Source of the DNA: an uncultured Mucilaginibacter sp.
Lineage (GTDB): Bacteria > Bacteroidota > Bacteroidia > Sphingobacteriales > Sphingobacteriaceae
Assembly: GCA_903864275.1 (NCBI GenBank)
Contig: CAIPFE010000028.1
Location: forward strand, 279,921-343,920
Length of the DNA: 64,000 nucleotides
Reading direction: 5' to 3'
A model generated the notes under the pieces. It did not search any database. It was not told where the DNA came from and saw only the letters and a list, made by a program, of their open reading frames with translations. Shown one piece after another: positions 1-64,000 of this stretch (position 1 is its first letter; every line of letters begins with the position of its first letter). The translations under genes were made by a program, and so were the position numbers.

Positions 1-358
1 TGCCATCATCTATAAAAGAGTATTTGGCTTCGCCGGGAGAATTGGAATAATACTCGTAGGGCTTACTTGTTGCCGGGTTAATGGCGTACTGCGAAAGTGC
101 GTTGAGTTCGTTCTGTAAGGCCGTTTTATCATCGGGGTTCGTAAATGAACGCGGTTGAAAAGCGGCGTACGTCGGCAATTGATCAAACCATAGATAATCC
201 TCATCAGTATACAAGTAAACTGAATCTTGTATCAGCTGGAGCGTAGTGCCTACTTTAGATGGGCCGGTAAGATTGTGGTTGTTGTTACTATTCCCTTTTT
301 TACAGGCCGTTATTAAGCCCATAGAAAGTATAATTGCTAAGTAAAATATTTTTTTCAT
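1..358 (-). CDS. S41-protease-like lipoprotein, N-terminal part only (runs off window)
   Basis: Not in the ORF track because its stop lies outside the window. Reading the minus strand from ATG at 358 gives 119 uninterrupted codons to the edge. Residues 1-20 form a lipoprotein signal peptide (MKKIFYLAIILSMGLITAC) with lipobox ITAC followed by KK, so the product is probably an outer-membrane or periplasmic lipoprotein. The segment DSVYLYTDEDYLWFDQLP resembles the N-terminal domain of Bacteroidota C-terminal-processing (S41) peptidases, which precedes the PDZ and protease domains. The catalytic region is not visible, so activity cannot be judged. The ORF listed at 10..204 is a shadow in another frame. 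The HAD-like gene lies 76 nt upstream on the same strand. Confidence 0.7.
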   Translation of the reverse strand, partial: MKKIFYLAIILSMGLITACKKGNSNNNHNLTGPSKVGTTLQLIQDSVYLYTDEDYLWFDQLPTYAAFQPRSFTNPDDKTALQNELNALSQYAINPATSKPYEYYSNSPGEAKYSFIDDG

Positions 359-434
359 ATCAATCAATATTGTTTGTTTCTTAATCAGACTTTTTAAACG
401 TAAATAAAGTCAGGATGTTATTTTTTATAGAGTT

Positions 435-1043
435 TTATAAAAATTCATTCACACTAATATAGTCAATTCCGCAAACTTCGGCGCAAAACCTGTCATTTTC
501 GGAATTTTCTATCATCAATATTTCCCGTCTTTGTAGCTGATGGTCTTTCATCAACAAGTCGATCGCATCGGGTTCTGGCTTTGCAAAAGTTTCTTCAGCA
601 AAATAAACCCTTAAGTATTGATCCAGACCGTGCCATTCCGTTTGTTTAATTTTATTTAATTGCTGCGCCGGGTTGCCGTTAGTTACAATGAACACTTTTT
701 TTCTGTCGATAACTATTTCCTGGAGCAGTTTAAGCATGTTTTTATAAAGCAATAGCTTTAACGGGAGCTTAGCGGTTATTAACAGGGCGTCCAAATTATT
801 CCGAAACTTCTCGTTAACGCTCAACTTTTCTTTCAAACGATCAAAGACAACTTCCTTGCCTTCTGCTATATACGTATTTATCATCAAATTGGTTGTTTCT
901 TTTGCATCAATAAACTCTGTATACTCCAATAATGCGGCAAATAGATAATAAACCTGGTATAAATAGTCCTTTTCCGGATAGAGCACGTCATCCAGCTCAA
1001 ATACAAATGCGTTTTTTCGTTTATCGATGTTTTGGTAGTTCAT
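435..1043 (-). CDS. HAD-superfamily hydrolase-like protein with altered nucleophile
   Basis: A 202-residue protein with the layout of a subfamily IA (pyrimidine 5'-nucleotidase/haloacid dehalogenase-like) HAD hydrolase. Motif I reads VFELDDVLYPE at residues 14-24, motif II VTNGNP near 120, motif III FAKPEPD near 155 and motif IV MIENSEND near 178. In active family members motif I is DxD, where the first Asp is the phospho-acceptor; here codon GAG gives Glu16, while the general acid Asp18 is kept. The first acidic residue of motif IV is also Glu. The fold is clear, but phosphatase activity may be lost or changed. It is transcribed away from the YdeI-like gene, with about 130 nt between the two starts. 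Confidence 0.8.
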   Translation of the reverse strand: MNYQNIDKRKNAFVFELDDVLYPEKDYLYQVYYLFAALLEYTEFIDAKETTNLMINTYIAEGKEVVFDRLKEKLSVNEKFRNNLDALLITAKLPLKLLLYKNMLKLLQEIVIDRKKVFIVTNGNPAQQLNKIKQTEWHGLDQYLRVYFAEETFAKPEPDAIDLLMKDHQLQRREILMIENSENDRFCAEVCGIDYISVNEFL

Positions 1044-1176
1044 GGTTCATAGTAGCCGCGCCGAATGTGTTGATGTTATATAGCTACTGCCGGTGCAATT
1101 TATTTTTTTTTGTTGAATGTAAAACTGTTAATTTTGATAAACGCGCTCCTGATACGCACAAAACCGACTTTTTATC

Positions 1177-1866
1177 ATGAACCATGAACCATCAACAATA
1201 AACCAACCCAGCCCTGTTGCAAAAAAACTGCAAATTAAGCCAGGTAAAAGCTGGCTGTTTTACAAGGCGCCTGAAAATTATCTTGCAACCCTGGAGCCAT
1301 TGCCCGAAGGTGCTAAGGCCGTATTTACACCGAAAGGCGATTTTGACGGTATACAATTGTTTGTAATAAACCGCACTGACCTTGCTGCCAGTTTGAAGAT
1401 CATTGCGCCGATGTTAAAGCCCGACACCATTTTTTGGATCACCTATCCTAAAAAGAGCTCGGGTATTTCATCAGACCTGGAGATGACGGGAAGTTGGGAT
1501 GAACTGGTAGTTTACCGCCTAAGGCCGGTCGCAACGGCAGCCATCAATGAAACCTGGACAGCCATACGTGCCAGGTTTAACGAGCAAACACAAGTTTCCG
1601 AATTTTGTAATGAGGAAATAAAAAAGAATGAACATTCGGCTTATATTGACCTGGATAACAGGCAGATCACAGTGCCTCCCGATATGAAACATATTCTGGA
1701 ACAATCGCCAAATGCGCTGGCTTTTTACGAGGGTTTGTCGTTTACCAATAAAAAGGAATATGTAGTTTGGATACTCTCAGCCAAACAGGAAAAAACCAGG
1801 ACAGAGCGATTGTTCAAAACTGTTGAAAAGCTGTTGGAAAGGAAGAAAAACCCGTCGGAGAAATAG
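1177..1866 (+). CDS. YdeI/OmpD-associated (OmdA-domain) protein with N-terminal DUF3052-like domain
   Basis: A 229-residue soluble protein without signal peptide. The N-terminal half (about 18-125) resembles the small DUF3052-type domain (KSWLFYKAPENYL, with ITYPKKSSG in the middle). The C-terminal 90 residues (VPPDMKHILEQSPNALAFYEGLSFTNKKEYVVWI) are the YdeI/OmdA domain, named for bacteriocin protection and OmpD association, biochemical role unsettled. The basic tail RTERLFKTVEKLLERKK is typical of this domain. The start is uncertain: ATG codons occur at 1177 and again three codons later in ATGAACCATGAACC, and the domain begins about 18 residues in. The gene ends 54 nt before the AHSA1-like gene on the same strand. 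Confidence 0.8.
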   Translation: MNHEPSTINQPSPVAKKLQIKPGKSWLFYKAPENYLATLEPLPEGAKAVFTPKGDFDGIQLFVINRTDLAASLKIIAPMLKPDTIFWITYPKKSSGISSDLEMTGSWDELVVYRLRPVATAAINETWTAIRARFNEQTQVSEFCNEEIKKNEHSAYIDLDNRQITVPPDMKHILEQSPNALAFYEGLSFTNKKEYVVWILSAKQEKTRTERLFKTVEKLLERKKNPSEK

Positions 1867-1920
1867 TTTTTGGTTGATTAAGTGAGTGATTGATGGGGGA
1901 ATAAAAAATCATAAAACATT

Positions 1921-2349
1921 ATGAAAACTGAACCTTTTGTAATTGAAAGAATATATAACGCCCCAGCGTCGGAAGTATGGCAGGCAATCACTGATAAAGA
2001 CAGAATGAAACAGTGGTATTTCGACCTGGCGGAGTTTAAACCGGAGGTTGGTTTTGAGTTTAGGTTTGATGGTGGATCGGAGGATCAGCAATACCATCAT
2101 ATTTGTAGAATAACCGAAGTTGAACCAGTCAGGAAACTCAGACATAGCTGGCAATATGAAGGCTACCCTGGCGAATCCTTTGTGACTTTTGAATTGTTCG
2201 CCGAAGGCGATAAAACACTGTTACTATTAACCCATGCCGGTTTAGAAACCTTCCCTCAAAACAACAAAGACTTCGCGCGAGAAAGCTTTTCTGCCGGATG
2301 GACCTATATTATCGGTACATCGCTCAAGGAATATCTCGAAAAGCGTTAA
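1921..2349 (+). CDS. SRPBCC / AHSA1-like START-fold protein
   Basis: A 142-residue single-domain protein. The opening FVIERIYNAPASEVWQAITD and the later KDRMKQWYFDLAEFKPEVG are hallmarks of the Aha1-C-terminal-like branch of the SRPBCC superfamily; the end, SAGWTYIIGTSLKEYLEK, is the long C-terminal helix that closes the hydrophobic cavity. The family binds hydrophobic ligands in a helix-grip fold. Specific ligands are rarely known in bacteria, and nothing here identifies one. It lies directly downstream of the YdeI-like gene and may be co-transcribed with it. A perfect 22-bp palindrome follows the stop. Confidence 0.85.
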   Translation: MKTEPFVIERIYNAPASEVWQAITDKDRMKQWYFDLAEFKPEVGFEFRFDGGSEDQQYHHICRITEVEPVRKLRHSWQYEGYPGESFVTFELFAEGDKTLLLLTHAGLETFPQNNKDFARESFSAGWTYIIGTSLKEYLEKR

Positions 2350-2379
2350 AGAATATTTTTTGGAAACAATTCATCATAG

Positions 2380-2401
2380 GAGACGCGATGCATCGCGTCT
2401 C
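2380..2401. repeat. Perfect 22-bp palindrome (GAGACGCGATG and its mirror)
   Basis: The sequence GAGACGCGATG is immediately followed by its exact reverse complement, giving an 11+11 bp palindrome with no spacer. It sits 30 nt after the AHSA1-like stop and 38 nt before the VF530 gene. No T-run follows, so it is not a classical terminator. It resembles dispersed palindromic repeats seen in Bacteroidota intergenic DNA; a related piece (GTAGAGGCGCGATA) is visible near 25195. Confidence 0.75.
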
Positions 2402-2439
2402 TATCAAACGTTTCCGATTTATGTTATTTTTGTTGAATT

Positions 2440-2679
2440 ATGCAGCAACAAACCAATAACCCGCTTCATGGCAAAACCCTGGAGATGATACTTAATGCCC
2501 TGGTAGCCCATTACGGCTGGCAGGAATTGGGCGAGCGCATCCGGATCAACTGCTTTATCAGCGATCCAAGCATAAAATCAAGCCTTAAATTTCTTCGAAA
2601 AACAGAATGGGCTAGAAAAAAAGTAGAAGAGTTGTATATATCAACACCTTATTTGCTGAATATTGAAAAACAAGATTAA
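2440..2679 (+). CDS. VF530 family (DUF2132) small DNA-binding-like protein
   Basis: A 79-residue protein whose core [33 protein letters not shown] and closing [22 protein letters not shown] match the VF530/DUF2132 family, which is compact, all-helical and proposed to bind DNA. Length is normal. It has no membrane segment or signal peptide. It is a single gene following the 22-bp palindrome and converges on the DEAD-box-like gene. Family assignment is confident; cellular role unknown. Confidence 0.85.
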
Positions 2680-2780
2680 CTAATCTTCTATATAACTTAG
2701 TTTTTTATCGAAACTTCAGTGGCAGCTTCGTTTCGGACTTTGCTGACTTTCAGACTAATCGCTAATCACCAATCACTGCC

Positions 2781-4088
2781 CTAATGCTTTTTCTTATTAT
2801 TCATCTTAGCCTTCATGCCGGCGCTGAAATTCTTAGTTTTTAAATTGCCCGCTTTTTTCTCATGAAAAGCCTCGCCAGTCACGGGAATAGCTGCATTTTT
2901 CTTCACAGGTAGCTTTTCGTCCGTATCAATATGTTTTTTGTCCTTTTCGATAACAAGCAGCTCGGGTAATTCGCCAACGGGTATTTTTTGACCAATAGCC
3001 TGCTCAATCTTTTTTACCAGGGTAAGTTCCAGGTCAGTAGTAAAAGTAAGGGCCAGCGTTTCTTCTTCGTTACCCGGTTTATTGCTTACTATCCGTTCAA
3101 TAAAGGACTCTTTATCTGCAGGTAATTCAAAATGTATAAGAAATGGAATATCCTTCAATTCCTTTGCTTCAATATTTTCATCGGCGATAATCAAAACCCT
3201 GATTTGCTCCAACGCCCTAAACGCGTCAATTGCAGCCAAACTATTAAACTCAACCGACCACGAGCTAAGCAAAGCAACCGAACCCTTTAACCTGCTATGC
3301 AGGCTTTTATAAACTTTTTCGGCAGTTTGGCGGTTATTTACAAAAATCACTGTTTTGGTAAACAGTTCCTCATCCTGCATAAACAAATTCAGCAGGTTTA
3401 ATTTTGTTCCAAAATTCGGCACATGGTATAATACCTGTGGAAGTGTTTCAATCTTAAGTTCCCCCAATTCCTCTACCTCGACGGTAGCCGGGTTTTTCAT
3501 GAACGGGGCAATCATTTTGTTCAGTTTATCATGTATTACCGATGTAAAAACCAGGTGCTGGCATTTGGTGATACTGTTGGCCAATTCAGCAACAGGCAAT
3601 TGAAGGCCCTGTTTAACTATTTGTTCGGCGTCATCAACAATAAACAGATCGATCTTATTCAGGTTTAGCCCAAGTTTTAAATAGATGGCACGGGCCCTGT
3701 CAGGAGTTGCCACTACAATATCGGCGCCATCGGCCAGGGCGTTCATCTGGGCTTCGATGCCAGGGGCCGCATACAAACCTACGAACAATACCGATTTGTT
3801 TTTATTCAGCAGCTCAAATTGGCTGATAACTTCCAATACTCTTTCTTTATCGGGAACAAGGATCAACACGAGTGGAACCCCCTCTGAAGTGTGCTTTAAC
3901 CGGTTTAGTACCGCTAATACATAGGTGCTTGTTTTGCCGCAGCCATCAGGTCCGACGGCGATAACATCCTGCCCGCCAATTATCCGCGACAAAGTTTTCA
4001 TCTGAATTTCTTTAGGGGCCAAATAACCAGCTTCAGCTACCGACCGCAACAATTGTTTATTCAGCTTCAATTTTTCTGACCACGTCAT
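2781..4088 (-). CDS. Degenerate DEAD-box RNA helicase-like protein
   Basis: A 435-residue protein with the two-RecA layout of DEAD-box helicases. Walker A is intact (GPDGCGKT, 46-53), as is a motif Ib-like VVATPDRA. Other catalytic motifs deviate: motif II reads DDAE (152-155) instead of DEAD, motif III TSV (182-184) instead of SAT, motif V IIADENIEAKEL lacks the usual TDVAARG form, and motif VI reads ERIVSNKP (331-338) in place of HRIGRTGR, so both conserved arginines are missing. The basic, Lys-rich tail (FSAGMKAKMNNKKKH) suggests RNA contact. ATP binding is possible, but normal helicase cycling is doubtful. The gene lies downstream of truA on the same strand, 84 nt away. Confidence 0.8.
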   Translation of the reverse strand: MTWSEKLKLNKQLLRSVAEAGYLAPKEIQMKTLSRIIGGQDVIAVGPDGCGKTSTYVLAVLNRLKHTSEGVPLVLILVPDKERVLEVISQFELLNKNKSVLFVGLYAAPGIEAQMNALADGADIVVATPDRARAIYLKLGLNLNKIDLFIVDDAEQIVKQGLQLPVAELANSITKCQHLVFTSVIHDKLNKMIAPFMKNPATVEVEELGELKIETLPQVLYHVPNFGTKLNLLNLFMQDEELFTKTVIFVNNRQTAEKVYKSLHSRLKGSVALLSSWSVEFNSLAAIDAFRALEQIRVLIIADENIEAKELKDIPFLIHFELPADKESFIERIVSNKPGNEEETLALTFTTDLELTLVKKIEQAIGQKIPVGELPELLVIEKDKKHIDTDEKLPVKKNAAIPVTGEAFHEKKAGNLKTKNFSAGMKAKMNNKKKH

Positions 4089-4172
4089 CCGTTTATTTTT
4101 ACATTCCCCAAAGGGAGCGCAAAATTACCCTTTTTACAGCGCAGTTCAGCTATAAGGTTTGATTCATTTTCC

Positions 4173-4982
4173 TTACACGCCATGCCAGTCAATATCCATG
4201 CTGTTCTGAAGGATAGATGTAAATAGCGACCGCGGGGGAATATCAAGGTACGGATAAGTAACTTTTGAAAGGTAAAGCCCCTGCGGGTATGCAGGAATAA
4301 TAACTTTTGGCGTTTCTTTACTGATGAGGTGATGTTCAAATTCATCAATACTCATTTCCCCCCGGCCAATCTCCAGCAGCCTGCCTACGATGATCCTGAT
4401 CATTTTGCTTAAAAAACGGTTGGCCGAGATATGGAAACGCAATTTATCGCCATTGATGTCTGTAAATAGCGCGGCCGATGAAACATAGCATAGCGTATGA
4501 TCGATCCTGTCAGGACCTTTGCAAAGCCCCCGGTAGTCATTGTAAAGCGGGAGAAGGGCGATGGCGGCTTTCATTTTATCAAGATCGAGATTATGTTCGG
4601 GATATAGCGAACTGTAGTTGCCGAGGAACGGGTCTTTATAGGTATGGATAAAATAATCATACGCCCGTTGTATGGCGTCAAAACGGGCATGGGGTCGGCC
4701 GTTCATCGAGATAATGTCAAATATCGCGATATCATCCGGCAATATTTTATTAAGCCTGAAGAATAGGTCGAAATCCCATTCCTCATCAATATCCACATGA
4801 AAAAAGAACTGGCTGGCATGTACCCCGGCATCCGTGCGGCCGCAGCCAACAATGGCAACCGGTTTTTTAAGCACCCTGCCGATGGCGGTTTCCAAAACTT
4901 CCTGCACATTCAATATCCTTGGATGCTTTTGCCAGCCGCTGTATCTGGTTCCATGATAGGCTATGTGAAAGAAATATCGCAA
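4173..4982 (-). CDS. truA: tRNA pseudouridine(38-40) synthase TruA
   Basis: A 269-residue protein of normal TruA length. It converts uridines at positions 38-40 of the tRNA anticodon arm to pseudouridine. The active-site motif GRTDAGVHA is at 48-56 with catalytic Asp51. Other family signatures are the opening HIAYHGTRYSGWQ, the middle RAYDYFIH and the C-terminal RFHISANRFLSKMIRIIVG. The start at 4982 fits the usual N-terminus (MRYFFHIAYHG). An 80-bp repeat element begins about 30 nt upstream of the start. A second ORF listed at 4085-4348 is a shadow. Confidence 0.95.
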   Translation of the reverse strand: MRYFFHIAYHGTRYSGWQKHPRILNVQEVLETAIGRVLKKPVAIVGCGRTDAGVHASQFFFHVDIDEEWDFDLFFRLNKILPDDIAIFDIISMNGRPHARFDAIQRAYDYFIHTYKDPFLGNYSSLYPEHNLDLDKMKAAIALLPLYNDYRGLCKGPDRIDHTLCYVSSAALFTDINGDKLRFHISANRFLSKMIRIIVGRLLEIGRGEMSIDEFEHHLISKETPKVIIPAYPQGLYLSKVTYPYLDIPPRSLFTSILQNSMDIDWHGV

Positions 4983-5012
4983 TGGGTTTCGGGCTTATAT
5001 ATCAATTTGGCC

Positions 5013-5092
5013 AAACTTACCTTTTTAAATGGCGAAGCCTTCAATGAGGCCTTAAAAAAACAAATATTATCTGAATTAAACTTCGTAAGTTT
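5013..5092. repeat. Dispersed repeat element, copy A (about 80 bp, imperfect terminal inverted repeats)
   Basis: This stretch shares its internal sequence with 25211-25293: both contain GGC-GCC-AA-GAGGCC-AAAAAACAAAT blocks and end in AAACTTCGTAAGT. The right arm is AAACTTCGTAAGTTT; the left arm AAACTTAC has lost about three bases relative to the perfect copy. Read in the + direction both copies stay open and give related peptides (LTFLNGEAFNEALKKQI here). The shared arms also occur at 59527-59559 without the internal part. Confidence 0.7.
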
Positions 5093-5127
5093 CTGAGGGA
5101 TCCGTAAATCTAAAATCGTAAATCACA

Positions 5128-5508
5128 TCACCCCTGCCTTTTCTTCTTTGCTTTTGCCTGATCCTGCTGCACCCTGAACCTTACAATTCTGCTGACCAGG
5201 TCGAGCGGCATTGGTTTGCCTATCGGGAATTGTATGGCGCCCTTTGAGCATTTATAAGCTGATAACTCTTCTTTGAAAATTTCAATGGGTGATGAAGTGG
5301 GATAAAAACCAATATGCTCTGTATGAGCCGCGTAGTAAACCAATATTCCGTGCATTTTAAAGGCGGGCATATTGTAGCTGATAACTTCGACCGCATCCGG
5401 TGCCGCCTGTTTGATGGTATTTCTAATCTGCGCCAGGATATTTTTTGTATCTGCGGATAAAGTGGAAAAATATTCATCCACTGTTTTAAATTTTATGCCT
5501 GTTTCCAT
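5128..5508 (-). CDS. DUF1801 (YdhG-like) protein
   Basis: A 126-residue protein matching the DUF1801/YdhG family. The signatures are DEYFSTLSADTKNILAQIRNTIKQAAPDAVEVISYNMPAF in the first half, then GILVYYAAHTEHIGFYPTSSPIEIF and KGAIQFPIGKPMPLDLVSRIVRFR. Members have a frataxin-like fold and some are described as iron chaperones, but no metal ligand can be identified from sequence alone. The tail is Lys/Gln rich. It is a single gene, upstream of truA on the same strand and divergent from the TMEM175-like gene. Confidence 0.85.
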   Translation of the reverse strand: METGIKFKTVDEYFSTLSADTKNILAQIRNTIKQAAPDAVEVISYNMPAFKMHGILVYYAAHTEHIGFYPTSSPIEIFKEELSAYKCSKGAIQFPIGKPMPLDLVSRIVRFRVQQDQAKAKKKRQG

Positions 5509-5684
5509 TTTTAGGGAGTTTATTTTAATTGCAGCCGGATATTTTATTTAATGACGTAAAAATACCTTAAGTTTTTTAAAGCGAAGATGTGAAATAATGA
5601 CAAAATGTGGGGTAATTTGTGCCGGAATTGTTATTTTGGGATAACATAAAGCCCGATTGATAGGATTACAATAAAAATTCAAGC

Positions 5685-6314
5685 ATGGCAAGTTTTAGCG
5701 ATGATACCATCAGCACTGCACGTTTAATATCGTTTAGCGATGGTGTATTTGCCATCGCTGTTACGTTGCTGGTGTTTAACCTGAAAGTACCGCAAATCCC
5801 TGCGGCCGATGTGCACGTATTGTTGCCCGGAATGATAACCGCCATGCTGCCCCATTTTACCACCTACGTGGTAACGTTTCTGATCGTTGCCGTGTACTGG
5901 ACCTTCCATCACCGGATGCTGAACCTAGTAACACGGGCGGATACCCCCTTTTTATGGATGAATATTTGTTACCTGCTAATGATCTCATTTATCCCCTTTC
6001 CATCCATGTTATTTGGGACCTATCCAAATGAAACATTCGGATTTATCTTTTACATCTGCAGCATGATATTGGTAGGTATTTTGTCAATGCTCATGCTAGG
6101 GTATGCCTCCTATAAATACCGCCTGATAAATAAAGAGCTCCCCATTGCAATAGTAAAATACCTATTTTTCCGTCAGTTTACTACTATTTTGGTTCTTTTG
6201 CTGGCCATTCCATTGGCCCTTTACCGGTTACAATGGGCGCTGTATTACCTGTTTATTCTTTTCCCCATCCATGGGCTTACACGGAGTTATTTTAAAAAGC
6301 AAGCTGCGGGCTGA
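5685..6314 (+). CDS. TMEM175-family (DUF1211) potassium channel-like membrane protein
   Basis: A 209-residue integral membrane protein with about six hydrophobic segments. The first helix carries the family signature RLISFSDGVFAIAVTLLVF (Arg13, FSDG at 17-20), which lines the pore in bacterial TMEM175 tetramers. Bacterial members have one six-helix repeat per chain, as here, and conduct potassium with low selectivity. The start is fixed by the signature lying 12 residues in. It has its own upstream region of about 175 nt, shared with the divergent DUF1801 gene, and is followed by a hairpin shared with the converging VOC gene. Confidence 0.85.
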   Translation: MASFSDDTISTARLISFSDGVFAIAVTLLVFNLKVPQIPAADVHVLLPGMITAMLPHFTTYVVTFLIVAVYWTFHHRMLNLVTRADTPFLWMNICYLLMISFIPFPSMLFGTYPNETFGFIFYICSMILVGILSMLMLGYASYKYRLINKELPIAIVKYLFFRQFTTILVLLLAIPLALYRLQWALYYLFILFPIHGLTRSYFKKQAAG

Positions 6315-6387
6315 GCTGCTCATCCCAATTAAAATACAGAAATAGATATTTCAAATAAGCTGTTGGCTATTAGATTTACTTAAATGC

Positions 6388-6421
6388 CAAACGCGGTACC
6401 CTATCCGGGATCCCGCGTTTG
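6388..6421. terminator. Hairpin between converging genes
   Basis: CAAACGCGG and CCGCGTTTG form a perfect 9-bp stem around a 16-nt loop that itself contains the complementary pair ATCC/GGAT. It lies between the stops of the TMEM175-like (+) and VOC (-) genes, so it could terminate both. Flanking T-runs are weak, so this is a likely rather than certain terminator. Confidence 0.55.
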
Positions 6422-6443
6422 ACTTTAAGCAATCTGTTATCAA

Positions 6444-6824
6444 TTAGATATTAGAGTGCAAACCCATCCGGTTTCCTTCTGAATCGATAAAATGCGCAAT
6501 GAAACCGAATTCCCCGTTGGCCCCGTTTTTTGTCTTTGGAAGAAGGATTTTCCCTCCCGCCCCTTCAACCTTTGAAAGCGGAAGGCTCAGGTCATCGCCA
6601 CGGTCCATGTAAACAATTGCACCTTTGTCTGTAGGTTCGTATCCGTCGCCTTCAACAATTGCCCCGCCAGCTCCCTGCCCTTCCATATTAAGCGGAAAGA
6701 TGGCATATTTACCCCTTGGTATAGGCACTAAATTCATTGTTACATCAAAAATAGTTTCATAAAAATTTTTTGCCCTCTCGAAATTTTTTGCCGGAATTTC
6801 AACCCAGTACATTGTGTTTCTCAT
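6444..6824 (-). CDS. VOC-family (glyoxalase/dioxygenase-fold) protein
   Basis: A 126-residue protein with two beta-alpha-beta-beta-beta motifs: YWVEIPAKNFERAKNFYETIFDVTM opens the first, and VYMDRGDDLSLPLSKVEGAGGKILLPKT followed by FGFIAHFIDSEGNRMGLHS forms the second. This is the VOC superfamily layout; the PxxDFxRAxxFYxxxFG type is widespread and usually of unknown substrate. The metal-ligand pattern of true glyoxalases is not obvious. It lies 109 nt downstream of the ECF42-like sigma gene on the same strand. Small VOC and DGPF proteins often accompany such sigma factors, so a shared regulon is plausible. Confidence 0.85.
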   Translation of the reverse strand: MRNTMYWVEIPAKNFERAKNFYETIFDVTMNLVPIPRGKYAIFPLNMEGQGAGGAIVEGDGYEPTDKGAIVYMDRGDDLSLPLSKVEGAGGKILLPKTKNGANGEFGFIAHFIDSEGNRMGLHSNI

Positions 6825-6933
6825 GATCTTTAATTTTTATCGCCTGCCTGTCGGCCGGCGGGTGAATAATTATTTGTTTATACCCCAATAGGAACTGAGA
6901 AACTTGAAATTGGACAAACAGGATAAAATATAT

Positions 6934-8175
6934 TTATTTTGATAGCAGGCTGTCGATTTTAGCCTGGAGGATTTGCTTTTCAGTATCAGTTTGGGCCAGG
7001 GCATGGGCCCTCCTAAAATTAAATACTGCCTTGTTGGCGTCAAGGTCTTTGTAAAGCTCTCCAAGCAGGATAAAATAAAAATGGCTGTTCTCCAGTTTTA
7101 GCTTTTCTGCTTCTATCAAGGCAGCTTGGCGCCCATTAGCCTTGTATAAGGCAAAAGTGCGGTTAAGGGCAACGCCTGGTGAATAGTTAACCAATAACAG
7201 CTGGTTGTATAAGTGTAAAATATCATTCCATTTTTCGTTTGTATCTTCTTTCACGCAATGCCAGCCGGCAATTTTTGCTTCTATGTGATAGGAACTTACT
7301 TCGTCACCTTGCGCTGAAAGGTTTAAGAAAAAATAGCCCTTTTTTATTAGCGGTAAATCCCATAATTCCTGGTTTTGTTGTTCAAACAACACGACCGGAT
7401 CTGCATTAGTCTGCCTGGCTCCAAACCGGGAAGCGTGAAAGCACATCAGCGCCAGTAAGGCATTTGTTTTAGGGCGGTTTGTCTTTTCGTATTCAGTAAG
7501 CATAGTGCCTAGGCGCAGCGCGTCTGTGCACAAATCTTTTCGCAGGATCTGATTTTGTGTTTTGGAGTAATAGCCCTCGTTAAACAACAAGTAGATAATG
7601 TGCAGGACATTGTCGAGCCTCTTGTCGACCTCGTTTTCCGGCGGCAGCTCCATTTTTACTTTTTCTGCCCGTAATTTCTCCTTAGCCCTGAACAACCTTT
7701 TATTGATAGTTTCTTTGTTTGATAAAAAAGCTTCAACAATTTCGTCGATACCAAAGCCGCAAAGGATACGCAAGGCTAGCCCGATCTGTGCTTCGCTTGC
7801 AATTGCAGGGTTACAAATGGCGAAAAGCATTTGCAACTGGCTGTCTTTGATGTTTTGTTGGGAAAAATCTAATTCTGAGATCTCAGAACTCTTTTCCTGG
7901 TTTGAGGTTAGCTCCGGAATTATTTTATCTTCCAGTATCTTATTTCTTCTAAAATGATATAAAGTTTTTCGTTTGGCTGCTTTGTAAAGCCAGGCGGTCG
8001 GATTGGGGGGCATGCCTTTTACGGCCCAAGCCTCCAGTGCCAATAAAAATGTCTCACTTACAATATCTTCCGCGATCTCAATATGGTGCAACCCAAATTG
8101 CCTGCTAATAACAGCAACCATTTTAGAAAACTCTTTTTGGAATAAAGCTTTTAAAGCATCTCTTTCCTGTTCCAT
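6934..8175 (-). CDS. ECF42-type RNA polymerase sigma factor with long C-terminal extension
   Basis: A 413-residue protein. Residues about 8-80 are sigma region 2 (FSKMVAVISRQFGLHHIEIAEDIVSETFLLALEAW, then PNPTAWLYKAAKRKTLYHFRR), and about 120-175 are region 4 with a helix-turn-helix ending NKETINKRLFRAKEKLR. The remaining 230 residues (DUF6596-like, rich in helical repeats such as GVALNRTFALYKANGRQAALIEA) are characteristic of the ECF42 group, in which the extension and not a separate anti-sigma factor is thought to control activity. The DGPF gene lies 9 nt upstream, the classical ECF42 neighbour, so the two form an operon. Confidence 0.9.
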   Translation of the reverse strand: MEQERDALKALFQKEFSKMVAVISRQFGLHHIEIAEDIVSETFLLALEAWAVKGMPPNPTAWLYKAAKRKTLYHFRRNKILEDKIIPELTSNQEKSSEISELDFSQQNIKDSQLQMLFAICNPAIASEAQIGLALRILCGFGIDEIVEAFLSNKETINKRLFRAKEKLRAEKVKMELPPENEVDKRLDNVLHIIYLLFNEGYYSKTQNQILRKDLCTDALRLGTMLTEYEKTNRPKTNALLALMCFHASRFGARQTNADPVVLFEQQNQELWDLPLIKKGYFFLNLSAQGDEVSSYHIEAKIAGWHCVKEDTNEKWNDILHLYNQLLLVNYSPGVALNRTFALYKANGRQAALIEAEKLKLENSHFYFILLGELYKDLDANKAVFNFRRAHALAQTDTEKQILQAKIDSLLSK

Positions 8176-8184
8176 TTTAAATTT

Positions 8185-8568
8185 TCATAAGGCGCTCTTA
8201 CCCGAAAGCAGATTATATTCCCGCTGTTCGTTCATAAAAAAGGGCCTGATCTCAACGGTACCATTGATATCCAATATCGGGCAGCCATGCGCTAAAGTAA
8301 TGGCGTCTTCTAAATTTTCAGCTTTAACAACTATGAACCCATTTAGCCGCTCTCTTATTTCAACGAAGGGCCCGTCGGTAATAACACCGCCTGCTTTAAG
8401 CACTTTGCCCTGTGAATTAAGACGGATGCCCATATTGTTTAGTTTTCCCTGGGCCGCCACGCCGCCAAACCAATCGTCCCATTTTTTAAAGATCGCTTTC
8501 ATTTCAGTTGCCGAAACCTGGCTATCATCAGAGTCAGGTTGCCGGAATAATAATACGAAGTCTTCCAT
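8185..8568 (-). CDS. YCII-related DGPF-domain protein (ECF42 partner)
   Basis: A 127-residue protein of the YCII-related/DGPF family. The motif DGPFVEIRERLNGFIVVKAENLEDAITLAHGCP is diagnostic. The N-terminus MEDFVLLFRQPDSDDSQVSATEMKAIFKKWDDWFGGVAAQGKL is typical, including the RQP and W positions. DGPF proteins are the conserved partners of ECF42 sigma factors, usually as targets or co-operonic genes; their biochemical role is not established. It is first in a two-gene operon, ending 9 nt before the sigma start. Confidence 0.9.
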   Translation of the reverse strand: MEDFVLLFRQPDSDDSQVSATEMKAIFKKWDDWFGGVAAQGKLNNMGIRLNSQGKVLKAGGVITDGPFVEIRERLNGFIVVKAENLEDAITLAHGCPILDINGTVEIRPFFMNEQREYNLLSGKSAL

Positions 8569-9095
8569 TTTGTTAATTTTTAATGAATATATGAATTACG
8601 TTCCATAAGAACCGACACCGGTAAAATTGGACATCTTTGGAAAATTTTTTTTATTGCTCCCGAAATGACCCTGTTCAGCACAAACCACCGGGGAGCCCCA
8701 AAAAAGCAATTTTTTCAATTTATTTGCAAACCTCTTATTTAACTAAAAGTTAAATAGTTAAACCTGTTTTCATTTATAACATGGTTGCCAGATGGGTTGT
8801 TTATGAAATTGGTGGGCAATATTCATCAGATAAAAGCGTCTTAGTTGTGTAAAAAGTGGCTAATGGAATTTATTTTAATCTGTTTGAACAGGGTAATAAA
8901 ACACCATTTAAATATTAACTGTAAGTTACAAAAAAGGCATTTTTATTGATAAATTAAATGGCAGATCAGCCATCGGTTCCAGGGGAACTATTTTATTTAA
9001 GCCGGTTAGGCCCGGCGTTGAATGCATATAAGCTTTTTTTATGTGCCCTAAATACGCAGTACTATAAATTTTATATAAACTCTAAAAATCAGATT
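8569..9095. other. Noncoding divergent region with a small inverted repeat
   Basis: About 530 nt separate the divergent DGPF (-) and DUF892 (+) genes. It is AT-rich with several A/T runs. An 8-bp inverted repeat, ATTTAACT-AAA-AGTTAAAT, occupies 8738-8756 and could be an operator or a weak hairpin. The ORF track extends the DUF892 frame up to 8958, but that part has no family similarity. No other gene is evident. Confidence 0.5.
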
Positions 9096-9608
9096 ATGGA
9101 AACACAAACAATGAAAGCAACAAATTTAAAACTCAAGGAGTTTTTTGTTGACCAGTTAAAGGATATCTATTGGGCTGAAAAGAAACTGGCAAAAACATTG
9201 CCTAAATTGCAGGATGCAGCAACAACACCTGAATTGAAGGACGCCTTTGGCCAGCACCGCCACCAGGCACAAACACATGTTGAGCGGCTGGAGCAGGTAT
9301 TTGGCATGGTTAACGAAAAAGTCGACTCGACTAAATGCTCAGCAATAGCCGACATTGTTGACGAGGGCCAGGATATTATTGAAGAAACAAACAAAGGCAC
9401 CGCGCAACGGGATACAGGCCTTATTTTTGCCGGTCAGAAGGCCGGGCACTATAAAATTGCCACCTATAATGGGTTGGTTAACCTGGCTAAAAACATCGGC
9501 TTTAATAATGCGGCAGACGTTTTAAGGAAGACGCTTGCCGAGGATAGAGAAGCAGATTCCGTACTGACGAGGATCGCCGAAAACAATGTAAATTACCAGT
9601 TAAATTAG
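9096..9608 (+). CDS. DUF892 (YciE/YciF-like) ferritin-like protein
   Basis: I place the start at 9096 (METQTMKATNLKLKEFF), 46 codons inside the 216-residue track ORF, because the family begins here and the upstream 138 nt look noncoding. The resulting 170-residue protein matches the DUF892 ferritin-like family: FFVDQLKDIYWAEKKLAKTLPKL, then the helix with HRHQAQTHVERLEQVF and later FAGQKAGHYKIATYNGLVNLA. Glu and His in these helices correspond to the diiron site of ferritin-like bundles. YciF-like proteins are linked to stress responses; iron binding is inferred. A strong terminator follows. Confidence 0.85.
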   Translation: METQTMKATNLKLKEFFVDQLKDIYWAEKKLAKTLPKLQDAATTPELKDAFGQHRHQAQTHVERLEQVFGMVNEKVDSTKCSAIADIVDEGQDIIEETNKGTAQRDTGLIFAGQKAGHYKIATYNGLVNLAKNIGFNNAADVLRKTLAEDREADSVLTRIAENNVNYQLN

Positions 9609-9646
9609 AATATTAAGTCACATTAGTTTATTCTAGTTTAATCTGC

Positions 9647-9681
9647 AAAGCCAGTATTCTTTAATGGATACTGGCTTTTTC
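9647..9681 (+). terminator. Rho-independent terminator after the DUF892 gene
   Basis: AAAGCCAGTAT pairs with ATACTGGCTTT (11-bp perfect stem, 10-nt loop) followed by a T-rich tract. It lies 39 nt beyond the stop of the DUF892 gene. Its sense is +, although the A-run on the left could also allow use from the minus strand by the converging gene. Confidence 0.85.
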
Positions 9682-9735
9682 TTTGTTGCACATGTGGTCG
9701 GCGTTAGAAAATTATTATTTAACCTTCCCGTTGCG

Positions 9736-10971
9736 CTAAAGCTTTTTAACCACGAAAAGGTACTGGGGTTTATTGTTAAGTTGAGACAGAACGATAGACA
9801 TTGAATACTTCGAATTGGCATATTTAGTCACTCCCTCTGCTTTTGTCACCAATTCACGGGGAGTGTACTTGTATTTATTTAGCGAGGCCTTAATAGCTTC
9901 ATAATTATAAGCGGATGAAGTTGAGAAAGTGGCTTGATTTTCATTAACATATTTTATTACATAGGCAGCAATATCATTATTGATAAAATTGTATTTGTTT
10001 GTCAGGTAGTCGGATTCACCGTCAACCCGGAATTGTTTCGATGTTAGAAGGGCCTTTGCAGCTTTTGCGCTATAAGCGCTAAGCTGCTGCAACTGTGGTA
10101 ATGTTAACAAGCCTGCCGCTGCACGCGGAATTGGCGTTATATTTTCTTTGGCCTTTTCAGGAACTACCACTGAATTATGGGTTGCCGCTATGTTTTCTTT
10201 TGCCTTGTCCGGAGCTGCTCCCGGATGAGGGGCTGGCGCTATATTGTCTTTTGCCTTCCCCGGGACGGCCGTCGAACGAGGGGTTAACGCTATATTATCT
10301 TTGGTCTTTCCCGGTAAGCCCGCTGAATTAGGGGCAGGTGCTTTATTGTTTTTGGCCTTTTGAGGAGCTGCCACCGAACGAGGCGTTGGCGCTATTTTAT
10401 CTTTGGGCTTTTCCAAGGCAACCCCTGAATTCGGGATTGGCGCTACATTGTCTTTGGGCCTTGGCGCTATATTATCTTTGGCCTTTTCCGGGACTGGCCG
10501 GTTAACAATTTGATGCCCGTCGTTAGCTTTTGAACCTGTTACCGTTACTTTAACTAAAAACCCGCCCCTGTTACGAAACGGATCATTATCGTTTACCATT
10601 AGTTTCAGGTACCCTGCCTGGTCAGCCGTTAACGGATTATCGGGGTCTGCCATAACCCAATCATCATTACCTACTTTATACAGTAAGGCGCCATAAGGAA
10701 AAACAGGGTCCATGCAACGATCAGGAAAGCCTTCCATACCGTCCGGCCCTGCCGAACCGGTAATTCCGTGGAAAACCATTTTTCCTGATGCTGTAACCTG
10801 TACTACATCACCAATCTTTATTTTCACGTAAGTTTTTTTGAGACGTGTGCTTACACTAAATGTGTAGCGGCTTTTTACGAAACTGTTTTGAGCGTTGCAG
10901 GTAATTGAATAGACAGAGAGTAATAAAATTGCAAGAATATATTTCCGTACCTTATTTTGTGCCCTGTTCAT
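9736..10971 (-). CDS. Secreted protein with PA-IL/LecA-like domain and tandem 17-residue repeats
   Basis: A 411-residue protein with an N-terminal signal peptide ending near CNAQ (residues 25-28). Residues about 36-150 form a beta-rich domain (VKIKIGDVVQVTASGKMVFHG, then GPDGMEGF and LTADQAGYLKLMVND) resembling LecA/PA-IL-like galactose-binding modules seen in hydrolase accessory domains. Residues about 155-290 contain roughly eight degenerate copies of a 17-residue Pro/Lys/Ala unit of the type KAKDNIAPxPxSxAxPx. The C-terminal 110 residues (LPQLQQLSAYSAKAAKALLTSKQFRVDG) are mostly helical and unassigned. The repeat segment may be a flexible linker or wall-spanning spacer. Carbohydrate binding is inferred, not shown. 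Confidence 0.7.
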   Translation of the reverse strand: MNRAQNKVRKYILAILLLSVYSITCNAQNSFVKSRYTFSVSTRLKKTYVKIKIGDVVQVTASGKMVFHGITGSAGPDGMEGFPDRCMDPVFPYGALLYKVGNDDWVMADPDNPLTADQAGYLKLMVNDNDPFRNRGGFLVKVTVTGSKANDGHQIVNRPVPEKAKDNIAPRPKDNVAPIPNSGVALEKPKDKIAPTPRSVAAPQKAKNNKAPAPNSAGLPGKTKDNIALTPRSTAVPGKAKDNIAPAPHPGAAPDKAKENIAATHNSVVVPEKAKENITPIPRAAAGLLTLPQLQQLSAYSAKAAKALLTSKQFRVDGESDYLTNKYNFINNDIAAYVIKYVNENQATFSTSSAYNYEAIKASLNKYKYTPRELVTKAEGVTKYANSKYSMSIVLSQLNNKPQYLFVVKKL

Positions 10972-11289
10972 ATTATAGCTTAAGTATTTGAATATCTAAA
11001 TATATAAATATACTTAAATAATTCACATAGAATTTAAAGCAAATCAGTTGATTTCCTCGCTTTGGAAACGAGTGAGAAATTCTCGGGGACTTGGTATTTA
11101 ATTTACACCGGTAAAAAAGCAACTGAAATTTGCAGTCCGAAGTTCAGCTATACCCGGCTAGCATTTATTGGTTAGTGAAAGTGCCTGGTTGAAGGGAGCT
11201 ACTTTCCGACAAATAATTACGCCTCCGCAATTGGTCTCAAAAGAGCTCCTGCGAAGGCGTAAGTAACAAATAATGCGGTAAACAACGAC
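10972..11289. other. Noncoding gap of 318 nt, holding a MITE-like hairpin
   Basis: The gap separates the start of the repeat protein from the stop of the alcohol dehydrogenase; both genes are on the minus strand. The part next to 10971 is very AT-rich (promoter-like). Near the dehydrogenase end is a 13-bp inverted repeat described separately. No ORF with coding character was seen. Confidence 0.5.
11209..11274. repeat. Hairpin flanked by 9-bp direct repeats (MITE-like or terminator)
   Basis: TTACGCCTCCGCA (11217-11229) and TGCGAAGGCGTAA (11250-11262) are inverted repeats with one mismatch around a 20-nt loop. The same 9-mer, ACAAATAAT, flanks the structure at 11209-11217 and 11266-11274 in direct orientation, like a target-site duplication. 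The hairpin lies just after the alcohol dehydrogenase stop and could also serve as its terminator, though without a clear T-run. Confidence 0.45.
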
Positions 11290-12333
11290 TTACAAAGTAG
11301 CCATGTCAATTACAAAACGGTAACGGACATCACCTTTCACCATACGGTCGTAGGCGTTTTGTATGTCTTTGATGTCAATCATCTCAATATCCGAAACGAT
11401 GTTATTAGCGGCGCAATAGTCCAGCATTTCCTGGGTTTCTTTAATGCCGCCAATGCCCGAACCCGCCAGGCTTTTCCGGCCGTCGAGTAAGCTAAATGCT
11501 TTTATTTCAGCTGCATTCGGCGGAACGCCAACGCAAATATGTGTCCCGTTGGTTCTCAATAACGATAGGTACATATTGAAATCGTGTTCAGCCGAAACGG
11601 TATCTAAAATAAAATCAAAAGTTCCTTTGGCTGCTTTTACCTGCGCTTTGTCGGTTGTAACTACAAAGTGATGTGCGCCCAGCCTTTTAGCGTCCGCTTC
11701 TTTTTTTGGTGATGTACTTAATACAGTTACCTCTGCCCCAAAGGCCACGCCGAATTTAACAGCCATGTGCCCTAGGCCGCCGAGGCCAAGTACAGCCAGT
11801 TTATGGCCTTTGCCAACTTTCCAATATCTTAAAGGCGAGTAGGTGGTGATACCTGCGCACAATAAAGGCGCAACAGCAGCAAGGTCTGCATCTTTTGAAA
11901 TGTGCAGTACAAAGTCTTCGTTAACCACGATGGTGTTTGAATACCCGCCATAGGTAGGTGTTTTATGGTCCTGCTCCAAACCATTATAGGTTTGCGAGCT
12001 GCCTTTGAGACAGTATTGCTCCAGATCCTGTTTACAGTTTTCGCAAACACGGCATGAATCGACCATACAGCCTGTGCCTGCCAGGTCGCCGACTTTGAAT
12101 TTTTTAACGTGGTCGCCCACTTTTATTACGCGGCCGACAATTTCGTGGCCGGGCACCATAGGAAATATACCCGGGAACCAGTCGTTTTTTATCTGGTGAA
12201 GATCAGAGTGGCAAACGCCGCAAAATAAAATGTCGAATTGCACATCATGCGCGCCAACCTCACGCCGTTCAAATGTCCAGGGCGCGAGGGGCGTTTTTTC
12301 GTCCTGCGCTGCATAAGCTTTTGTTTCAATCAT
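11290..12333 (-). CDS. Zinc-dependent NAD(P) alcohol dehydrogenase (YahK/cinnamyl-type)
   Basis: A 347-residue medium-chain dehydrogenase. Catalytic zinc ligands are the Cys in FCGVCHSD and the His in PMVPGHEIVG, with the second Cys in the LLCAGITTYSP region. Structural zinc is held by the four Cys in CRVCENCKQDLEQYC. The Rossmann dinucleotide motif is LGLGGLGHMAVKFG. The order and spacing match the YahK/cinnamyl-alcohol-dehydrogenase branch, broad-specificity NADPH-dependent aldehyde reductases. The length is normal and all ligands are present, so it should be active; the natural substrate is unknown. Single gene. Confidence 0.92.
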   Translation of the reverse strand: MIETKAYAAQDEKTPLAPWTFERREVGAHDVQFDILFCGVCHSDLHQIKNDWFPGIFPMVPGHEIVGRVIKVGDHVKKFKVGDLAGTGCMVDSCRVCENCKQDLEQYCLKGSSQTYNGLEQDHKTPTYGGYSNTIVVNEDFVLHISKDADLAAVAPLLCAGITTYSPLRYWKVGKGHKLAVLGLGGLGHMAVKFGVAFGAEVTVLSTSPKKEADAKRLGAHHFVVTTDKAQVKAAKGTFDFILDTVSAEHDFNMYLSLLRTNGTHICVGVPPNAAEIKAFSLLDGRKSLAGSGIGGIKETQEMLDYCAANNIVSDIEMIDIKDIQNAYDRMVKGDVRYRFVIDMATL

Positions 12334-12576
12334 GGTAGTGTGAATTTTGTTTTTGCGAATATAGCAATGAGGTGGTTGATTGAAAGGATGGGGGCAAGAA
12401 GTTACATTTTGGTGATGAAATTGAACCAGGAGTTTAACGCTAAGTCAACGAACAAACTTCAGCAAAGTGGCTATCCTCATTTTTTACCGTGCCAGTCCGG
12501 CTGATTTAAAATACCGTTAAAATACCCCTTTTTCAAGTGCATGTTTTTTGCTAAATTTAAGCAAAACTAAAACCTT

Positions 12577-14631
12577 ATGAACTCATGGTATACAACCGAA
12601 GGCGCACCTTTCCCGATGGGTGTTTCTTATATACAGGCTGAGGATGCCTATAATTTCGCGCTCTACTCAAAAAATGCCGGGCAGGTAAACCTGCTATTGT
12701 ACAACAGCGCGTCATTTACCGTTCCGGTAGTCACAAAACTGCTCGATTTTAATGTGAATAAATCCCAACGCATCTGGCATTGCCGTATGCCAGCCGCACA
12801 GCTTAACGATGCTATTTATTATGCTTACCAGGTTTTCGGCAACCTTGATATTCCCGATGAACCTGCTTATTGGCAGCATTTCGACCCGGATAAGATTCTA
12901 CTCGACCCATATGCCCGCGAAGTATTTTTCCCGCCTTGTTTTGATCCGGTTGCAGCCTGCCAGCCCGGTAGTAATGCCGGCAAAGCGCCTTTAGGGTTTA
13001 TTCCGGCCGCGACTAACGTTTTCGACTGGCAAAATGATGATATTGTAAAGCATGAAGGCGACCTGGTGATCTACGAAATGCACGTCCGGGGCTTTACTAT
13101 GGGTGCGGGTAGCGGTATAGACCCGGAGATACAGGGAACGTATGCCGGTGTTACCGCGAAAATCCCCTACTTAAAATCTCTTGGCATTACCGCTGTTGAG
13201 CTTATACCCTCGCACCAGTTCGATCCTTCCGGCGATAATTACTGGGGTTATAATACGCTCAATTTCTTCGCGCCTCACCAGGAATATGCCTCGGATAAAA
13301 CTCCGGGCGGCCAGATCAGTGAATTTAAAACGATGGTTCGCGAACTGCACAAGGCAGGTATCGAAGTAATAATGGATGTGGTCTTTAACCATACAACCGA
13401 AGGTGATATTAACGGCCCGGTTTATAGCTTTAAAGGGATCGACAACAGCACCTATTATCTGTTGAGTGATAATACAAGTAATCCTTATGATAATTATTCG
13501 GGTACAGGTAACACCATGCGTACGGGTCATCCCGTAGTACAAAAACTGATTGTCGATAGCCTGCTGTATTGGGTAAAAGAAATGCATGTCGATGGTTTCC
13601 GCTTCGACCTGGCTTCCATCTTTTCGCGCACTTCTGAACCCACCTCGGCCGAACCTCCTATTTTCGCCCAATTAAATGCTGATGAAGATTTTCAGCAGGT
13701 ACGCTTAATTGCCGAACCATGGGACGCAGGGGGCACTTACCAGCTCGGGCGTGGCTTTCCGGGCAACAGCTGGGCGCAGTGGAACGGCCAGTACCGCGAC
13801 GATATCCGCAGCTTTGCAAAAAGTGATGCTGGCATGTTGGGCACCGCCATTACCCGTATTTATGGCAGCGACGATATTTTCCCCGGCGACCTGATGAATG
13901 CTTATCATCCGTACCAGAGCATTAATTTTATCAACTGTCATGATGGGTTTACCCTTTACGACCTGGTTGCCTATAACGACAAACATAACGAAGCCAACGG
14001 ACAGAACAATACCGACGGCAGCGACGATAACCACAGCTGGAACTGCGGCTGGGAAGGAGACAGCAATGTTCCGCCCGATGTAATGGTTTTGCGTTACCGG
14101 CAGGCCAAAAACCTGTTGACCCTACTGATGCTGAGCAATGGCACCCCCATGTTTGTGGCGGGTGATGAATTTTTGCATACCCAGTTCGGCAATAACAACC
14201 CCTACAATCAAAACAATGCCAACAGCTGGCTCGACTGGACGCGGCTAAACACTATGCTGGAGCATTATGATTTTACAGTGCAGCTCATCAAATTTCGCAA
14301 AACCTATACCCTCATCAGCCGCAGCCGCTATTGGCGCAGTGACTTTGTTACCTATGGTTTCGATGGAAATGCCATCGATTACAGCGATCCAACGCTGTTT
14401 TATTTTGCTTACCACCTCACTGACAGCACCGGCAGCGACAACGAATTGTATGTAATGATAAATGTCGGCTGGAACCCGCAAAACTTTACCATAGCCATCC
14501 CTGGCCCATGGAAACAACTGATCAATACCTACCTTGGCGCCGGGCAGGATATTACGCTGGATAACCCTCTGGTGATAAGTCAGACGGGTTATTTGGTAGG
14601 GGAGCGGTCGGTGGTGGTGCTGGGGAGGTAA
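12577..14631 (+). CDS. glgX: Glycogen debranching enzyme GlgX-like (isoamylase-type GH13)
   Basis: A 684-residue cytoplasmic enzyme. The N-terminal 130 residues (FPMGVSYIQAEDAYNFALYSKNAGQVNLLLYN) form the CBM48/isoamylase N-domain; the barrel follows with the GH13 regions VIMDVVFNHTTEGD, VDGFRFDLASIF (nucleophile Asp), LIAEPWDAGG (acid/base Glu) and FINCHDGFTLYDLV (transition-state Asp). It hydrolyses alpha-1,6 branches of limit dextrins during glycogen breakdown. The start at 12577 places the N-domain as usual. The gene stands alone in the window; no other glycogen genes are nearby. The preceding 243 nt contain no convincing gene. Confidence 0.92.
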   Translation: MNSWYTTEGAPFPMGVSYIQAEDAYNFALYSKNAGQVNLLLYNSASFTVPVVTKLLDFNVNKSQRIWHCRMPAAQLNDAIYYAYQVFGNLDIPDEPAYWQHFDPDKILLDPYAREVFFPPCFDPVAACQPGSNAGKAPLGFIPAATNVFDWQNDDIVKHEGDLVIYEMHVRGFTMGAGSGIDPEIQGTYAGVTAKIPYLKSLGITAVELIPSHQFDPSGDNYWGYNTLNFFAPHQEYASDKTPGGQISEFKTMVRELHKAGIEVIMDVVFNHTTEGDINGPVYSFKGIDNSTYYLLSDNTSNPYDNYSGTGNTMRTGHPVVQKLIVDSLLYWVKEMHVDGFRFDLASIFSRTSEPTSAEPPIFAQLNADEDFQQVRLIAEPWDAGGTYQLGRGFPGNSWAQWNGQYRDDIRSFAKSDAGMLGTAITRIYGSDDIFPGDLMNAYHPYQSINFINCHDGFTLYDLVAYNDKHNEANGQNNTDGSDDNHSWNCGWEGDSNVPPDVMVLRYRQAKNLLTLLMLSNGTPMFVAGDEFLHTQFGNNNPYNQNNANSWLDWTRLNTMLEHYDFTVQLIKFRKTYTLISRSRYWRSDFVTYGFDGNAIDYSDPTLFYFAYHLTDSTGSDNELYVMINVGWNPQNFTIAIPGPWKQLINTYLGAGQDITLDNPLVISQTGYLVGERSVVVLGR

Positions 14632-14671
14632 ATATGGCGGGGGAACTGTAGAATCTACTCCCACAAAAAAT

Positions 14672-14719
14672 CGGGCAACTCTCGTCACCCGGCCCCATTA
14701 TAGTTGATTGATTTAGTTG
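14672..14719. repeat. 48-bp exact direct repeat, copy 1 (includes hairpin)
   Basis: These 48 bases are identical to 15641-15688. The first part forms, on the minus strand, a GC-rich hairpin (CGGGTGAC-GAGA-GTTGCCCG) followed by T residues, so it can terminate transcription of the membrane-protein gene at 14782-15384. The remaining TTGATTGATTTAGTTG portion is not needed for a terminator, which argues that the segment was duplicated as a block. Confidence 0.85.
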
Positions 14720-14781
14720 TTTTTTTAGTTTTGAAGTCGGAAAAGTCCGAAGCTTTTTGAAAGTTGGCAAATCTCCCGGAT

Positions 14782-15384
14782 TCAATAATGCCTTGACCTC
14801 CCGGGACGTAATAGTTCGGGCGGAGTAACTTCAACCAGGATATCCATTAATTTTTCTTTAAGCGCCGGATCGAAATAATCAGATACAATATAGGCCTCCT
14901 TTTCTTTATCCTTTACGAGAAACATCTTATCACCTAAAGCCCTGGTAAACATCGATGGATTGCCGGTTTTACGAATTTTCAATTCATTTATCTTAAATTC
15001 TAAATGATCTGACTGAGTTTTATCGCTAAAAGGCAGATTGTATGTAAAAGGTGTAACTGATATTTTATCATCTGTTATTGACACCCGATTTGCAATTGTT
15101 AATATAATTGACTGCGTCATCTTAACATTATAATGAAATACCCAGGATGCAAACAACACGAAGATAATTTCAGTCAATACAAAACCAAGATTTACAACAT
15201 GCCCGGATATGCGAAAGAATGTCATTGAATATAATATAGTGGCGCACAATAAAAGGAAAATTTTGTTTACTAATTGCCCTTTTATTTTAGCAATTATATT
15301 GTGCAGCATGGCTGATGCTTCAAAACTCAAGCACCCGTTATAATGTAAAACAGGTTTAAATTCCATGTTTGGCGATTGGTTCAA
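14782..15384 (-). CDS. Hypothetical membrane protein bracketed by direct repeats
   Basis: A 200-residue protein I do not recognise. Two hydrophobic helices (about 38-56, KIFLLLCATILYSMTFF, and 64-84, LGFVLTEIIFVLFASWVF) form a hairpin, followed by a 110-residue soluble domain with alternating strands (SITDDKISVTPFTYNLPF, DHLEFKINELKIRK) and a terminal helix. This layout resembles small bacterial PH-like/YcxB-type membrane proteins, but similarity is only structural impression. An alternative start is the Met at MEFKPV, six codons in. The gene is enclosed by the two copies of the 48-bp repeat. Confidence 0.55.
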   Translation of the reverse strand: MNQSPNMEFKPVLHYNGCLSFEASAMLHNIIAKIKGQLVNKIFLLLCATILYSMTFFRISGHVVNLGFVLTEIIFVLFASWVFHYNVKMTQSIILTIANRVSITDDKISVTPFTYNLPFSDKTQSDHLEFKINELKIRKTGNPSMFTRALGDKMFLVKDKEKEAYIVSDYFDPALKEKLMDILVEVTPPELLRPGRSRHY

Positions 15385-15758
15385 TGGTAAAGTATCTTTT
15401 GTTTGCCCAGATATTTTCTTAAATCTGCACCGGATAGTTTTTTAATATCGAAACTTATTTTATCCTTAATTCCAGCTAATTACCGGATGACAGTTTTTCC
15501 TGATTTAGTTCTTAAAAATTTGAATGTGAATATTCGAAAGTATGCAATTAAATTGGTTTTGTCCCCGGCATGGACACCCCGAAAGTATGAAAAATAGTTG
15601 CCTGCAGTTTTATGATAAGTTTTGGGATAATTAAAAAAACCGGGCAACTCTCGTCACCCGGCCCCATTATAGTTGATTGATTTAGTTGCTTATTTTACAA
15701 TGGTTTATGGACTATCGACCATGGACTCTCCACTATGATTATGAACCATGGACTCTCC
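15385..15758. other. Noncoding gap of 374 nt downstream of gltD
   Basis: The interval between the membrane-protein start and the gltD stop carries copy 2 of the 48-bp repeat and short repeated words (ACCATGGACTCTCC type) close to gltD. The 64-codon track ORF at 15403-15597 lacks family features, has no visible ribosome-binding context and is probably chance. Confidence 0.5.
15633..15688 (-). terminator. gltBD rho-independent terminator within 48-bp repeat copy 2
   Basis: On the minus strand, CCGGGTGAC-GAGA-GTTGCCCGG (15640-15661) forms a 9-bp stem with two G-U pairs, followed by seven Ts (15633-15639). It lies about 100 nt after the gltD stop and is the natural end of the gltB-gltD transcript. 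Bases 15641-15688 are identical to 14672-14719. Confidence 0.8.
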
Positions 15759-17237
15759 TTAAAAACACTGCTCAAATTGGTTCACTGCATCTTTGCTTTC
15801 CAGCACCGACCGGCCCATCAAAAACTCGTCCACTTTACGGGCTGCTTCGCGCCCTTCGGAGATGGCCCACACTACAAGGGATTGCCCCCTCCGCATATCG
15901 CCTGCGGCGAAAACTTTGCTCACGTTGGTACGGTAAAGGCCTTCTTTGGCTTTTACATTTTTACGGTCATCAAGCGCCACACCCATGCTCTCCACCATCC
16001 CTTCATGCTGCGGGAATAAAAATCCCATTGCGAGGAAAACTCTCTGGCAAGCAATTTCGCGTTCAGATCCTTCTACCTTTTGAAATTTAATAGGGCGGTT
16101 CATCACGTCAAGTTCCCAGGTTACATCAGTTACCCTGATAGCGCGCAGGTTGCCGTCTTTATCACCCAAAAACTCTTCGGTATTTATGCCCCAAAAACGG
16201 TCAACGCCTTCTTCGTGGCTGCTGGTTGTTTTCAGGATCATAGGATAGGTTGGCCATGGCATGTGAGTGGTGCGTTGCTCGGGCGGCTGCATCATTACCT
16301 CAAATTGTTTAATAGAGTTTGCACCCTGGCGGTTTGACGTGCCTACACAATCAGAGCCGGTATCACCGCCACCTATCACCACTACATCCTTGCCGGTAGC
16401 TAAAATATCCTCTCCATCAAATTCTATATCGCTAACGCGTTTGTTTTGCTGCTTCAAAAAATCCATCGCGAAATGGATGCCTTTTAATTCCCTGCCGGGA
16501 ATAGGGAGGTTACGTGGAATAGTTGATCCGCCCGCCAACACTACCGCATCATTTGTGCGGACTATTTCGTCGGCGGCAATATCTTTGCCTACTTCGGTGT
16601 TGCATTTAAAAACCACACCATCTTTTTGCATTATTTCAATACGGCGTTCAACTACCCATTTCTCAAGTTTAAAATCGGGTATACCATAACGCAGTAAGCC
16701 ACCGGGACGGTCGTCACGCTCGTAAACGGTTACTGCATGACCCGCTTTGCTCAATTGCGCAGCAGCAGCCAGCCCAGCTGGGCCTGACCCAACCACAGCA
16801 ACCTTTTTGCCTGTTTTGATCAATGGCGCTACCGGTTTAACCAGGTTTTTTGAATAAGCTATCTCGATAATATGTTTCTCAATTTCTTCAATAGCTACCG
16901 CTGGTTTATTGATCCCAAGCACGCAGGCCGACTCACAGGGAGCGGGGCATATCCTCCCGGTAAACTCAGGGAAGTTATTAGTGGACGAAAGAATATGGTA
17001 AGCTTCTTCCCAGTTTTTACGATAAACTGCATCGTTAAATTCAGGGATGATATTACCCAGCGGGCATCCCGAATGACAAAAAGGTATGCCGCAATTCATA
17101 CAGCGCGCCGATTGCTGGTTTAGCTTTTCGTCGGTGTATAAATGAACAAATTCGTTATAATTCTTTACGCGTTCTGCAACGGGCGCCTTTTCAGGAAGCT
17201 CCCTGCCAAACTCCTTAAATCCTGTCGCTTTTCCCAT
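15759..17237 (-). CDS. gltD: Glutamate synthase small (beta) subunit
   Basis: A 492-residue flavoprotein. The N-terminal region carries the low-potential iron-sulfur cysteines ([16 protein letters not shown] and [12 protein letters not shown]). The FAD-binding motif is [14 protein letters not shown] (about 150-165) and the NADPH-binding motif [11 protein letters not shown] (about 290). The final [19 protein letters not shown] is the second FAD contact. The subunit oxidises NAD(P)H and passes electrons to GltB. Its ATG overlaps the gltB stop by one base (TAATG), showing translational coupling. Length and motifs are normal. Confidence 0.97.
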
Positions 17238-20200
17238 TAACCTACAGTTTGATATTGTAATTTTTCTAAAACCTTTTTGTATTCTTTCGGATATACCTTA
17301 ACAAAATGGCCCGAAGCCTTGCGCCAGTTGGCCAGTAGTTGTTTTGCCACTTCGCTGCCTGTCAAATGTATGTGCTTGTGCAGTAAAGTGGTAATCTGTT
17401 CTTCATCCTGTATTGATAAAGGATCAAGGTCGACCATTTCCATATTGCAGTTTTCGCTAAAGGTACTGTTGGGGTTATACACCCAAGCAATACCTCCGCT
17501 CATCCCGGCTGCAAAGTTGCGGCCTGTTTCACCCAATATAAGGGCGCGGCCGCCGGTCATATATTCGCAGCCATGATCGCCAATACCTTCCACAACAGTG
17601 GTAGCGCCAGAGTTACGTACGGCAAAACGTTCGCCTGCCATACCGCGGATAAATACTTCGCCGGCAGTTGCGCCGTAAAGTGCTACGTTGCCTATAATAA
17701 TATTGTCTTCAGGCGTGAAAGTTGCCCTCTCTGATGGATAAATAGCTAACTGCGCTCCCGATAAACCTTTGCCAACGTAATCATTAGCTTCGCCTTCCAG
17801 TTCGAAAGATATCCCTTTGGTAGCAAAAGCCCCAAAGCTTTGCCCGGCTGAACCTTTAAATTTAAAGTTGATGGTATTATCAGGCAGCCCCAATGAACCA
17901 TATTGTTTCGAAATCTCATTGGATAATAAAGTACCAATCGTACGGTCAACATTCCTCACATCGAATGTGGCAAATACCGGCGTTTTATCCATCAAGGCGG
18001 GTTGCGCGGCCTCCAAAAGTCTCCAGTCGATGATATGATCCATGCCATGGTCCTGTTGTTCGCTGTTATAAAGTGTAACATCTTTCGGGTTATTTACCGG
18101 GTGTAATATGCCCGACAAATCGATTTTTTTAGCCTTCCAACTCGTGAGGTTTTCCTTAACTTTTAAAAACTGTACGCGCCCAACCATTTCGTTAACGGTG
18201 CGGAAACCAAGCTCAGCCATGATCTCCCGCATTTCTTCAGCCAAGAAGCGGAAGAGATTTACGATATGTTCGGGTTTGCCCGAGAATAATTTTCTTAATT
18301 CCGGATCCTGTGTTGCAACGCCGACCGGGCAGGTATTCATGTGGCATTTGCGCATCATGATGCAGCCGCCTGCAACAAGGGCAGCGGTAGCAACGCCCCA
18401 TTCTTCGGCGCCCATTAAACAGGCTATGGCTAAATCGCGACCGGTTTTTAACTGCCCGTCTGTTTGCAAAACCACACGGCTGCGCAGTTTATTGCGTACC
18501 AGTGTTTGATGGGCTTCGGTTAAACCAAGTTCCCATGGCAGGCCTGCATGTTTTATAGAGCTGATAGGCGATGCGCCTGTACCACCATCGTAACCAGCAA
18601 TAAGTATAACATCCGCATGCGCTTTGGCCACACCAGCAGCAATGGTACCTACGCCGGCTTTTGAAACCAGTTTTACATTGATTCGTGCAGCACGATTGGC
18701 ATTTTTAAGATCGAATATGAGCTGCGCTAAATCCTCTATCGAATAAATATCATGGTGCGGCGGTGGGGAGATCAAACCAACACCGGGGGTAGAGTGTCGG
18801 GTTTTTGCGATCCAGTCGTCCACCTTATGGCCTGGCAATTGGCCCCCCTCGCCGGGTTTTGCACCTTGCGCCATCTTTATTTGCAGTTCATCGGCGTTAG
18901 TAAGATAGTTCGAGGTAACCCCGAAACGTGCCGAGGCAACCTGCTTTATTGCTGAGCGCATAGAATCGCCGTTTGGCAATACTTTGTACCGCATTTCGTC
19001 CTCGCCGCCTTCGCCGGTATTGCTTTTGCCGCCAATACGGTTCATGGCAATGGCAATGGTACTGTGTGCCTCGTGAGAAATGGAACCAAATGACATGGCG
19101 CCCGTCGCAAAGCGTTTCATGATATTTTCCGCAGGCTCAACCTCCTCTATCCTGATGGATTCGCGGTGATGGGCAAAATCGAGTAATCCCCTTATGGTGA
19201 AATGCTTTTCGGTTTGCTCATTTATTTCTCTGGCGTAGTTTTTATAAACGGAGTAATTATTTGTGCGTGTTGCATGCTGAAGCAAGTGTACAGTAGTCGG
19301 GTTAAACAAATGCGATTCACCGCGGCGTTTCCATTGGTAAATACCGCCATCGGGCAGTAAATGGTCGGCACTTTTTGCGCTAAAACCTACTTTGTGTTTG
19401 CAAAGCGATTCGCGCGCTATTTCATCCAGCCCCAAGCCGCCAATGCGGGTTACTGCGCCAGCAAAATATTTGTCGACTACCGATTGGTTAAGCCCTAATA
19501 TTTCGAAAACCTGTGAGCCATGGTACGATTGAAGCGTTGAAATACCCATCTTCGAGAATATCTTCAGCAAGCCGTCATTTACCGATTTAACATAGTTTTT
19601 GTACAGCGTTTTTATATCCAGGTCGGTTTCTAAATTGCCGTTATTTTTAAGCGTCTCGATCGTAGATAAGGCGAGGTATGGGTTAATAGCTGTTGCCCCA
19701 AACGCGAGCAAACACGCAAAATGGTGTACTTCCCAGGTATCGCCGGTTTCAACAACCAAACCAACAGCCCCGCGGCGTCCGCTCCTGATCAAATGATGAT
19801 GGACAGCCGAAACTGCCAGGAGCGATGGGATCGGAGCATGCTCCGAATCAATAGCGCGGTCGGATAATATCAATACTTCAAAACCATCATCAACGGCATC
19901 TTCGGCATAGCGGCAAAGCCTTGCTATCCCTTTTTCTATTGATCCCGGCATGCCGTCAGCGTTATAATAGGTCTGCAAGGTTTTGGCATGGAACATTCCG
20001 GTATCAATACTCCGCAGCTTTTCTAGCTGGTGGTTTTTTAGTATCGGGTGCTTTAAAACCACGCAATGGCAATGCATTTTATCTTCGTCGAGCAGGTTGC
20101 CATTGTTACCGATAAAGGTAGAAAGGCTCATCACCAAACGTTCGCGTATCGGGTCAATAGGCGGATTGGTTACCTGCGCAAAAAACTGTTTAAAATAGCT

Positions 20201-21754
20201 CGTGAGGTGCTGCGGTTTATCGGATAATATAGCCAGCGGCACATCGGTACCCATCGAACCTACCGGTTCTTTGCCGTCAAGCGCCATCGGCTTAATAATA
20301 GTGTCGATATCTTCCCGACTGTAACCAAATACCTGCTGGTAACGATAAACAGAAGCTTCGGACAAGCTGGCAAATGCCAAACGCGGCTCGGCAAGCTCCC
20401 CAAGCTGAATTTTATAATTTTCCAGCCAGCGGCCATAAGGCTGACGGGATGCGATCTGGTGTTTTATTTCATCATCCGTAATGATCTTTCCCTTTTCAGT
20501 GTCTATCAGCAGCATTTTGCCCGGCTGTAAACGGCCTTTTCGCAATACCAGTTTTTCGTCCAGGTTAAGCACCCCGGCTTCCGAAGCGGCGATAACACGG
20601 CCGTCTTTGGTAACCACAAAACGCAGGGGGCGCAGGCCATTCCTGTCTAACAGCGCGCCGATAAACTTTCCATCAGTAAAAGTTATCGCAGCAGGGCCGT
20701 CCCAGGGTTCCATTAGAGCCGCATGGAACTCGTAAAAAGCTTTCTTAAGCGGGTCCATTTGCTCATTGCCATCCCATGCTTCGGGGATCAGCATCATCAT
20801 TACATGCGGTAATGAGCGGCCGCTGTGCAAAAGTATCTCGATGATATTATCCAGGCAGGCCGAATCGCTTTGGTTATTGTCAATCACCGGCAGCAGCATC
20901 TCCATCTCTTCCTGCGTGAAATAAGATGAAGCATAAGATTTCAGGCCGGAATAAAACCAGTTTAAATTGCCTGTTAAAGTATTGATCTCGCCATTGTGTG
21001 CTATCAGGCGGAACGGCTGCGCCAGTTTCCATGATGGGAAAGTATTGGTCGAGAAGCGCGAATGGATCATGGCAAAGCCCGAAACTAAACGCGGATCGGT
21101 GAGGTCGGTAAAATACTGGCGCAGCTGGTAAGTGGTTACCTGCCCCTTGTAAACAATTGTTTTACAGGATAATGACGTAAAATAAAAATGCTCGGCAGCT
21201 GCGGGAAGCGTTTCTGTTATAGTTTTATTGATGTACCGTCTTAATATATAAAGCTTGCGTTCAAAATCGTCGGTGTTTGTAAGGTGATGGGGGCGCTGAA
21301 CAAAAAGCTGCTCCACATCCGGTTCGGCCTTGCGGGCAGTTTCGCCAACAACTGATGATTTGACCGATATTTTACGATAACCTAATTTATGTAAGCCTAA
21401 TTTCTCTATAGCATTGCCAATAACAATCCGGCAAGCCTTTTTCAATGATGATTCCTTTGGAAAAAATATCATACCCACGCCGTACTCGCCCGGTTCGGGT
21501 AAGCTGATCTCCAGGTCCGAGCATTCTTCCATCAAAAATTCATGGGGAAGCTGGATAAGTATACCTGCGCCGTCGCCGGTTTCGGGGTCACAGCCACACG
21601 CGCCGCGATGCTCCATGTTTTCGAGCATGGTAAGCGCGTCATCAATTATCTGGTTAGTTTTATGCCCGTTAATATTGGTTATAAAACCGGTTCCGCACGA
21701 ATCGTGCTCAAATTCCGGCCTGTAAAGGCCCTGTTCGCATTCAGTTTGATCCAT
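17237..21754 (-). CDS. gltB: Glutamate synthase large (alpha) subunit
   Basis: A 1505-residue enzyme that makes two glutamates from glutamine and 2-oxoglutarate. The class II amidotransferase domain begins at Cys20 (HDSCGTGFITN) after a short propeptide. Next come the central domain, the FMN-binding synthase domain (KPGEGGQLPGHKVDDWIAKTR, GYDGGTGASPISSIKHAG) and the 3Fe-4S cluster motif CHMNTCPVGVATQD. The C-terminal beta-helix GXGXG domain (VVEGIGDHGCEYMTGG) completes it. The full domain set is present. It is first in the gltB-gltD operon, with a 308-nt AT-rich upstream region shared with a divergent GNAT gene. Confidence 0.97.
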   Translation of the reverse strand: MDQTECEQGLYRPEFEHDSCGTGFITNINGHKTNQIIDDALTMLENMEHRGACGCDPETGDGAGILIQLPHEFLMEECSDLEISLPEPGEYGVGMIFFPKESSLKKACRIVIGNAIEKLGLHKLGYRKISVKSSVVGETARKAEPDVEQLFVQRPHHLTNTDDFERKLYILRRYINKTITETLPAAAEHFYFTSLSCKTIVYKGQVTTYQLRQYFTDLTDPRLVSGFAMIHSRFSTNTFPSWKLAQPFRLIAHNGEINTLTGNLNWFYSGLKSYASSYFTQEEMEMLLPVIDNNQSDSACLDNIIEILLHSGRSLPHVMMMLIPEAWDGNEQMDPLKKAFYEFHAALMEPWDGPAAITFTDGKFIGALLDRNGLRPLRFVVTKDGRVIAASEAGVLNLDEKLVLRKGRLQPGKMLLIDTEKGKIITDDEIKHQIASRQPYGRWLENYKIQLGELAEPRLAFASLSEASVYRYQQVFGYSREDIDTIIKPMALDGKEPVGSMGTDVPLAILSDKPQHLTSYFKQFFAQVTNPPIDPIRERLVMSLSTFIGNNGNLLDEDKMHCHCVVLKHPILKNHQLEKLRSIDTGMFHAKTLQTYYNADGMPGSIEKGIARLCRYAEDAVDDGFEVLILSDRAIDSEHAPIPSLLAVSAVHHHLIRSGRRGAVGLVVETGDTWEVHHFACLLAFGATAINPYLALSTIETLKNNGNLETDLDIKTLYKNYVKSVNDGLLKIFSKMGISTLQSYHGSQVFEILGLNQSVVDKYFAGAVTRIGGLGLDEIARESLCKHKVGFSAKSADHLLPDGGIYQWKRRGESHLFNPTTVHLLQHATRTNNYSVYKNYAREINEQTEKHFTIRGLLDFAHHRESIRIEEVEPAENIMKRFATGAMSFGSISHEAHSTIAIAMNRIGGKSNTGEGGEDEMRYKVLPNGDSMRSAIKQVASARFGVTSNYLTNADELQIKMAQGAKPGEGGQLPGHKVDDWIAKTRHSTPGVGLISPPPHHDIYSIEDLAQLIFDLKNANRAARINVKLVSKAGVGTIAAGVAKAHADVILIAGYDGGTGASPISSIKHAGLPWELGLTEAHQTLVRNKLRSRVVLQTDGQLKTGRDLAIACLMGAEEWGVATAALVAGGCIMMRKCHMNTCPVGVATQDPELRKLFSGKPEHIVNLFRFLAEEMREIMAELGFRTVNEMVGRVQFLKVKENLTSWKAKKIDLSGILHPVNNPKDVTLYNSEQQDHGMDHIIDWRLLEAAQPALMDKTPVFATFDVRNVDRTIGTLLSNEISKQYGSLGLPDNTINFKFKGSAGQSFGAFATKGISFELEGEANDYVGKGLSGAQLAIYPSERATFTPEDNIIIGNVALYGATAGEVFIRGMAGERFAVRNSGATTVVEGIGDHGCEYMTGGRALILGETGRNFAAGMSGGIAWVYNPNSTFSENCNMEMVDLDPLSIQDEEQITTLLHKHIHLTGSEVAKQLLANWRKASGHFVKVYPKEYKKVLEKLQYQTVG

Positions 21755-22062
21755 TGTAAATTATACAGTTTATATAATGGTGCAAGCACGAAGTTACTAA
21801 TTGTCAGTTTTAATTAAAAATATCTTAAAAGTTTTATATTAATCTAAAAAATATAACATTAATTCGGCGTAAAATTATCAAATTATTAATATTTTACCAA
21901 TATTTATTAAAATATGGCAAATGGGATATGTTTTGGCGGTGCTTGTGTTCAATTTTAACCTATACTTAATGTGCCGGTGACAAGAAATACAGGATACGAG
22001 TGATACTGATTTTGAATTTTTTAGCTTTGTTTAATAATTGCTTTTTGAGTAACTAACATTTC
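21755..22062. other. AT-rich divergent promoter region of gltB and a GNAT gene
   Basis: The 308-nt gap between divergent gltB and the acetyltransferase is strongly AT-rich (runs such as TTAATTAAAAATATC and AATTATTAATATTTTACC). It must contain promoters for both directions, but I cannot assign a clear box or operator. No ORF of note. Confidence 0.5.
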
Positions 22063-22611
22063 ATGCCCGCAAAAGTATTCATAGAAACACCCCGCCTGAT
22101 ATTAAGGCAATGGAAAGCCTCTGATCATGAACCTTATATCCAATTGAACCAGGATAGCGAGGTAATGGAGTTTTTCCCTTCCCTTTTGACAAGAGATGAA
22201 AGCCTGGCGCACATAGACAGGTTTACCAAGCACATTGATCAGTATGGCTACGGATTTTTTGCCCTCGAACGAAAAGATACCGGGCAGTTTATTGGGTTTA
22301 CAGGCTTATCTCATCCACGATTCGAAGCGCCCTTTACCCCTTGTGTTGAAATAGGTTGGCGTTTAAGCAAAGCTCACTGGGGGGAGGGTTTCGCCACCGA
22401 GGCGGCTTTAGCCACTCTGGATTTCGGATTCGGCAGCATTGGGCTTGATGAAATCTATGCTTTTACATCTGTTCACAATAAAAAATCGGAGCAAGTGATG
22501 CTAAAGGCCGGGATGTTAAAGCAGGGGGAGTTTGAACACCCGCAGATTGAGGCCGGCCATTTTTTAAAACAGCATGTTTTGTATAGGATCAGCCGTCCCC
22601 CAAAGATTTAA
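22063..22611 (+). CDS. GNAT-family (RimJ/RimL-type) N-acetyltransferase
   Basis: A 182-residue protein of the RimJ/RimL-like acetyltransferase_3 branch. It starts ETPRLILRQWKASDHEPYIQLNQD, has the strand VEIGWRLSKAHWGEGFATEAALATLDFGF with the acetyl-CoA pyrophosphate loop (WGEGFA), and ends with the typical HNKKSEQVMLKAGM. It transfers acetyl from acetyl-CoA to an amine, probably a small molecule or N-terminus; the acceptor is not predictable. Single gene, 90 nt before the thioredoxin-fold gene. Confidence 0.9.
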   Translation: MPAKVFIETPRLILRQWKASDHEPYIQLNQDSEVMEFFPSLLTRDESLAHIDRFTKHIDQYGYGFFALERKDTGQFIGFTGLSHPRFEAPFTPCVEIGWRLSKAHWGEGFATEAALATLDFGFGSIGLDEIYAFTSVHNKKSEQVMLKAGMLKQGEFEHPQIEAGHFLKQHVLYRISRPPKI

Positions 22612-22701
22612 CCAATAATAAAAAACCTTTGCAATTGTTTGATATATTTGAACCAAAAGATTTGAACCGCTATTTTTAATTTTACGACCAGGTTTTAAGT
22701 T

Positions 22702-23847
22702 ATGAAAAGGCCAATCCTCATTTTTAACTTTATTATAGCTTTCGCACTTTGTTTTTCATTGTTTGCCTTTAGGTTTGATGAGCACAAAACCCTCGAAATT
22801 GGTGCGAGCGCCCCCGATTTTAGTTTGCCCGGGGTGGATGGCAAAACCTATACCCTAGAGTCATTTAAAGACGCCAAAATACTGGCCGTTGTTTTTATGT
22901 GCAACCATTGCCCAACCTCGCAGGCTTACGAAGACAGGGTAATAAAACTTACCAGCGATTATGCGGCCAAAGGTGTAAGCGTCGTAGCGATCAACCCCAA
23001 TAACCCTGCTTCATTGCGCTTGGATGAGCTGGGTTACAGCGATGTGGGCGATTCTTACGAGGAAATGAAGATACGCGCTAAGGACGCACATTTCAATTTC
23101 CCTTATCTGTATGATGGCGAAACAGAAATAGCCTCAAATAAATATGGCCCTGTTTGCACCCCACATATTTTCATTTTTGACAAAGATCGGAAACTGCGTT
23201 ATCAAGGCCGGATAGATGATACAGAAAACCCAAAGAAAACGCCTCATAGCGAGGATGCACGCAACGCTATTGATGCTTTGCTAAGCGCTCAGCCAGTTCC
23301 TGTAACAACTACTAAAGTTTTTGGCTGCTCGATAAAATGGGCGGAGAAGAGTGTCTGGATAGATAAAGCTAAAATTCAATGGGCAAAGGAGCCCGTGACG
23401 CTCGACACCATTGATGCCAAAGGCTTGGCCGAGCTTGTAAAAAACCATTCGGATAAGTTGAGGCTCATTAACGTATGGGCCACATGGTGTGGGCCATGCG
23501 TGGAAGAATTTGCTGATTTTGTCACGATGAACCGGATGTACCGCGACCGTGGTTTCGAATTTGTGAGCATCAGTGCCGACGACCCTGATCATAAAGATAA
23601 AGCCCTGAAGTTTTTGCAGCGTAACCAGGCATCCGGCCCTAATTATATTTTTAATATTGACGATAAATATAAGCTGATAGAAGCGATAGACCCTAAATGG
23701 GAGGGAGCTTTACCTTATACTATTTTGGTGGAACCCGAAGGCAAAGTTGTTTACGCACACCAGGGAATAATTGATCCCGATCAGCTTAAGCTGATTATTT
23801 TTAATGACCCGATGATAGGAAGAATTTATAAAGAAGACCCAAAATGA
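22702..23847 (+). CDS. Exported two-domain redoxin: PRX-like domain fused to TlpA-like thioredoxin
   Basis: A 381-residue protein with an N-terminal hydrophobic signal (residues 4-22). Domain 1 (about 30-190) is a peroxiredoxin-like thioredoxin fold: GASAPDFSLPGVDGKTYTLESF followed by VVFMCNHCPTSQAYEDRV, giving a CxxC pair of the PRX-like-1 type, and ending CTPHIFIFDKDRKLRYQGRIDD. Domain 2 (about 240-381) is TlpA/ResA-like with active site WATWCGPCVEEF. Both redox centres are intact. The protein probably acts in the periplasm on protein or cytochrome thiols. Its stop overlaps the next start (ATGA), so the SnoaL-like gene is coupled. Confidence 0.85.
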   Translation: MKRPILIFNFIIAFALCFSLFAFRFDEHKTLEIGASAPDFSLPGVDGKTYTLESFKDAKILAVVFMCNHCPTSQAYEDRVIKLTSDYAAKGVSVVAINPNNPASLRLDELGYSDVGDSYEEMKIRAKDAHFNFPYLYDGETEIASNKYGPVCTPHIFIFDKDRKLRYQGRIDDTENPKKTPHSEDARNAIDALLSAQPVPVTTTKVFGCSIKWAEKSVWIDKAKIQWAKEPVTLDTIDAKGLAELVKNHSDKLRLINVWATWCGPCVEEFADFVTMNRMYRDRGFEFVSISADDPDHKDKALKFLQRNQASGPNYIFNIDDKYKLIEAIDPKWEGALPYTILVEPEGKVVYAHQGIIDPDQLKLIIFNDPMIGRIYKEDPK

Positions 23848-24197
23848 TCGCAATAACTGAAATCGCACATCGCCTGACATCGCTTTGCTCCGAACAAAAA
23901 TTTGTGGAGGCTTATGCCGAATTGTTTTCGGACCATGTCGAAAGTATCGATCCTATATATAAAAACGAGCCTTTAAAGGGCTTGGCACATTTGATGGAGA
24001 GGGAAAGGCAGTTTCTTTCAACTGCTGAAATTCATGATGTAAAAGTATCAGAAGCTTTATTTGCGGGGAATTATTTTACCGTGATAATTGCAATGGATTT
24101 TACCGTTAAGGGCCAGGAAAGAAAAAGAATGGAAGAAATTGGTGTTTATAAGGTTGAATACGGGAAGATAATAAGCCAGCAGTTTTTTATTGGTTGA
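23844..24197 (+). CDS. SnoaL-like / NTF2-fold small protein
   Basis: A 117-residue protein without signal peptide. The pattern RLTSLCSEQKFVEAYAELFSDHVESIDPIY, then LKGLAHLMERERQFLSTAEIHDVKVSEALFAGNYFTVIIAMDFTVKGQ and EIGVYKVEYGKIISQQFFIG, matches the SnoaL-like branch of the NTF2 cone fold. Such proteins bind or isomerise small ligands; the substrate is unknown. The start overlaps the upstream redoxin stop by four bases (ATGA), evidence for a two-gene operon. Confidence 0.75.
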   Translation: MIAITEIAHRLTSLCSEQKFVEAYAELFSDHVESIDPIYKNEPLKGLAHLMERERQFLSTAEIHDVKVSEALFAGNYFTVIIAMDFTVKGQERKRMEEIGVYKVEYGKIISQQFFIG

Positions 24198-24206
24198 TTT
24201 TTTGGT

Positions 24207-24242
24207 GATTTCACCGATTATTGGATGATTTCACCGATTATT
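24207..24242. repeat. Short tandem repeat (two 16-bp copies)
   Basis: GATTTCACCGATTATT occurs at 24207-24222 and again at 24227-24242, a 20-bp period with a 4-nt spacer. It lies in the gap after the SnoaL-like gene. Probably a slippage product; no function is evident. Confidence 0.7.
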
Positions 24243-24251
24243 ATTGAATGA

Positions 24252-24269
24252 TCCCGATAGCTATCGGGA
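24252..24269. repeat. Perfect 18-bp palindrome TCCCGATAGCTATCGGGA
   Basis: A 9+9 bp perfect palindrome with no spacer, located 42 nt before the start of the lipoprotein hydrolase and inside the over-extended track ORF. Its presence between genes, like the palindromes at 2380 and 49029, suggests a dispersed palindromic repeat; operator function cannot be excluded. Confidence 0.75.
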
Positions 24270-24310
24270 CACCTATTATCTTTGCTATTGAAAATATATC
24301 CTATCATAAC

Positions 24311-25195
24311 ATGCGATCTTTCTTTTTTTCAATATGCTTTTTTGGGATAATACTGTTTGCTTGTACAAACTCATCCGCGCAGGATATTCGTGGTGCGGTT
24401 TCATTTCATATTTATTCAATACATACCTCATTCCCTGATACTGCCCGTGCAAAAGGGCATCTGTATGACAATAAACTTTATACCCCCGGTGAACATTACC
24501 GCGACAGCACGGTATTGATCATCGCACCCAAAAATCTTGATGCGAAAAAAAAAGTTGATCTTGTTTTTTGGTTCCACGGCTGGGGAAATCATGTCGACAG
24601 CGCAGCGGTCAGGTACGAGCTAACCAAACAATTTATTGCGTCTAAACGCAATGCGGTATTGGTTTTGGCCGAAACGGCTTATAATGCGCCCGACAGTTAT
24701 GGCGGAAAGCTGGAAAACCCAGGCGACTTTAAAGCCCTCGTCACTGATGTGTTAAATGGATTAAGAGCGCAAAAAATTATCCCGGAAAATTGCAGCTACG
24801 GACATATTTTGCTCGGCGGGCATAGTGGCGCATACCGCGTAATGGCCCGGATCATTAAAAACGGCCAGCTGCCCATTGATGAGGCCATGCTTTTTGATGC
24901 GCTGTACGCCGAAACCGATATATTTATGGATTGGATAAAGGCCGATCCGCAACATCGGTTTATCCATTTATTTACTGACCACGGCGGTACTTTTGACGAG
25001 AGCAAGGCTATGGTTAAATTGGTGGACGAGGCGCATATCAACAACTTTGAAGTTGAAGAAACAGCGCTTGAGCCGGCTCAGCTTCGCACGTATCCGATTA
25101 TTTTTGTCCACAGCCTAAAACAGCATAATGATATTGTTAACCCTGATAATTTCAGGCTGATGCTGGAGAATTCGCCGTTTTTAAAAAAATTGTAG
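24311..25195 (+). CDS. Alpha/beta-hydrolase-like lipoprotein
   Basis: The track ORF starts at 24248, but I prefer ATG 24311, which directly opens a lipoprotein signal (MRSFFFSICFFGIILFACTNSS, lipobox LFAC); the longer version would read through a palindrome. The 294-residue product has a hydrolase-like core: VDLVFWFHGWGNHVD (oxyanion strand), NAVLVLAETAYNAPDSYGG, and the nucleophile elbow GGHSGAYRVM. A late HSLKQHNDI supplies a candidate catalytic His. It resembles esterase/PHB-depolymerase-like proteins. The substrate is unknown. A repeat element follows the stop. Confidence 0.75.
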   Translation: MRSFFFSICFFGIILFACTNSSAQDIRGAVSFHIYSIHTSFPDTARAKGHLYDNKLYTPGEHYRDSTVLIIAPKNLDAKKKVDLVFWFHGWGNHVDSAAVRYELTKQFIASKRNAVLVLAETAYNAPDSYGGKLENPGDFKALVTDVLNGLRAQKIIPENCSYGHILLGGHSGAYRVMARIIKNGQLPIDEAMLFDALYAETDIFMDWIKADPQHRFIHLFTDHGGTFDESKAMVKLVDEAHINNFEVEETALEPAQLRTYPIIFVHSLKQHNDIVNPDNFRLMLENSPFLKKL

Positions 25196-25210
25196 AGGCG
25201 CGATACTTTC

Positions 25211-25293
25211 AGACTTACGAAGTTTTTAAACGGCAGAGCCCTCAACGAGGCCTATAAAAAACAAATTTACGACGAGTTAAACTTCGTAAGTCT
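25211..25293. repeat. Dispersed repeat element, copy B (83 bp, perfect 15-bp terminal inverted repeats)
   Basis: AGACTTACGAAGTTT (25211-25225) and AAACTTCGTAAGTCT (25279-25293) are exact inverted repeats around 53 bp. The inner part matches copy A at 5013-5092. The + strand stays open and encodes a peptide (LTKFLNGRALNEAYKKQI) related to that of copy A, with several synonymous differences between them. It lies between converging genes, 8 nt from the DUF5020 stop, and could also act as a hairpin terminator. Confidence 0.8.
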
Positions 25294-25300
25294 CATTTAA

Positions 25301-26038
25301 TCAAAATTTCACCCTCGCAGCAATTGTTGGATACGTCTCAAAAAGATTTTCAGTCGTGATCACATGATAATATAAAATGATCTTTGACCCCACCGACAAG
25401 CTTTTACGTATTTTGAACCACACCTGCGGCTCGCCGAAAAAGGAAACAGTTTTTCCTTTCAAATTATTTGTAAGGCCATCGCCTGTATTTTTGTTTAACG
25501 TGTAAAGTTCAAAATCGCCATCAAATTCCACTTTATAATTCCAGAAGCCTTTCCCCCAATAAAAAGATAACATTACATCATTACTTGGCTTTGGCAGCAT
25601 ATTATAAGTATAGTATACAGCGGTACTGAAATAAGCGCCTTTCCATTGAAATGAATAGGACGGCCCTAATGAGAGGCCGTTGTAAATATAATAGCTGTAT
25701 TGCTTCGGCTCCGTCACACCCAGCCCGCCGCTGTATTGCAGGCTTAAATAGATCTTTGGCTTCCAAAACCTGAATGTTTGCGAGGTTTGAATAAAAGCCT
25801 TCCCAATATTATTATTTGCGCCCTGAAGGTCATCTTCCACTTTTAAAAAGAAAGCCCCAGGCTTTATAAATGACGAGGTATCGTTTTGCGATTTAAAATA
25901 TTCAAAATAAAGGGTCGGAAAATTTTGAGAATTATGGGCGGGATCGATGGTGTGCCTGAGATCATAGTGCAGCTGCAGGTTCTGTGGAAATAATTTGTCC
26001 GAAGAAATGGTCAGCAAAAACAGCAACGCGTATTTCAT
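25301..26038 (-). CDS. DUF5020 family outer-membrane beta-barrel protein
   Basis: A 245-residue protein with an N-terminal signal peptide (MKYALLFLLTISSDKLFPQ). The rest alternates amphipathic strands with many aromatic residues (LQLHYDLRHTIDP, FPTLYFEYFKSQND, YFSTAVYYTYNMLPKPSNDVMLSFYWGKGFWNYKVEFDG), ending in the C-terminal aromatic VKF typical of outer-membrane barrels. The pattern matches DUF5020, a Tsx-like nucleoside-porin relative. Transport of nucleosides is possible but unproven. It is divergent from the membrane-anchored gene at 26184. Confidence 0.8.
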   Translation of the reverse strand: MKYALLFLLTISSDKLFPQNLQLHYDLRHTIDPAHNSQNFPTLYFEYFKSQNDTSSFIKPGAFFLKVEDDLQGANNNIGKAFIQTSQTFRFWKPKIYLSLQYSGGLGVTEPKQYSYYIYNGLSLGPSYSFQWKGAYFSTAVYYTYNMLPKPSNDVMLSFYWGKGFWNYKVEFDGDFELYTLNKNTGDGLTNNLKGKTVSFFGEPQVWFKIRKSLSVGSKIILYYHVITTENLFETYPTIAARVKF

Positions 26039-26183
26039 GATTTATTTTTTTTGATTGTTAAAAACATCGCCTTTGTGGCTTATTTGTAAATATCTTTGAA
26101 GGGACGATGGCAGGGCGTAATTGCAGCGGAAACCTTGCGTAATTCTACAGTTTAAAATGTATGTTATTGCATAACAGTGTTTT

Positions 26184-27350
26184 ATGGACGATCTGGACTT
26201 TTTGGTATTTACCCATTTATTTAAAGAAGCGTATGAAAAATGCTTTGGGCATGCCATAAAAAATCCGATGACAGAAACCGAAAGCAAAATATTCTGCAAC
26301 AAAATATTGGAGAGAACCGGCTTATCCATTGGCTGGAAAAGTGTCAAGAACTATTCTTTTGTTATTACAGATGCGACTTCCGGGAAACAGGAAAACCCTT
26401 CTGTGGCAACACTCGACACGCTGGCCCGTTATGTTTTAGACGCACCTTATACTACTGAAATTCAAAGGAAGGACAACGAAAGCCATTACCCTTACTGGTT
26501 TTTATACCGGGAAAAGTTTCCGAAGCCCACCAATAAACAAGCGCATTTTAAATGGGTATTGGGCTTCGGGGTAATTGTGGCAGGCATTGTCATTATTATT
26601 ATTTCCATCATTTATTTTAAGTTTATTGTTACTCCAAAATCCAGTCAATTCACTGATGACTTTACACATACAGATGAAACTTCGATAGCTAATAATGGTT
26701 GGTTGATCAGATCAAAAGATACAAGCTATTGGAAAAGGCGCGGTGAAACGCCGGGCCAGCTTACTTTATTCACTTTGAAAGGGGATAACTGGCCCGACCC
26801 AACCTGGAAACCCAATATTAAAAATCTATTGCTTCGACAGGTAACCTCGGATTGCTTCACAGCCGAGGTGCACATAAAAAATTTTATACCTCAACAAGAA
26901 TGGCAGCAGGCGGGTATATTGTTGCTGGAGGATACCGGCTTTACCGGGAAAAGTATCCGGATGTCGTTGGCGTTTAATGATAACTTCGGCGGCAATAAAA
27001 TGCCAAGCGAGATTTATGTGCAGGTTATTACTGCCTTAGGCAACGGTTTTGGTAAACCTGAAGAGTTAGCACATAAACCGCTTTTTTCCCCTGATTCTAT
27101 CAGGATTAACCCGCAACAAATGAAAAACCTGCAAAACTCCGCGCTCCGGATCGAAAAACATGGGAATAAATTCAGGTTTCTTTATTCGGGCGGTATAAAT
27201 GACAACGGCGCCTTTAGAGAAGTAGTTACCCGGGAGTTTGATATGAAACCCAGGTATATAGGCATTTTCGCCATAAAAGGGTTTACCAATTCGGATAATG
27301 TGCCTGTAAGGTTCAAGTTCTTTAGGATAACAAACGATGCCTGTGAATAG
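26184..27350 (+). CDS. Membrane-anchored protein: cytoplasmic helical domain, one TM helix, beta-sandwich domain
   Basis: A 388-residue protein I recognise only in part. Residues 1-110 are cytoplasmic and helical, with a pattern (ESKIFCNKILERTGLSIGWKSVKNYSFVI, then PSVATLDTLARYVL) reminiscent of helix-turn-helix-like regulatory domains of Bacteroidota. A single strong membrane helix spans about 128-150 (VLGFGVIVAGIVIIIISIIYF). The outer part (155-388) looks like a DUF1349/LamG-type beta-sandwich (DDFTHTDETSIANNGWLIR, AGILLLEDTG, FRFLYSGG). The order suggests a one-component transmembrane sensor, but no DNA-binding residues can be confirmed. Divergent from DUF5020 gene. Confidence 0.6.
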   Translation: MDDLDFLVFTHLFKEAYEKCFGHAIKNPMTETESKIFCNKILERTGLSIGWKSVKNYSFVITDATSGKQENPSVATLDTLARYVLDAPYTTEIQRKDNESHYPYWFLYREKFPKPTNKQAHFKWVLGFGVIVAGIVIIIISIIYFKFIVTPKSSQFTDDFTHTDETSIANNGWLIRSKDTSYWKRRGETPGQLTLFTLKGDNWPDPTWKPNIKNLLLRQVTSDCFTAEVHIKNFIPQQEWQQAGILLLEDTGFTGKSIRMSLAFNDNFGGNKMPSEIYVQVITALGNGFGKPEELAHKPLFSPDSIRINPQQMKNLQNSALRIEKHGNKFRFLYSGGINDNGAFREVVTREFDMKPRYIGIFAIKGFTNSDNVPVRFKFFRITNDACE

Positions 27351-27504
27351 TGAGCTTCTTGTCGCCGGGGATTACGTGGCTTACACCAACCTCGCCCGCG
27401 CAAAAATCACGTAGTTTTACGTATCAATTACGGTGGAAACACGATGGCGGCGACAATAGTTTTGATTTAATTTTACGTCACCCGGGAAATTAAATACTAT
27501 TGAG

Positions 27505-27798
27505 ATGGCTGTACGTATAATTTGCATCAAGAAAGATGAAGGGAAATATGAGAACCCCTATATGGCAATTGACTATTTTGAATGGATCAATGAGCGGATA
27601 AACGTAAAAGGAATAACCGATAGAGCGAAAATTCATGATTGGATAAAAGAAGAGGAGGGTGACGCTTATATTATCGATGAAAATGGGAATAAAATCCGCC
27701 TGATCCCCGCGGTGAGCCCGCAGGGTCACAAATATGTTAAAACCGTGAGTGACGAAACTGCAACGGATTGTCTTTTGCTTTTGCCTTTGTGCGATTGA
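27505..27798 (+). CDS. DUF3892 protein
   Basis: A 97-residue soluble protein matching DUF3892: an N-terminal strand VRIICIKKD, then ENPYMAIDYFEWIN, RAKIHDWIKEEEGDAYIIDENGNKIRLIPA and the closing GHKYVKTVSD. Length is normal. The role is unknown. An ATG closer to the coding start of the track is the only one available. An inverted repeat follows the stop and reaches the end of the converging CYTH gene. Confidence 0.75.
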   Translation: MAVRIICIKKDEGKYENPYMAIDYFEWINERINVKGITDRAKIHDWIKEEEGDAYIIDENGNKIRLIPAVSPQGHKYVKTVSDETATDCLLLLPLCD

Positions 27799-27815
27799 TT
27801 TGGAGAAAAGTTTGC

Positions 27816-27868
27816 AGTCCTCAGTTTGCAATAAATAATGCTAAACTGCCAATTGCAAACTGAGGACT
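27816..27868. terminator. 17-bp perfect inverted repeat between converging genes
   Basis: AGTCCTCAGTTTGCAAT (27816-27832) and its exact reverse complement (27852-27868) flank a 19-nt loop. The right arm touches the last base of the CYTH gene. It is long enough to stop transcription from both the DUF3892 (+) and CYTH (-) sides, though there is no T-run. Confidence 0.6.
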
Positions 27869-28335
27869 CACCACTTTTTAAAGGGATGTATCGAAAGATT
27901 TGAATTATAATATCTCGCATCATCGCTCACTTCCATAGTTAACCAGCCAGGTTTTTTAAATTCTTCCGTTTCGTTTTTCAATTCGATCTCTGCCATAATC
28001 AGCCCTTCATTATCGCCCAAAAACTTATCTACTTCCCATAATTTGCCGGCAAAGTCAATACGGTAACGTATTTTTTCCACTTCTGACAGGGCAAAACCAT
28101 CTAACAGTTCGTTGCCATCCGCAACAGGTATTTTATATTCGTATTCTTTACGTGTAATGCCGGAAGTCGCACCTTTAATAGTGATGAAGCCTTGCTGATC
28201 AGTAACCCTCACCCTGATTGTCCTCCGGTCGTCATTCAATAAATATCCCTGCCTGTAATGTGTTCCGGCCGGTTTTATTACTTGGCGCCATTTTTCATGG
28301 TCAACCAAAAACTTTCGCTCTATTTCAAGGCCCAT
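27868..28335 (-). CDS. CYTH-domain (triphosphate tunnel) protein
   Basis: A 155-residue CYTH protein. The ExExK signature is in GLEIERKFLV at the N-terminus; RQGYLLNDDRRTIRVRVTDQQGFITIKG and RYRIDFAGKLWEVDKFLGDNEGLIMAEIELKNE supply the further charged residues of the tunnel. The family hydrolyses triphosphates or inorganic triphosphate, or cyclises ATP; short stand-alone bacterial members are usually triphosphatases. It follows the CHAD gene by 16 nt in one operon, the expected functional pairing with polyphosphate-type substrates. Confidence 0.92.
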   Translation of the reverse strand: MGLEIERKFLVDHEKWRQVIKPAGTHYRQGYLLNDDRRTIRVRVTDQQGFITIKGATSGITRKEYEYKIPVADGNELLDGFALSEVEKIRYRIDFAGKLWEVDKFLGDNEGLIMAEIELKNETEEFKKPGWLTMEVSDDARYYNSNLSIHPFKKW

Positions 28336-28351
28336 TCAGTAATGAATTTAT

Positions 28352-29143
28352 TCAAATTTTGGGATCCGCTGTCTCAACTGTTGTCGCTTTGTTCAAAAAA
28401 TCATCAGCCAGCGAAGTAATGGTGTGTTTTATACCGGCATTTTTCCGGTTTATTTTAGCTACAATGGGTTTGTCATCCAATTCGGGCGATGAAAACAATT
28501 GGGCGGCAACAACATTATCATGCCATTTGCCAATGGTATCCTGCAGTTTGTCGAGGTACTTGGTGTTGAAAGATAAGGAGCCATTAAGGGCTTTTTCAGC
28601 CAATTTATGATTGTAAACTAATATTTTTATCAGTTTGCGGCTGGTGTGCATATCTTCAGTAAAGCCCGATACTGCCAGGTTGGTGGAAATTTGCTGCAGC
28701 TGATTTTTATAATAATCAGCTATCGAATGGTTCTGAACGCCGGGAAGCTGCTTTATAAGATGCTTGTAGACATCCCTTATATTTTTGGTAAACTTTTTGC
28801 CGCTATCACGAAATTCAATGGTGCCCTCATCGATTATTCTTTGCTGGCCCGATTCAAAGGCTTCATTTTTAAGATGGTAAAGTTCACCCAGCTGCAGGTT
28901 GATGTGTGCTTCGCGAATGAGCCCTGCGGTTTTAAATATTTTCCTTACCGGCTTAAATCCCTTCAATAAGCCGGGCTGTTTTGAAGTGTCCTCAAAAAAA
29001 CTCAGCATTGCCCTCAGTTTTTTTATTTGCACCCTAAACCTGTGCAATGCCTCCTGGTCGCCCGTTTCTATGAAGCTTTTTAAATGCAGGTTCATTTCCT
29101 TCCATTCTTTCTCAAGGTATTTAGCTTCTTCTTTTTTCTTCAT
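28352..29143 (-). CDS. CHAD-domain protein
   Basis: A 263-residue all-helical CHAD protein. The signature near the N-terminus, EALHRFRVQIKKLRAMLSFFE, contains the conserved His and basic residues that line a positively charged groove, and a second half-repeat has MHTSRKLIKILVYNHKLAEKAL. CHAD domains bind inorganic polyphosphate and are commonly encoded beside or fused to CYTH proteins; here the CYTH gene follows 16 nt downstream. Cytoplasmic; no membrane segment. Probably localises to or regulates polyphosphate granules. Confidence 0.9.
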   Translation of the reverse strand: MKKKEEAKYLEKEWKEMNLHLKSFIETGDQEALHRFRVQIKKLRAMLSFFEDTSKQPGLLKGFKPVRKIFKTAGLIREAHINLQLGELYHLKNEAFESGQQRIIDEGTIEFRDSGKKFTKNIRDVYKHLIKQLPGVQNHSIADYYKNQLQQISTNLAVSGFTEDMHTSRKLIKILVYNHKLAEKALNGSLSFNTKYLDKLQDTIGKWHDNVVAAQLFSSPELDDKPIVAKINRKNAGIKHTITSLADDFLNKATTVETADPKI

Positions 29144-29374
29144 GACGGGGCATATTGTTAAACTTTTCAGCCGTGGTTCAATCGGGTAAAGGATTGTTTT
29201 TACTTTTCGCTAAACCCAATACCTCAGAACCAAAACCGTACGGGATTATAAATATAGGAAATGTTTTCGTGATTGACGACTAAGTAAAAATATTGTTAAA
29301 GGAATAATGCAGGCACAGTCATGTGGGCTTAAATGAATATATTAGCCGCCTTTGATTAACGCTAAAATATCCGG

Positions 29375-32107
29375 ATGGGTTTAAAGAAATTTGCGCTTAT
29401 AATATTTTTGCTGGCGATAGCCATCTTACCAGCTTTTGCCCAGCGCGACAGCATTGGCCTGACTACAATTGTTGCCAAAACCGAGAAGCTTGCCACCGAA
29501 CATCCCTTTGAGAAAGTCTACCTCCATTTCGACAAACCCTATTATGCAGTGGGCGACACGATATGGTTTAAAGCTTATTTAACAATCGGCCCTATACATC
29601 AGCCATCTGACTTGAGCAGCATCATCTACGTCGATGTGATCAGTCCCCGGGATTCTATCGTAAAATCGTTGAAATTGCCAACCGTGAACGGTGTGGGCTT
29701 TGGCGATGTGACGCTTTCGCCGAAGTTTTTCAGCGAGGGGAATTATCATATACGGGCGTACACCAACTGGATGCGTAATTTTGGCCCCGATTATTTTTTT
29801 AATAAAACGATAACAATCGGGGATGTTTATAATAACTCCGGCGCTCCTAAAATTTCCTTTACAAAAACCAAAAAAAACAAAGACCTGCTGATTAACGCCA
29901 GGTTGCTTTTTAAGAACCGTGATGGAAATGCCAATGCTGAAAAGAAAGTGAGCTGGACCGTTCAAAATGCCGGCGAAACGATGGCTAAAGGAAAAGGTAC
30001 AACCGACAAGAGCGGCGCAATAACGATCAATTTTCCGGGTGGCCAGCTTAATGCTTCAGACGAAGCAAGCCTGGTAACAGTTATTGAACCAGACGATAAA
30101 AATGCAGTTACAAACACATTTCCGTTGAAATCATTATTTGCCACAACAGATGTTCAATTTTTCCCGGAAGGAGGTGAGCTTATAAGGGGTGTCCGGTCGA
30201 AGGTTGCCTTTAAGGCGGTTAACCCTGGTGGGTTGGGGGTTAATGTTTCCGGCTCGGTTGTGGATAATCTAGGAAATGAAGTTGCAACTTTTGAATCGCA
30301 GCATGCAGGGATGGGTATATTTCCGCTGTTGCCCGACAGTGATAAAACATACAAGGCTATAGTGACGTTTCCGGATGGATCAAAAAACACCTGTGATTTA
30401 CCCAATGTAAGGCCCGACGGCATAAACCTGGCTGTAAATAATAACGACCCGGATAACCTGAATATTAAAGTAGCCACAAATGCAGTGTACTTTAAGGAGT
30501 ACCGGAATAAAGGATTTTATATTGTAGCGCAAAGCGGGGGCACTATCTGCTACACCGGCCTTGCTACCTTACAGGGGCTGGTTTATACAGGCTCGATCCC
30601 AAAAAGCAAGTTCCCGACAGGGGTTTTGCAGGTGACACTTTTTGCAGCCAACGGTGAGCCGTTGAGCGAACGCATAGTATTTATACAGCATAACGATGCT
30701 TTGGATATCTCCCTAAATACCGATCTATCCGCGTACAAAACAAGGCAGCTTGTGAAAATGACCGTTACCGCAAAAAGCAAAACATTGCCTGTGCAGGGTA
30801 GTTTTTCGGTAGCTGTAATTGATGAGACAAAAGTGCCGGTTGAGGAAGATGCCGAAACTACAATATTAAGCTGCCTGCTGCTTACATCCGACTTGCGGGG
30901 TTTCATCGAACAGCCTAACTATTATTTTAATCATGCTGACGCCAAAAAGCTTGCTGACCTTGATATACTGATGTTGACCCAGGGTTACCGGCGCTTTTCA
31001 TATACCAATATATTGGCAGACAAATATCCTCCGCTCACGTTTTTGCCTGAGAAAGGGATAGACATTTCGGGGACGCTGCGCACAGGTACAGGCATGCCGG
31101 TTTTCAGGGGAAACGTGAACCTGCGTATGCCCATCAAGCATTTGTCGGAAAATGCCACAACCGATGCAAACGGGCAATTTAAATTTTCAAACATTTTTCT
31201 TCCTGATTCGACGAAGGTAATACTGACAGGCAAAAGTATTTCGGGCAATAATGACCTGATGATCCTGCCCGACGCTGCACTTTTTCAGCCGCTCGCTAAG
31301 AGTTATAACAATACCGGCGAGATCACTAATATCGACAGCGCGCTCAGTATTTACCTGGAAAACAGCAAAAAACAGCGGGAAAGCTCGCACGTGCTGAAGG
31401 AAGTCGTGATCAGGAGCACGGCGAAGCCTAAAATAGTGCACGTAAGTTATGGCTCGCTGGCGGGATTAAGCCCGGTGCCCGACCAGGTTTTAGGCCCTGA
31501 AACGTTAAAAGACTGCGGGATTGATTTTGAAGGCTGCGTATTGCCTAAAGTGTTTGGCTTGTGGCATGTTGGTAATAAATACTATATTAAAAGGGATTAC
31601 GATAAGGGAAACAAAACGCCGCTTATGGTTTTTGTTGATGGCCGGGCAATTGATGATTATTCCGTGTCACAAATAAGACCAGCCGACATTGCATCAATAG
31701 AAGTGTATTTAAAAGACGGTGTTAGCGGGACGATGCGTTTTTACGATTGCAATGGCATTATATCGGTAACTACCAAAACAAATAGTTTTGATCCCAAAGA
31801 TATGCAGGCTGTTGATGTAAATACTTTGATATCCCAAAGCAGCTCGGTGACCCTAATGCCAAAGGGCTTTTATAAAGCGCGGATGTTTTATACCCCAAAA
31901 TATGTCAACCAGGAAAGTATTTCAGAACAGGGAGGCGATCTGCGCAGTACCATCCATTGGGAGCCAAATATCCTGACCGATAAAAACGGCAATGCTTCAT
32001 TCGACTATTATAATGCCGATGGCAAAGGTTCCTATCGAGCTGTGATAGAAGGTATTGATAGCGATGGAAATATCGGGAGGTATGTTTTGCGTTACCAGGT
32101 GAGGTAG
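29375..32107 (+). CDS. Large exported MG2/plug-domain surface protein
   Basis: A 910-residue exported protein (signal peptide MGLKKFALIIFLLAIAILPAFAQ). Residues about 40-150 are an alpha-2-macroglobulin-type MG2 domain (EKVYLHFDKPYYAVGDTIWFKAYL, EGNYHIRAYTNWMRNF). Several beta-sandwich domains follow, including a carboxypeptidase-regulatory-like one near 560-620 (GTGMPVFRGNVNLRMP...TTDANGQFKFSNI). Residues about 700-800 resemble a TonB-receptor plug (VFVDGRAIDDYSVSQIRPADIASIEVYLKDG), but no barrel follows; the end is another MG-like sandwich. This architecture is common in Bacteroidota. The function, perhaps a periplasmic or surface scaffold, is unresolved. Confidence 0.75.
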   Translation: MGLKKFALIIFLLAIAILPAFAQRDSIGLTTIVAKTEKLATEHPFEKVYLHFDKPYYAVGDTIWFKAYLTIGPIHQPSDLSSIIYVDVISPRDSIVKSLKLPTVNGVGFGDVTLSPKFFSEGNYHIRAYTNWMRNFGPDYFFNKTITIGDVYNNSGAPKISFTKTKKNKDLLINARLLFKNRDGNANAEKKVSWTVQNAGETMAKGKGTTDKSGAITINFPGGQLNASDEASLVTVIEPDDKNAVTNTFPLKSLFATTDVQFFPEGGELIRGVRSKVAFKAVNPGGLGVNVSGSVVDNLGNEVATFESQHAGMGIFPLLPDSDKTYKAIVTFPDGSKNTCDLPNVRPDGINLAVNNNDPDNLNIKVATNAVYFKEYRNKGFYIVAQSGGTICYTGLATLQGLVYTGSIPKSKFPTGVLQVTLFAANGEPLSERIVFIQHNDALDISLNTDLSAYKTRQLVKMTVTAKSKTLPVQGSFSVAVIDETKVPVEEDAETTILSCLLLTSDLRGFIEQPNYYFNHADAKKLADLDILMLTQGYRRFSYTNILADKYPPLTFLPEKGIDISGTLRTGTGMPVFRGNVNLRMPIKHLSENATTDANGQFKFSNIFLPDSTKVILTGKSISGNNDLMILPDAALFQPLAKSYNNTGEITNIDSALSIYLENSKKQRESSHVLKEVVIRSTAKPKIVHVSYGSLAGLSPVPDQVLGPETLKDCGIDFEGCVLPKVFGLWHVGNKYYIKRDYDKGNKTPLMVFVDGRAIDDYSVSQIRPADIASIEVYLKDGVSGTMRFYDCNGIISVTTKTNSFDPKDMQAVDVNTLISQSSSVTLMPKGFYKARMFYTPKYVNQESISEQGGDLRSTIHWEPNILTDKNGNASFDYYNADGKGSYRAVIEGIDSDGNIGRYVLRYQVR

Positions 32108-32267
32108 TGAATTGTAAATAGTGAATAGTTAGTAGCAGTAGCAGGTACAAAAGACAGGCCGTGGTGGCAGGCATCCGCCATTTACTTACCGTTGACCACG
32201 CACCACTCACCATTTTGGATTTAAATAAATATCAGCTACATTTATTCAAACTTAAATTCTTAAACCA

Positions 32268-32672
32268 ATGGATTTTTCACACATCAATTGGCTGGCAGCG
32301 GTAGCGGCCGGCTTATCCGCATTTTTGGTCGGTGGTATCTGGTATTCAAAAGCTTTATTTGGAAGCGCCTGGATGACTGACAGCAACCTCACAACAGAAC
32401 AAATACAAGCGGGGAACAAAGGGAAAATTTTTGGCTTTACCGCTGTTTTCTCCTTAATAATGGCTGCAAACCTTGCCATTTTCCTATCAGGCGCCAAAAC
32501 CGATGTTGCCTGGGGCGCCGAAGCAGGTTTCCTGGCCGGTATCTGGACATTCAGCGCCATTGCTATCCATAGCCTGTTTGAACTTAAAAGCTGGCGATTG
32601 ATATTTATAAATGGCGGTTACAGCATCGTTTCATTAACCCTGATGGGCGCTATTATTGGATTGTGGCGTTAG
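32268..32672 (+). CDS. DUF1761 small membrane protein
   Basis: A 134-residue protein with four predicted membrane helices. The N-terminal helix is WLAAVAAGLSAFLVGGIWYSKALFGSAWM, with the Gly-Gly-x-Trp-Tyr signature of DUF1761; later helices include FTAVFSLIMAANLAIFLSG, AGFLAGIWTFSAIAIHSLFE and GGYSIVSLTLMGAIIGLW. Length matches the family. The role is unknown. It is flanked on both sides by degenerate inverted-repeat spacers rich in GTGAGTGGTGA words. Confidence 0.85.
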   Translation: MDFSHINWLAAVAAGLSAFLVGGIWYSKALFGSAWMTDSNLTTEQIQAGNKGKIFGFTAVFSLIMAANLAIFLSGAKTDVAWGAEAGFLAGIWTFSAIAIHSLFELKSWRLIFINGGYSIVSLTLMGAIIGLWR

Positions 32673-32774
32673 GTGAGTGGTGAGTAGTGAACGGTGAATA
32701 GTAAGTTGTAAGTAGTATATGCCCGATCACCACTTCTGACCACTGACTTCTCACAAAAATTATTTCATGACAAT

Positions 32775-32798
32775 AAATAAGTTTGATTAAACTTATTT
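32775..32798. promoter_or_regulatory. 10-bp inverted repeat upstream of the DUF6600 lipoprotein
   Basis: AAATAAGTTT-GATT-AAACTTATTT is a perfect inverted repeat located about 60 nt before the lipoprotein ATG. AT-rich composition and the absence of a T-run favour an operator-like site over a terminator, but either is possible. Confidence 0.4.
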
Positions 32799-32856
32799 GT
32801 CTTGCCGCAGTCATAATTATATGAAAATATTATATACTTATTAAACCGATCTCGTC

Positions 32857-34506
32857 ATGAAAAAAATACTTTACCTGGCAATAATGGCCCCGGTTTTATT
32901 AGCCGGATGCTCGCCAGTCATCTATACAAATTCAACACCCCAACCAGTTTATAACGATCAGCAGCAACAGGCTAATAACGACCAACCCCAGATCAGCCAG
33001 GAGTTTTATGATCAGCTTAGCCCCTATGGTAACTGGATAGATTATCCTGATTACGGCTACGTATGGCAGCCAAACGTCGATGCCAACTTCAGGCCCTATG
33101 TTACCGATGGCAACTGGGTTTATACTGATTATGGCTGGACCTGGGCGTCAAACTTTAGCTGGGGATGGGCGCCGTTCCACTATGGTAACTGGTTTTATGA
33201 CGATAGCTATGGGTGGCTTTGGGAACCCGGCCAGCAATGGGCGCCTGCATGGGTTACCTGGGGCCAGTCCGGCGATTATTATGGCTGGGCGCCTGTTCCG
33301 CCACGCGGATACAGGGGATATCGGGGTGGCGATTGGAGGCCAAGAGACCAGGACTGGAATTATGTGCCCGCCCGTAATATTGGAGAGTCACATGTTAATA
33401 ATTATGTGGTAAGGAATAATACTACAGTTATAAATAACACCACCATAATAAATAATGTAAATACCAATAGCTTCACGGTAAACAGGCACACTACTACACC
33501 TGTATACAACCGGGGGCCGCAAGTAAACGATGTTGAAAATATGACCCATACTAAATTTCAGCATCTTACCATAAATGTAAATAACAGGCCTGGGCAAACA
33601 ACGGTTAATAACAACCAGCTCAATATATATCAGCCCGTTGCAAAACCAAATGCGGCCCAGGGTAATTTTAAACCTGCGCCTCAAAAGGTAATAACTTACA
33701 GGCAGGGCAATAATCCAAATCCGAATAACAATCAAAATCAACAGAACCGTGGCCAGGATAGAACCCCCGGTATGGGCAAAAACCCGAATGCACCCCTGAT
33801 GAACCGGCCGGAAACTGTCCAGCCTAATCAGCAGCCAAATCAGCAGAACCCAAGACAAGGTAACGGACAGGGCAATACCCAAAACCCCAACCAGCAGCCG
33901 AATCAGCAGTCTCCAAGGCAGGGTAATGGCCAAGGCAATATCCAAAACCCTAACCAGCAGCCGAACCCAAGGCAGGGTAATGGGCAAGGCAATGGCCAAA
34001 ATCCTAACCAGCAGCCGAGTCAGCAGGTAATAAAACAGGGCAACGGACAGGCCGTTAACCCCAATACCACCCTGCAACAACCCCAGCAGCCGCCAAAGCA
34101 ATTTAACGGGCAGGGCAATTTGCAGAATCCCAATAGGCAGCAGAACCAACCGGTAATAAAACAAGGGAATGGGCACGGTAATAACCCGAATCCAAACCTC
34201 CAGCAGAACCCGCAGGGCGCAAGACAAGGTAACGGCCAGGGCGATAACCCCAATCAGAACCAGCTGAAGAAGAACTTAATAATGAATCAAAATCCCGGCC
34301 AGCAGCCGGCAAAGCCACAACAACAACAGGCAAGGCCGCCGCAACAGCAACCGGCAACGCCACCACAGCAGCAACCGGCAGGGCCCCCACAGCAGCAAGT
34401 AAAGCCGCCGCCGCCACAGCCGAAACCCGTACAGCCACAGCCAAAGCCGCCCGTACCTGCTGACCCGCAACCAAAAAAGCAGCCGGACCCGCCGGTTAAG
34501 CAATAG
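32857..34506 (+). CDS. DUF6600 lipoprotein with long Q/N/G/P-rich repeat tail
   Basis: A 549-residue lipoprotein (lipobox LLAGC, Cys18). Residues about 48-150 are a tryptophan/tyrosine-rich DUF6600 region with a recurring Y/W-G pattern (LSPYGNWIDYPDYGYVW, TDYGWTWASNFSWGWAPFHYGNW, DDSYGWLWEPG), each unit about 25 residues long. A short Asn-rich middle follows. From about 280 to the end the sequence is low complexity: copies of QGNGQGNxQNPNQQPNQQ, then a Pro/Gln tail. It is probably exposed on the cell surface or in the periplasm. The tail is expected to be disordered and prone to length change; the DNA repeats (33835-34260) are visible directly. Confidence 0.85.
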   Translation: MKKILYLAIMAPVLLAGCSPVIYTNSTPQPVYNDQQQQANNDQPQISQEFYDQLSPYGNWIDYPDYGYVWQPNVDANFRPYVTDGNWVYTDYGWTWASNFSWGWAPFHYGNWFYDDSYGWLWEPGQQWAPAWVTWGQSGDYYGWAPVPPRGYRGYRGGDWRPRDQDWNYVPARNIGESHVNNYVVRNNTTVINNTTIINNVNTNSFTVNRHTTTPVYNRGPQVNDVENMTHTKFQHLTINVNNRPGQTTVNNNQLNIYQPVAKPNAAQGNFKPAPQKVITYRQGNNPNPNNNQNQQNRGQDRTPGMGKNPNAPLMNRPETVQPNQQPNQQNPRQGNGQGNTQNPNQQPNQQSPRQGNGQGNIQNPNQQPNPRQGNGQGNGQNPNQQPSQQVIKQGNGQAVNPNTTLQQPQQPPKQFNGQGNLQNPNRQQNQPVIKQGNGHGNNPNPNLQQNPQGARQGNGQGDNPNQNQLKKNLIMNQNPGQQPAKPQQQQARPPQQQPATPPQQQPAGPPQQQVKPPPPQPKPVQPQPKPPVPADPQPKKQPDPPVKQ

Positions 34507-34538
34507 AATTGGTTGTACCTAAAGAAGTAAAAACCAAG

Positions 34539-34569
34539 AGCCAGGTATAAATTTTATCCTGGCTTTTTT
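34539..34569 (+). terminator. Rho-independent terminator after the DUF6600 gene
   Basis: AGCCAGG and CCTGGCT form a 7-bp stem around a 12-nt loop followed by six Ts. It lies 33 nt after the DUF6600 stop. Confidence 0.85.
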
Positions 34570-34893
34570 ACCTTTATGAAGATACCTTGCCCTTGAAAAC
34601 TGGGTAAAAACGTTCATGTTCGCGTTCACTTCGCAATAGCACGCGCATTTGTTTTAACGTGAACGCCTGAAAATCAATGGTTTGAATTTTGCAAATATTC
34701 AAAATTTGCATAAATCTGCATTTTGCAATTTCTTCTCATCTTCTTGCGGAAAATGCGGCGCGAAGGTTTAAAGAGGTGGCGTAAAACTGGAATGTTTCCT
34801 GGTCACGAGAAACCATGGCGCACAAACCTACGGGTTATTGCGTCAGAAAAGATTTTTATCTTGATTCCTGCCTCTTGATTCTTGCTTCTTACC
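34570..34893. other. Noncoding gap of 324 nt
   Basis: Between the DUF6600 terminator and the DUF6526 stop I see no gene. It has several imperfect internal repeats of AATTTTGCAA-type words near 34685-34730 that may form weak hairpins, and nothing else assignable. Confidence 0.4.
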
Positions 34894-35328
34894 CTACGCC
34901 CTATGATGATCCGCTTTCCAGTTCCTGATTGCTTTCTTTATTTCCACGGGTGAAAGGTTTTCATTCACGGTGCGGTCAACCAGCTCAAGGAATTCTTCGT
35001 CGGGTGCGAAGCGTAAAGCAACGATCTGGCCCATGGTGATTTTGCGGTCGAGTTGTTTACTTGTGAGAATAAAGTACCGGAGGTTTTCTTCGGCACGGAT
35101 GGCCCTGTCCTGTGCCTTTATGGCGAATTGGCGTGAGTACCAAAAAAGCTGCAGGCCGCAGATAAAGAGCAGCGCCATTAATACCGGGCCAAAAATATCT
35201 TCTTTCGCAGACCACTGCTCCCACACATATACAAAAGAACTGAGGATCCCTATAATCAACAATGAGCCTAAAAGGAAGTGAAACCCCTTTACGTAACGGG
35301 CATGATTGGCATAGTTTTGTTCGTTCAT
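34894..35328 (-). CDS. DUF6526 membrane protein
   Basis: The track ORF begins at 35517, but the family N-terminus (MNEQNYANHARYVKGFHFLLG) starts at ATG 35328; the extra 63 residues are a translation of the promoter side of the divergent aldo/keto reductase. The resulting 144-residue protein has two membrane helices (FLLGSLLIIGILSSFVYVW and GPVLMALLFICGLQLFWY) and a charged cytoplasmic tail (LRYFILTSKQLDRKITMGQIVALRFAPDEEFLELVDRTV). This matches DUF6526, of unknown role. Confidence 0.8.
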   Translation of the reverse strand: MNEQNYANHARYVKGFHFLLGSLLIIGILSSFVYVWEQWSAKEDIFGPVLMALLFICGLQLFWYSRQFAIKAQDRAIRAEENLRYFILTSKQLDRKITMGQIVALRFAPDEEFLELVDRTVNENLSPVEIKKAIRNWKADHHRA

Positions 35329-35461
35329 GATCTGGTTGGTTTTTAATGCAATATACCTATAATTTGAGTTATTGGGGGTATTTAAAAACAACATTAAACA
35401 GAAAGTAAAAGAACAATTTATTAAAAATAACGTTAATAATTTAATCAAAAAGAAATTAACT

Positions 35462-36325
35462 ATGAACAACACAGCAATTTCAATCGGGAAAACGTTGACG
35501 CTGGGAGACGATCTCACCGTTAACAGGTTGGGTTATGGCGCTATGCGGATAACAGGCAAAGGTATTTGGGGGTCCCCAAAAGATGAAGACGAGGCTATAG
35601 GTGTTTTACAACGCGCGGTTGAGCTTGGCGTAAATTTTATTGATACGGCGGATAGTTACGGGCCTCATGTTTCGGAAGAATTAATTGCCGAAGCGCTGTA
35701 CCCGTATCCTGAAGACCTGGTAATTGCCACCAAAGGTGGTTTACTGCGTACCGGCCCTGATCAATGGCCAATAAATGCACATCCCGATCACCTGCAAAAA
35801 GCGCTGGAAGGCAGTTTAAAACGTTTAAAGCTGGACCAAATAGACCTTTACCAATTGCACCGGGTTGACCCGATAGTGCCTGCTGAACAAAGTTTTGAGT
35901 TTTTAAAAAAGGCACAGCAGGAGGGGATGATCAAACACATCGGCCTGTCGGAAGTGGACATCGACATGATAAAAAAAGCCCAGGAATTTTTCGAAGTGGC
36001 GTCGGTACAAAATATGTACAGCGTTGATAACCGTAAATGGGAACCGGTACTGCAATATTGCAAAGCGCACGATATTGTATTTATACCATGGTTCCCGCTT
36101 GGTGGCGGCAATGTAACAAGCCCGTATAAACTAAAGGAAATAGCCGATAAACACCAGGCGACAATTCACCAGGTGGCGTTAAACTGGCTGCTTAACCATT
36201 CGGATAATATTTTATTGATACCCGGTACTTCAAGTATAGCCCACCTGGAAGAAAATATGGAGTCCATTTCGCTTGAACTAAGCGACGAAGATATACGGGA
36301 GTTGAATAGTATATCGCCGCAGTAG
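35462..36325 (+). CDS. Aldo/keto reductase
   Basis: I choose ATG 35462 (MNNTAISIGKTLTLGDDLTVNRLGYGAMRITG) over the track start at 35372, because the extra 30 residues are Lys/Asn-rich and outside the family. The 287-residue product is a TIM-barrel reductase with the full tetrad: Asp and Tyr in FIDTADSYGPHVSE, Lys in LVIATKGG, His in DLYQLHRVD. The NADPH-binding C-terminal segment IPGTSSIAHLEENMES is present. It should reduce aldehydes or ketones using NADPH; the substrate is unknown. Confidence 0.92.
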   Translation: MNNTAISIGKTLTLGDDLTVNRLGYGAMRITGKGIWGSPKDEDEAIGVLQRAVELGVNFIDTADSYGPHVSEELIAEALYPYPEDLVIATKGGLLRTGPDQWPINAHPDHLQKALEGSLKRLKLDQIDLYQLHRVDPIVPAEQSFEFLKKAQQEGMIKHIGLSEVDIDMIKKAQEFFEVASVQNMYSVDNRKWEPVLQYCKAHDIVFIPWFPLGGGNVTSPYKLKEIADKHQATIHQVALNWLLNHSDNILLIPGTSSIAHLEENMESISLELSDEDIRELNSISPQ

Positions 36326-36437
36326 GTTGTGAGGGTTGAAAATGTTGTAATAAGTTGTAAAAGTTGAAAATTGTAACCTTTCGGGACTAAAATTACAACC
36401 TCTACAACTCTTACAACCCTTATAACTTCTTGCAACA
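36325..36437. repeat. Long imperfect inverted repeat of GTTGTAA words
   Basis: The left side (GGTTGTGAGGGTTGAAAATG...GTTGTAAAAGTTG) and the right side (ACAACCTCTACAACTCTTAC...AACCCTTATAAC) are built from complementary repeats, so the transcript can fold into a long hairpin with loop sequence near 36377-36390. It follows the aldo/keto reductase stop directly and may act as its 3' end structure. Confidence 0.6.
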
Positions 36438-36517
36438 AATTTTTACAAACCCCATTAAACCATTTATAATTTAAACTATCAAAGCAACATCGCCTCCTGG
36501 TAAAACTTAATATATTT

Positions 36518-37258
36518 ATGAAAAAAATTCAATTATCCTTTATTGCTATGTTACTGCTCGGAGCGGTAGCATGTCAAAAAAACGGCAGCTCGCCGTCTAT
36601 GTCGTCAAATGTTTCGAACGCCGAGGCCGCCGACATCGCAGCTGGGTCCATATCCCGAAATTCAAATGGCGTAGCCAATGTTTCGGATGACGCTACTGCC
36701 AATGCATCCCTTGTGGTATCAACCCATACAGCATGCGGAACCATAAGGTCCGATACCATTTCGAGGAAAAGCCCTGCAGGGTCACCGGTTACTTACAGCT
36801 ACAACTTAACTTATAATTTCACTGTAAATTGCAGCAACAATGTGCCCGACAATCTTGCAAGCAGCCTGATCTATAGTGGCAGTTTTAGCGGGCCTCACGT
36901 TTCATCATCAAATTCCGGAAGTTCAATTTTTACTGTCACCGGCTTATTACCCGCAGCAACCACATTTGTTTTAAATGGCGAATACAAACGCGCCGGCACG
37001 TTTCAGTCAAAAATTGATACCACCAACCACGGTAACAGTAATGTTGATATTGTAGTTACTGCGCTTACAGTTACAAAATCTACGCATACAATTGCCAGCG
37101 GCAACGCTTCAATTTCGGTAACAGGCAGCGTGCCTAAAAAAGGAAGTTTCAGTTATACCGGCACATTAGTGTTTAATGGCGACGGCACAGCCACTTTAAC
37201 CCTTAACGGAACTGTATACACTATAAACCTGGCCGATGGCACAAGGATAAGGGTGTAG
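36518..37258 (+). CDS. Hypothetical Ser/Thr-rich lipoprotein
   Basis: A 246-residue lipoprotein (signal MKKIQLSFIAMLLLGAVAC, lipobox GAVAC) that I do not recognise beyond that. The mature part begins with a Ser/Asn-rich linker; from about 65 on it consists of alternating beta strands (TYSYNLTYNFTVNCSN, STHTIASGNASISVTGSVPKKGSFSYTGTLVFNGDGTATLTLNGTVYTINL), with only two cysteines besides the lipobox (near CGTIRSD and VNCSN) that could form a disulfide. Similar small lipoproteins are frequent in Mucilaginibacter-like genomes, with unknown role. Followed by an inverted repeat and a terminator. Confidence 0.7.
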   Translation: MKKIQLSFIAMLLLGAVACQKNGSSPSMSSNVSNAEAADIAAGSISRNSNGVANVSDDATANASLVVSTHTACGTIRSDTISRKSPAGSPVTYSYNLTYNFTVNCSNNVPDNLASSLIYSGSFSGPHVSSSNSGSSIFTVTGLLPAATTFVLNGEYKRAGTFQSKIDTTNHGNSNVDIVVTALTVTKSTHTIASGNASISVTGSVPKKGSFSYTGTLVFNGDGTATLTLNGTVYTINLADGTRIRV

Positions 37259-37263
37259 TGTCA

Positions 37264-37329
37264 AGTCGAAAGTCTTAAGTTGGAAGTCCCAGGTAAAAAA
37301 AGCACAACTTCAACGTAAGACTTTCGACT
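37264..37329. repeat. 24-bp imperfect inverted repeat (AGTCGAAAGTCTTA arms)
   Basis: AGTCGAAAGTCTTAAGTTGG... (37264-37287) pairs with ...CAACGTAAGACTTTCGACT (37307-37329) with one mismatch and one bulge around a 19-nt loop. It begins five bases after the lipoprotein stop. Confidence 0.7.
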
Positions 37330-37360
37330 AAAAAATTAAATACCTGTAAAAACAAAAACG

Positions 37361-37388
37361 CCCGGTTAAATCCTTAGCCGGGTTTTTT
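37361..37388 (+). terminator. Rho-independent terminator after the Ser/Thr-rich lipoprotein
   Basis: CCCGGTTAA-ATCC-TTAGCCGGG forms a 9-bp stem with one G-U pair, followed by six Ts. It ends the transcript from the + strand and lies 26 nt before the stop of the converging hybrid kinase. Confidence 0.85.
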
Positions 37389-37414
37389 GTGTAGTTATCT
37401 TTTCTTATCTAAAA

Positions 37415-39205
37415 TTAAAGGTGCCTTTGTATCCTTGAAAGCAGCTGGTGCGGCTGAAATGGCTTCACTATGCAATCATTGAAACCGCTGGCCAGCAGGT
37501 CTTCAAACATTTGCTGATCGACCAGCGAGGCGGTCAGGGCAATAACGGGGATGTGGGGATATAGCTTTTTCATCTCATAAATCGCTGTATATCCATTCAT
37601 CCCCGGCATTTCAAGATCCAGTAAAACCACCTGGAAATCGGGATTAGCAGCCATGTTATCGAGCGCTTCCTTGCCGTCATAGGCGCAGTCGACGATGGCC
37701 TTAAAACCGATCAGTATTTTTTTGGCCACTATCATGTTGATCTTATTATCCTCCACCAGCAATACCCTTATATCCGTCAGATCGCCGGCGGTCCTGATAT
37801 CAATATCAGGGGTGAGTACAGGCTTCCCGGAATAATCCAATGTCAGGTCGAAACTGAATTTGCTTCCCTTTCCTTTTTCACTTTCCAGTGTAAGCGCGCT
37901 GCCCATTAAATGTAATAAGCTGGTGCAAATGGTGAGGCCCAGGCCGGTGCCAGTTAATTGTTTGGTGCTTTCGTCATATACCTGCCAAAAACTTTCAAAA
38001 ATCATTTCCTGGTCGGCTTTATCAATGCCTATCCCGGTGTCTTCTACGCTAAAATTAACGGTTATGTAGCGCTTGTACCTTTTTTTGCAGATTGCCTTTA
38101 TTTTTATATGGCCCTCGGTAGTAAATTTTACCGCATTTGACAAAAGGTTGTTAAATACCTGCACCAGCCGCATGTCATCCACGAAAACCCAGGCGTCAAC
38201 TTCGGGGCCCAATTCAACCAGGAGATCCAGGTTTTTTCCCTTGCATAAGACGATAAAGGGTTTGCTGGTATTTATAAGTAAGGCCCGAAGGTTGAATTCC
38301 ACGAGGTGGAGTTCAAGTTTGCCGGCTTCCATCTTATTAAAATCGAGTATGTCGTTTACTTGTTGCAGCATGTGTTCCGAGCAATACTTTATGATCTGCA
38401 CATACTCTTCCTGCTTCACAGCGTCCGGTTCATCTTTTATCAGGTTAACAACACCGATAATGCCATTGAGGGGCGTACGGAGTTCGTGGCCCATGGTAGC
38501 CAGGAATTGTGTTTTTGCATTGATAAAGCTATTGCTTTGTTCTACTAATTCTTCGATGTATTTCTTTTCAAACAGAGTGTACAGCGCCGCGAAAACAATG
38601 GTTGAACAAATGGCAGTGATCCGGTTAGCCAGGGCAAGCCTGGTGATCTGGGTTATGCTAAAGTCCTCCATGGGCCTTACATACCTGCCTATTAAAATGC
38701 ATATAATAAATGAAAGAATAATAATGGATACAAAAAGAAATGATCGCCGGTATTTTGTTTGTTTAAGGTCGACAAGCAAGGGCACTGCTATCAGTAACGG
38801 AAAAAAATACAAATACTGTTCGGATTGCAAGCCCTCAAGACAAGCGGAAAAGATAAGTAACGCGCAGACCATACAAATGATGGATACGGTCAGGTCTTTG
38901 ATATTCCCAAAGTATTTTAACAGCATGAACATCAGCACCGAAAAGCAAAAGCATGCTACAAGGAAGGACGAGACATAAAGGCCTATGGCGGCGTCGTAAA
39001 AGGAAAGGGTGATACCCGTGAATAATGCGGCAATGCCAAGCTGATAGGTTCTTTTCGGAATTTCCTTTATGTCAAAAAGCGGGTTCAGATGCTTTCGGTC
39101 TTGCTGGATCGGCTTGTGGTATTTATCAGTAATCTTTTCCATGCCGGTGGTAAGTGGGTTGAACGCCTCTTCCCTGTTATACTTACTATCAGGGTTAGCG
39201 TACAA
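37415..39205 (-). CDS. Hybrid sensor histidine kinase with C-terminal receiver domain
   Basis: A 596-residue membrane kinase. About six hydrophobic helices occupy residues 45-210. The dimerisation/phospho-acceptor domain has His240 in TMGHELRTPLNGIIG. The ATPase domain follows, with LVQVFNNLLSNAVKFT (N box), VEDTGIGI and GTGLGLTIC. The receiver domain begins near 475 (IRVLLVEDNKINMIVAKKIL), with the phospho-acceptor Asp in VVLLDLEMPGMNG and Lys in CIVKPF. No extracellular sensor domain is obvious; the membrane part may sense directly. It belongs to a different kinase class from the neighbouring five. Only receiver domain seen in the window. Confidence 0.93.
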   Translation of the reverse strand: MYANPDSKYNREEAFNPLTTGMEKITDKYHKPIQQDRKHLNPLFDIKEIPKRTYQLGIAALFTGITLSFYDAAIGLYVSSFLVACFCFSVLMFMLLKYFGNIKDLTVSIICMVCALLIFSACLEGLQSEQYLYFFPLLIAVPLLVDLKQTKYRRSFLFVSIIILSFIICILIGRYVRPMEDFSITQITRLALANRITAICSTIVFAALYTLFEKKYIEELVEQSNSFINAKTQFLATMGHELRTPLNGIIGVVNLIKDEPDAVKQEEYVQIIKYCSEHMLQQVNDILDFNKMEAGKLELHLVEFNLRALLINTSKPFIVLCKGKNLDLLVELGPEVDAWVFVDDMRLVQVFNNLLSNAVKFTTEGHIKIKAICKKRYKRYITVNFSVEDTGIGIDKADQEMIFESFWQVYDESTKQLTGTGLGLTICTSLLHLMGSALTLESEKGKGSKFSFDLTLDYSGKPVLTPDIDIRTAGDLTDIRVLLVEDNKINMIVAKKILIGFKAIVDCAYDGKEALDNMAANPDFQVVLLDLEMPGMNGYTAIYEMKKLYPHIPVIALTASLVDQQMFEDLLASGFNDCIVKPFQPHQLLSRIQRHL

Positions 39206-39353
39206 ATATATAAATAACTTATATACAACAAACCGTTTATTGCGGGCCCTTTAAAGCACAAACCGGGTTAATAAAGACCCCGGATCGTCAGGATACATAA
39301 AACACGGAATTTACAATTGTGAATTATCAAAATCAGACTAAAATATTATTTTC

Positions 39354-41405
39354 CTATAATGGCAAAATAATAACAAACTCCGTAAACTCGCCTTCTTTTG
39401 TATTTACCTCAATTTTTCCGCCATGCCCCTTTACCACCATATCATAAGTTAAAGATAAACCCAATCCCGTACCCTCGCCCGTAGGTTTGGTTGTAAAAAA
39501 CGGCTGCATAATTTTATCTTTAATAGCATCAGGAATACCGCTGCCGTTATCTTTTACTTTGACAACTACCTGCCCATTTTCTGCTGACGTGGTTACCGAT
39601 ACTTCCGGTTTGTAACCCGCCCCGGCGATTTTCAATTTCTGGTTCACCGCATAAAAAGCATTGTTAAACAAGTTGAGCAATACCTTACCTATATCCTGCG
39701 GTATTACTTTAATTTTTCGTAGGTCGGCATCAAAATGGGTGACCATTCCGGCGCTGAAGTTTTTGTCTTTTGCCTGCAGCCCTTGATAAGCCAGCCTTAG
39801 GTAATCATCAGCCAGCACGTTAATATCGGTCGCCTCTTTTGTCCCGGTGCCGCTTTGGCTGTGCTGTAACATTCCTTTCACAATCGCATCCGCGCGTTTG
39901 CCGTGGAGGTTTATTTTTTGCTCATTGCCTATTACGTCATCTGCGATGGCGCTTACTTCCTCATAATTTTTTGCTGAAATTTCCTGCTTTAGCTCGGCAA
40001 GCAACTCGGTATTTACTTCGGAGAAGTTATTAACGAAGTTGAGCGGGTTCTGTATTTCATGAGCGATGCCTGCGGTAAGTTCACCCAGCGAAGCCATTTT
40101 TTCGGACTGAATAAGCTGCGTTTGAGTAGCTTTCAGGTCACTAAGTGTATTTTCCAGGTTATCACGCTGCGATTCTATCTCCTCCTTTTGCTGAGACAAA
40201 ATATTGTTCACTTTTTGCTTTTGCCGGTTGTTGCGGTAAAATATCCCGGCCAATAACAATAATACTGCAATACCCGCTAACAATGCATAAGTTCTGATCT
40301 TTGTTTGAATGGCAGCTTTTTCTTTTTCCAGTTCCTGCGCGTGGATCTGCGCCTGGAATGACAGTTTTTGAAAATCGCCCAGGCTTTTTACCGTGGCTTT
40401 AAAGCTGCTGTCTTTGGCGATCAGCGCGAGGCCCTGGTATTTGTAGGCGCTGTCCGTTCTTCCGGTCAATCGATAGGCCTTATAAAGGTTTTCGTAGGTA
40501 TTGCCCAGGTCTTTAGACCTCATTGTTGTTAAATCTTCAAGCTTTTTTTTTGCGTAGTACAGGCTGGAGTCCTTTTGTTTTTCAGCAAGATAATAGTCCG
40601 TTAAGGCATCATAGCAATAAGCGGCACTATTGTAGTTTTGTTGTTCGACATCCGCATTTATTCCTTTATGAAAATATTGGATTGCGAGGGCTTTATTGCC
40701 CTTTTTTAAATAAATAGCGCCAAGGTTTTCGTAAACAGCACCAAGGTATTTTTTAACGCCGGTCTGGTTGAATAGCCGTTCCGCATTTTGTTCCATTACC
40801 AAAGCCGAATCTAACCTGTTGAGCTTAGCGTAAACACGGCCGAGGTTCATATTCACAAAACCAGGACCCACTTTGTTACCGGCTTCCTCTGCAAGCCTTT
40901 CAGTTTCCCTGTATTGAAATATTTGCTGATCAATATTGTTTGTAACGCCCATCAAATGGCCAAAATCATGATGAATATTTGAAAGAATTTGAAGGCGATT
41001 TTTATGCGGTGTAAAATTTTTTAATTCTGTAAAGTTTACGGTCCACGTTTTATTTTCGTTTTCGGGATCTTCGGCAAGTTTAAGTGCTTGCTGAAAACAG
41101 CCAAGTGATTCAGGGTATTTACCTAACTGCATCAATCCATAACCTTTATGATCTAAAGTTGTCGCTTCTTCCAGGGCTTTATTGTTTTTTATGGCGATGG
41201 AAAGAGCCTTTTCACTATAATGAATTGAGCTGTCCCTGTTATTCTCAATATAATAATATACAAGACCGGATAATATTGAATAACGGGCGGAATCGGTACG
41301 AGCGGTTTTAAGGGCCTTTTTTAAACTGTCGATCTGGTTTTGCTGTGCCATACTAAAGGCAGGAATCAGCATTAGTAATACTATTTTTAAATACGCTTTT
41401 TTCAT
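39354..41405 (-). CDS. TPR-type membrane histidine kinase
   Basis: I place the start at 41405 ([21 protein letters not shown], a signal peptide), 28 codons inside the track ORF, 10 nt after the upstream giant kinase. The 683-residue product has about six TPR repeats in the periplasm (for example [28 protein letters not shown]), a membrane helix near 400 ([18 protein letters not shown]), a coiled coil, and the kinase core with His449 in [18 protein letters not shown]. The ATPase domain is intact ([42 protein letters not shown]). The core is nearly identical to the four other kinases upstream. Confidence 0.92.
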
Positions 41406-41415
41406 GCTTTTTTTA

Positions 41416-44400
41416 TTAGCTAATTGGTAAACTGATAATAAACTCCGAACCTTCCCCTTCAATACTGTTAACCTGTATACTTCCTCCATGCCCTTTCACC
41501 ACCATATCATAAGTTAAACTCAAGCCCAAACCGGTACCTTCGCCGGTAGGTTTAGTAGTAAAAAACGGCTGCATAATTTTTTCTTTTATTGCATCAGGGA
41601 TGCCAATACCATTATCTTTTACCGTGATACACACCCTTCCTTTTTCAGCAGAAGTAGTGACGGAAACTTCCGGTTTGTAACTTGCTTCCGCCGTTCTTTT
41701 CTTTTGATTTACCGCGTAAAAGGCATTATTGAATAAATTGAGTATTACCCTGCCAATATCCTGTCCCACCACGTTTATTTTGGGCAGGTCAGGGTCAAAA
41801 TTGGTTACCATTTCGGCATTGAACACTTTATCCTTTGCCCTTAAACCATGATAGGAAAGGCGCATAAATTCATCGGCAAGCGCATTGATGTTGATAGGCT
41901 GCTTCTCCCCGCCGCCGGTGCGCGAGTGTTCGAGCATGCCTTTTACTATGCCGTCGGCACGTTTGCCGTGGTGGTTTATCTTTTGTTCGTTTTGTTTAAT
42001 ATCCGCGATGATGACTAACGCCTCTTCAATATTGCCGGCGTTGAGTTCCTCCTCCAGCTCTTCGATCATCTCCTGGTTCACTTCCGAGAAATTGTTCACA
42101 AAGTTCAGCGGGTTTTGGATCTCGTGCGCAATGCCTGCCGTCAATTCGCCCAGCGAGGCCATTTTTTCGGACTGCACGAGCTTGGTTTGGGCAAGTTTCA
42201 AATCGGATAAAGTGTTTTCCACTTGCTGTTTGGCTAATTCAAGGCGGTTAAAATCTTCATAACGGGCATAAGCGGTGGAGAAAGCATCTGCCAGCGATTG
42301 CACCAGGTCCTTGTCTTCATCCGAGAGCGGTTCCGTATTTCCGGCATACAGCATCCCTTGTGTGAAGGGGAAGAAATGCAGGTCGAGGCCGGCGGGCGGA
42401 TGTTCGGTAAGATAACCTTCTTCCGAGGCAATTTCGCCCTGCTCCATTAGACTGTGCGAGAAGGTCCTGAATTCTTCTTCGGTCCAATGAAGGGTGACCG
42501 CCTGTTTTTGCCGCCAGCCTTGCAGGGCGACCCCGTTAACCCCATTGCCGGTGTCGGCATTAAAATGGAGTTGAAATGCGGCGATGGCCTTGCCATCCGG
42601 CGTGGAAAGATAGGTGTGGATCAGTTGCTGCGGCTCGTCCATAATAAATACTCCGCAGCGGATAAACGGCACGCCCAAAGTGGTCAGTTCATTCCATATC
42701 AATGGGGTGATCCTGTCCAGGTCGCCGGTGGTGCGCATGGAAGCTATTTCGGCGCGTACGCGGTCGAGCGACGATTGCCTGATGGCCTCGCGGGCGTTAG
42801 CTTCTGATTTCTGCAATTCGATGTACCGCCTGAAAGTGAGGTCGATAATACTTTTGAAGCGGTTCAGGATATTGATTTCGATCTCAGAAAATGGCCGCCC
42901 CGCCCACGAAAATAAAAATCCCTCCGAGAACGCAAGATAGTAGCCAAACTCCTCGTGGTAGGTATGGTCGTAGGGAACCGGCAGCATGGAGTAAATTAAT
43001 TCTTTATAGGATTTTAGTTCCTCACCCTTCAGCACGGTAAAATAATCTTCATTCTTTAACCACGATTCGTATTGCTTTTCAAGCGATGGATGCCCTGAAA
43101 GCTCGATAGCGCCGACCAGGTCGAGCGAATCCGTATCTAAAGTAGTAGTGGCGACATACAATTGTGTATGCCGGGAATTTTTTGAAAGCAGGGCCACACC
43201 GCAGCGTTTTGAATTGACGCCCAGTTTCCGCAACTCTGTAAATACCAGGCTGGCTGTGGACGAAAGATCTTTACTATTGTACATAGCCAGGGCCTTTCCG
43301 CGCACCCGTTCCAGCGAAGCTTCTATCTGTGCCTCGCGGGCCTGGGTTTCTGCCCTTTGCAGATCGAGATAACGGCGATAGGTTTGGCCGAACACCCCGG
43401 CGAATTTTTTAAATATCTGCGTAATTTCTATTGACAAAGGCTGCAGCGAAAAAATAAAAATGGCGCCCTCGGGAAAAATAAATGAATTGTGTTCCTGTCG
43501 TTTTGGTAAGTTATCCAGGTTAAACTGTGAAGGGTAATCGGGCGAATTATTTATGGCGCGGTAATAAGCCTTCATATCTTCGCCCGCCAGGAGATAGCTG
43601 AACATGGTTTCTTTATTTTTCCATGCTGCGTGCAATGCCTGTAGTATGGGGTGTATCGTCATATCCAGCCGGCCAATACGCATGGAAGTTTTACCCTGGG
43701 CATCTGCAGAAGCTGTCCACACTTCCATGTGGCTGGTGTTATCAACAATAAGGATCCCTAAGCGGGAAGTGGTCTCAACCCCCAGTTTCACCAGTTCATC
43801 AAACATCACGGCTACTGTTTCGCCAACGTCATTACTGTTGTGCATGGCCATTGTTTTGCTGCGTAGCCGCTCTAACGATGCTTCGATCTTGGCGTCCCTT
43901 GCCTGCGCCTCGGCTTTTTGCAGGTCGCGGAAACGGGTATAGGTGAGGTTGAATACCCCGGCGAAACGTTCGAGCAGGTTGGTTGTGGCTTCGGGCTGCG
44001 GTTCGGGCGAGGCCATGCCGATAAAACCCTGCGAGAAATAAGCAATGAGCTGTACCCGCCGTTTTTGCGAAAGGCCAAGTTTAAACGGAACTTTTAGCTC
44101 GTCTTTTAAATAACTGAAATACTCTTTCAGTTCCTTTCCTTTCATATCAATCGTGATCGATCGTTTCTGCGCCTTCCACCCGGCATGCATTTTTTTAACC
44201 GACCCGTTCCGGTTGATATTGCCTGTGAATTTTGTGCTGATCTGTGTCCCGTCTTCATTAGTGGCCCATAGCTCAATATCGCCGCTGTCATCGTTAATAA
44301 TGCCAATGAACAAACGGTTGGGTTGAATGCCCAGGCCGATCAATTGTTTAAATACCTCCACCGATGTGCCGGCCAATTCATCGCTTTTGAACATCGCCAT

Positions 44401-47400
44401 TGTTCGGCTGCGGACACGTTCAAGAGCAGCTTCTATTTTTGCTTCCCTGGCCTGCCCTTCAGCCTTTTGAAGGTCGAGAAAACGGGTATAAGTGAGGTTG
44501 AACACACCTGCAAAGCGCTCCAGGATATTAATGATCCCCGGCGGCGGAATCTCTGCCGTTGTGAAACCAATAAGTCCATTCGAGAAAAATGCAACATTTT
44601 GGACCCTTTTGGCGTGCACAAGCCCTGGTTTAAAAGGAAGGCCGAGCTCACGACTGAAATAATTAATATAATCTTCCAGTTCTTTGCCGGTTTGCACAAG
44701 AGAAAATGATTTTTCCTGTGCTTTCCAAACGCCATAAATTTTAGCAAAACTTGGTTGTTGTAATTTACCAATGAAGCGGGTGTTTATTTGATGGCCCACC
44801 TGGTCGGTTGCCCAACATTCCATCTCCCCGGTTTCCTCCATAAAAATACCGATAAACACCCTATCGGGCGATATGCCTAAAACAGCCAGTTGCTGAAAAA
44901 GGATGACGGCAGTTTCTGCCAGTTCATCACTTTTAAACATGGCCATGGTACGGCTGCGCACTCTTTCGAGCGCTGTTTCTATCTTTGCTTCGCGGGCCTG
45001 GGCTTCCGCGCGGGCAATGTCCGAATACCGTTGGTAGGAAAGGTTAAATACATTTCTGAAGCGCTTTAGTATGTTAAGCTCCTCATCGCTAATGGATCGG
45101 AACGTTGAAACGCCTAAGGCGCCGGAACCAATTGAGTAGAGATAATAGTGCAATTCCGTAGCTTTTTGCAGTTTTTTATCCAGTTTTTGTTTTATAGATT
45201 TTTTTAAATAAGCTTTCCAGTTTTTCAGTTCTTCCCCTGCTATGTCGTGTTCAACAAACGCTTCGCTGGTGTTTTGAATTGCGTCAAAGAGCCGCCTTGT
45301 GCGGGGGTGGCTGTCATAGCCCACTCTTACTACTTCGGCGCCATGATAATCGGAAAAAGAATAATTCATAAATTCCCTTTGCTCATCGTACCTTATGTAG
45401 ATCTGGGCATCGCGTATGTTGGTAAAACCAAGCTCATTCAATTGTATATATATCGATTCACACACACCAACCAATTCATCCGACCGCATCATACTCATGG
45501 CCACGGCACGCACCCTTTCCAGCGCCGTTTCAATTTTGGCTTCTCGGGCCTGTTCTTCTGCTTTTTGCAGATCGAGGAAGCGGGTATAGGTACCATCGAA
45601 AACCCCGGCGAACCGCCGCAAAATATCAAGTGTTTCCTTTGATTGTGTGTCCGGCGTTACAATCATGAGCAGGCCCTTCGAGAAAAATGCATTGTATAAT
45701 ATCCGCTGCTTCTGCACTAACCTGATCAACAGGGGCATATGTAAAACGTTACGGACATAATTGACGTGCTCATCGAGGTTTTTACCTTCTAAGATCACTG
45801 TAAGCTCACTTCTTTTCCCCCGCCAGGCTTTATATATCTCCCTGAATGCATAAGTCGCGTCCGCTTCATATTCAAACCTCATGCTCATTTGATTGCCGCC
45901 CTGCTCGGTTCCCCATAATTCGATTTTGCGCGTATCGTCGTTAGGCATACCAATAAAGGTTCTTTCGGAACTTATGCCCAGGTCAAGCAACTGCTGGAAA
46001 AGGACACTCGCCGTTTCGGCCAGTTCCTCGCTCTTTTGCATTGCCATTGTGCGTGCGCGTACCCGTTCTAAAGCCAATTGAATTTGAGCTTCCCTGGCTT
46101 GAGCCTCCGCTTTTTGAAGATCGAGGAAACGGGTATAGGTGGCATCGAAAACCCCGGCGAAGCGCTGCAAAATATCGAGTGTTTCTTTTGACTGTGTGTC
46201 CGGGGTTACAATCTCGAGCCAGCCCTTTGAGAAAAATGCATTGTATAGCATCCGCTGCTTCTGCACTAACCCGGCCAACAGCGGCACATGTAAAACGTTG
46301 CGGACATAGTTGACATGCTCTTCGAGGTTTTTACCTTTTAAGATCACTGTAAGCTCATTCCTTTTCTCCTGCCAGGCCTTATATATCTCCCTGAAGGCGT
46401 AAGTTGCGTTGGCTTCATATTCAAACCTCGTGTTTATTTGATTGCCGCCCTGCTCGGTACCCCAAAATTCGATTTTGCCCGTCTCGTCCTTCGGTATGCC
46501 AATAATTGTTCTTTCGGAGCGTATGCCCAGGTTAAGCAACTGCTGGAAAAGGACACTCGCCGTTTCGGCCAACTCCTCGCTTTTCTGCATCGCCATCGTA
46601 CGTGCGCGTACCCGCTCCAACGCCAGTTGAATTTGCGATTCCCTGGCCTGCTCTTCGGCCTGTTCCAAATCCTTAAAACGGGTGTAGGTTTGGGCGAAAA
46701 CTTTACCAAAGCGCATGATCACAGCCTCCTCTGCTTCCGTATAGGCATAGCCCGAGTAATTAACGATGCTAAGCGATACAGCTTTCATTATTGCGGTATA
46801 GTTGTAATATCCGCGCGAATTATAAATACGGTCACGGATTTCAGGCGGGAATTCGGGCAGCGGAGAGGTGTTTTTGAAAAAATGGCCCCAAAATTGTTTC
46901 GTTTCGTCGGTTGTTAAGTTGCAAATAGCATGATCTGCACCGGATTCTTTTGCTTCAATTAAAATATTAAATGCAGGGTGATCGAAATGGGGTACAGACC
47001 ACCTGGCAGGATAGGTTAAATTTGCCGATGCCACCCAAATGGTATATTCATTTTTGACTGCCAGAAAATCCGTGCTAAAATTAGCGGCGTTGATATTGAA
47101 ATTTAAAAGGACGAACTGGTCGAATATCACCTGTATCACTTCAGCCAGTTCCTCACTTTTTTGCATGGCCATGGTGCGGCTGCGCACGCGCTCCAGGGCG
47201 GCTTCTATTTGCGATTCGCGGGCTTGTGCTTCGGCTTTTTGCAGTTCGAGGAAACGGACGTAGGCTTGCTCAAAAACCCTGGCAAAACGTTTTAGTATAT
47301 CATTTTCCTGTTCTGAGAACAGTTTTCCGTTATAATTAGGGATAAGAATTGCGGAGTTTTTTGCCAATGCTACTGAATTGGAATAGCTTTCACAGCCCAG

Positions 47401-49014
47401 GATCGCCTTCTTTGCATCATCAGGAAAGAATTTATATTCAGAAAGTTCAAAAGCAGCTTTAAAAAAGACATTTTTTTCTTTGAATGAATAAACTTTAGCA
47501 AAAAAATCCTTTCCGCGTTCCTTGGCCCGCCAAAGATCAGCAGGTATAGGATGATCAATAAAAGGGGTAACGAATCGATTGGCTATTGATTGGCCGGGAC
47601 TGGCTATCCATTGAACTACATCTTTTGAGCCTTCGGTAAATGTAAAGATGATAGCTCCGGCTTCCATTACAAATTCCAGTTCCTGCAATTTTTCAAACAC
47701 AACAGACACTACCTCCTGTAGCTCTTCGGTTTTATGCATGCCTAACGACTGGGAGCGAACTTTTTCCAGGGCCGCTTCTATTTTTGCTTCCCTGGCTTGT
47801 GCTTCTGCTTTTTGCAGGTCGCTAAAACGGGTATAAGTTTGGTCAAATACTTTCGAGAACCGGCCAAGGATGTCGATATTATCTTCAGACAAAGGCTCCG
47901 TCCCATCAACCTGCAAGCCGCCGAAATTTGCAAATGAGAAGGAAATAACAGCGTGGTCAACCGCCCTCATTGCCGCTTTTACCACTTCCGGGGTGTTTTT
48001 TAATGCCGGCAGGTTAAGCACAATATCATCCAGAGCACGTTTTTCTTCGCCCTTCAGCTCATACGCCCATTTGGGCTTTCTTGCTTTCCAGGCTTTAATG
48101 ATCCCTTTGTAATAAGGATGGTCGAAATACTGCATCTGGTATGATGCGGCTTCCACACCCGGGTTTGCCATCCAGGTTGTAGCAGACAACGTTTCGGCAT
48201 CAATGATCCAGATAAGGCAGCGGGCAAGCGTAAAATGAAGTTTTGACAATTCGTTAAATAAGGTAGTAACCAGCTCTGCCAGTTCATCTGAGTTTTGCAT
48301 GGCCATGGCCCGTGCGCGGACACGTTCAAGGCCTAATTCAATCTGTGCTTCGCGGGCTTGTGCCTCTGCCTTTTTCAGATCGGTAAAACGGCAGTAGGCC
48401 AGGTCGAAAACCGAAGCTGCACGCCGCAAAAGGGATTTCACTTCTTCGGACGGCGGCTGGTACGAGACCGTTACGAGGGTGCCCCCGCGAAAGTCGGAAA
48501 AATGAAAGTAAGTAGTTTCCGGGAACGAGGCTTCATTGGTGACAGCATATTTGACAATTTCGGGCGCGGCTTTTTGTAACACTTCAAACCATTCCTGCCG
48601 CTTGGCGCCACTGGCTTCCAGTGTATAATCTGTCACCGGGGACCGGTACATGGCCAACATTTCGCGGACAAGTTCACATGAACCTATTGGAAACGTGGTA
48701 GATGCGCTGATACTTTTGCCTTCGGGGCCGTATGAAGGGCGAAAAGCATAAAGGGATTCAAAAATGTTTGAATTATCATCATACAGATGGACCGCGGTAG
48801 TTTCCAGGTCGGGCTGGCCAAGCAGGCCCATCTGCTCGCGCAAAACATCAGCCACTTCTACCAATTCGCCGGACGTATGCATGGCCATGGCCCGGGCGCG
48901 TATCCTGTCCATCGCGGCTTCAATTTCCAGTTCCTTTTCCAGTTCGGCGATCCGTGATTCGGGGCTTTGTTGCTGTTGACGCTTCATGTTGTTTAAATAA
49001 TTGTTTATAACCAA
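41416..49014 (-). CDS. Giant soluble histidine kinase with 12 tandem GAF-like modules (2532 aa)
   Basis: After about 32 residues of charged helix come 12 tandem modules of about 185 residues. Each opens with a helix of the type [18 protein letters not shown], continues as an alpha/beta domain and closes with [26 protein letters not shown], which runs into the next module. Topology and length fit GAF domains (inferred). The kinase core follows, with His2297 in [14 protein letters not shown] and an intact ATPase domain ending [19 protein letters not shown]. There is no signal peptide or membrane helix, so it is cytoplasmic. Modules 5 and 6 (residues 797-979 and 980-1162) are about 85% identical. 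Likely co-transcribed with the next giant upstream. Confidence 0.9.
45529..46626 (-). repeat. Recent tandem duplication: modules 5 and 6 of the 12-module kinase
   Basis: Two adjacent 549-bp units (46078-46626 and 45529-46077), each 183 codons, share most of their sequence; by eye about 28 of 183 residues differ, scattered and mostly in the middle of the domain. No other adjacent module pair in this protein is as close, so this is the youngest duplication in the array. Exact unit boundaries are at the LALERV and TALERV helices. Confidence 0.85.
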
Positions 49015-49028
49015 CGGATTAAAATCCG

Positions 49029-49044
49029 TCCGCCAGCTGGCGGA
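49029..49044. repeat. Perfect 16-bp palindrome TCCGCCAGCTGGCGGA
   Basis: An 8+8 bp palindrome in the 64-nt gap between the two giant kinase genes. It could act as an RNA hairpin lowering downstream expression, or be a dispersed repeat like those at 2380 and 24252. No T-run follows on the minus strand. Confidence 0.7.
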
Positions 49045-49078
49045 TATTTGCCGAGGCTACGCCTTTGGGATTTTACAA

Positions 49079-52000
49079 TTAACTAATTGGTAATTTAATA
49101 ATAAATTCCGAACCCTCACCCTCTACACTTTCAACCTGAATACTGCCGCCATGCCCCTTTACCACCATATCATAAGTTAGCGACAGGCCCAAACCCGTTC
49201 CCTCTCCTGTGGGTTTGGTAGTAAAAAACGGCTGCATTATCTTTTCTTTTATCGCATCGGGTATCCCGATACCGTTATCTTTCACGCTGATGATGACCTG
49301 CCCGTTCGCAGATGATGTAACTACTGTTATTTCGGGTTTGTAACCCGCACCGGCAGTTTTCTGCTTTTTATTGACCGCGTAAAAGGCGTTGTTAAACAGG
49401 TTGAGCAGGACCCGGCCTGTATCCTGCGGGATTACATTTATTTTTGGCAGTGCAGGATCAAAATGGGTATGCATTTCGGCATTGAATGATTTATCCTTCG
49501 CGCGCAAACCATGATAAGCCAGCCGCATGTATTCGTCGGCAACGGAATTGATATTGGTTGGTTCTTTTACCCCGCTGCCGGACTGGCTGTGTTGCAGCAT
49601 GCCTTTTACAATACCGTCCGCCCGTTTGCCGTGTTGATTTATCTTTTTCGAGTTTTCTTCAATATCTAAAGCAAGGGCTTTTATCTCCTCGAGGTCGCCC
49701 TTTTCAATTTCGGCCTTCATTTCTTCTATCAGTTCTGCATTTACTTCCGAAAAGTTATTGACAAAATTGAGCGGGTTTTGTATCTCGTGGGCAATACCTG
49801 CGGTAAGCTCGCCCAGCGAGGCCATTTTTTCGGTTTGGATGAGTTGTGTCTGTGCAGATTTGAGGTCGGTTAGCGTTTTATCCACCTGCTGTTTGGCTGC
49901 TTCCAGTTTATTAAAATCCTCGTAACGGGCATAAGCAGTTGAGAAGGCTTCGGCCAGGGATTGCACCAGGTCCTTTGCATCGTCATTCAGTGTCTCAATA
50001 TTCCCAACATATAACATCCCCTGTAAAAAGGGAAAGAAGTGCAGGTCGAGGCTGGTATCGGGGTGCTCCGTTACAAACCTTTCCCGCGCCTCTACCGCTC
50101 CCCGTTCGACCTGGCTCTTTGTATTGGCGGCAAATTCTTCCGCCGTCCAATGAATAACAGCACTTTGTTTTTTACGCCATGCCGGTAACACATTCTGGCC
50201 GATGCCTTCAGAATCAAACGGTAAATCAAATGCAGCCAGGGCTTTGCCATCGGGCGTTGATAAGTGGGTATGCATAAGCTCAGCCGCTTCATCTACAATA
50301 AACACCCCGCAGCGGATAAAAGGTATGCGCAGTATGGTCAGTTCATCCCAAATTAAGGGGGTTATCCGTTCCAGGTCGCCGGTAGTGCGCATGGAGGCGA
50401 TCTCGGCGCGCACACGGTCGAGGGAGGCCTGTTTAACAGCTTCTCTTGCCTGTTCTTCAGCCCGGGCGATATCCGCGTAGCGCTGGTACGACAGGTTAAA
50501 TACATTCCGGAACCTTTCCAGTATTTTAGTTTGATCGTTGTTTATTGGATTGAACGAGGAAATACTTAAACCACCCAACCCTATCGAATAAGAATAATAA
50601 TAAACCTCCTTAGCCTCGTCCAGTTTCGGGTCGGGCAGGTACCCTATTTCCTCCCGGTATTTGCGCCAGGCGGCTATTTCATCTTCCGGTATTACCATTC
50701 CGGCAAAAGCATCATTTGCCTTTCGCATTTCGTTTGCCCATGCCTTTACAGTTGGATGCTCATTAAAAAACACCTCGATAATACCGGTGACGCCATAATC
50801 CGAATAATAATAGCTCAACACCGATGCCTTTTCGTCGCTGTTGATGATGATCTCGGTATTTCTCAGGTCGGCAAAGTCAAGTGCTTTTAACTGCGTGAAA
50901 ATGGTTTGGCTGATCTCCAGTAACTCGCCGGGCTTGCGCATGCTCATGGCCACGGCACGTACCCGTTCCAACGCCATTTCTATTTGCGCTTCCCGTGTTT
51001 GCGCTTCTGCTCTTTGCAGATCAAGATAGCGCCGGTAGGTCTGCCCAAAAACGCTCGCAAACCGCTTTAATATAAGTGGGGCTTCTGTATGCAATGGTTC
51101 GGCAGTCCATGCCAAAATGCCCCCGTCGGCAAAAAAGAATGTATTCAGGAATTGCCTTGCCGGCATGGATGCTAATTCGTAGTTGACAGGATACCCGGCA
51201 TATTCATTAAGCGCCGTTAAGTACCTGGCCTGATCATCGCCCGCTAACTCATAAAAAAAGTCCGGCTCGTGTGCTTCCCATGCGCCATGCATCGCGCCCA
51301 GCATTGGGTGCAGGCCCGTATCCAAATGCCCGATTACAAGCTCAGCCTTCCCGTTTTCCCCGGGCTTTGCTGTCCATATTTCCATCATACGGGTGTCATT
51401 CATTATATCAATACTGCACCTCAGCGTTGCAAAGCCCAGCCTGGTTAATTCATCAAAAAAAGTGGTAATGGTATCGCCAACGTCCTGGCTGTTGTGCATG
51501 GACATGGTACGGCTGCGTACCCGTTCCAGGGCGGCTTCAATTTGGCCCTCGCGTGCCTGTGCTTCCGCTTTTTGCAGGTCGAGGAAACGTGTATAGGTTT
51601 GCTGAAATACCTTTCCAAAGCGCATGAGCGTTGCATTCTCATCATCTGTATAAGGTGTGCCTGCAAAATTCTCGATGTACAGGCCAACATTCTCCAGCAA
51701 TACCGTGGATATAGCGAGGCCCGGGCAACTAAAATAATATTCCTTTGTTTCGTCCGTTACCTCGAGGGTCAGCTTAAACAGATCCTGGTAAAACTTGTTT
51801 TTTTCTTCAAAAGTGCTGCAGATGGCAAAGAAATTCAAGCCTTTTTCTTTTGCTTCATTAAATCCGTTCCAATGCGGAGAATCAAAATAAGGTACGGTGA
51901 TCTCTGCGGGAGCATAGTGCTTGTCGGCAAGCCAGATATGCATGTCGTCCCTTGTATTATAATCCATAATAAAACCAGCATGCTCAACAGCGATACTTAA

Positions 52001-55000
52001 GTGGACGAGTTGCTCATACACCACTTTGATAATCTCCTGCAGCTCGTCGCTTTTTTGCATGGCCATGGTACGCGCACGCACCCGTTCCAGGCCAAGCTCG
52101 ATTTCGGCTTCGCGGGCCTGTGCTTCTGCTTTTTTCAGATCGAGGAAACGGGTGTAAGTACGCTCAAATTCAATTGCCATCCGACCGAGGATCTTTTCTT
52201 CATCTTCAGTTAACTGGCTTTCAACCATTACACCAAAGCATCCATATTTCATAAAAGCTTCCACATAATACAGGCCACCTTGAAAATATTCCGGTTTTAG
52301 CTGTTCAACCCCATCTATTAATTCCTGCCAGGCAGCAAAATAATTTTCCACACCCTCAGGCGGCACACGATAGGAAACCACGGGATCATTACCCTTCCAA
52401 TCAACCAAACATTGGGCTGTGGCAGGTTCATTCCTGTCGAGCGGATAATCTATAGCTTTGCTTTTAAAAGTTTTTGAAGCATTTTCGGCCCATGCTGCCC
52501 AAAATATGTGGCGGTCTTTTTCCTCATCAGGCAGCCATAAGAATGAAAACGCGGAATCGATACCGAGGTGTAAGATCTGTTCATGAAAAACGCGTAACGT
52601 ATCGTCCAGTTCGCCGGAATGCTGCATGATCATGCTTTGTGTACGGGTGCGTTCCAATGCCGCTTCTATTTTTGCATCGCGGGCTTGTTCTTCGGCATGT
52701 TTCAGATCGAGGAAACGGGTATAGGTTTGTTCGAAAACTGCCGCAAAACGTTTAAAAATATCATGTGCTTCCGGCACGGGCTCAAAGGTGATAAATAACA
52801 GGTAGCCGAATTTGAAATAAACTACATGATCTATTTGATGCGCAGGGAACGACCAGCCGTTCTCATGCATTTTCTTAAGTTCTTCACCGAGAGAAGGAAG
52901 TGTACACAAATATTCGTAGTGAGCTTTACAAGCGTCGCCGGCAAACTCTTCGATACATAATGATTCTCCCCGCTGGCCGGCTTCGTAATAACGCAGAAAT
53001 GCTTCTTCCCGCGGTGTTTTATAGACCAAAGTGCCTGTTTCAGTGCCGAACCATTCAGTTGATTCATTTTCACCATAAATATTAAAGGCACATCCTCTTG
53101 TGCTGATACCTAAGGCCCGAACCTGGCTATCCAATAAATAAGATGCCTCTGTGAGTTCATCACTTCGCTGCATAGCCATAGTTCTTGCCCTGACTCTTTC
53201 CATGGCCAATTGAATTTGTCCTTCCCTCGCCTGGGCCTCGGCTTTTTTAAGATCGAGGAAGCGGGTGTAGGATTGCTGAAAGACAGCGCCGAAGCGTTTA
53301 AATACGTCATGATATTCGGGCAGCGCCTCTTTGGTGATGATAAACAGGCAGCCCTGCGAAAAGAACAGCACATGGTTAAAAATTTCTTTAGCCTGCTGGG
53401 GTAAAATAACGTCCCTGGTAGGGACATTAGTACCCTTCGCCAGGTAACCTAAATGTTCTTTTAGCGCTTTGCCTTCAAGGTGGATTACCATAAACTTTTC
53501 CCCGTCTTTCCAGCCTTTGTAAATTGATTTATAGGCAGGTGCTTCGTTATAAGGCACCATGAAGGATTGCGGGATGATGTCGCCGTTGGTTTCGGTGATC
53601 CATTGCTCGCCTATCGGCTCAATACCTTTAAAAGTAACGATGCCGCAGGTCCGTATTTGTTCGGTCCGGATGCCGAGGGCAAGTAATTGTTTAAAAACAA
53701 GGGAAACGGTTTCGGCCAGTTCATCACTTTTTTGCATGGCCATTGTGCGGGCCCTTATTCGTTCCAATGCCAATTGAATTTGCGACTCTCTTGCCTGAGC
53801 CTCCGCTTTTTGCAGGTCAAGGAAACGGGTATAGGTTTGTTCAAATACTGCGGCAAAACGTTTAAAAATGTCATGCGCTGCGGGCACAGGTTCGTAGGAT
53901 ATAAATAACAGGAACCCATGGGTGAAATAAGCCAGGTGGAATATCTGGAAGGATGGAAGCGGATGGCCGGCATTAATAATGGAATCTAAGACCTCACCTA
54001 CAACCGGGAGGGTACGCATGTATTCATAATGCTTTACCAACGCCTCCCCGCCCACTTCTTCTACGTAAAATGTTTCACCCCGTTCAGCGGCCTCACGCAT
54101 ATGAATGCACGAAGGGTCTTCTGTTGTCGGCATACTAAACGGCGGTTGCAAGACCCCTTCGCTGCTCATCCAAAAGGTGATCGCCTTTTTATTGTCCGCC
54201 CAGTTACAATAGCCTGCACTCCATGCGGGCATGCCTAATTCTTGCACCTGCTTAAATAATAAGTTCGCAGTTTCCGGTAATTCATCGCTTCGCTGCATGG
54301 CCATCGTTCGGGCTCTAACCCTTTCCAGCGCCAGTTGAATTTGCGACTCACGTGCCTGGGCCTCTGCACGTTGCAGGTCGAGGAAACGACTGAATGTGAG
54401 GTTTAATACCGACGCAAATCTTCTCATTATCGACTTCGCGTCATCAGGGAAGGGGCTTTCCCTAAACGCATATAAATTGCCGGTTTTAAAGGTCGGCGTA
54501 TAATAATACTGTTTCCCGTCATGATTTTCATCGGTCAGCGATTGCGATTCCGGCAGCATAAAATTGTTTCCGGCAACTGCCAGGTAATAGGCATCCAAGT
54601 CGTCGCCTTTCAGCTCGTATAAAAAATCGGTTTGATTTAACCATGCATCATACGTTCCCTGCAACAGCGGGTGAATGTTCATGGGCGCGTTGCCGGACAC
54701 CTGTATCGACGATTTCCCATCCAGCTTCACCGTTGTCCAGATGTCGTCGACCTGATTTTCTCTGTCAATAATACCGATACCGCATCTTAATATGTCAAAA
54801 TTCAGTTTTTCCAGTTCCTCAAAAACCGCCAGCACCGCGTTGTTAATATCCCGGCTCTGGTGCATTGCCATTGCGCTGGCGCGCACTTTTTCCAGTGCGG
54901 CTTCTATTTTAGCTTCCCGCGCCTGTGCCTCAGCTTTTTGCAGATCGAGGAAACGGGTATAGGTGCTGTCAAAAACCTTTGCAAACCGTTCAAGCAGCAG

Positions 55001-58000
55001 GGCAGCTTCCTTAGTTGGTTCTTTGGAGGATGAAAATGATAATATGCCCCTGGAAAAACTGGCGCAGCAAACGATCCAGCGGTCATCCGCCCCGGCGTTT
55101 TCGTTATAATAATTTTGCCCGCCCAATTGGTTGCGCAAAATGTTGTACTGTCGCAATTGTTCGCCGCCCAGTTCAACAACAAATGATCTTTTGTGGGCCT
55201 TCCAGTTTTTATAGACCTTGCCCATTACAAATGGATCGTCAATTTTGGGTTGAAAGACACGGACCATTTGCGTTCCGTGAAGTGTTGCAAACAGATCAAA
55301 CACCCCTTCTTCTTCCTTTACGACGGCGATACCGATCTGGTCTGCCGTTTCGCCCAGATCCCTTAGCTGCTGAAAAACCACCTGCGATGTTTCCAGCAGT
55401 TCATCGCTATGCTGCATCGCCATAGTTTTGGCGCGCACACGTTCCAGGGCAAGCTCTATTTGTGCTTCGCGGGCCTGGGCCTCTGCTTTTTTAAGGTCGA
55501 GGAAGCGGGTGTAGGTGCCTTCAAATACATTCGCAAACCTTTCAAGCAGTCGCAGGCTTTCCTCTGACCGTTCAACGGTAGATTGCACATTAATGAGCCC
55601 TTTTGAGAAAAAAGCCACATTTATTACCCGGCGTTTTTCATGAGGATTATAACCTGCGCCGCCCATACTTTCCCTGAACTTGGAAAAATCATAAAGCGCC
55701 TGCCCGCCCAGGTCTATCACCAGCGATTTTTCCTGCGCCTTCCACGCTTTATAAATTTTGTTGGTAACATTCGGTTCCTCTATCGGGAATTTAAAAACTC
55801 TATTGGTTTGGTTGCCATAAATGGTGACCCAATACTCAATTACACCTTCGGCTTCGTTGATAATGCCTATCGTAGCCTGGTCGGGGTTTTCACCCAGCTC
55901 CCTGAACTGCTGGAACAGGATATAGGCCGTTTCGGACAGTTCATCGCTATGCTGCATAGCCATTGTGCGGGCGCGGACACGTTCCAGCGCCAATTCAACC
56001 AGTGATTCCCTCGCTTGCATCTCTGCCTTTTTAAGGTCGAGAAAGCGGGTATAAGTGCCCTCAAATACGCCTGAAAATCGTTCCAATACAAGGATAGTTT
56101 CAATAGGCCGCGGCGCCGGGGCCGAAATGGTTATGAAACCCCTGGAGAAAAAAGCAGCGTTAATAACACGCCGGGTTTCCCGATTTTCATTGTTGGCCGG
56201 CGTTCCACCAAGGCTTGCCCTGTAGGTAAGGTAATCGTTTAGTTCTTGCCCGCTTAGGTCTATTACAATCGATCTTTTTTGTTCTTTCCACCCTGTAAAC
56301 AATTTATACATAAGGGTAGGCTCATCGATCGAAGCCTTAAACGTAAGGTTCGTTTGATTACCATGCAGCGTTATCCAGAATTCAATTACCCTTTCCGCTT
56401 CATTCATTATACCTATCGTGATCTGATCTGGATCTTCTCCCAGCTCCATAAATTGCCTGAACAGGATATAGGCCGTTTCGGACAGTTCATCGCTATGCTG
56501 CATAGCCATTGTGCGGGCGCGGACACGTTCAAGCGCCAGCTCTATTCTCCCTTCATGGGCTTGTTCTTCCGCTTTTTTAATATCAAGAAAACGGGTATAA
56601 GTCAGCTCAAATACTTTGGTAAAACGGATCAGGATGTCGATATCCGCAGCAGGCAATGGCACCCCGCCAACCAGGAATAAATAACCCTGTTTAAAGTTTA
56701 GCGAGTAAATATGTATCCTTTCCGGTGAAACGAACAGGAAGCCTTCCACCGTAAATTCGAGTGCAACGCCCTTGGCCGCAAAGGCTGAAGCCATCAGTTT
56801 CCCGATATAGGTTTGATGCACTACAGAAGCTTCCGGATCAAGCGCTATAAAACAAACCGGTTCCTGTTTCAGCCAACTCGCCCATAGCGCCCTCATCTCC
56901 TTAGTTTCGGTATGGGGCGCAATCATAGGGATCGACATCATTTTGCCGTCGACAGGGTTGATACCGTAATATGCGCCCGTTTTGTCCTGTTCGTTAACCA
57001 GCACATAGCAAACCGAAAGACTGTCTATACCCAAGCCGATAAGCTCTTTGTACAATAATTCCGCCGCATCGCCCAGTTCATTCGTTTTGTGCATGGCCAT
57101 TGCACGGGAACGGACCCGCTCCAGCGCACCTTCTATCAGCGCTTCCCTTGCCTGGGCCTCTGCCTTTTTCAGGTCGAGGAAACGGGTATAGGTTTGCTCA
57201 AATACTTTGGCAAAACGTTTAAATATATCCCATGATTCGGGTACCGGTTTGTACGTAATAAACAGGAGGGACCCTTGCGAAAAATAGGCATTGTGATTTA
57301 CCTGGAATTCGGGCAAGTGAAACCCGCCGGCTGAAATATCAGCCATTCTGTCGGAGGAGCCCGGAAGCGCAAGCATGTATTTGTAATGAGCAGCTAAGGC
57401 ATCGCCTCCAAGTTCCTCCACATAAAATTGGTCACCCCTAACGGCGGCTTCGTATGCCCGATTTAGAAACGGTTCCGGAGGATGAGGTATGTCAAACGGA
57501 ACGCGTATGGTCCCGTCGGGAAGGGTCATGTAGGCAACCGTAGTACCAGGTTCGTCCGGTTTCCAGATTTGAAAACCACACGTCCATACTTCCACGCTTA
57601 GATCCTTTACTTGCTTAAATAATATTGCGGCGGCATCCACCAGTTCGTCGCTGTGCTGCATGGCCATGGTTCGGGCACGGACGCGTTCCAGGGCCAGTTC
57701 AATTTGTGCTTCGCGGGCCTGTTCTTCCGCCTGTTTTAAATCGTTAAAACGGGTGTAGGTAAGATCGAAAACTTTGCCGAAACGGCTTAGGATATCGAGG
57801 CTGGCATCAGGTAAAGGTGCGTCGCCCACCGTTTGCAGACCACCAAAATTGCTAAAGCTGAACGAAGCCACATACCTTTCAGTGGCGCGCATCCCCGCTT
57901 TTACGGTTTCGGGGAGCCTGCTAAATTCCGTTTGATTAAATAAATATTCATCATATATCCGTTTTTCCTCCCCTTCGATGGTATAAACATATTTCGCGTT

Positions 58001-59470
58001 CCTTTCTTTCCATTCCCTCCACATGGCATCATGAAAAGGATAGCCTTCAAACTTCATGTGGAAGCTTTCGGGCGCGCCGCCGGCATCGGCATTTTTGGCC
58101 CAAACCGTGTTGGACAGCGCAGGGCCGTCGATAATATTGATCATGCACCACGATAGCGCAAAATCGAGTTTTGCCAGTTCGTTAAACAAGGTTGTAACAA
58201 GGTCTGCAAGTTCACCGGAGCTCTGCATGGCCATGGCCCTTGCGCGGACACGCTCAAGACCTAATTCTATTTGGGCTTCGCGGGCCTGGGCTTCGGCCTG
58301 GGCCACATCGGCATACCTGCGGTAGGCAAGTTCGCATACATTTTTAAACCTCTTCAGCGTCTCTAACTGGTCTGTCGTAATAGCATCATAGGTTGAGATA
58401 CCCAGCATGCCCATGCCAATGGAATATAAATAGAAGCACATGGCATTGGCCCGCATTACCCGCTCATCTGTTAACAAACCGATTTGTTTTCTCCAGGCGC
58501 GCCAGTCGTCCAGTTCCTGCCCCGTGATCTGTTTTTGAAAAAGCGCTTCCATTGAACGTTTTACTTCGATCTCAATTTCCTGCAATAATTTATGGGTGTC
58601 ATACGATGCCTCCTTCACATTTGCGCCATAATCGGCATATTCAAAAGCGGAGTAAGTTTGCCGTTCGTCGTTATTAATGGCGATCTGCGCATTGCGGATG
58701 TTGGTAAAGCCTAAACCTAAAAGTTCTTTATAAAGCGTTTCGCATACATTGATCAGTTCTTCCGATTGCCTCATGCTCATGGCTACCGCCCTCACCCGCT
58801 CCAGCGATGCTTCGATCTGTGCCTCTTTTGCTTGTGCCGATGCCTTTTCAATGTCGGTATAGCGGCGATAGGCCAGGTCAAACACGTTGCGAAAACGTTT
58901 AAGCACATTCAATTGTTCCGGGTTTGCGGCGCTGAAGGTGGAGATGCCGACGGCGCCTGTTCCGATGGAATAGAAATAGTAATACAAGGCATCAATGTTT
59001 TCAATTCTCGGGTCATCCGCCTCGCCATTTTGTTTTCTGAATATTCTCCATTCGTCCAGTGCTTTGCCCGAATAAACCATTTCGGTAAATGCCTCACTCG
59101 ATTGTTTGGCGTGGTAAATAAGATTATCAACTATCGGGTGCGAATTGTATTTGAAAGTTGTAATTGTTTTACCGGTATTGTCTGAATAATCATAATTTAA
59201 CAAGTATGCCTTCGCTTCGTAATGAATATCGATCATTGCGTTTCTCAGGTCATCAAAACCCAATTTTTTAAGTTCATGAAACATAGTTTCGCAGATGCTC
59301 AACAGATCATCCGACTGATTCATGCCCATTGCAACCGCCCGCACCCGCTCCAGGGACGCCTCAATTTCCAGGTCGCGGTTTTTGCGCGAAAGCTCGCTGG
59401 TGATTGCGGCCAACTCTTTTTTTAGTTCATTAGTTGATGGACTGGCGCTTGTTTCTTTTTTTGAATTCAT
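49079..59470 (-). CDS. Giant soluble histidine kinase with 17 tandem GAF-like modules (3463 aa)
   Basis: A 10.4-kb uninterrupted gene. Residues 1-37 are a charged helix, then 17 modules of about 185 residues, each bounded by [12 protein letters not shown]-like and [21 protein letters not shown]-like helices, then one kinase core with His3228 in [14 protein letters not shown]. The ATPase domain is intact ([42 protein letters not shown]). No signal peptide or membrane helix is seen. Modules fall into subtypes: 1, 2 and 16 share YYYSIGxGxxGIS; 4, 10 and 12 share FYVEExGGDAL and HYxYMxxLP; 6, 7 and 8 share a GNQTNxxF-like core; 9 and 15 share IHPxLxxxxxAW. Module 17 matches module 12 of the sister kinase. 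Ligands unknown. Confidence 0.9.
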
Positions 59471-59526
59471 GCTCTATTTAATGATCTGAACTGCTATTAT
59501 TAAATCTTGAACTTGCTCAACTTTGC

Positions 59527-59559
59527 AGACTTACGAAGTTTTCGAAACTTCGTAAGTCT
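59527..59559. repeat. Perfect 15-bp inverted repeat; minimal form of the dispersed element
   Basis: AGACTTACGAAGTTT-TCG-AAACTTCGTAAGTCT is a perfect hairpin with a 3-nt loop, followed on the + side by TTTT. Its arms are identical to the terminal inverted repeats of copy B at 25211-25293, but the 53-bp interior is absent. It separates the 17-module kinase start from the kinase remnant and methyltransferase, and may break or attenuate the transcript. Confidence 0.85.
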
Positions 59560-59568
59560 TTTCTGGTC

Positions 59569-59634
59569 TCACCTAAAGGGTAAGAAAATAATAAACTCCG
59601 AACCCTCACCCTCAACACTGTTAACCTGTATACC
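59569..59634 (-). pseudogene. Remnant of a histidine kinase C-terminus (21 codons plus stop)
   Basis: Read on the minus strand from 59634, the frame gives [19 protein letters not shown] followed by FR and a stop. This matches the last residues of the neighbouring kinases (for example [19 protein letters not shown]). The DNA (TATACAGGTTAACAGT) is almost identical to the end of the 12-module kinase gene. The rest of the kinase is missing: the methyltransferase stop lies 22 nt upstream. It is therefore the scar of a deleted or displaced sixth kinase. Confidence 0.85.
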
Positions 59635-59655
59635 TGAAACCTGGTAATATGCAAA

Positions 59656-60696
59656 TTACTTATAAGCAATTGCCGCGCTTGATGGCCCTGTCAGCGGGAG
59701 GATAGCGGTTGACTTGAAACCGACTTTCTTTGCCCAGGTGTTAAAGTCGGCAAATGTATAGTCAAACCCTTTTCCCGTTTCAATAAGCATATTCAAACTC
59801 ATCATCAATCCGAAAGCATTTTTCTTCCGCTCATCATCAATAATACCTTCAATAGCTACAAAAGCGCCCCCTTCCGGGATTGCGTCAAAGGCCTTTTTCA
59901 TCAGCATCAGCTTAGTTTCTTCGTCCCAATCATGAAGGATATTGCCCATTACCACAACGTCGGCAGGCGGTACCGGGGACTCAAAAAAATCCCCGGCGGC
60001 AGTTTTCACGCGGTCGGAAAGTTTAAAATGCTGAATGGTATTATTGGCAATTGGTTCAACCGGCGGCAGGTCAAAACTGGTACAATTCATGTGCGGCTGA
60101 TGCGTGGCAACCATCAAACAGAGTAAGCCTGCAGCCCCGCCTACATCAGTTAATGTTTTATAGCGCGAGAAATCAAATTGCTGCGCGAAAGCCATGAAGT
60201 TCCCCATTTGAATACCAGTCATAGCATTTACAAATTCATGCAGCTTGTCCGGGTCCGCGTATAATTCCGAAAATAAATCTCCTCCGTATTTTGCTTCATT
60301 TTGCGGCAGGCCGGTAATCAAACCTTCTTCAAGGTTTCCCCAGAAACCGTACAGGCGGTTATTCATCATTTCGAGCATACCCCCGATATAGCTTGGTTTC
60401 TTTTTATCAAGAAAAAAGTCGGTATCAATGCTGTTTGAATAAACCGCCGTTTCCAACATTCCTGCCCGTGATAAAAACCCGAATGTGGTTAAGGCGTCAA
60501 GGAAGTCATAAACATTCCGGTCGGTACATTTGAGGTTCAGCATCGTTTTTATCGCTGCTGCCTGCATGCCCGGCTTCTCAGCCAGTTTGGTGAATAATTG
60601 AAATTTTACTGCAGTCAAAAGAATTTTTGAGGCCCAAAAACCAGTACCGATCTGCATGATACTTTCGGGAGTTGGATGATTGTTTTGCTGTTCCAT
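59656..60696 (-). CDS. SAM-dependent O-methyltransferase (acetylserotonin/CrtF-like)
   Basis: A 346-residue protein. The N-terminal 110 residues form a winged-helix dimerisation domain (GFWASKILLTAVKFQLFTKLAEKPG, DRNVYDFLDALTTFGFL). The SAM-binding domain has the glycine motif LTDVGGAAGLLCLMV, FDLPPVEPIA after it, and the acceptor region VVVMGNILHDWDEETKLMLMKKAFDAIPEGGAFV, with the HDW characteristic of family 2 O-methyltransferases. The substrate is not predictable. It interrupts the kinase cluster in the same orientation: the upstream TPR kinase ends 46 nt before its start, and a kinase remnant follows its stop. Confidence 0.88.
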   Translation of the reverse strand: MEQQNNHPTPESIMQIGTGFWASKILLTAVKFQLFTKLAEKPGMQAAAIKTMLNLKCTDRNVYDFLDALTTFGFLSRAGMLETAVYSNSIDTDFFLDKKKPSYIGGMLEMMNNRLYGFWGNLEEGLITGLPQNEAKYGGDLFSELYADPDKLHEFVNAMTGIQMGNFMAFAQQFDFSRYKTLTDVGGAAGLLCLMVATHQPHMNCTSFDLPPVEPIANNTIQHFKLSDRVKTAAGDFFESPVPPADVVVMGNILHDWDEETKLMLMKKAFDAIPEGGAFVAIEGIIDDERKKNAFGLMMSLNMLIETGKGFDYTFADFNTWAKKVGFKSTAILPLTGPSSAAIAYK

Positions 60697-60742
60697 TTTG
60701 TTTTGTTTGATTTATAAGTAATTACGTGGTGCTATGCTCAAC

Positions 60743-62692
60743 CTAAATTGGTAAACTGATAATAAACTCCGAACCCTCACCAACCTTGCTGTTAACCTGG
60801 ATACTCCCCCCATGCCCCTTTACCACCATGTCGTACGTAAGTGACAGGCCAAGACCTGTTCCTTCACCTGTCGGCTTGGTGGTAAAAAATGGCTGCATTA
60901 TTTTTTCTTTAATAGAATCAGGGATGCCGGTGCCGTTATCTTTGACCTTTATCACGACTTGTCTATTTTCGGATGCGGTGCTCACTGATACCTCCGGCCT
61001 GTAATCAGCAGCTGCTGCTTTCAGCTTTTGGTTTACGGCGTAAAATGCGTTGTTGAACAGGTTAAGCAATACCCTGCTGATGTCCTGGGGCACAGCCATT
61101 ATTTGGGGCAGGGCAGGGTCGGGGCGTGTTATTATTTCAGCTTCAAAATCTTTGTCTTTTGCCTTCAGGTTGTTGTAGGCCAGTTTCAGGTAATCATCGG
61201 CCAGTTTGTTGATGTCGGTTGGCTCCTTCACATTGCTGCCGGCCTGGCTGTGTTGCAGCATGCCTTTTACAATGCCGTCGGCCCGCTTACCGTGATGGTG
61301 TATTTTTTCCAGGTTTTGGGTAAGGTCGCCGGCAATGGCAATTACGTCTTCCTTATTGCCCGCTTCGGCTTCCTGCTTTAGTTCGTCCAGCAATTCAATG
61401 CTTACTTCCGAGAAGTTATTCACGAAGTTGAGCGGGTTTTGTATCTCGTGGGCTATTCCTGCCGTCAGCTCGCCCAGGGATGCCATTTTTTCGGATTGGA
61501 TTAGCTGGTTTTGAGTGGATTTAAGATGGGTAAGTGTACTTTGAAGTAGGTTATTGGCTTTTCTTTTTTGCCGGTTATTACCGTAAAGCAAAAAGCCTAT
61601 CAACAGAAATATCACCAGCCCGGCCAGCAAACTGTATTGTTTTATTTTATTTGTTTCTGTTTCAATTTCGTATTGGCGCTCCTGCTCATCAAACGCCGTT
61701 ATGTTTTTAAATGCGTACGTTTTTTCGTAGTTGTATAAACTGTCATTTGCCGAAATAGCCAATTTACTGTAAATAAGCGCCTTTTGTGCATCCGGCTTTT
61801 CATAAAATTGCATCAAAAAATTGCTTGCATTAGTAGTGCCCTTGTAATCCTTGTCTGCCTGGGCATCATTTAATGATTTCGTGGCATAATAAATACACGA
61901 ATCGGGCCTGTTTAATTTTTGATATATCCTGGCTATTTCAATGCTGTATGCAGGGCCTAGCAAACGAATATTATTTTTGTTATTGAAAATAATACAGGCT
62001 TTAAAATAGTTCAAAGCCAGTTGAAGGTTGCCTTGTTTACTTTGAATCATACCAAAAGTGTACAATATAAGCCCCCGCCACCACTCTGTTTTATATTTAA
62101 TTAACCCATTGTAAGCCGATTGGTTATAGTACAATGCAGAGTCCAGTTGATTCATTTCTAAAAAGACACCCGCTATTCCGAAATTCACGCTTATGGGCAT
62201 CGTCTTGTCGCCGGCCGAATTAAATAATATTAAACTCTTTTTAAAATAGCCCAACGATTTCCGATAATTGTTCATTCCGTCATAAACAACGCCCAATTTA
62301 TCAAAGGCGTTCGCCTGTTCATCCACAAGGTTATTTCTTTCGGCTATTTGTTCGGCGTTCAGCAGCACTTTTACCGCCTCCGAAAAATTGTTCACCAGCA
62401 CCTGATTAATCCCGATCTCGATCAATGCATTCGCTTCGCCTTTTGAGTAGCCGATATTCCGTGCCAGATATAAAGCCCGTTGGCCATAATAGAGAGACGA
62501 ATCCCTGTTTATATATTCAAAATTAATACACCTGTTTATTAATGCCTTTACACCATCGGTATCTTGTTTGCTGATGGATAAATCGGGCCTGGCGAAAGGG
62601 AGCGCGCTCTTTGCCGTATCCTTTTGACGGTTCCGGGAAAGTCCGGGGATAAACATAACTACCAGCAGCAGTAATAAACTAATTGGCTTCAT
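60743..62692 (-). CDS. TPR-type membrane histidine kinase
   Basis: A 649-residue kinase with an N-terminal signal peptide (MKPISLLLLLVVMFIPGLS). The periplasmic part (about 45-340) contains TPR repeats (EQANAFDKLGVVYDGMNNYRKSLGYFKKSLILF, GLILYTFGMIQSKQGNLQLALNYFKAC). A membrane helix near 355 (YSLLAGLVIFLLIGFLLYG) leads through a coiled coil to the kinase core with His415 in [31 protein letters not shown] and [19 protein letters not shown]. It begins 9 nt after the upstream kinase, so the two are one transcriptional unit. The partner response regulator is not in the window. Confidence 0.92.
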   Translation of the reverse strand: MKPISLLLLLVVMFIPGLSRNRQKDTAKSALPFARPDLSISKQDTDGVKALINRCINFEYINRDSSLYYGQRALYLARNIGYSKGEANALIEIGINQVLVNNFSEAVKVLLNAEQIAERNNLVDEQANAFDKLGVVYDGMNNYRKSLGYFKKSLILFNSAGDKTMPISVNFGIAGVFLEMNQLDSALYYNQSAYNGLIKYKTEWWRGLILYTFGMIQSKQGNLQLALNYFKACIIFNNKNNIRLLGPAYSIEIARIYQKLNRPDSCIYYATKSLNDAQADKDYKGTTNASNFLMQFYEKPDAQKALIYSKLAISANDSLYNYEKTYAFKNITAFDEQERQYEIETETNKIKQYSLLAGLVIFLLIGFLLYGNNRQKRKANNLLQSTLTHLKSTQNQLIQSEKMASLGELTAGIAHEIQNPLNFVNNFSEVSIELLDELKQEAEAGNKEDVIAIAGDLTQNLEKIHHHGKRADGIVKGMLQHSQAGSNVKEPTDINKLADDYLKLAYNNLKAKDKDFEAEIITRPDPALPQIMAVPQDISRVLLNLFNNAFYAVNQKLKAAAADYRPEVSVSTASENRQVVIKVKDNGTGIPDSIKEKIMQPFFTTKPTGEGTGLGLSLTYDMVVKGHGGSIQVNSKVGEGSEFIISLPI

Positions 62693-62701
62693 TGTGTTTT
62701 T

Positions 62702-64000
62702 TTAAACGGGTAATGCAATAATAAACTCAGATCCCACGCCTTCCCCACTATTAACCTGAATAGTCCCACCGTGCCCCTTCACCACCATATCATAAGTTAA
62801 TGACAGGCCTAAACCCGTTCCTTCACCCGTAGGCTTGGTGGTAAAGAAAGGCTGCATAATTTTTTCTTTGATGGCGTCGGGTATACCTATGCCATTGTCT
62901 TTTACTTTTATAACAACTTGCCCATTTTCGGCGGAGGTCGAGACCGATACTTCGGGCTTATAATCTGCCCCCGCTGTTTTCTGCTTCTGATTGACTGCAT
63001 AAAAAGCATTATTAAAAAGATTGACCAATACGCGGCCTATATCCTGCTGTACGATTTCTATGGGAGGCAGGTTCTTATCAAATTTTGTGACCAGGTCGGC
63101 ATTAAAACTTTTGTCTTTTGCGCGCAGGCCATGGTAAGCAAGCTTGAAAAACTCGTCGGCCAACACGTTAATGTTGGTTGGCTGCCGTTCGCCGGTGCCG
63201 GTGCGGCTGTGCTGCAGCATGCCTTTTACAATGAAGTCGGCCCGTTTGCCGTGGTGGTTTATTTTTTCCAGGTTTTGCGTCAGGTCGCCGGCGAGTGCCA
63301 TTACATCTTCGGTATTCCCGGCCTTTTCTTCTTCCTTCAGTTCGCCCAACAATTCAATACTGACTTCCGAGAAATTATTCACAAAGTTCAAAGGGTTTTG
63401 TATCTCATGGGCTATGCCGGCAGTGAGTTCGCCAAGCGAGGCCATTTTTTCGGACTGGATGAGTTGTCGTTGCGTTTTGCGCAGGGAGAGAAGGGTCTTT
63501 CTATTGATTTGTAGCTGCCGGTAAATAAATACCGAAAGCCCTGATATTAGCAGCAGGACAACCAATGAACCCCAAAGTAAAGAATTACGCCGGCTGATCT
63601 GGTAGTCCTGCAAAACTTTCTCCTGTTTAAGCTGGTTAATGTGTTCCTGCTGCTGCTGGTCTTTCGTATCGATCTCAAACTGGGCTACCTTAAATTTATC
63701 CTGTTCATCTTCATTTTCCTGCTGAATTTTAAAATAGGTGTCTAAATAGGCTGCTGTTAAAGCAGGCTTATTGTTTTGTTTGTAGAACGTGCACAACTCC
63801 TTTAAATATCTTAATTGAAGCTGTATGTTTTTTTCCGCGATCACCTCCTTATAGGCGGCGAGCAAATATTTTTCGGCCAAAGTTGGGTCGCGCAAACTTT
63901 GGTAATACTGGTAAAATGCATAGTCTACCTCGAGGTTCCCATTCGTGTTAAAAACTTTAAACCCGGCGGAATCCGCAACGATTTTCGCCCGGTTTAGCAA
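62702..64000 (-). CDS. TPR-type membrane histidine kinase, C-terminal part (5' end outside window)
   Basis: The frame is open at the window edge; the track's first residue is an artefact of reading TTG as start. The visible 432 residues contain the last TPR-like helices ([50 protein letters not shown]), a coiled coil, one membrane helix ([21 protein letters not shown]), and the full kinase core: [41 protein letters not shown] and [19 protein letters not shown]. The downstream kinase starts 9 nt after its stop. Same class as the kinases at 39354 and 60743. Confidence 0.9.

Follow-up and report, generated by a model that had tools for sequence, protein, structure and literature searches.

A dispersed REP-like palindrome of Mucilaginibacter which occurs in a hollow form and in a filled form with a structured module in its loop

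RAYTs are single-domain HUH/Y1 tyrosine transposases which copy or move REP hairpins as single-stranded DNA and place them between genes. For the RAYT genes of subclass 2.6 (group 5) of the Bacteroidetes, the available text of their description reports 'atypical secondary structures' that flank the genes and have copies elsewhere in the genome (PMC6006769). The element described here resembles this system in its dispersed extragenic hairpins, in a gene flanked by the same hairpin, in the motif YIHQNP and in its taxonomic home, but some of its REPs enclose a second module, a composite that does not appear in the available part of that text (PMC6006769). Composite palindromes have been described in A. 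variabilis and H. neapolitanus, where REP dimers lie inside longer palindromes (PMC3733652); here, in contrast, it is the REP that forms the outer palindrome, around an inner part that is distributed differently. In S. suis, one inner boxB is found within two different end pairs (BOX elements, PMC3049150). Streptococcal BOX elements are likewise modular, with ends that occur with or without inner modules, and the core described here is also found in several frames; however, our element has for its ends a REP to which a transposase of its own belongs, and the comparison is an analogy of architecture only, with no homology or sequence relation claimed. Mini-hairpins of the GCGAAGC type are extraordinarily stable, which has been described as a chemical property of oligonucleotides and not for a genomic repeat (PMC10527192); the inner hairpin P2 of our element contains GCGAAGC or a GNA-loop variant of it. 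The reading preferred here, to which a probability of roughly 80% is given, is that the hollow form is the REP of a RAYT and that the filled form is a REP with a separate structured module, mobilised in trans.

The window (the whole 64-kb stretch of DNA that was analysed) holds three members of the family, namely the filled copies B and A and one hollow copy consisting of arms only (Table 1). The 15-bp arms of B are perfect and spaced 53 nt; those of the hollow copy are identical to them and spaced 3 nt, forming a palindrome of 33 bp. The interior of A is related to that of B. A covariance model was trained on 26 copies (B, A, two more from the same genome and twenty-two from related genomes), giving E-values of 1.5e-23 for B, 1.5e-16 for A and 1.3e-7 for the hollow copy (37 bits), of which only the last is independent, B and A having belonged to the training set. 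The scan of the 64-kb window with this model gave no further convincing copies. A small dispersed element with filled and hollow forms and with perfect arms in B, as given in the preliminary description, is therefore what is seen. Two other inverted repeats were observed in the window: one of 27 nt at 27806-27878 (85% complementary, 19-nt spacer), possibly of another dispersed hairpin family, and one of 19 nt at 37264-37329 (AGTCGAAAGTCTTAAGTTG, 28-nt loop), akin to the word-like repeats of the genus.

Table 1. Positions of the three family members in the window and of the parts of copy B
Feature	Position	Strand	Remark
Copy B, complete filled element (REP arms and inner module)	25211..25293	+	covariance model 95 bits, training member
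B left arm AGACTTACGAAGTTT, P1 5' strand	25211..25225	+	
B right arm AAACTTCGTAAGTCT, P1 3' strand	25279..25293	+	
B inner hairpin P2, GGC-AGA-GCC (consensus GGC-GNA-GCC)	25232..25240	+	
B inner stem P3, 5' strand AAC-GA-GG	25244..25250	+	covarying pair AAC/GTT
B inner stem P3, 3' strand AC-GA-GTT	25272..25278	+	
Copy A, filled, left arm damaged; P3 in T-A version (AAT/ATT)	5013..5092	+	69.6 bits, training member
Hollow copy, REP palindrome (loop of 3 nt)	59527..59559	.	

BLAST analysis of the 6.03-Mb source genome with B as query identified fifty-five places at E<=1, and the palindrome was matched exactly ten times (five per strand, at the same five sites; reversed control 0). When arm matches were paired, the genome-wide search that had been proposed for the element yielded twenty-five hollow and six filled copies. 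All twenty-five hollow copies have a loop of exactly 3 nt; the filled ones are B, A, L002, L003, L005 and L006, the last two damaged. The hollow arms vary from copy to copy, yet stay complementary within each copy, with 359 of 375 arm positions agreeing against a permutation mean of 334.6 (0 of 20000 as high). A short hairpin in tens of dispersed extragenic copies, the trait of a REP, is thus present. The REPIN layout of two complete inverted REPs was not found, each copy having one arm pair only, and the flanking duplications suggested for examination were also not seen, as none of the 25 fam1 copies possesses in-register direct repeats that would mark a target duplication.

In six related genomes the arm palindrome CTTACGAAGTTTTNAAAACTTCGTAAG was identified within 400 bp of orthologous genes of one RAYT clade, upstream in 6/6 and downstream in 5/6 cases. 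The proteins of this clade comprise 181-182 aa with NHFH and YIHQNP motifs, and the six orthologues share 74-100% identity with the query. Among 24 other Y1 homologues (26-37% identity) not one has the palindrome at its flanks, and within the genus the Y1 (IS200-like) transposase genes possess either palindromes of their own or none. The RAYT protein matches Y1_Tnp; it resembles the NCBIfam model REP_Tyr_transpos (REP-associated tyrosine transposase) with an E-value of 3e-18 and 66 bits, which is under the model cut-off of 80, and TnpA-REP of E. coli (4er8) with an E-value of 0.006. The motifs of subclass 2.6 / group 5 are YIH[QN]NP and NH[LIV]H; YIHQNP is present, and the HuH motif here is NHFH. 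The assignment, based on motifs and host phylum, is thus putative. No GTAG or CGTC foot was found beside the hairpins of the window or the RAYT-flanking copies; as the structures flanking subclass 2.6 genes are atypical according to the available text (PMC6006769), the foot would define GTAG/CGTC REPs and not all RAYT hairpins. These results argue strongly for the arm palindrome as the REP belonging to one specific RAYT of the HUH/Y1 type. The perfect terminal inverted repeats and non-coding interior would also suit a MITE of an unrelated (e.g. DDE) transposon with 15-bp ends, but hollow palindromes without any interior bracket a Y1 gene and the fam1 copies are without target duplications, making this origin highly improbable.

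The RAYT genes are flanked by hollow copies and never by filled ones. The RAYT-like transposase for which a search had been suggested was found next to copies of the palindrome in the six relatives, but a cognate gene is absent from the source genome, where none of the three Y1 genes has these arms and no Y1 gene is located close to the copies; the REP copies of this genome therefore look orphaned. No cognate RAYT was identified among the Y1 loci examined of G033 and G122 (the latter 86% complete), the genomes richest in filled copies. As filled copies flank no RAYT either, one has to assume that the enzyme acts in trans or was active in the past. The source genome has a second REP-RAYT system, consisting of two closely similar Y1 genes (L036 and L037) with copies of the REP GGTTCAAGCGTCCCGCTTGAACC, which lies on both sides of the L036 gene and exactly on one side at L037. 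Another Y1 gene of this genome, at locus L035, is located between AGCGATGGGTTT palindromes at 1384-1408 and 1933-1957 of that locus.

A pattern search identified 82 distinct filled copies in 31 of 150 genomes of the genus (reversed-pattern control 0), so that relatives carry the element as well. Their interior consists of a P2 hairpin, GGC-NNA-GCC, and a P3 stem, AAC-GA-G...C-GA-GTT, which contains tandem G-A steps and closes an A-rich loop. The P2 loop is GNA in 60/82 copies, the P2 stem and last loop A being preset by the search pattern, so that their constancy is no evidence. One pair of P3 is C-G in fifty copies, T-A in thirty-one and T-G in one, with none mispaired, and the C-G and T-A versions coexist within each of four genomes. 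In an alignment of 26 full-arm sequences 96.6% of cells pair, and seven pairs have changed on both sides (31 cells; 0 of 500 shuffles as high), a signal which is abolished by sliding the pairing partners. Related copies are not independent, and most weight is given to the within-genome coexistence and to the independent families described below. The covariation analysis proposed in the preliminary description thus revealed strict covariation of P3 in the 82 copies and compensatory changes in the 26-sequence alignment, P3 pairs covarying both within and between species. Of the selected RNA suggested there, the selected structure is supported by this covariation; RNA is a possible form of it, but folded DNA fits equally well. 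We regard the evidence as strong that the filled form is a composite, a REP with a structured module in its loop. The three-way shape and tandem G-A steps also led to a hammerhead-like ribozyme being considered; this was rejected, as a position that ought to be invariant takes part in a covarying Watson-Crick pair and nothing was found with Rfam.

It had also been proposed that A and B derive from a formerly translated segment, since the same frame is open in both and some of their differences are synonymous; an in-frame palindromic element like the RPE of Rickettsia would be a similar case. In 59 of the 82 filled copies of the genus, however, the frame of the proposed peptide is interrupted by a stop, and across the 82 copies the lengths (63-69 nt) vary out of frame, with mixed end phases. 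The changes AAC>AAT and GAG>GAA between A and B are the two sides of a single P3 pair (C-G to T-A), and this compensatory pair explains part of the apparently synonymous signal. Furthermore, fam1 copies sit between genes, whereas the trait of the Rickettsia element is in-frame insertion inside genes, which was not seen here. The peptide reading is refuted at the level of the family, and any such origin of the filled form is extremely improbable. Because the paired letters change together, the filled form is a folded, copied element and not a lost gene.

The filled interiors are more alike within genomes (0.842) than between them (0.787; 0 of 2000 permutations), which suggests that the composite was amplified as one unit, although gene conversion or shared ancestry could also account for it. 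At one orthologous gap G098 has a filled copy and G015 a hollow one, but the flanks could not be aligned, and two separate events may be involved. In G029, two filled copies are located in an inverted 190-bp duplication (L303:1427-1623 and 3802-3991) which G009 is without. Other dispersed repeats were seen at L303:4572-4670 (about 90 bp, at least 12 copies in G029) and at L314:373-674 (about 300 bp, at least 10 copies in G098).

With simple ORF calls, 51 filled copies were placed in 18 convergent, 31 tandem and only 2 divergent gene contexts, and at the tandem sites the module lies in sense orientation at a ratio of 23:8 (p 0.011, with copies that are not independent and uncorrected for relatedness). 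The filled form could accordingly be chiefly a functional RNA at mRNA 3' ends (resembling a 3'-UTR stabiliser or terminator), selected on transcripts, with mobility secondary; the covarying stems and the G-A steps, which define a sense strand, are compatible with this. In view of the few divergent sites and the sense bias, a role as RNA is conceivable. Against it, module copies in other frames (fam3/4) occupy divergent gaps in 8/24 cases with no strand bias, a U-tract is absent and no known Rfam RNA is matched at the gathering threshold. Moreover, REPs in general accumulate at 3' ends. We consider the RNA explanation unlikely as the principal one.

Apart from the composite REP, the module is found in other frames. 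Its core AACGGCGAAGCCCTCA occurs fourteen times in the source genome and in 27 of 61 genomes of the genus (control 0), with at least three further contexts, i.e. CT-rich hairpins (CCTAAA-core-TCC), direct repeats of the AATCCGAAATC type and others. When each species was represented by a single genome, a scan gave at least 117 stretches with the core, mostly from Bacteroidota among the matches listed; among these same listed matches the second stem frequently takes the form of a short hairpin, AAC-GAA-GTT, or, alternatively, a long form, A-N-GA-N-N/N-N-GA-N-T, with covarying pairs. P3 of the other families is paired in 96 of 104 cases against a permutation mean of 78 (0 of 20000 as high); with its 12 distinct forms, 12 of 20000 permutations were as high. 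The distribution of the module is wider than that of the REP which holds it here. Arms are not a general trait of the core, as flank complementarity outside the genus is 3.97 compared with 3.92 when permuted. Cores in other contexts show a direct-repeat excess of 1.74 versus 0.66; insertion is unproven there, because the flanks are tandem-like words anyway. The possibility that the core is the REP of another RAYT was rejected: no Y1 gene lies near core or arm copies in 230 loci (1.18 Mb), and in ten Bacteroidales-type genomes none of the 30 Y1 loci had a core-like word in its vicinity. It is tentatively proposed, at slightly less than even odds, that the module (AAC-GGCGNAGCC-CTC plus the A-NN-GA stem) is an independent structured mobile unit found throughout the Bacteroidota, inserted into or grafted onto REPs, CT-rich hairpins and AATCCGAAATC-type repeats by a structure-recognising mover to which none of the Y1 genes seen here is linked. 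In Bacteroidales-type MAGs (L122, L144, L162 and L172), intergenic strings of mini-hairpin words (AAACGGCGTCAGCCAT, AAACGCCGCAGGCAT, AAACGGGCGTTAGCCC) were observed, the core being one word among them.

For the REP and its composite, the following mechanism can be put forward. The hollow 33-bp palindrome would be the target hairpin of the RAYT, which would cut and join such hairpins. An enzyme of this kind, later lost from the source genome, may have made the copies seen in the window. The module would have been grafted into the REP loop once or a few times. On the filled strand, the P1 arms are predicted to enclose P2 and P3 in a T-shaped three-way fold, and through these arms the composite would be mobilised in trans by the RAYT. 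A Bacteroidota palindrome tied to one transposase clade, within a RAYT subclass that has received little study, provides a testable enzyme-substrate pair. Moreover, a REP can hold another structured module, one that covaries strongly, and the same module recurs throughout the phylum in unrelated frames. It thereby becomes testable how very small non-coding repeats gain parts and swap them, and whether selection acts on folded DNA or on RNA.
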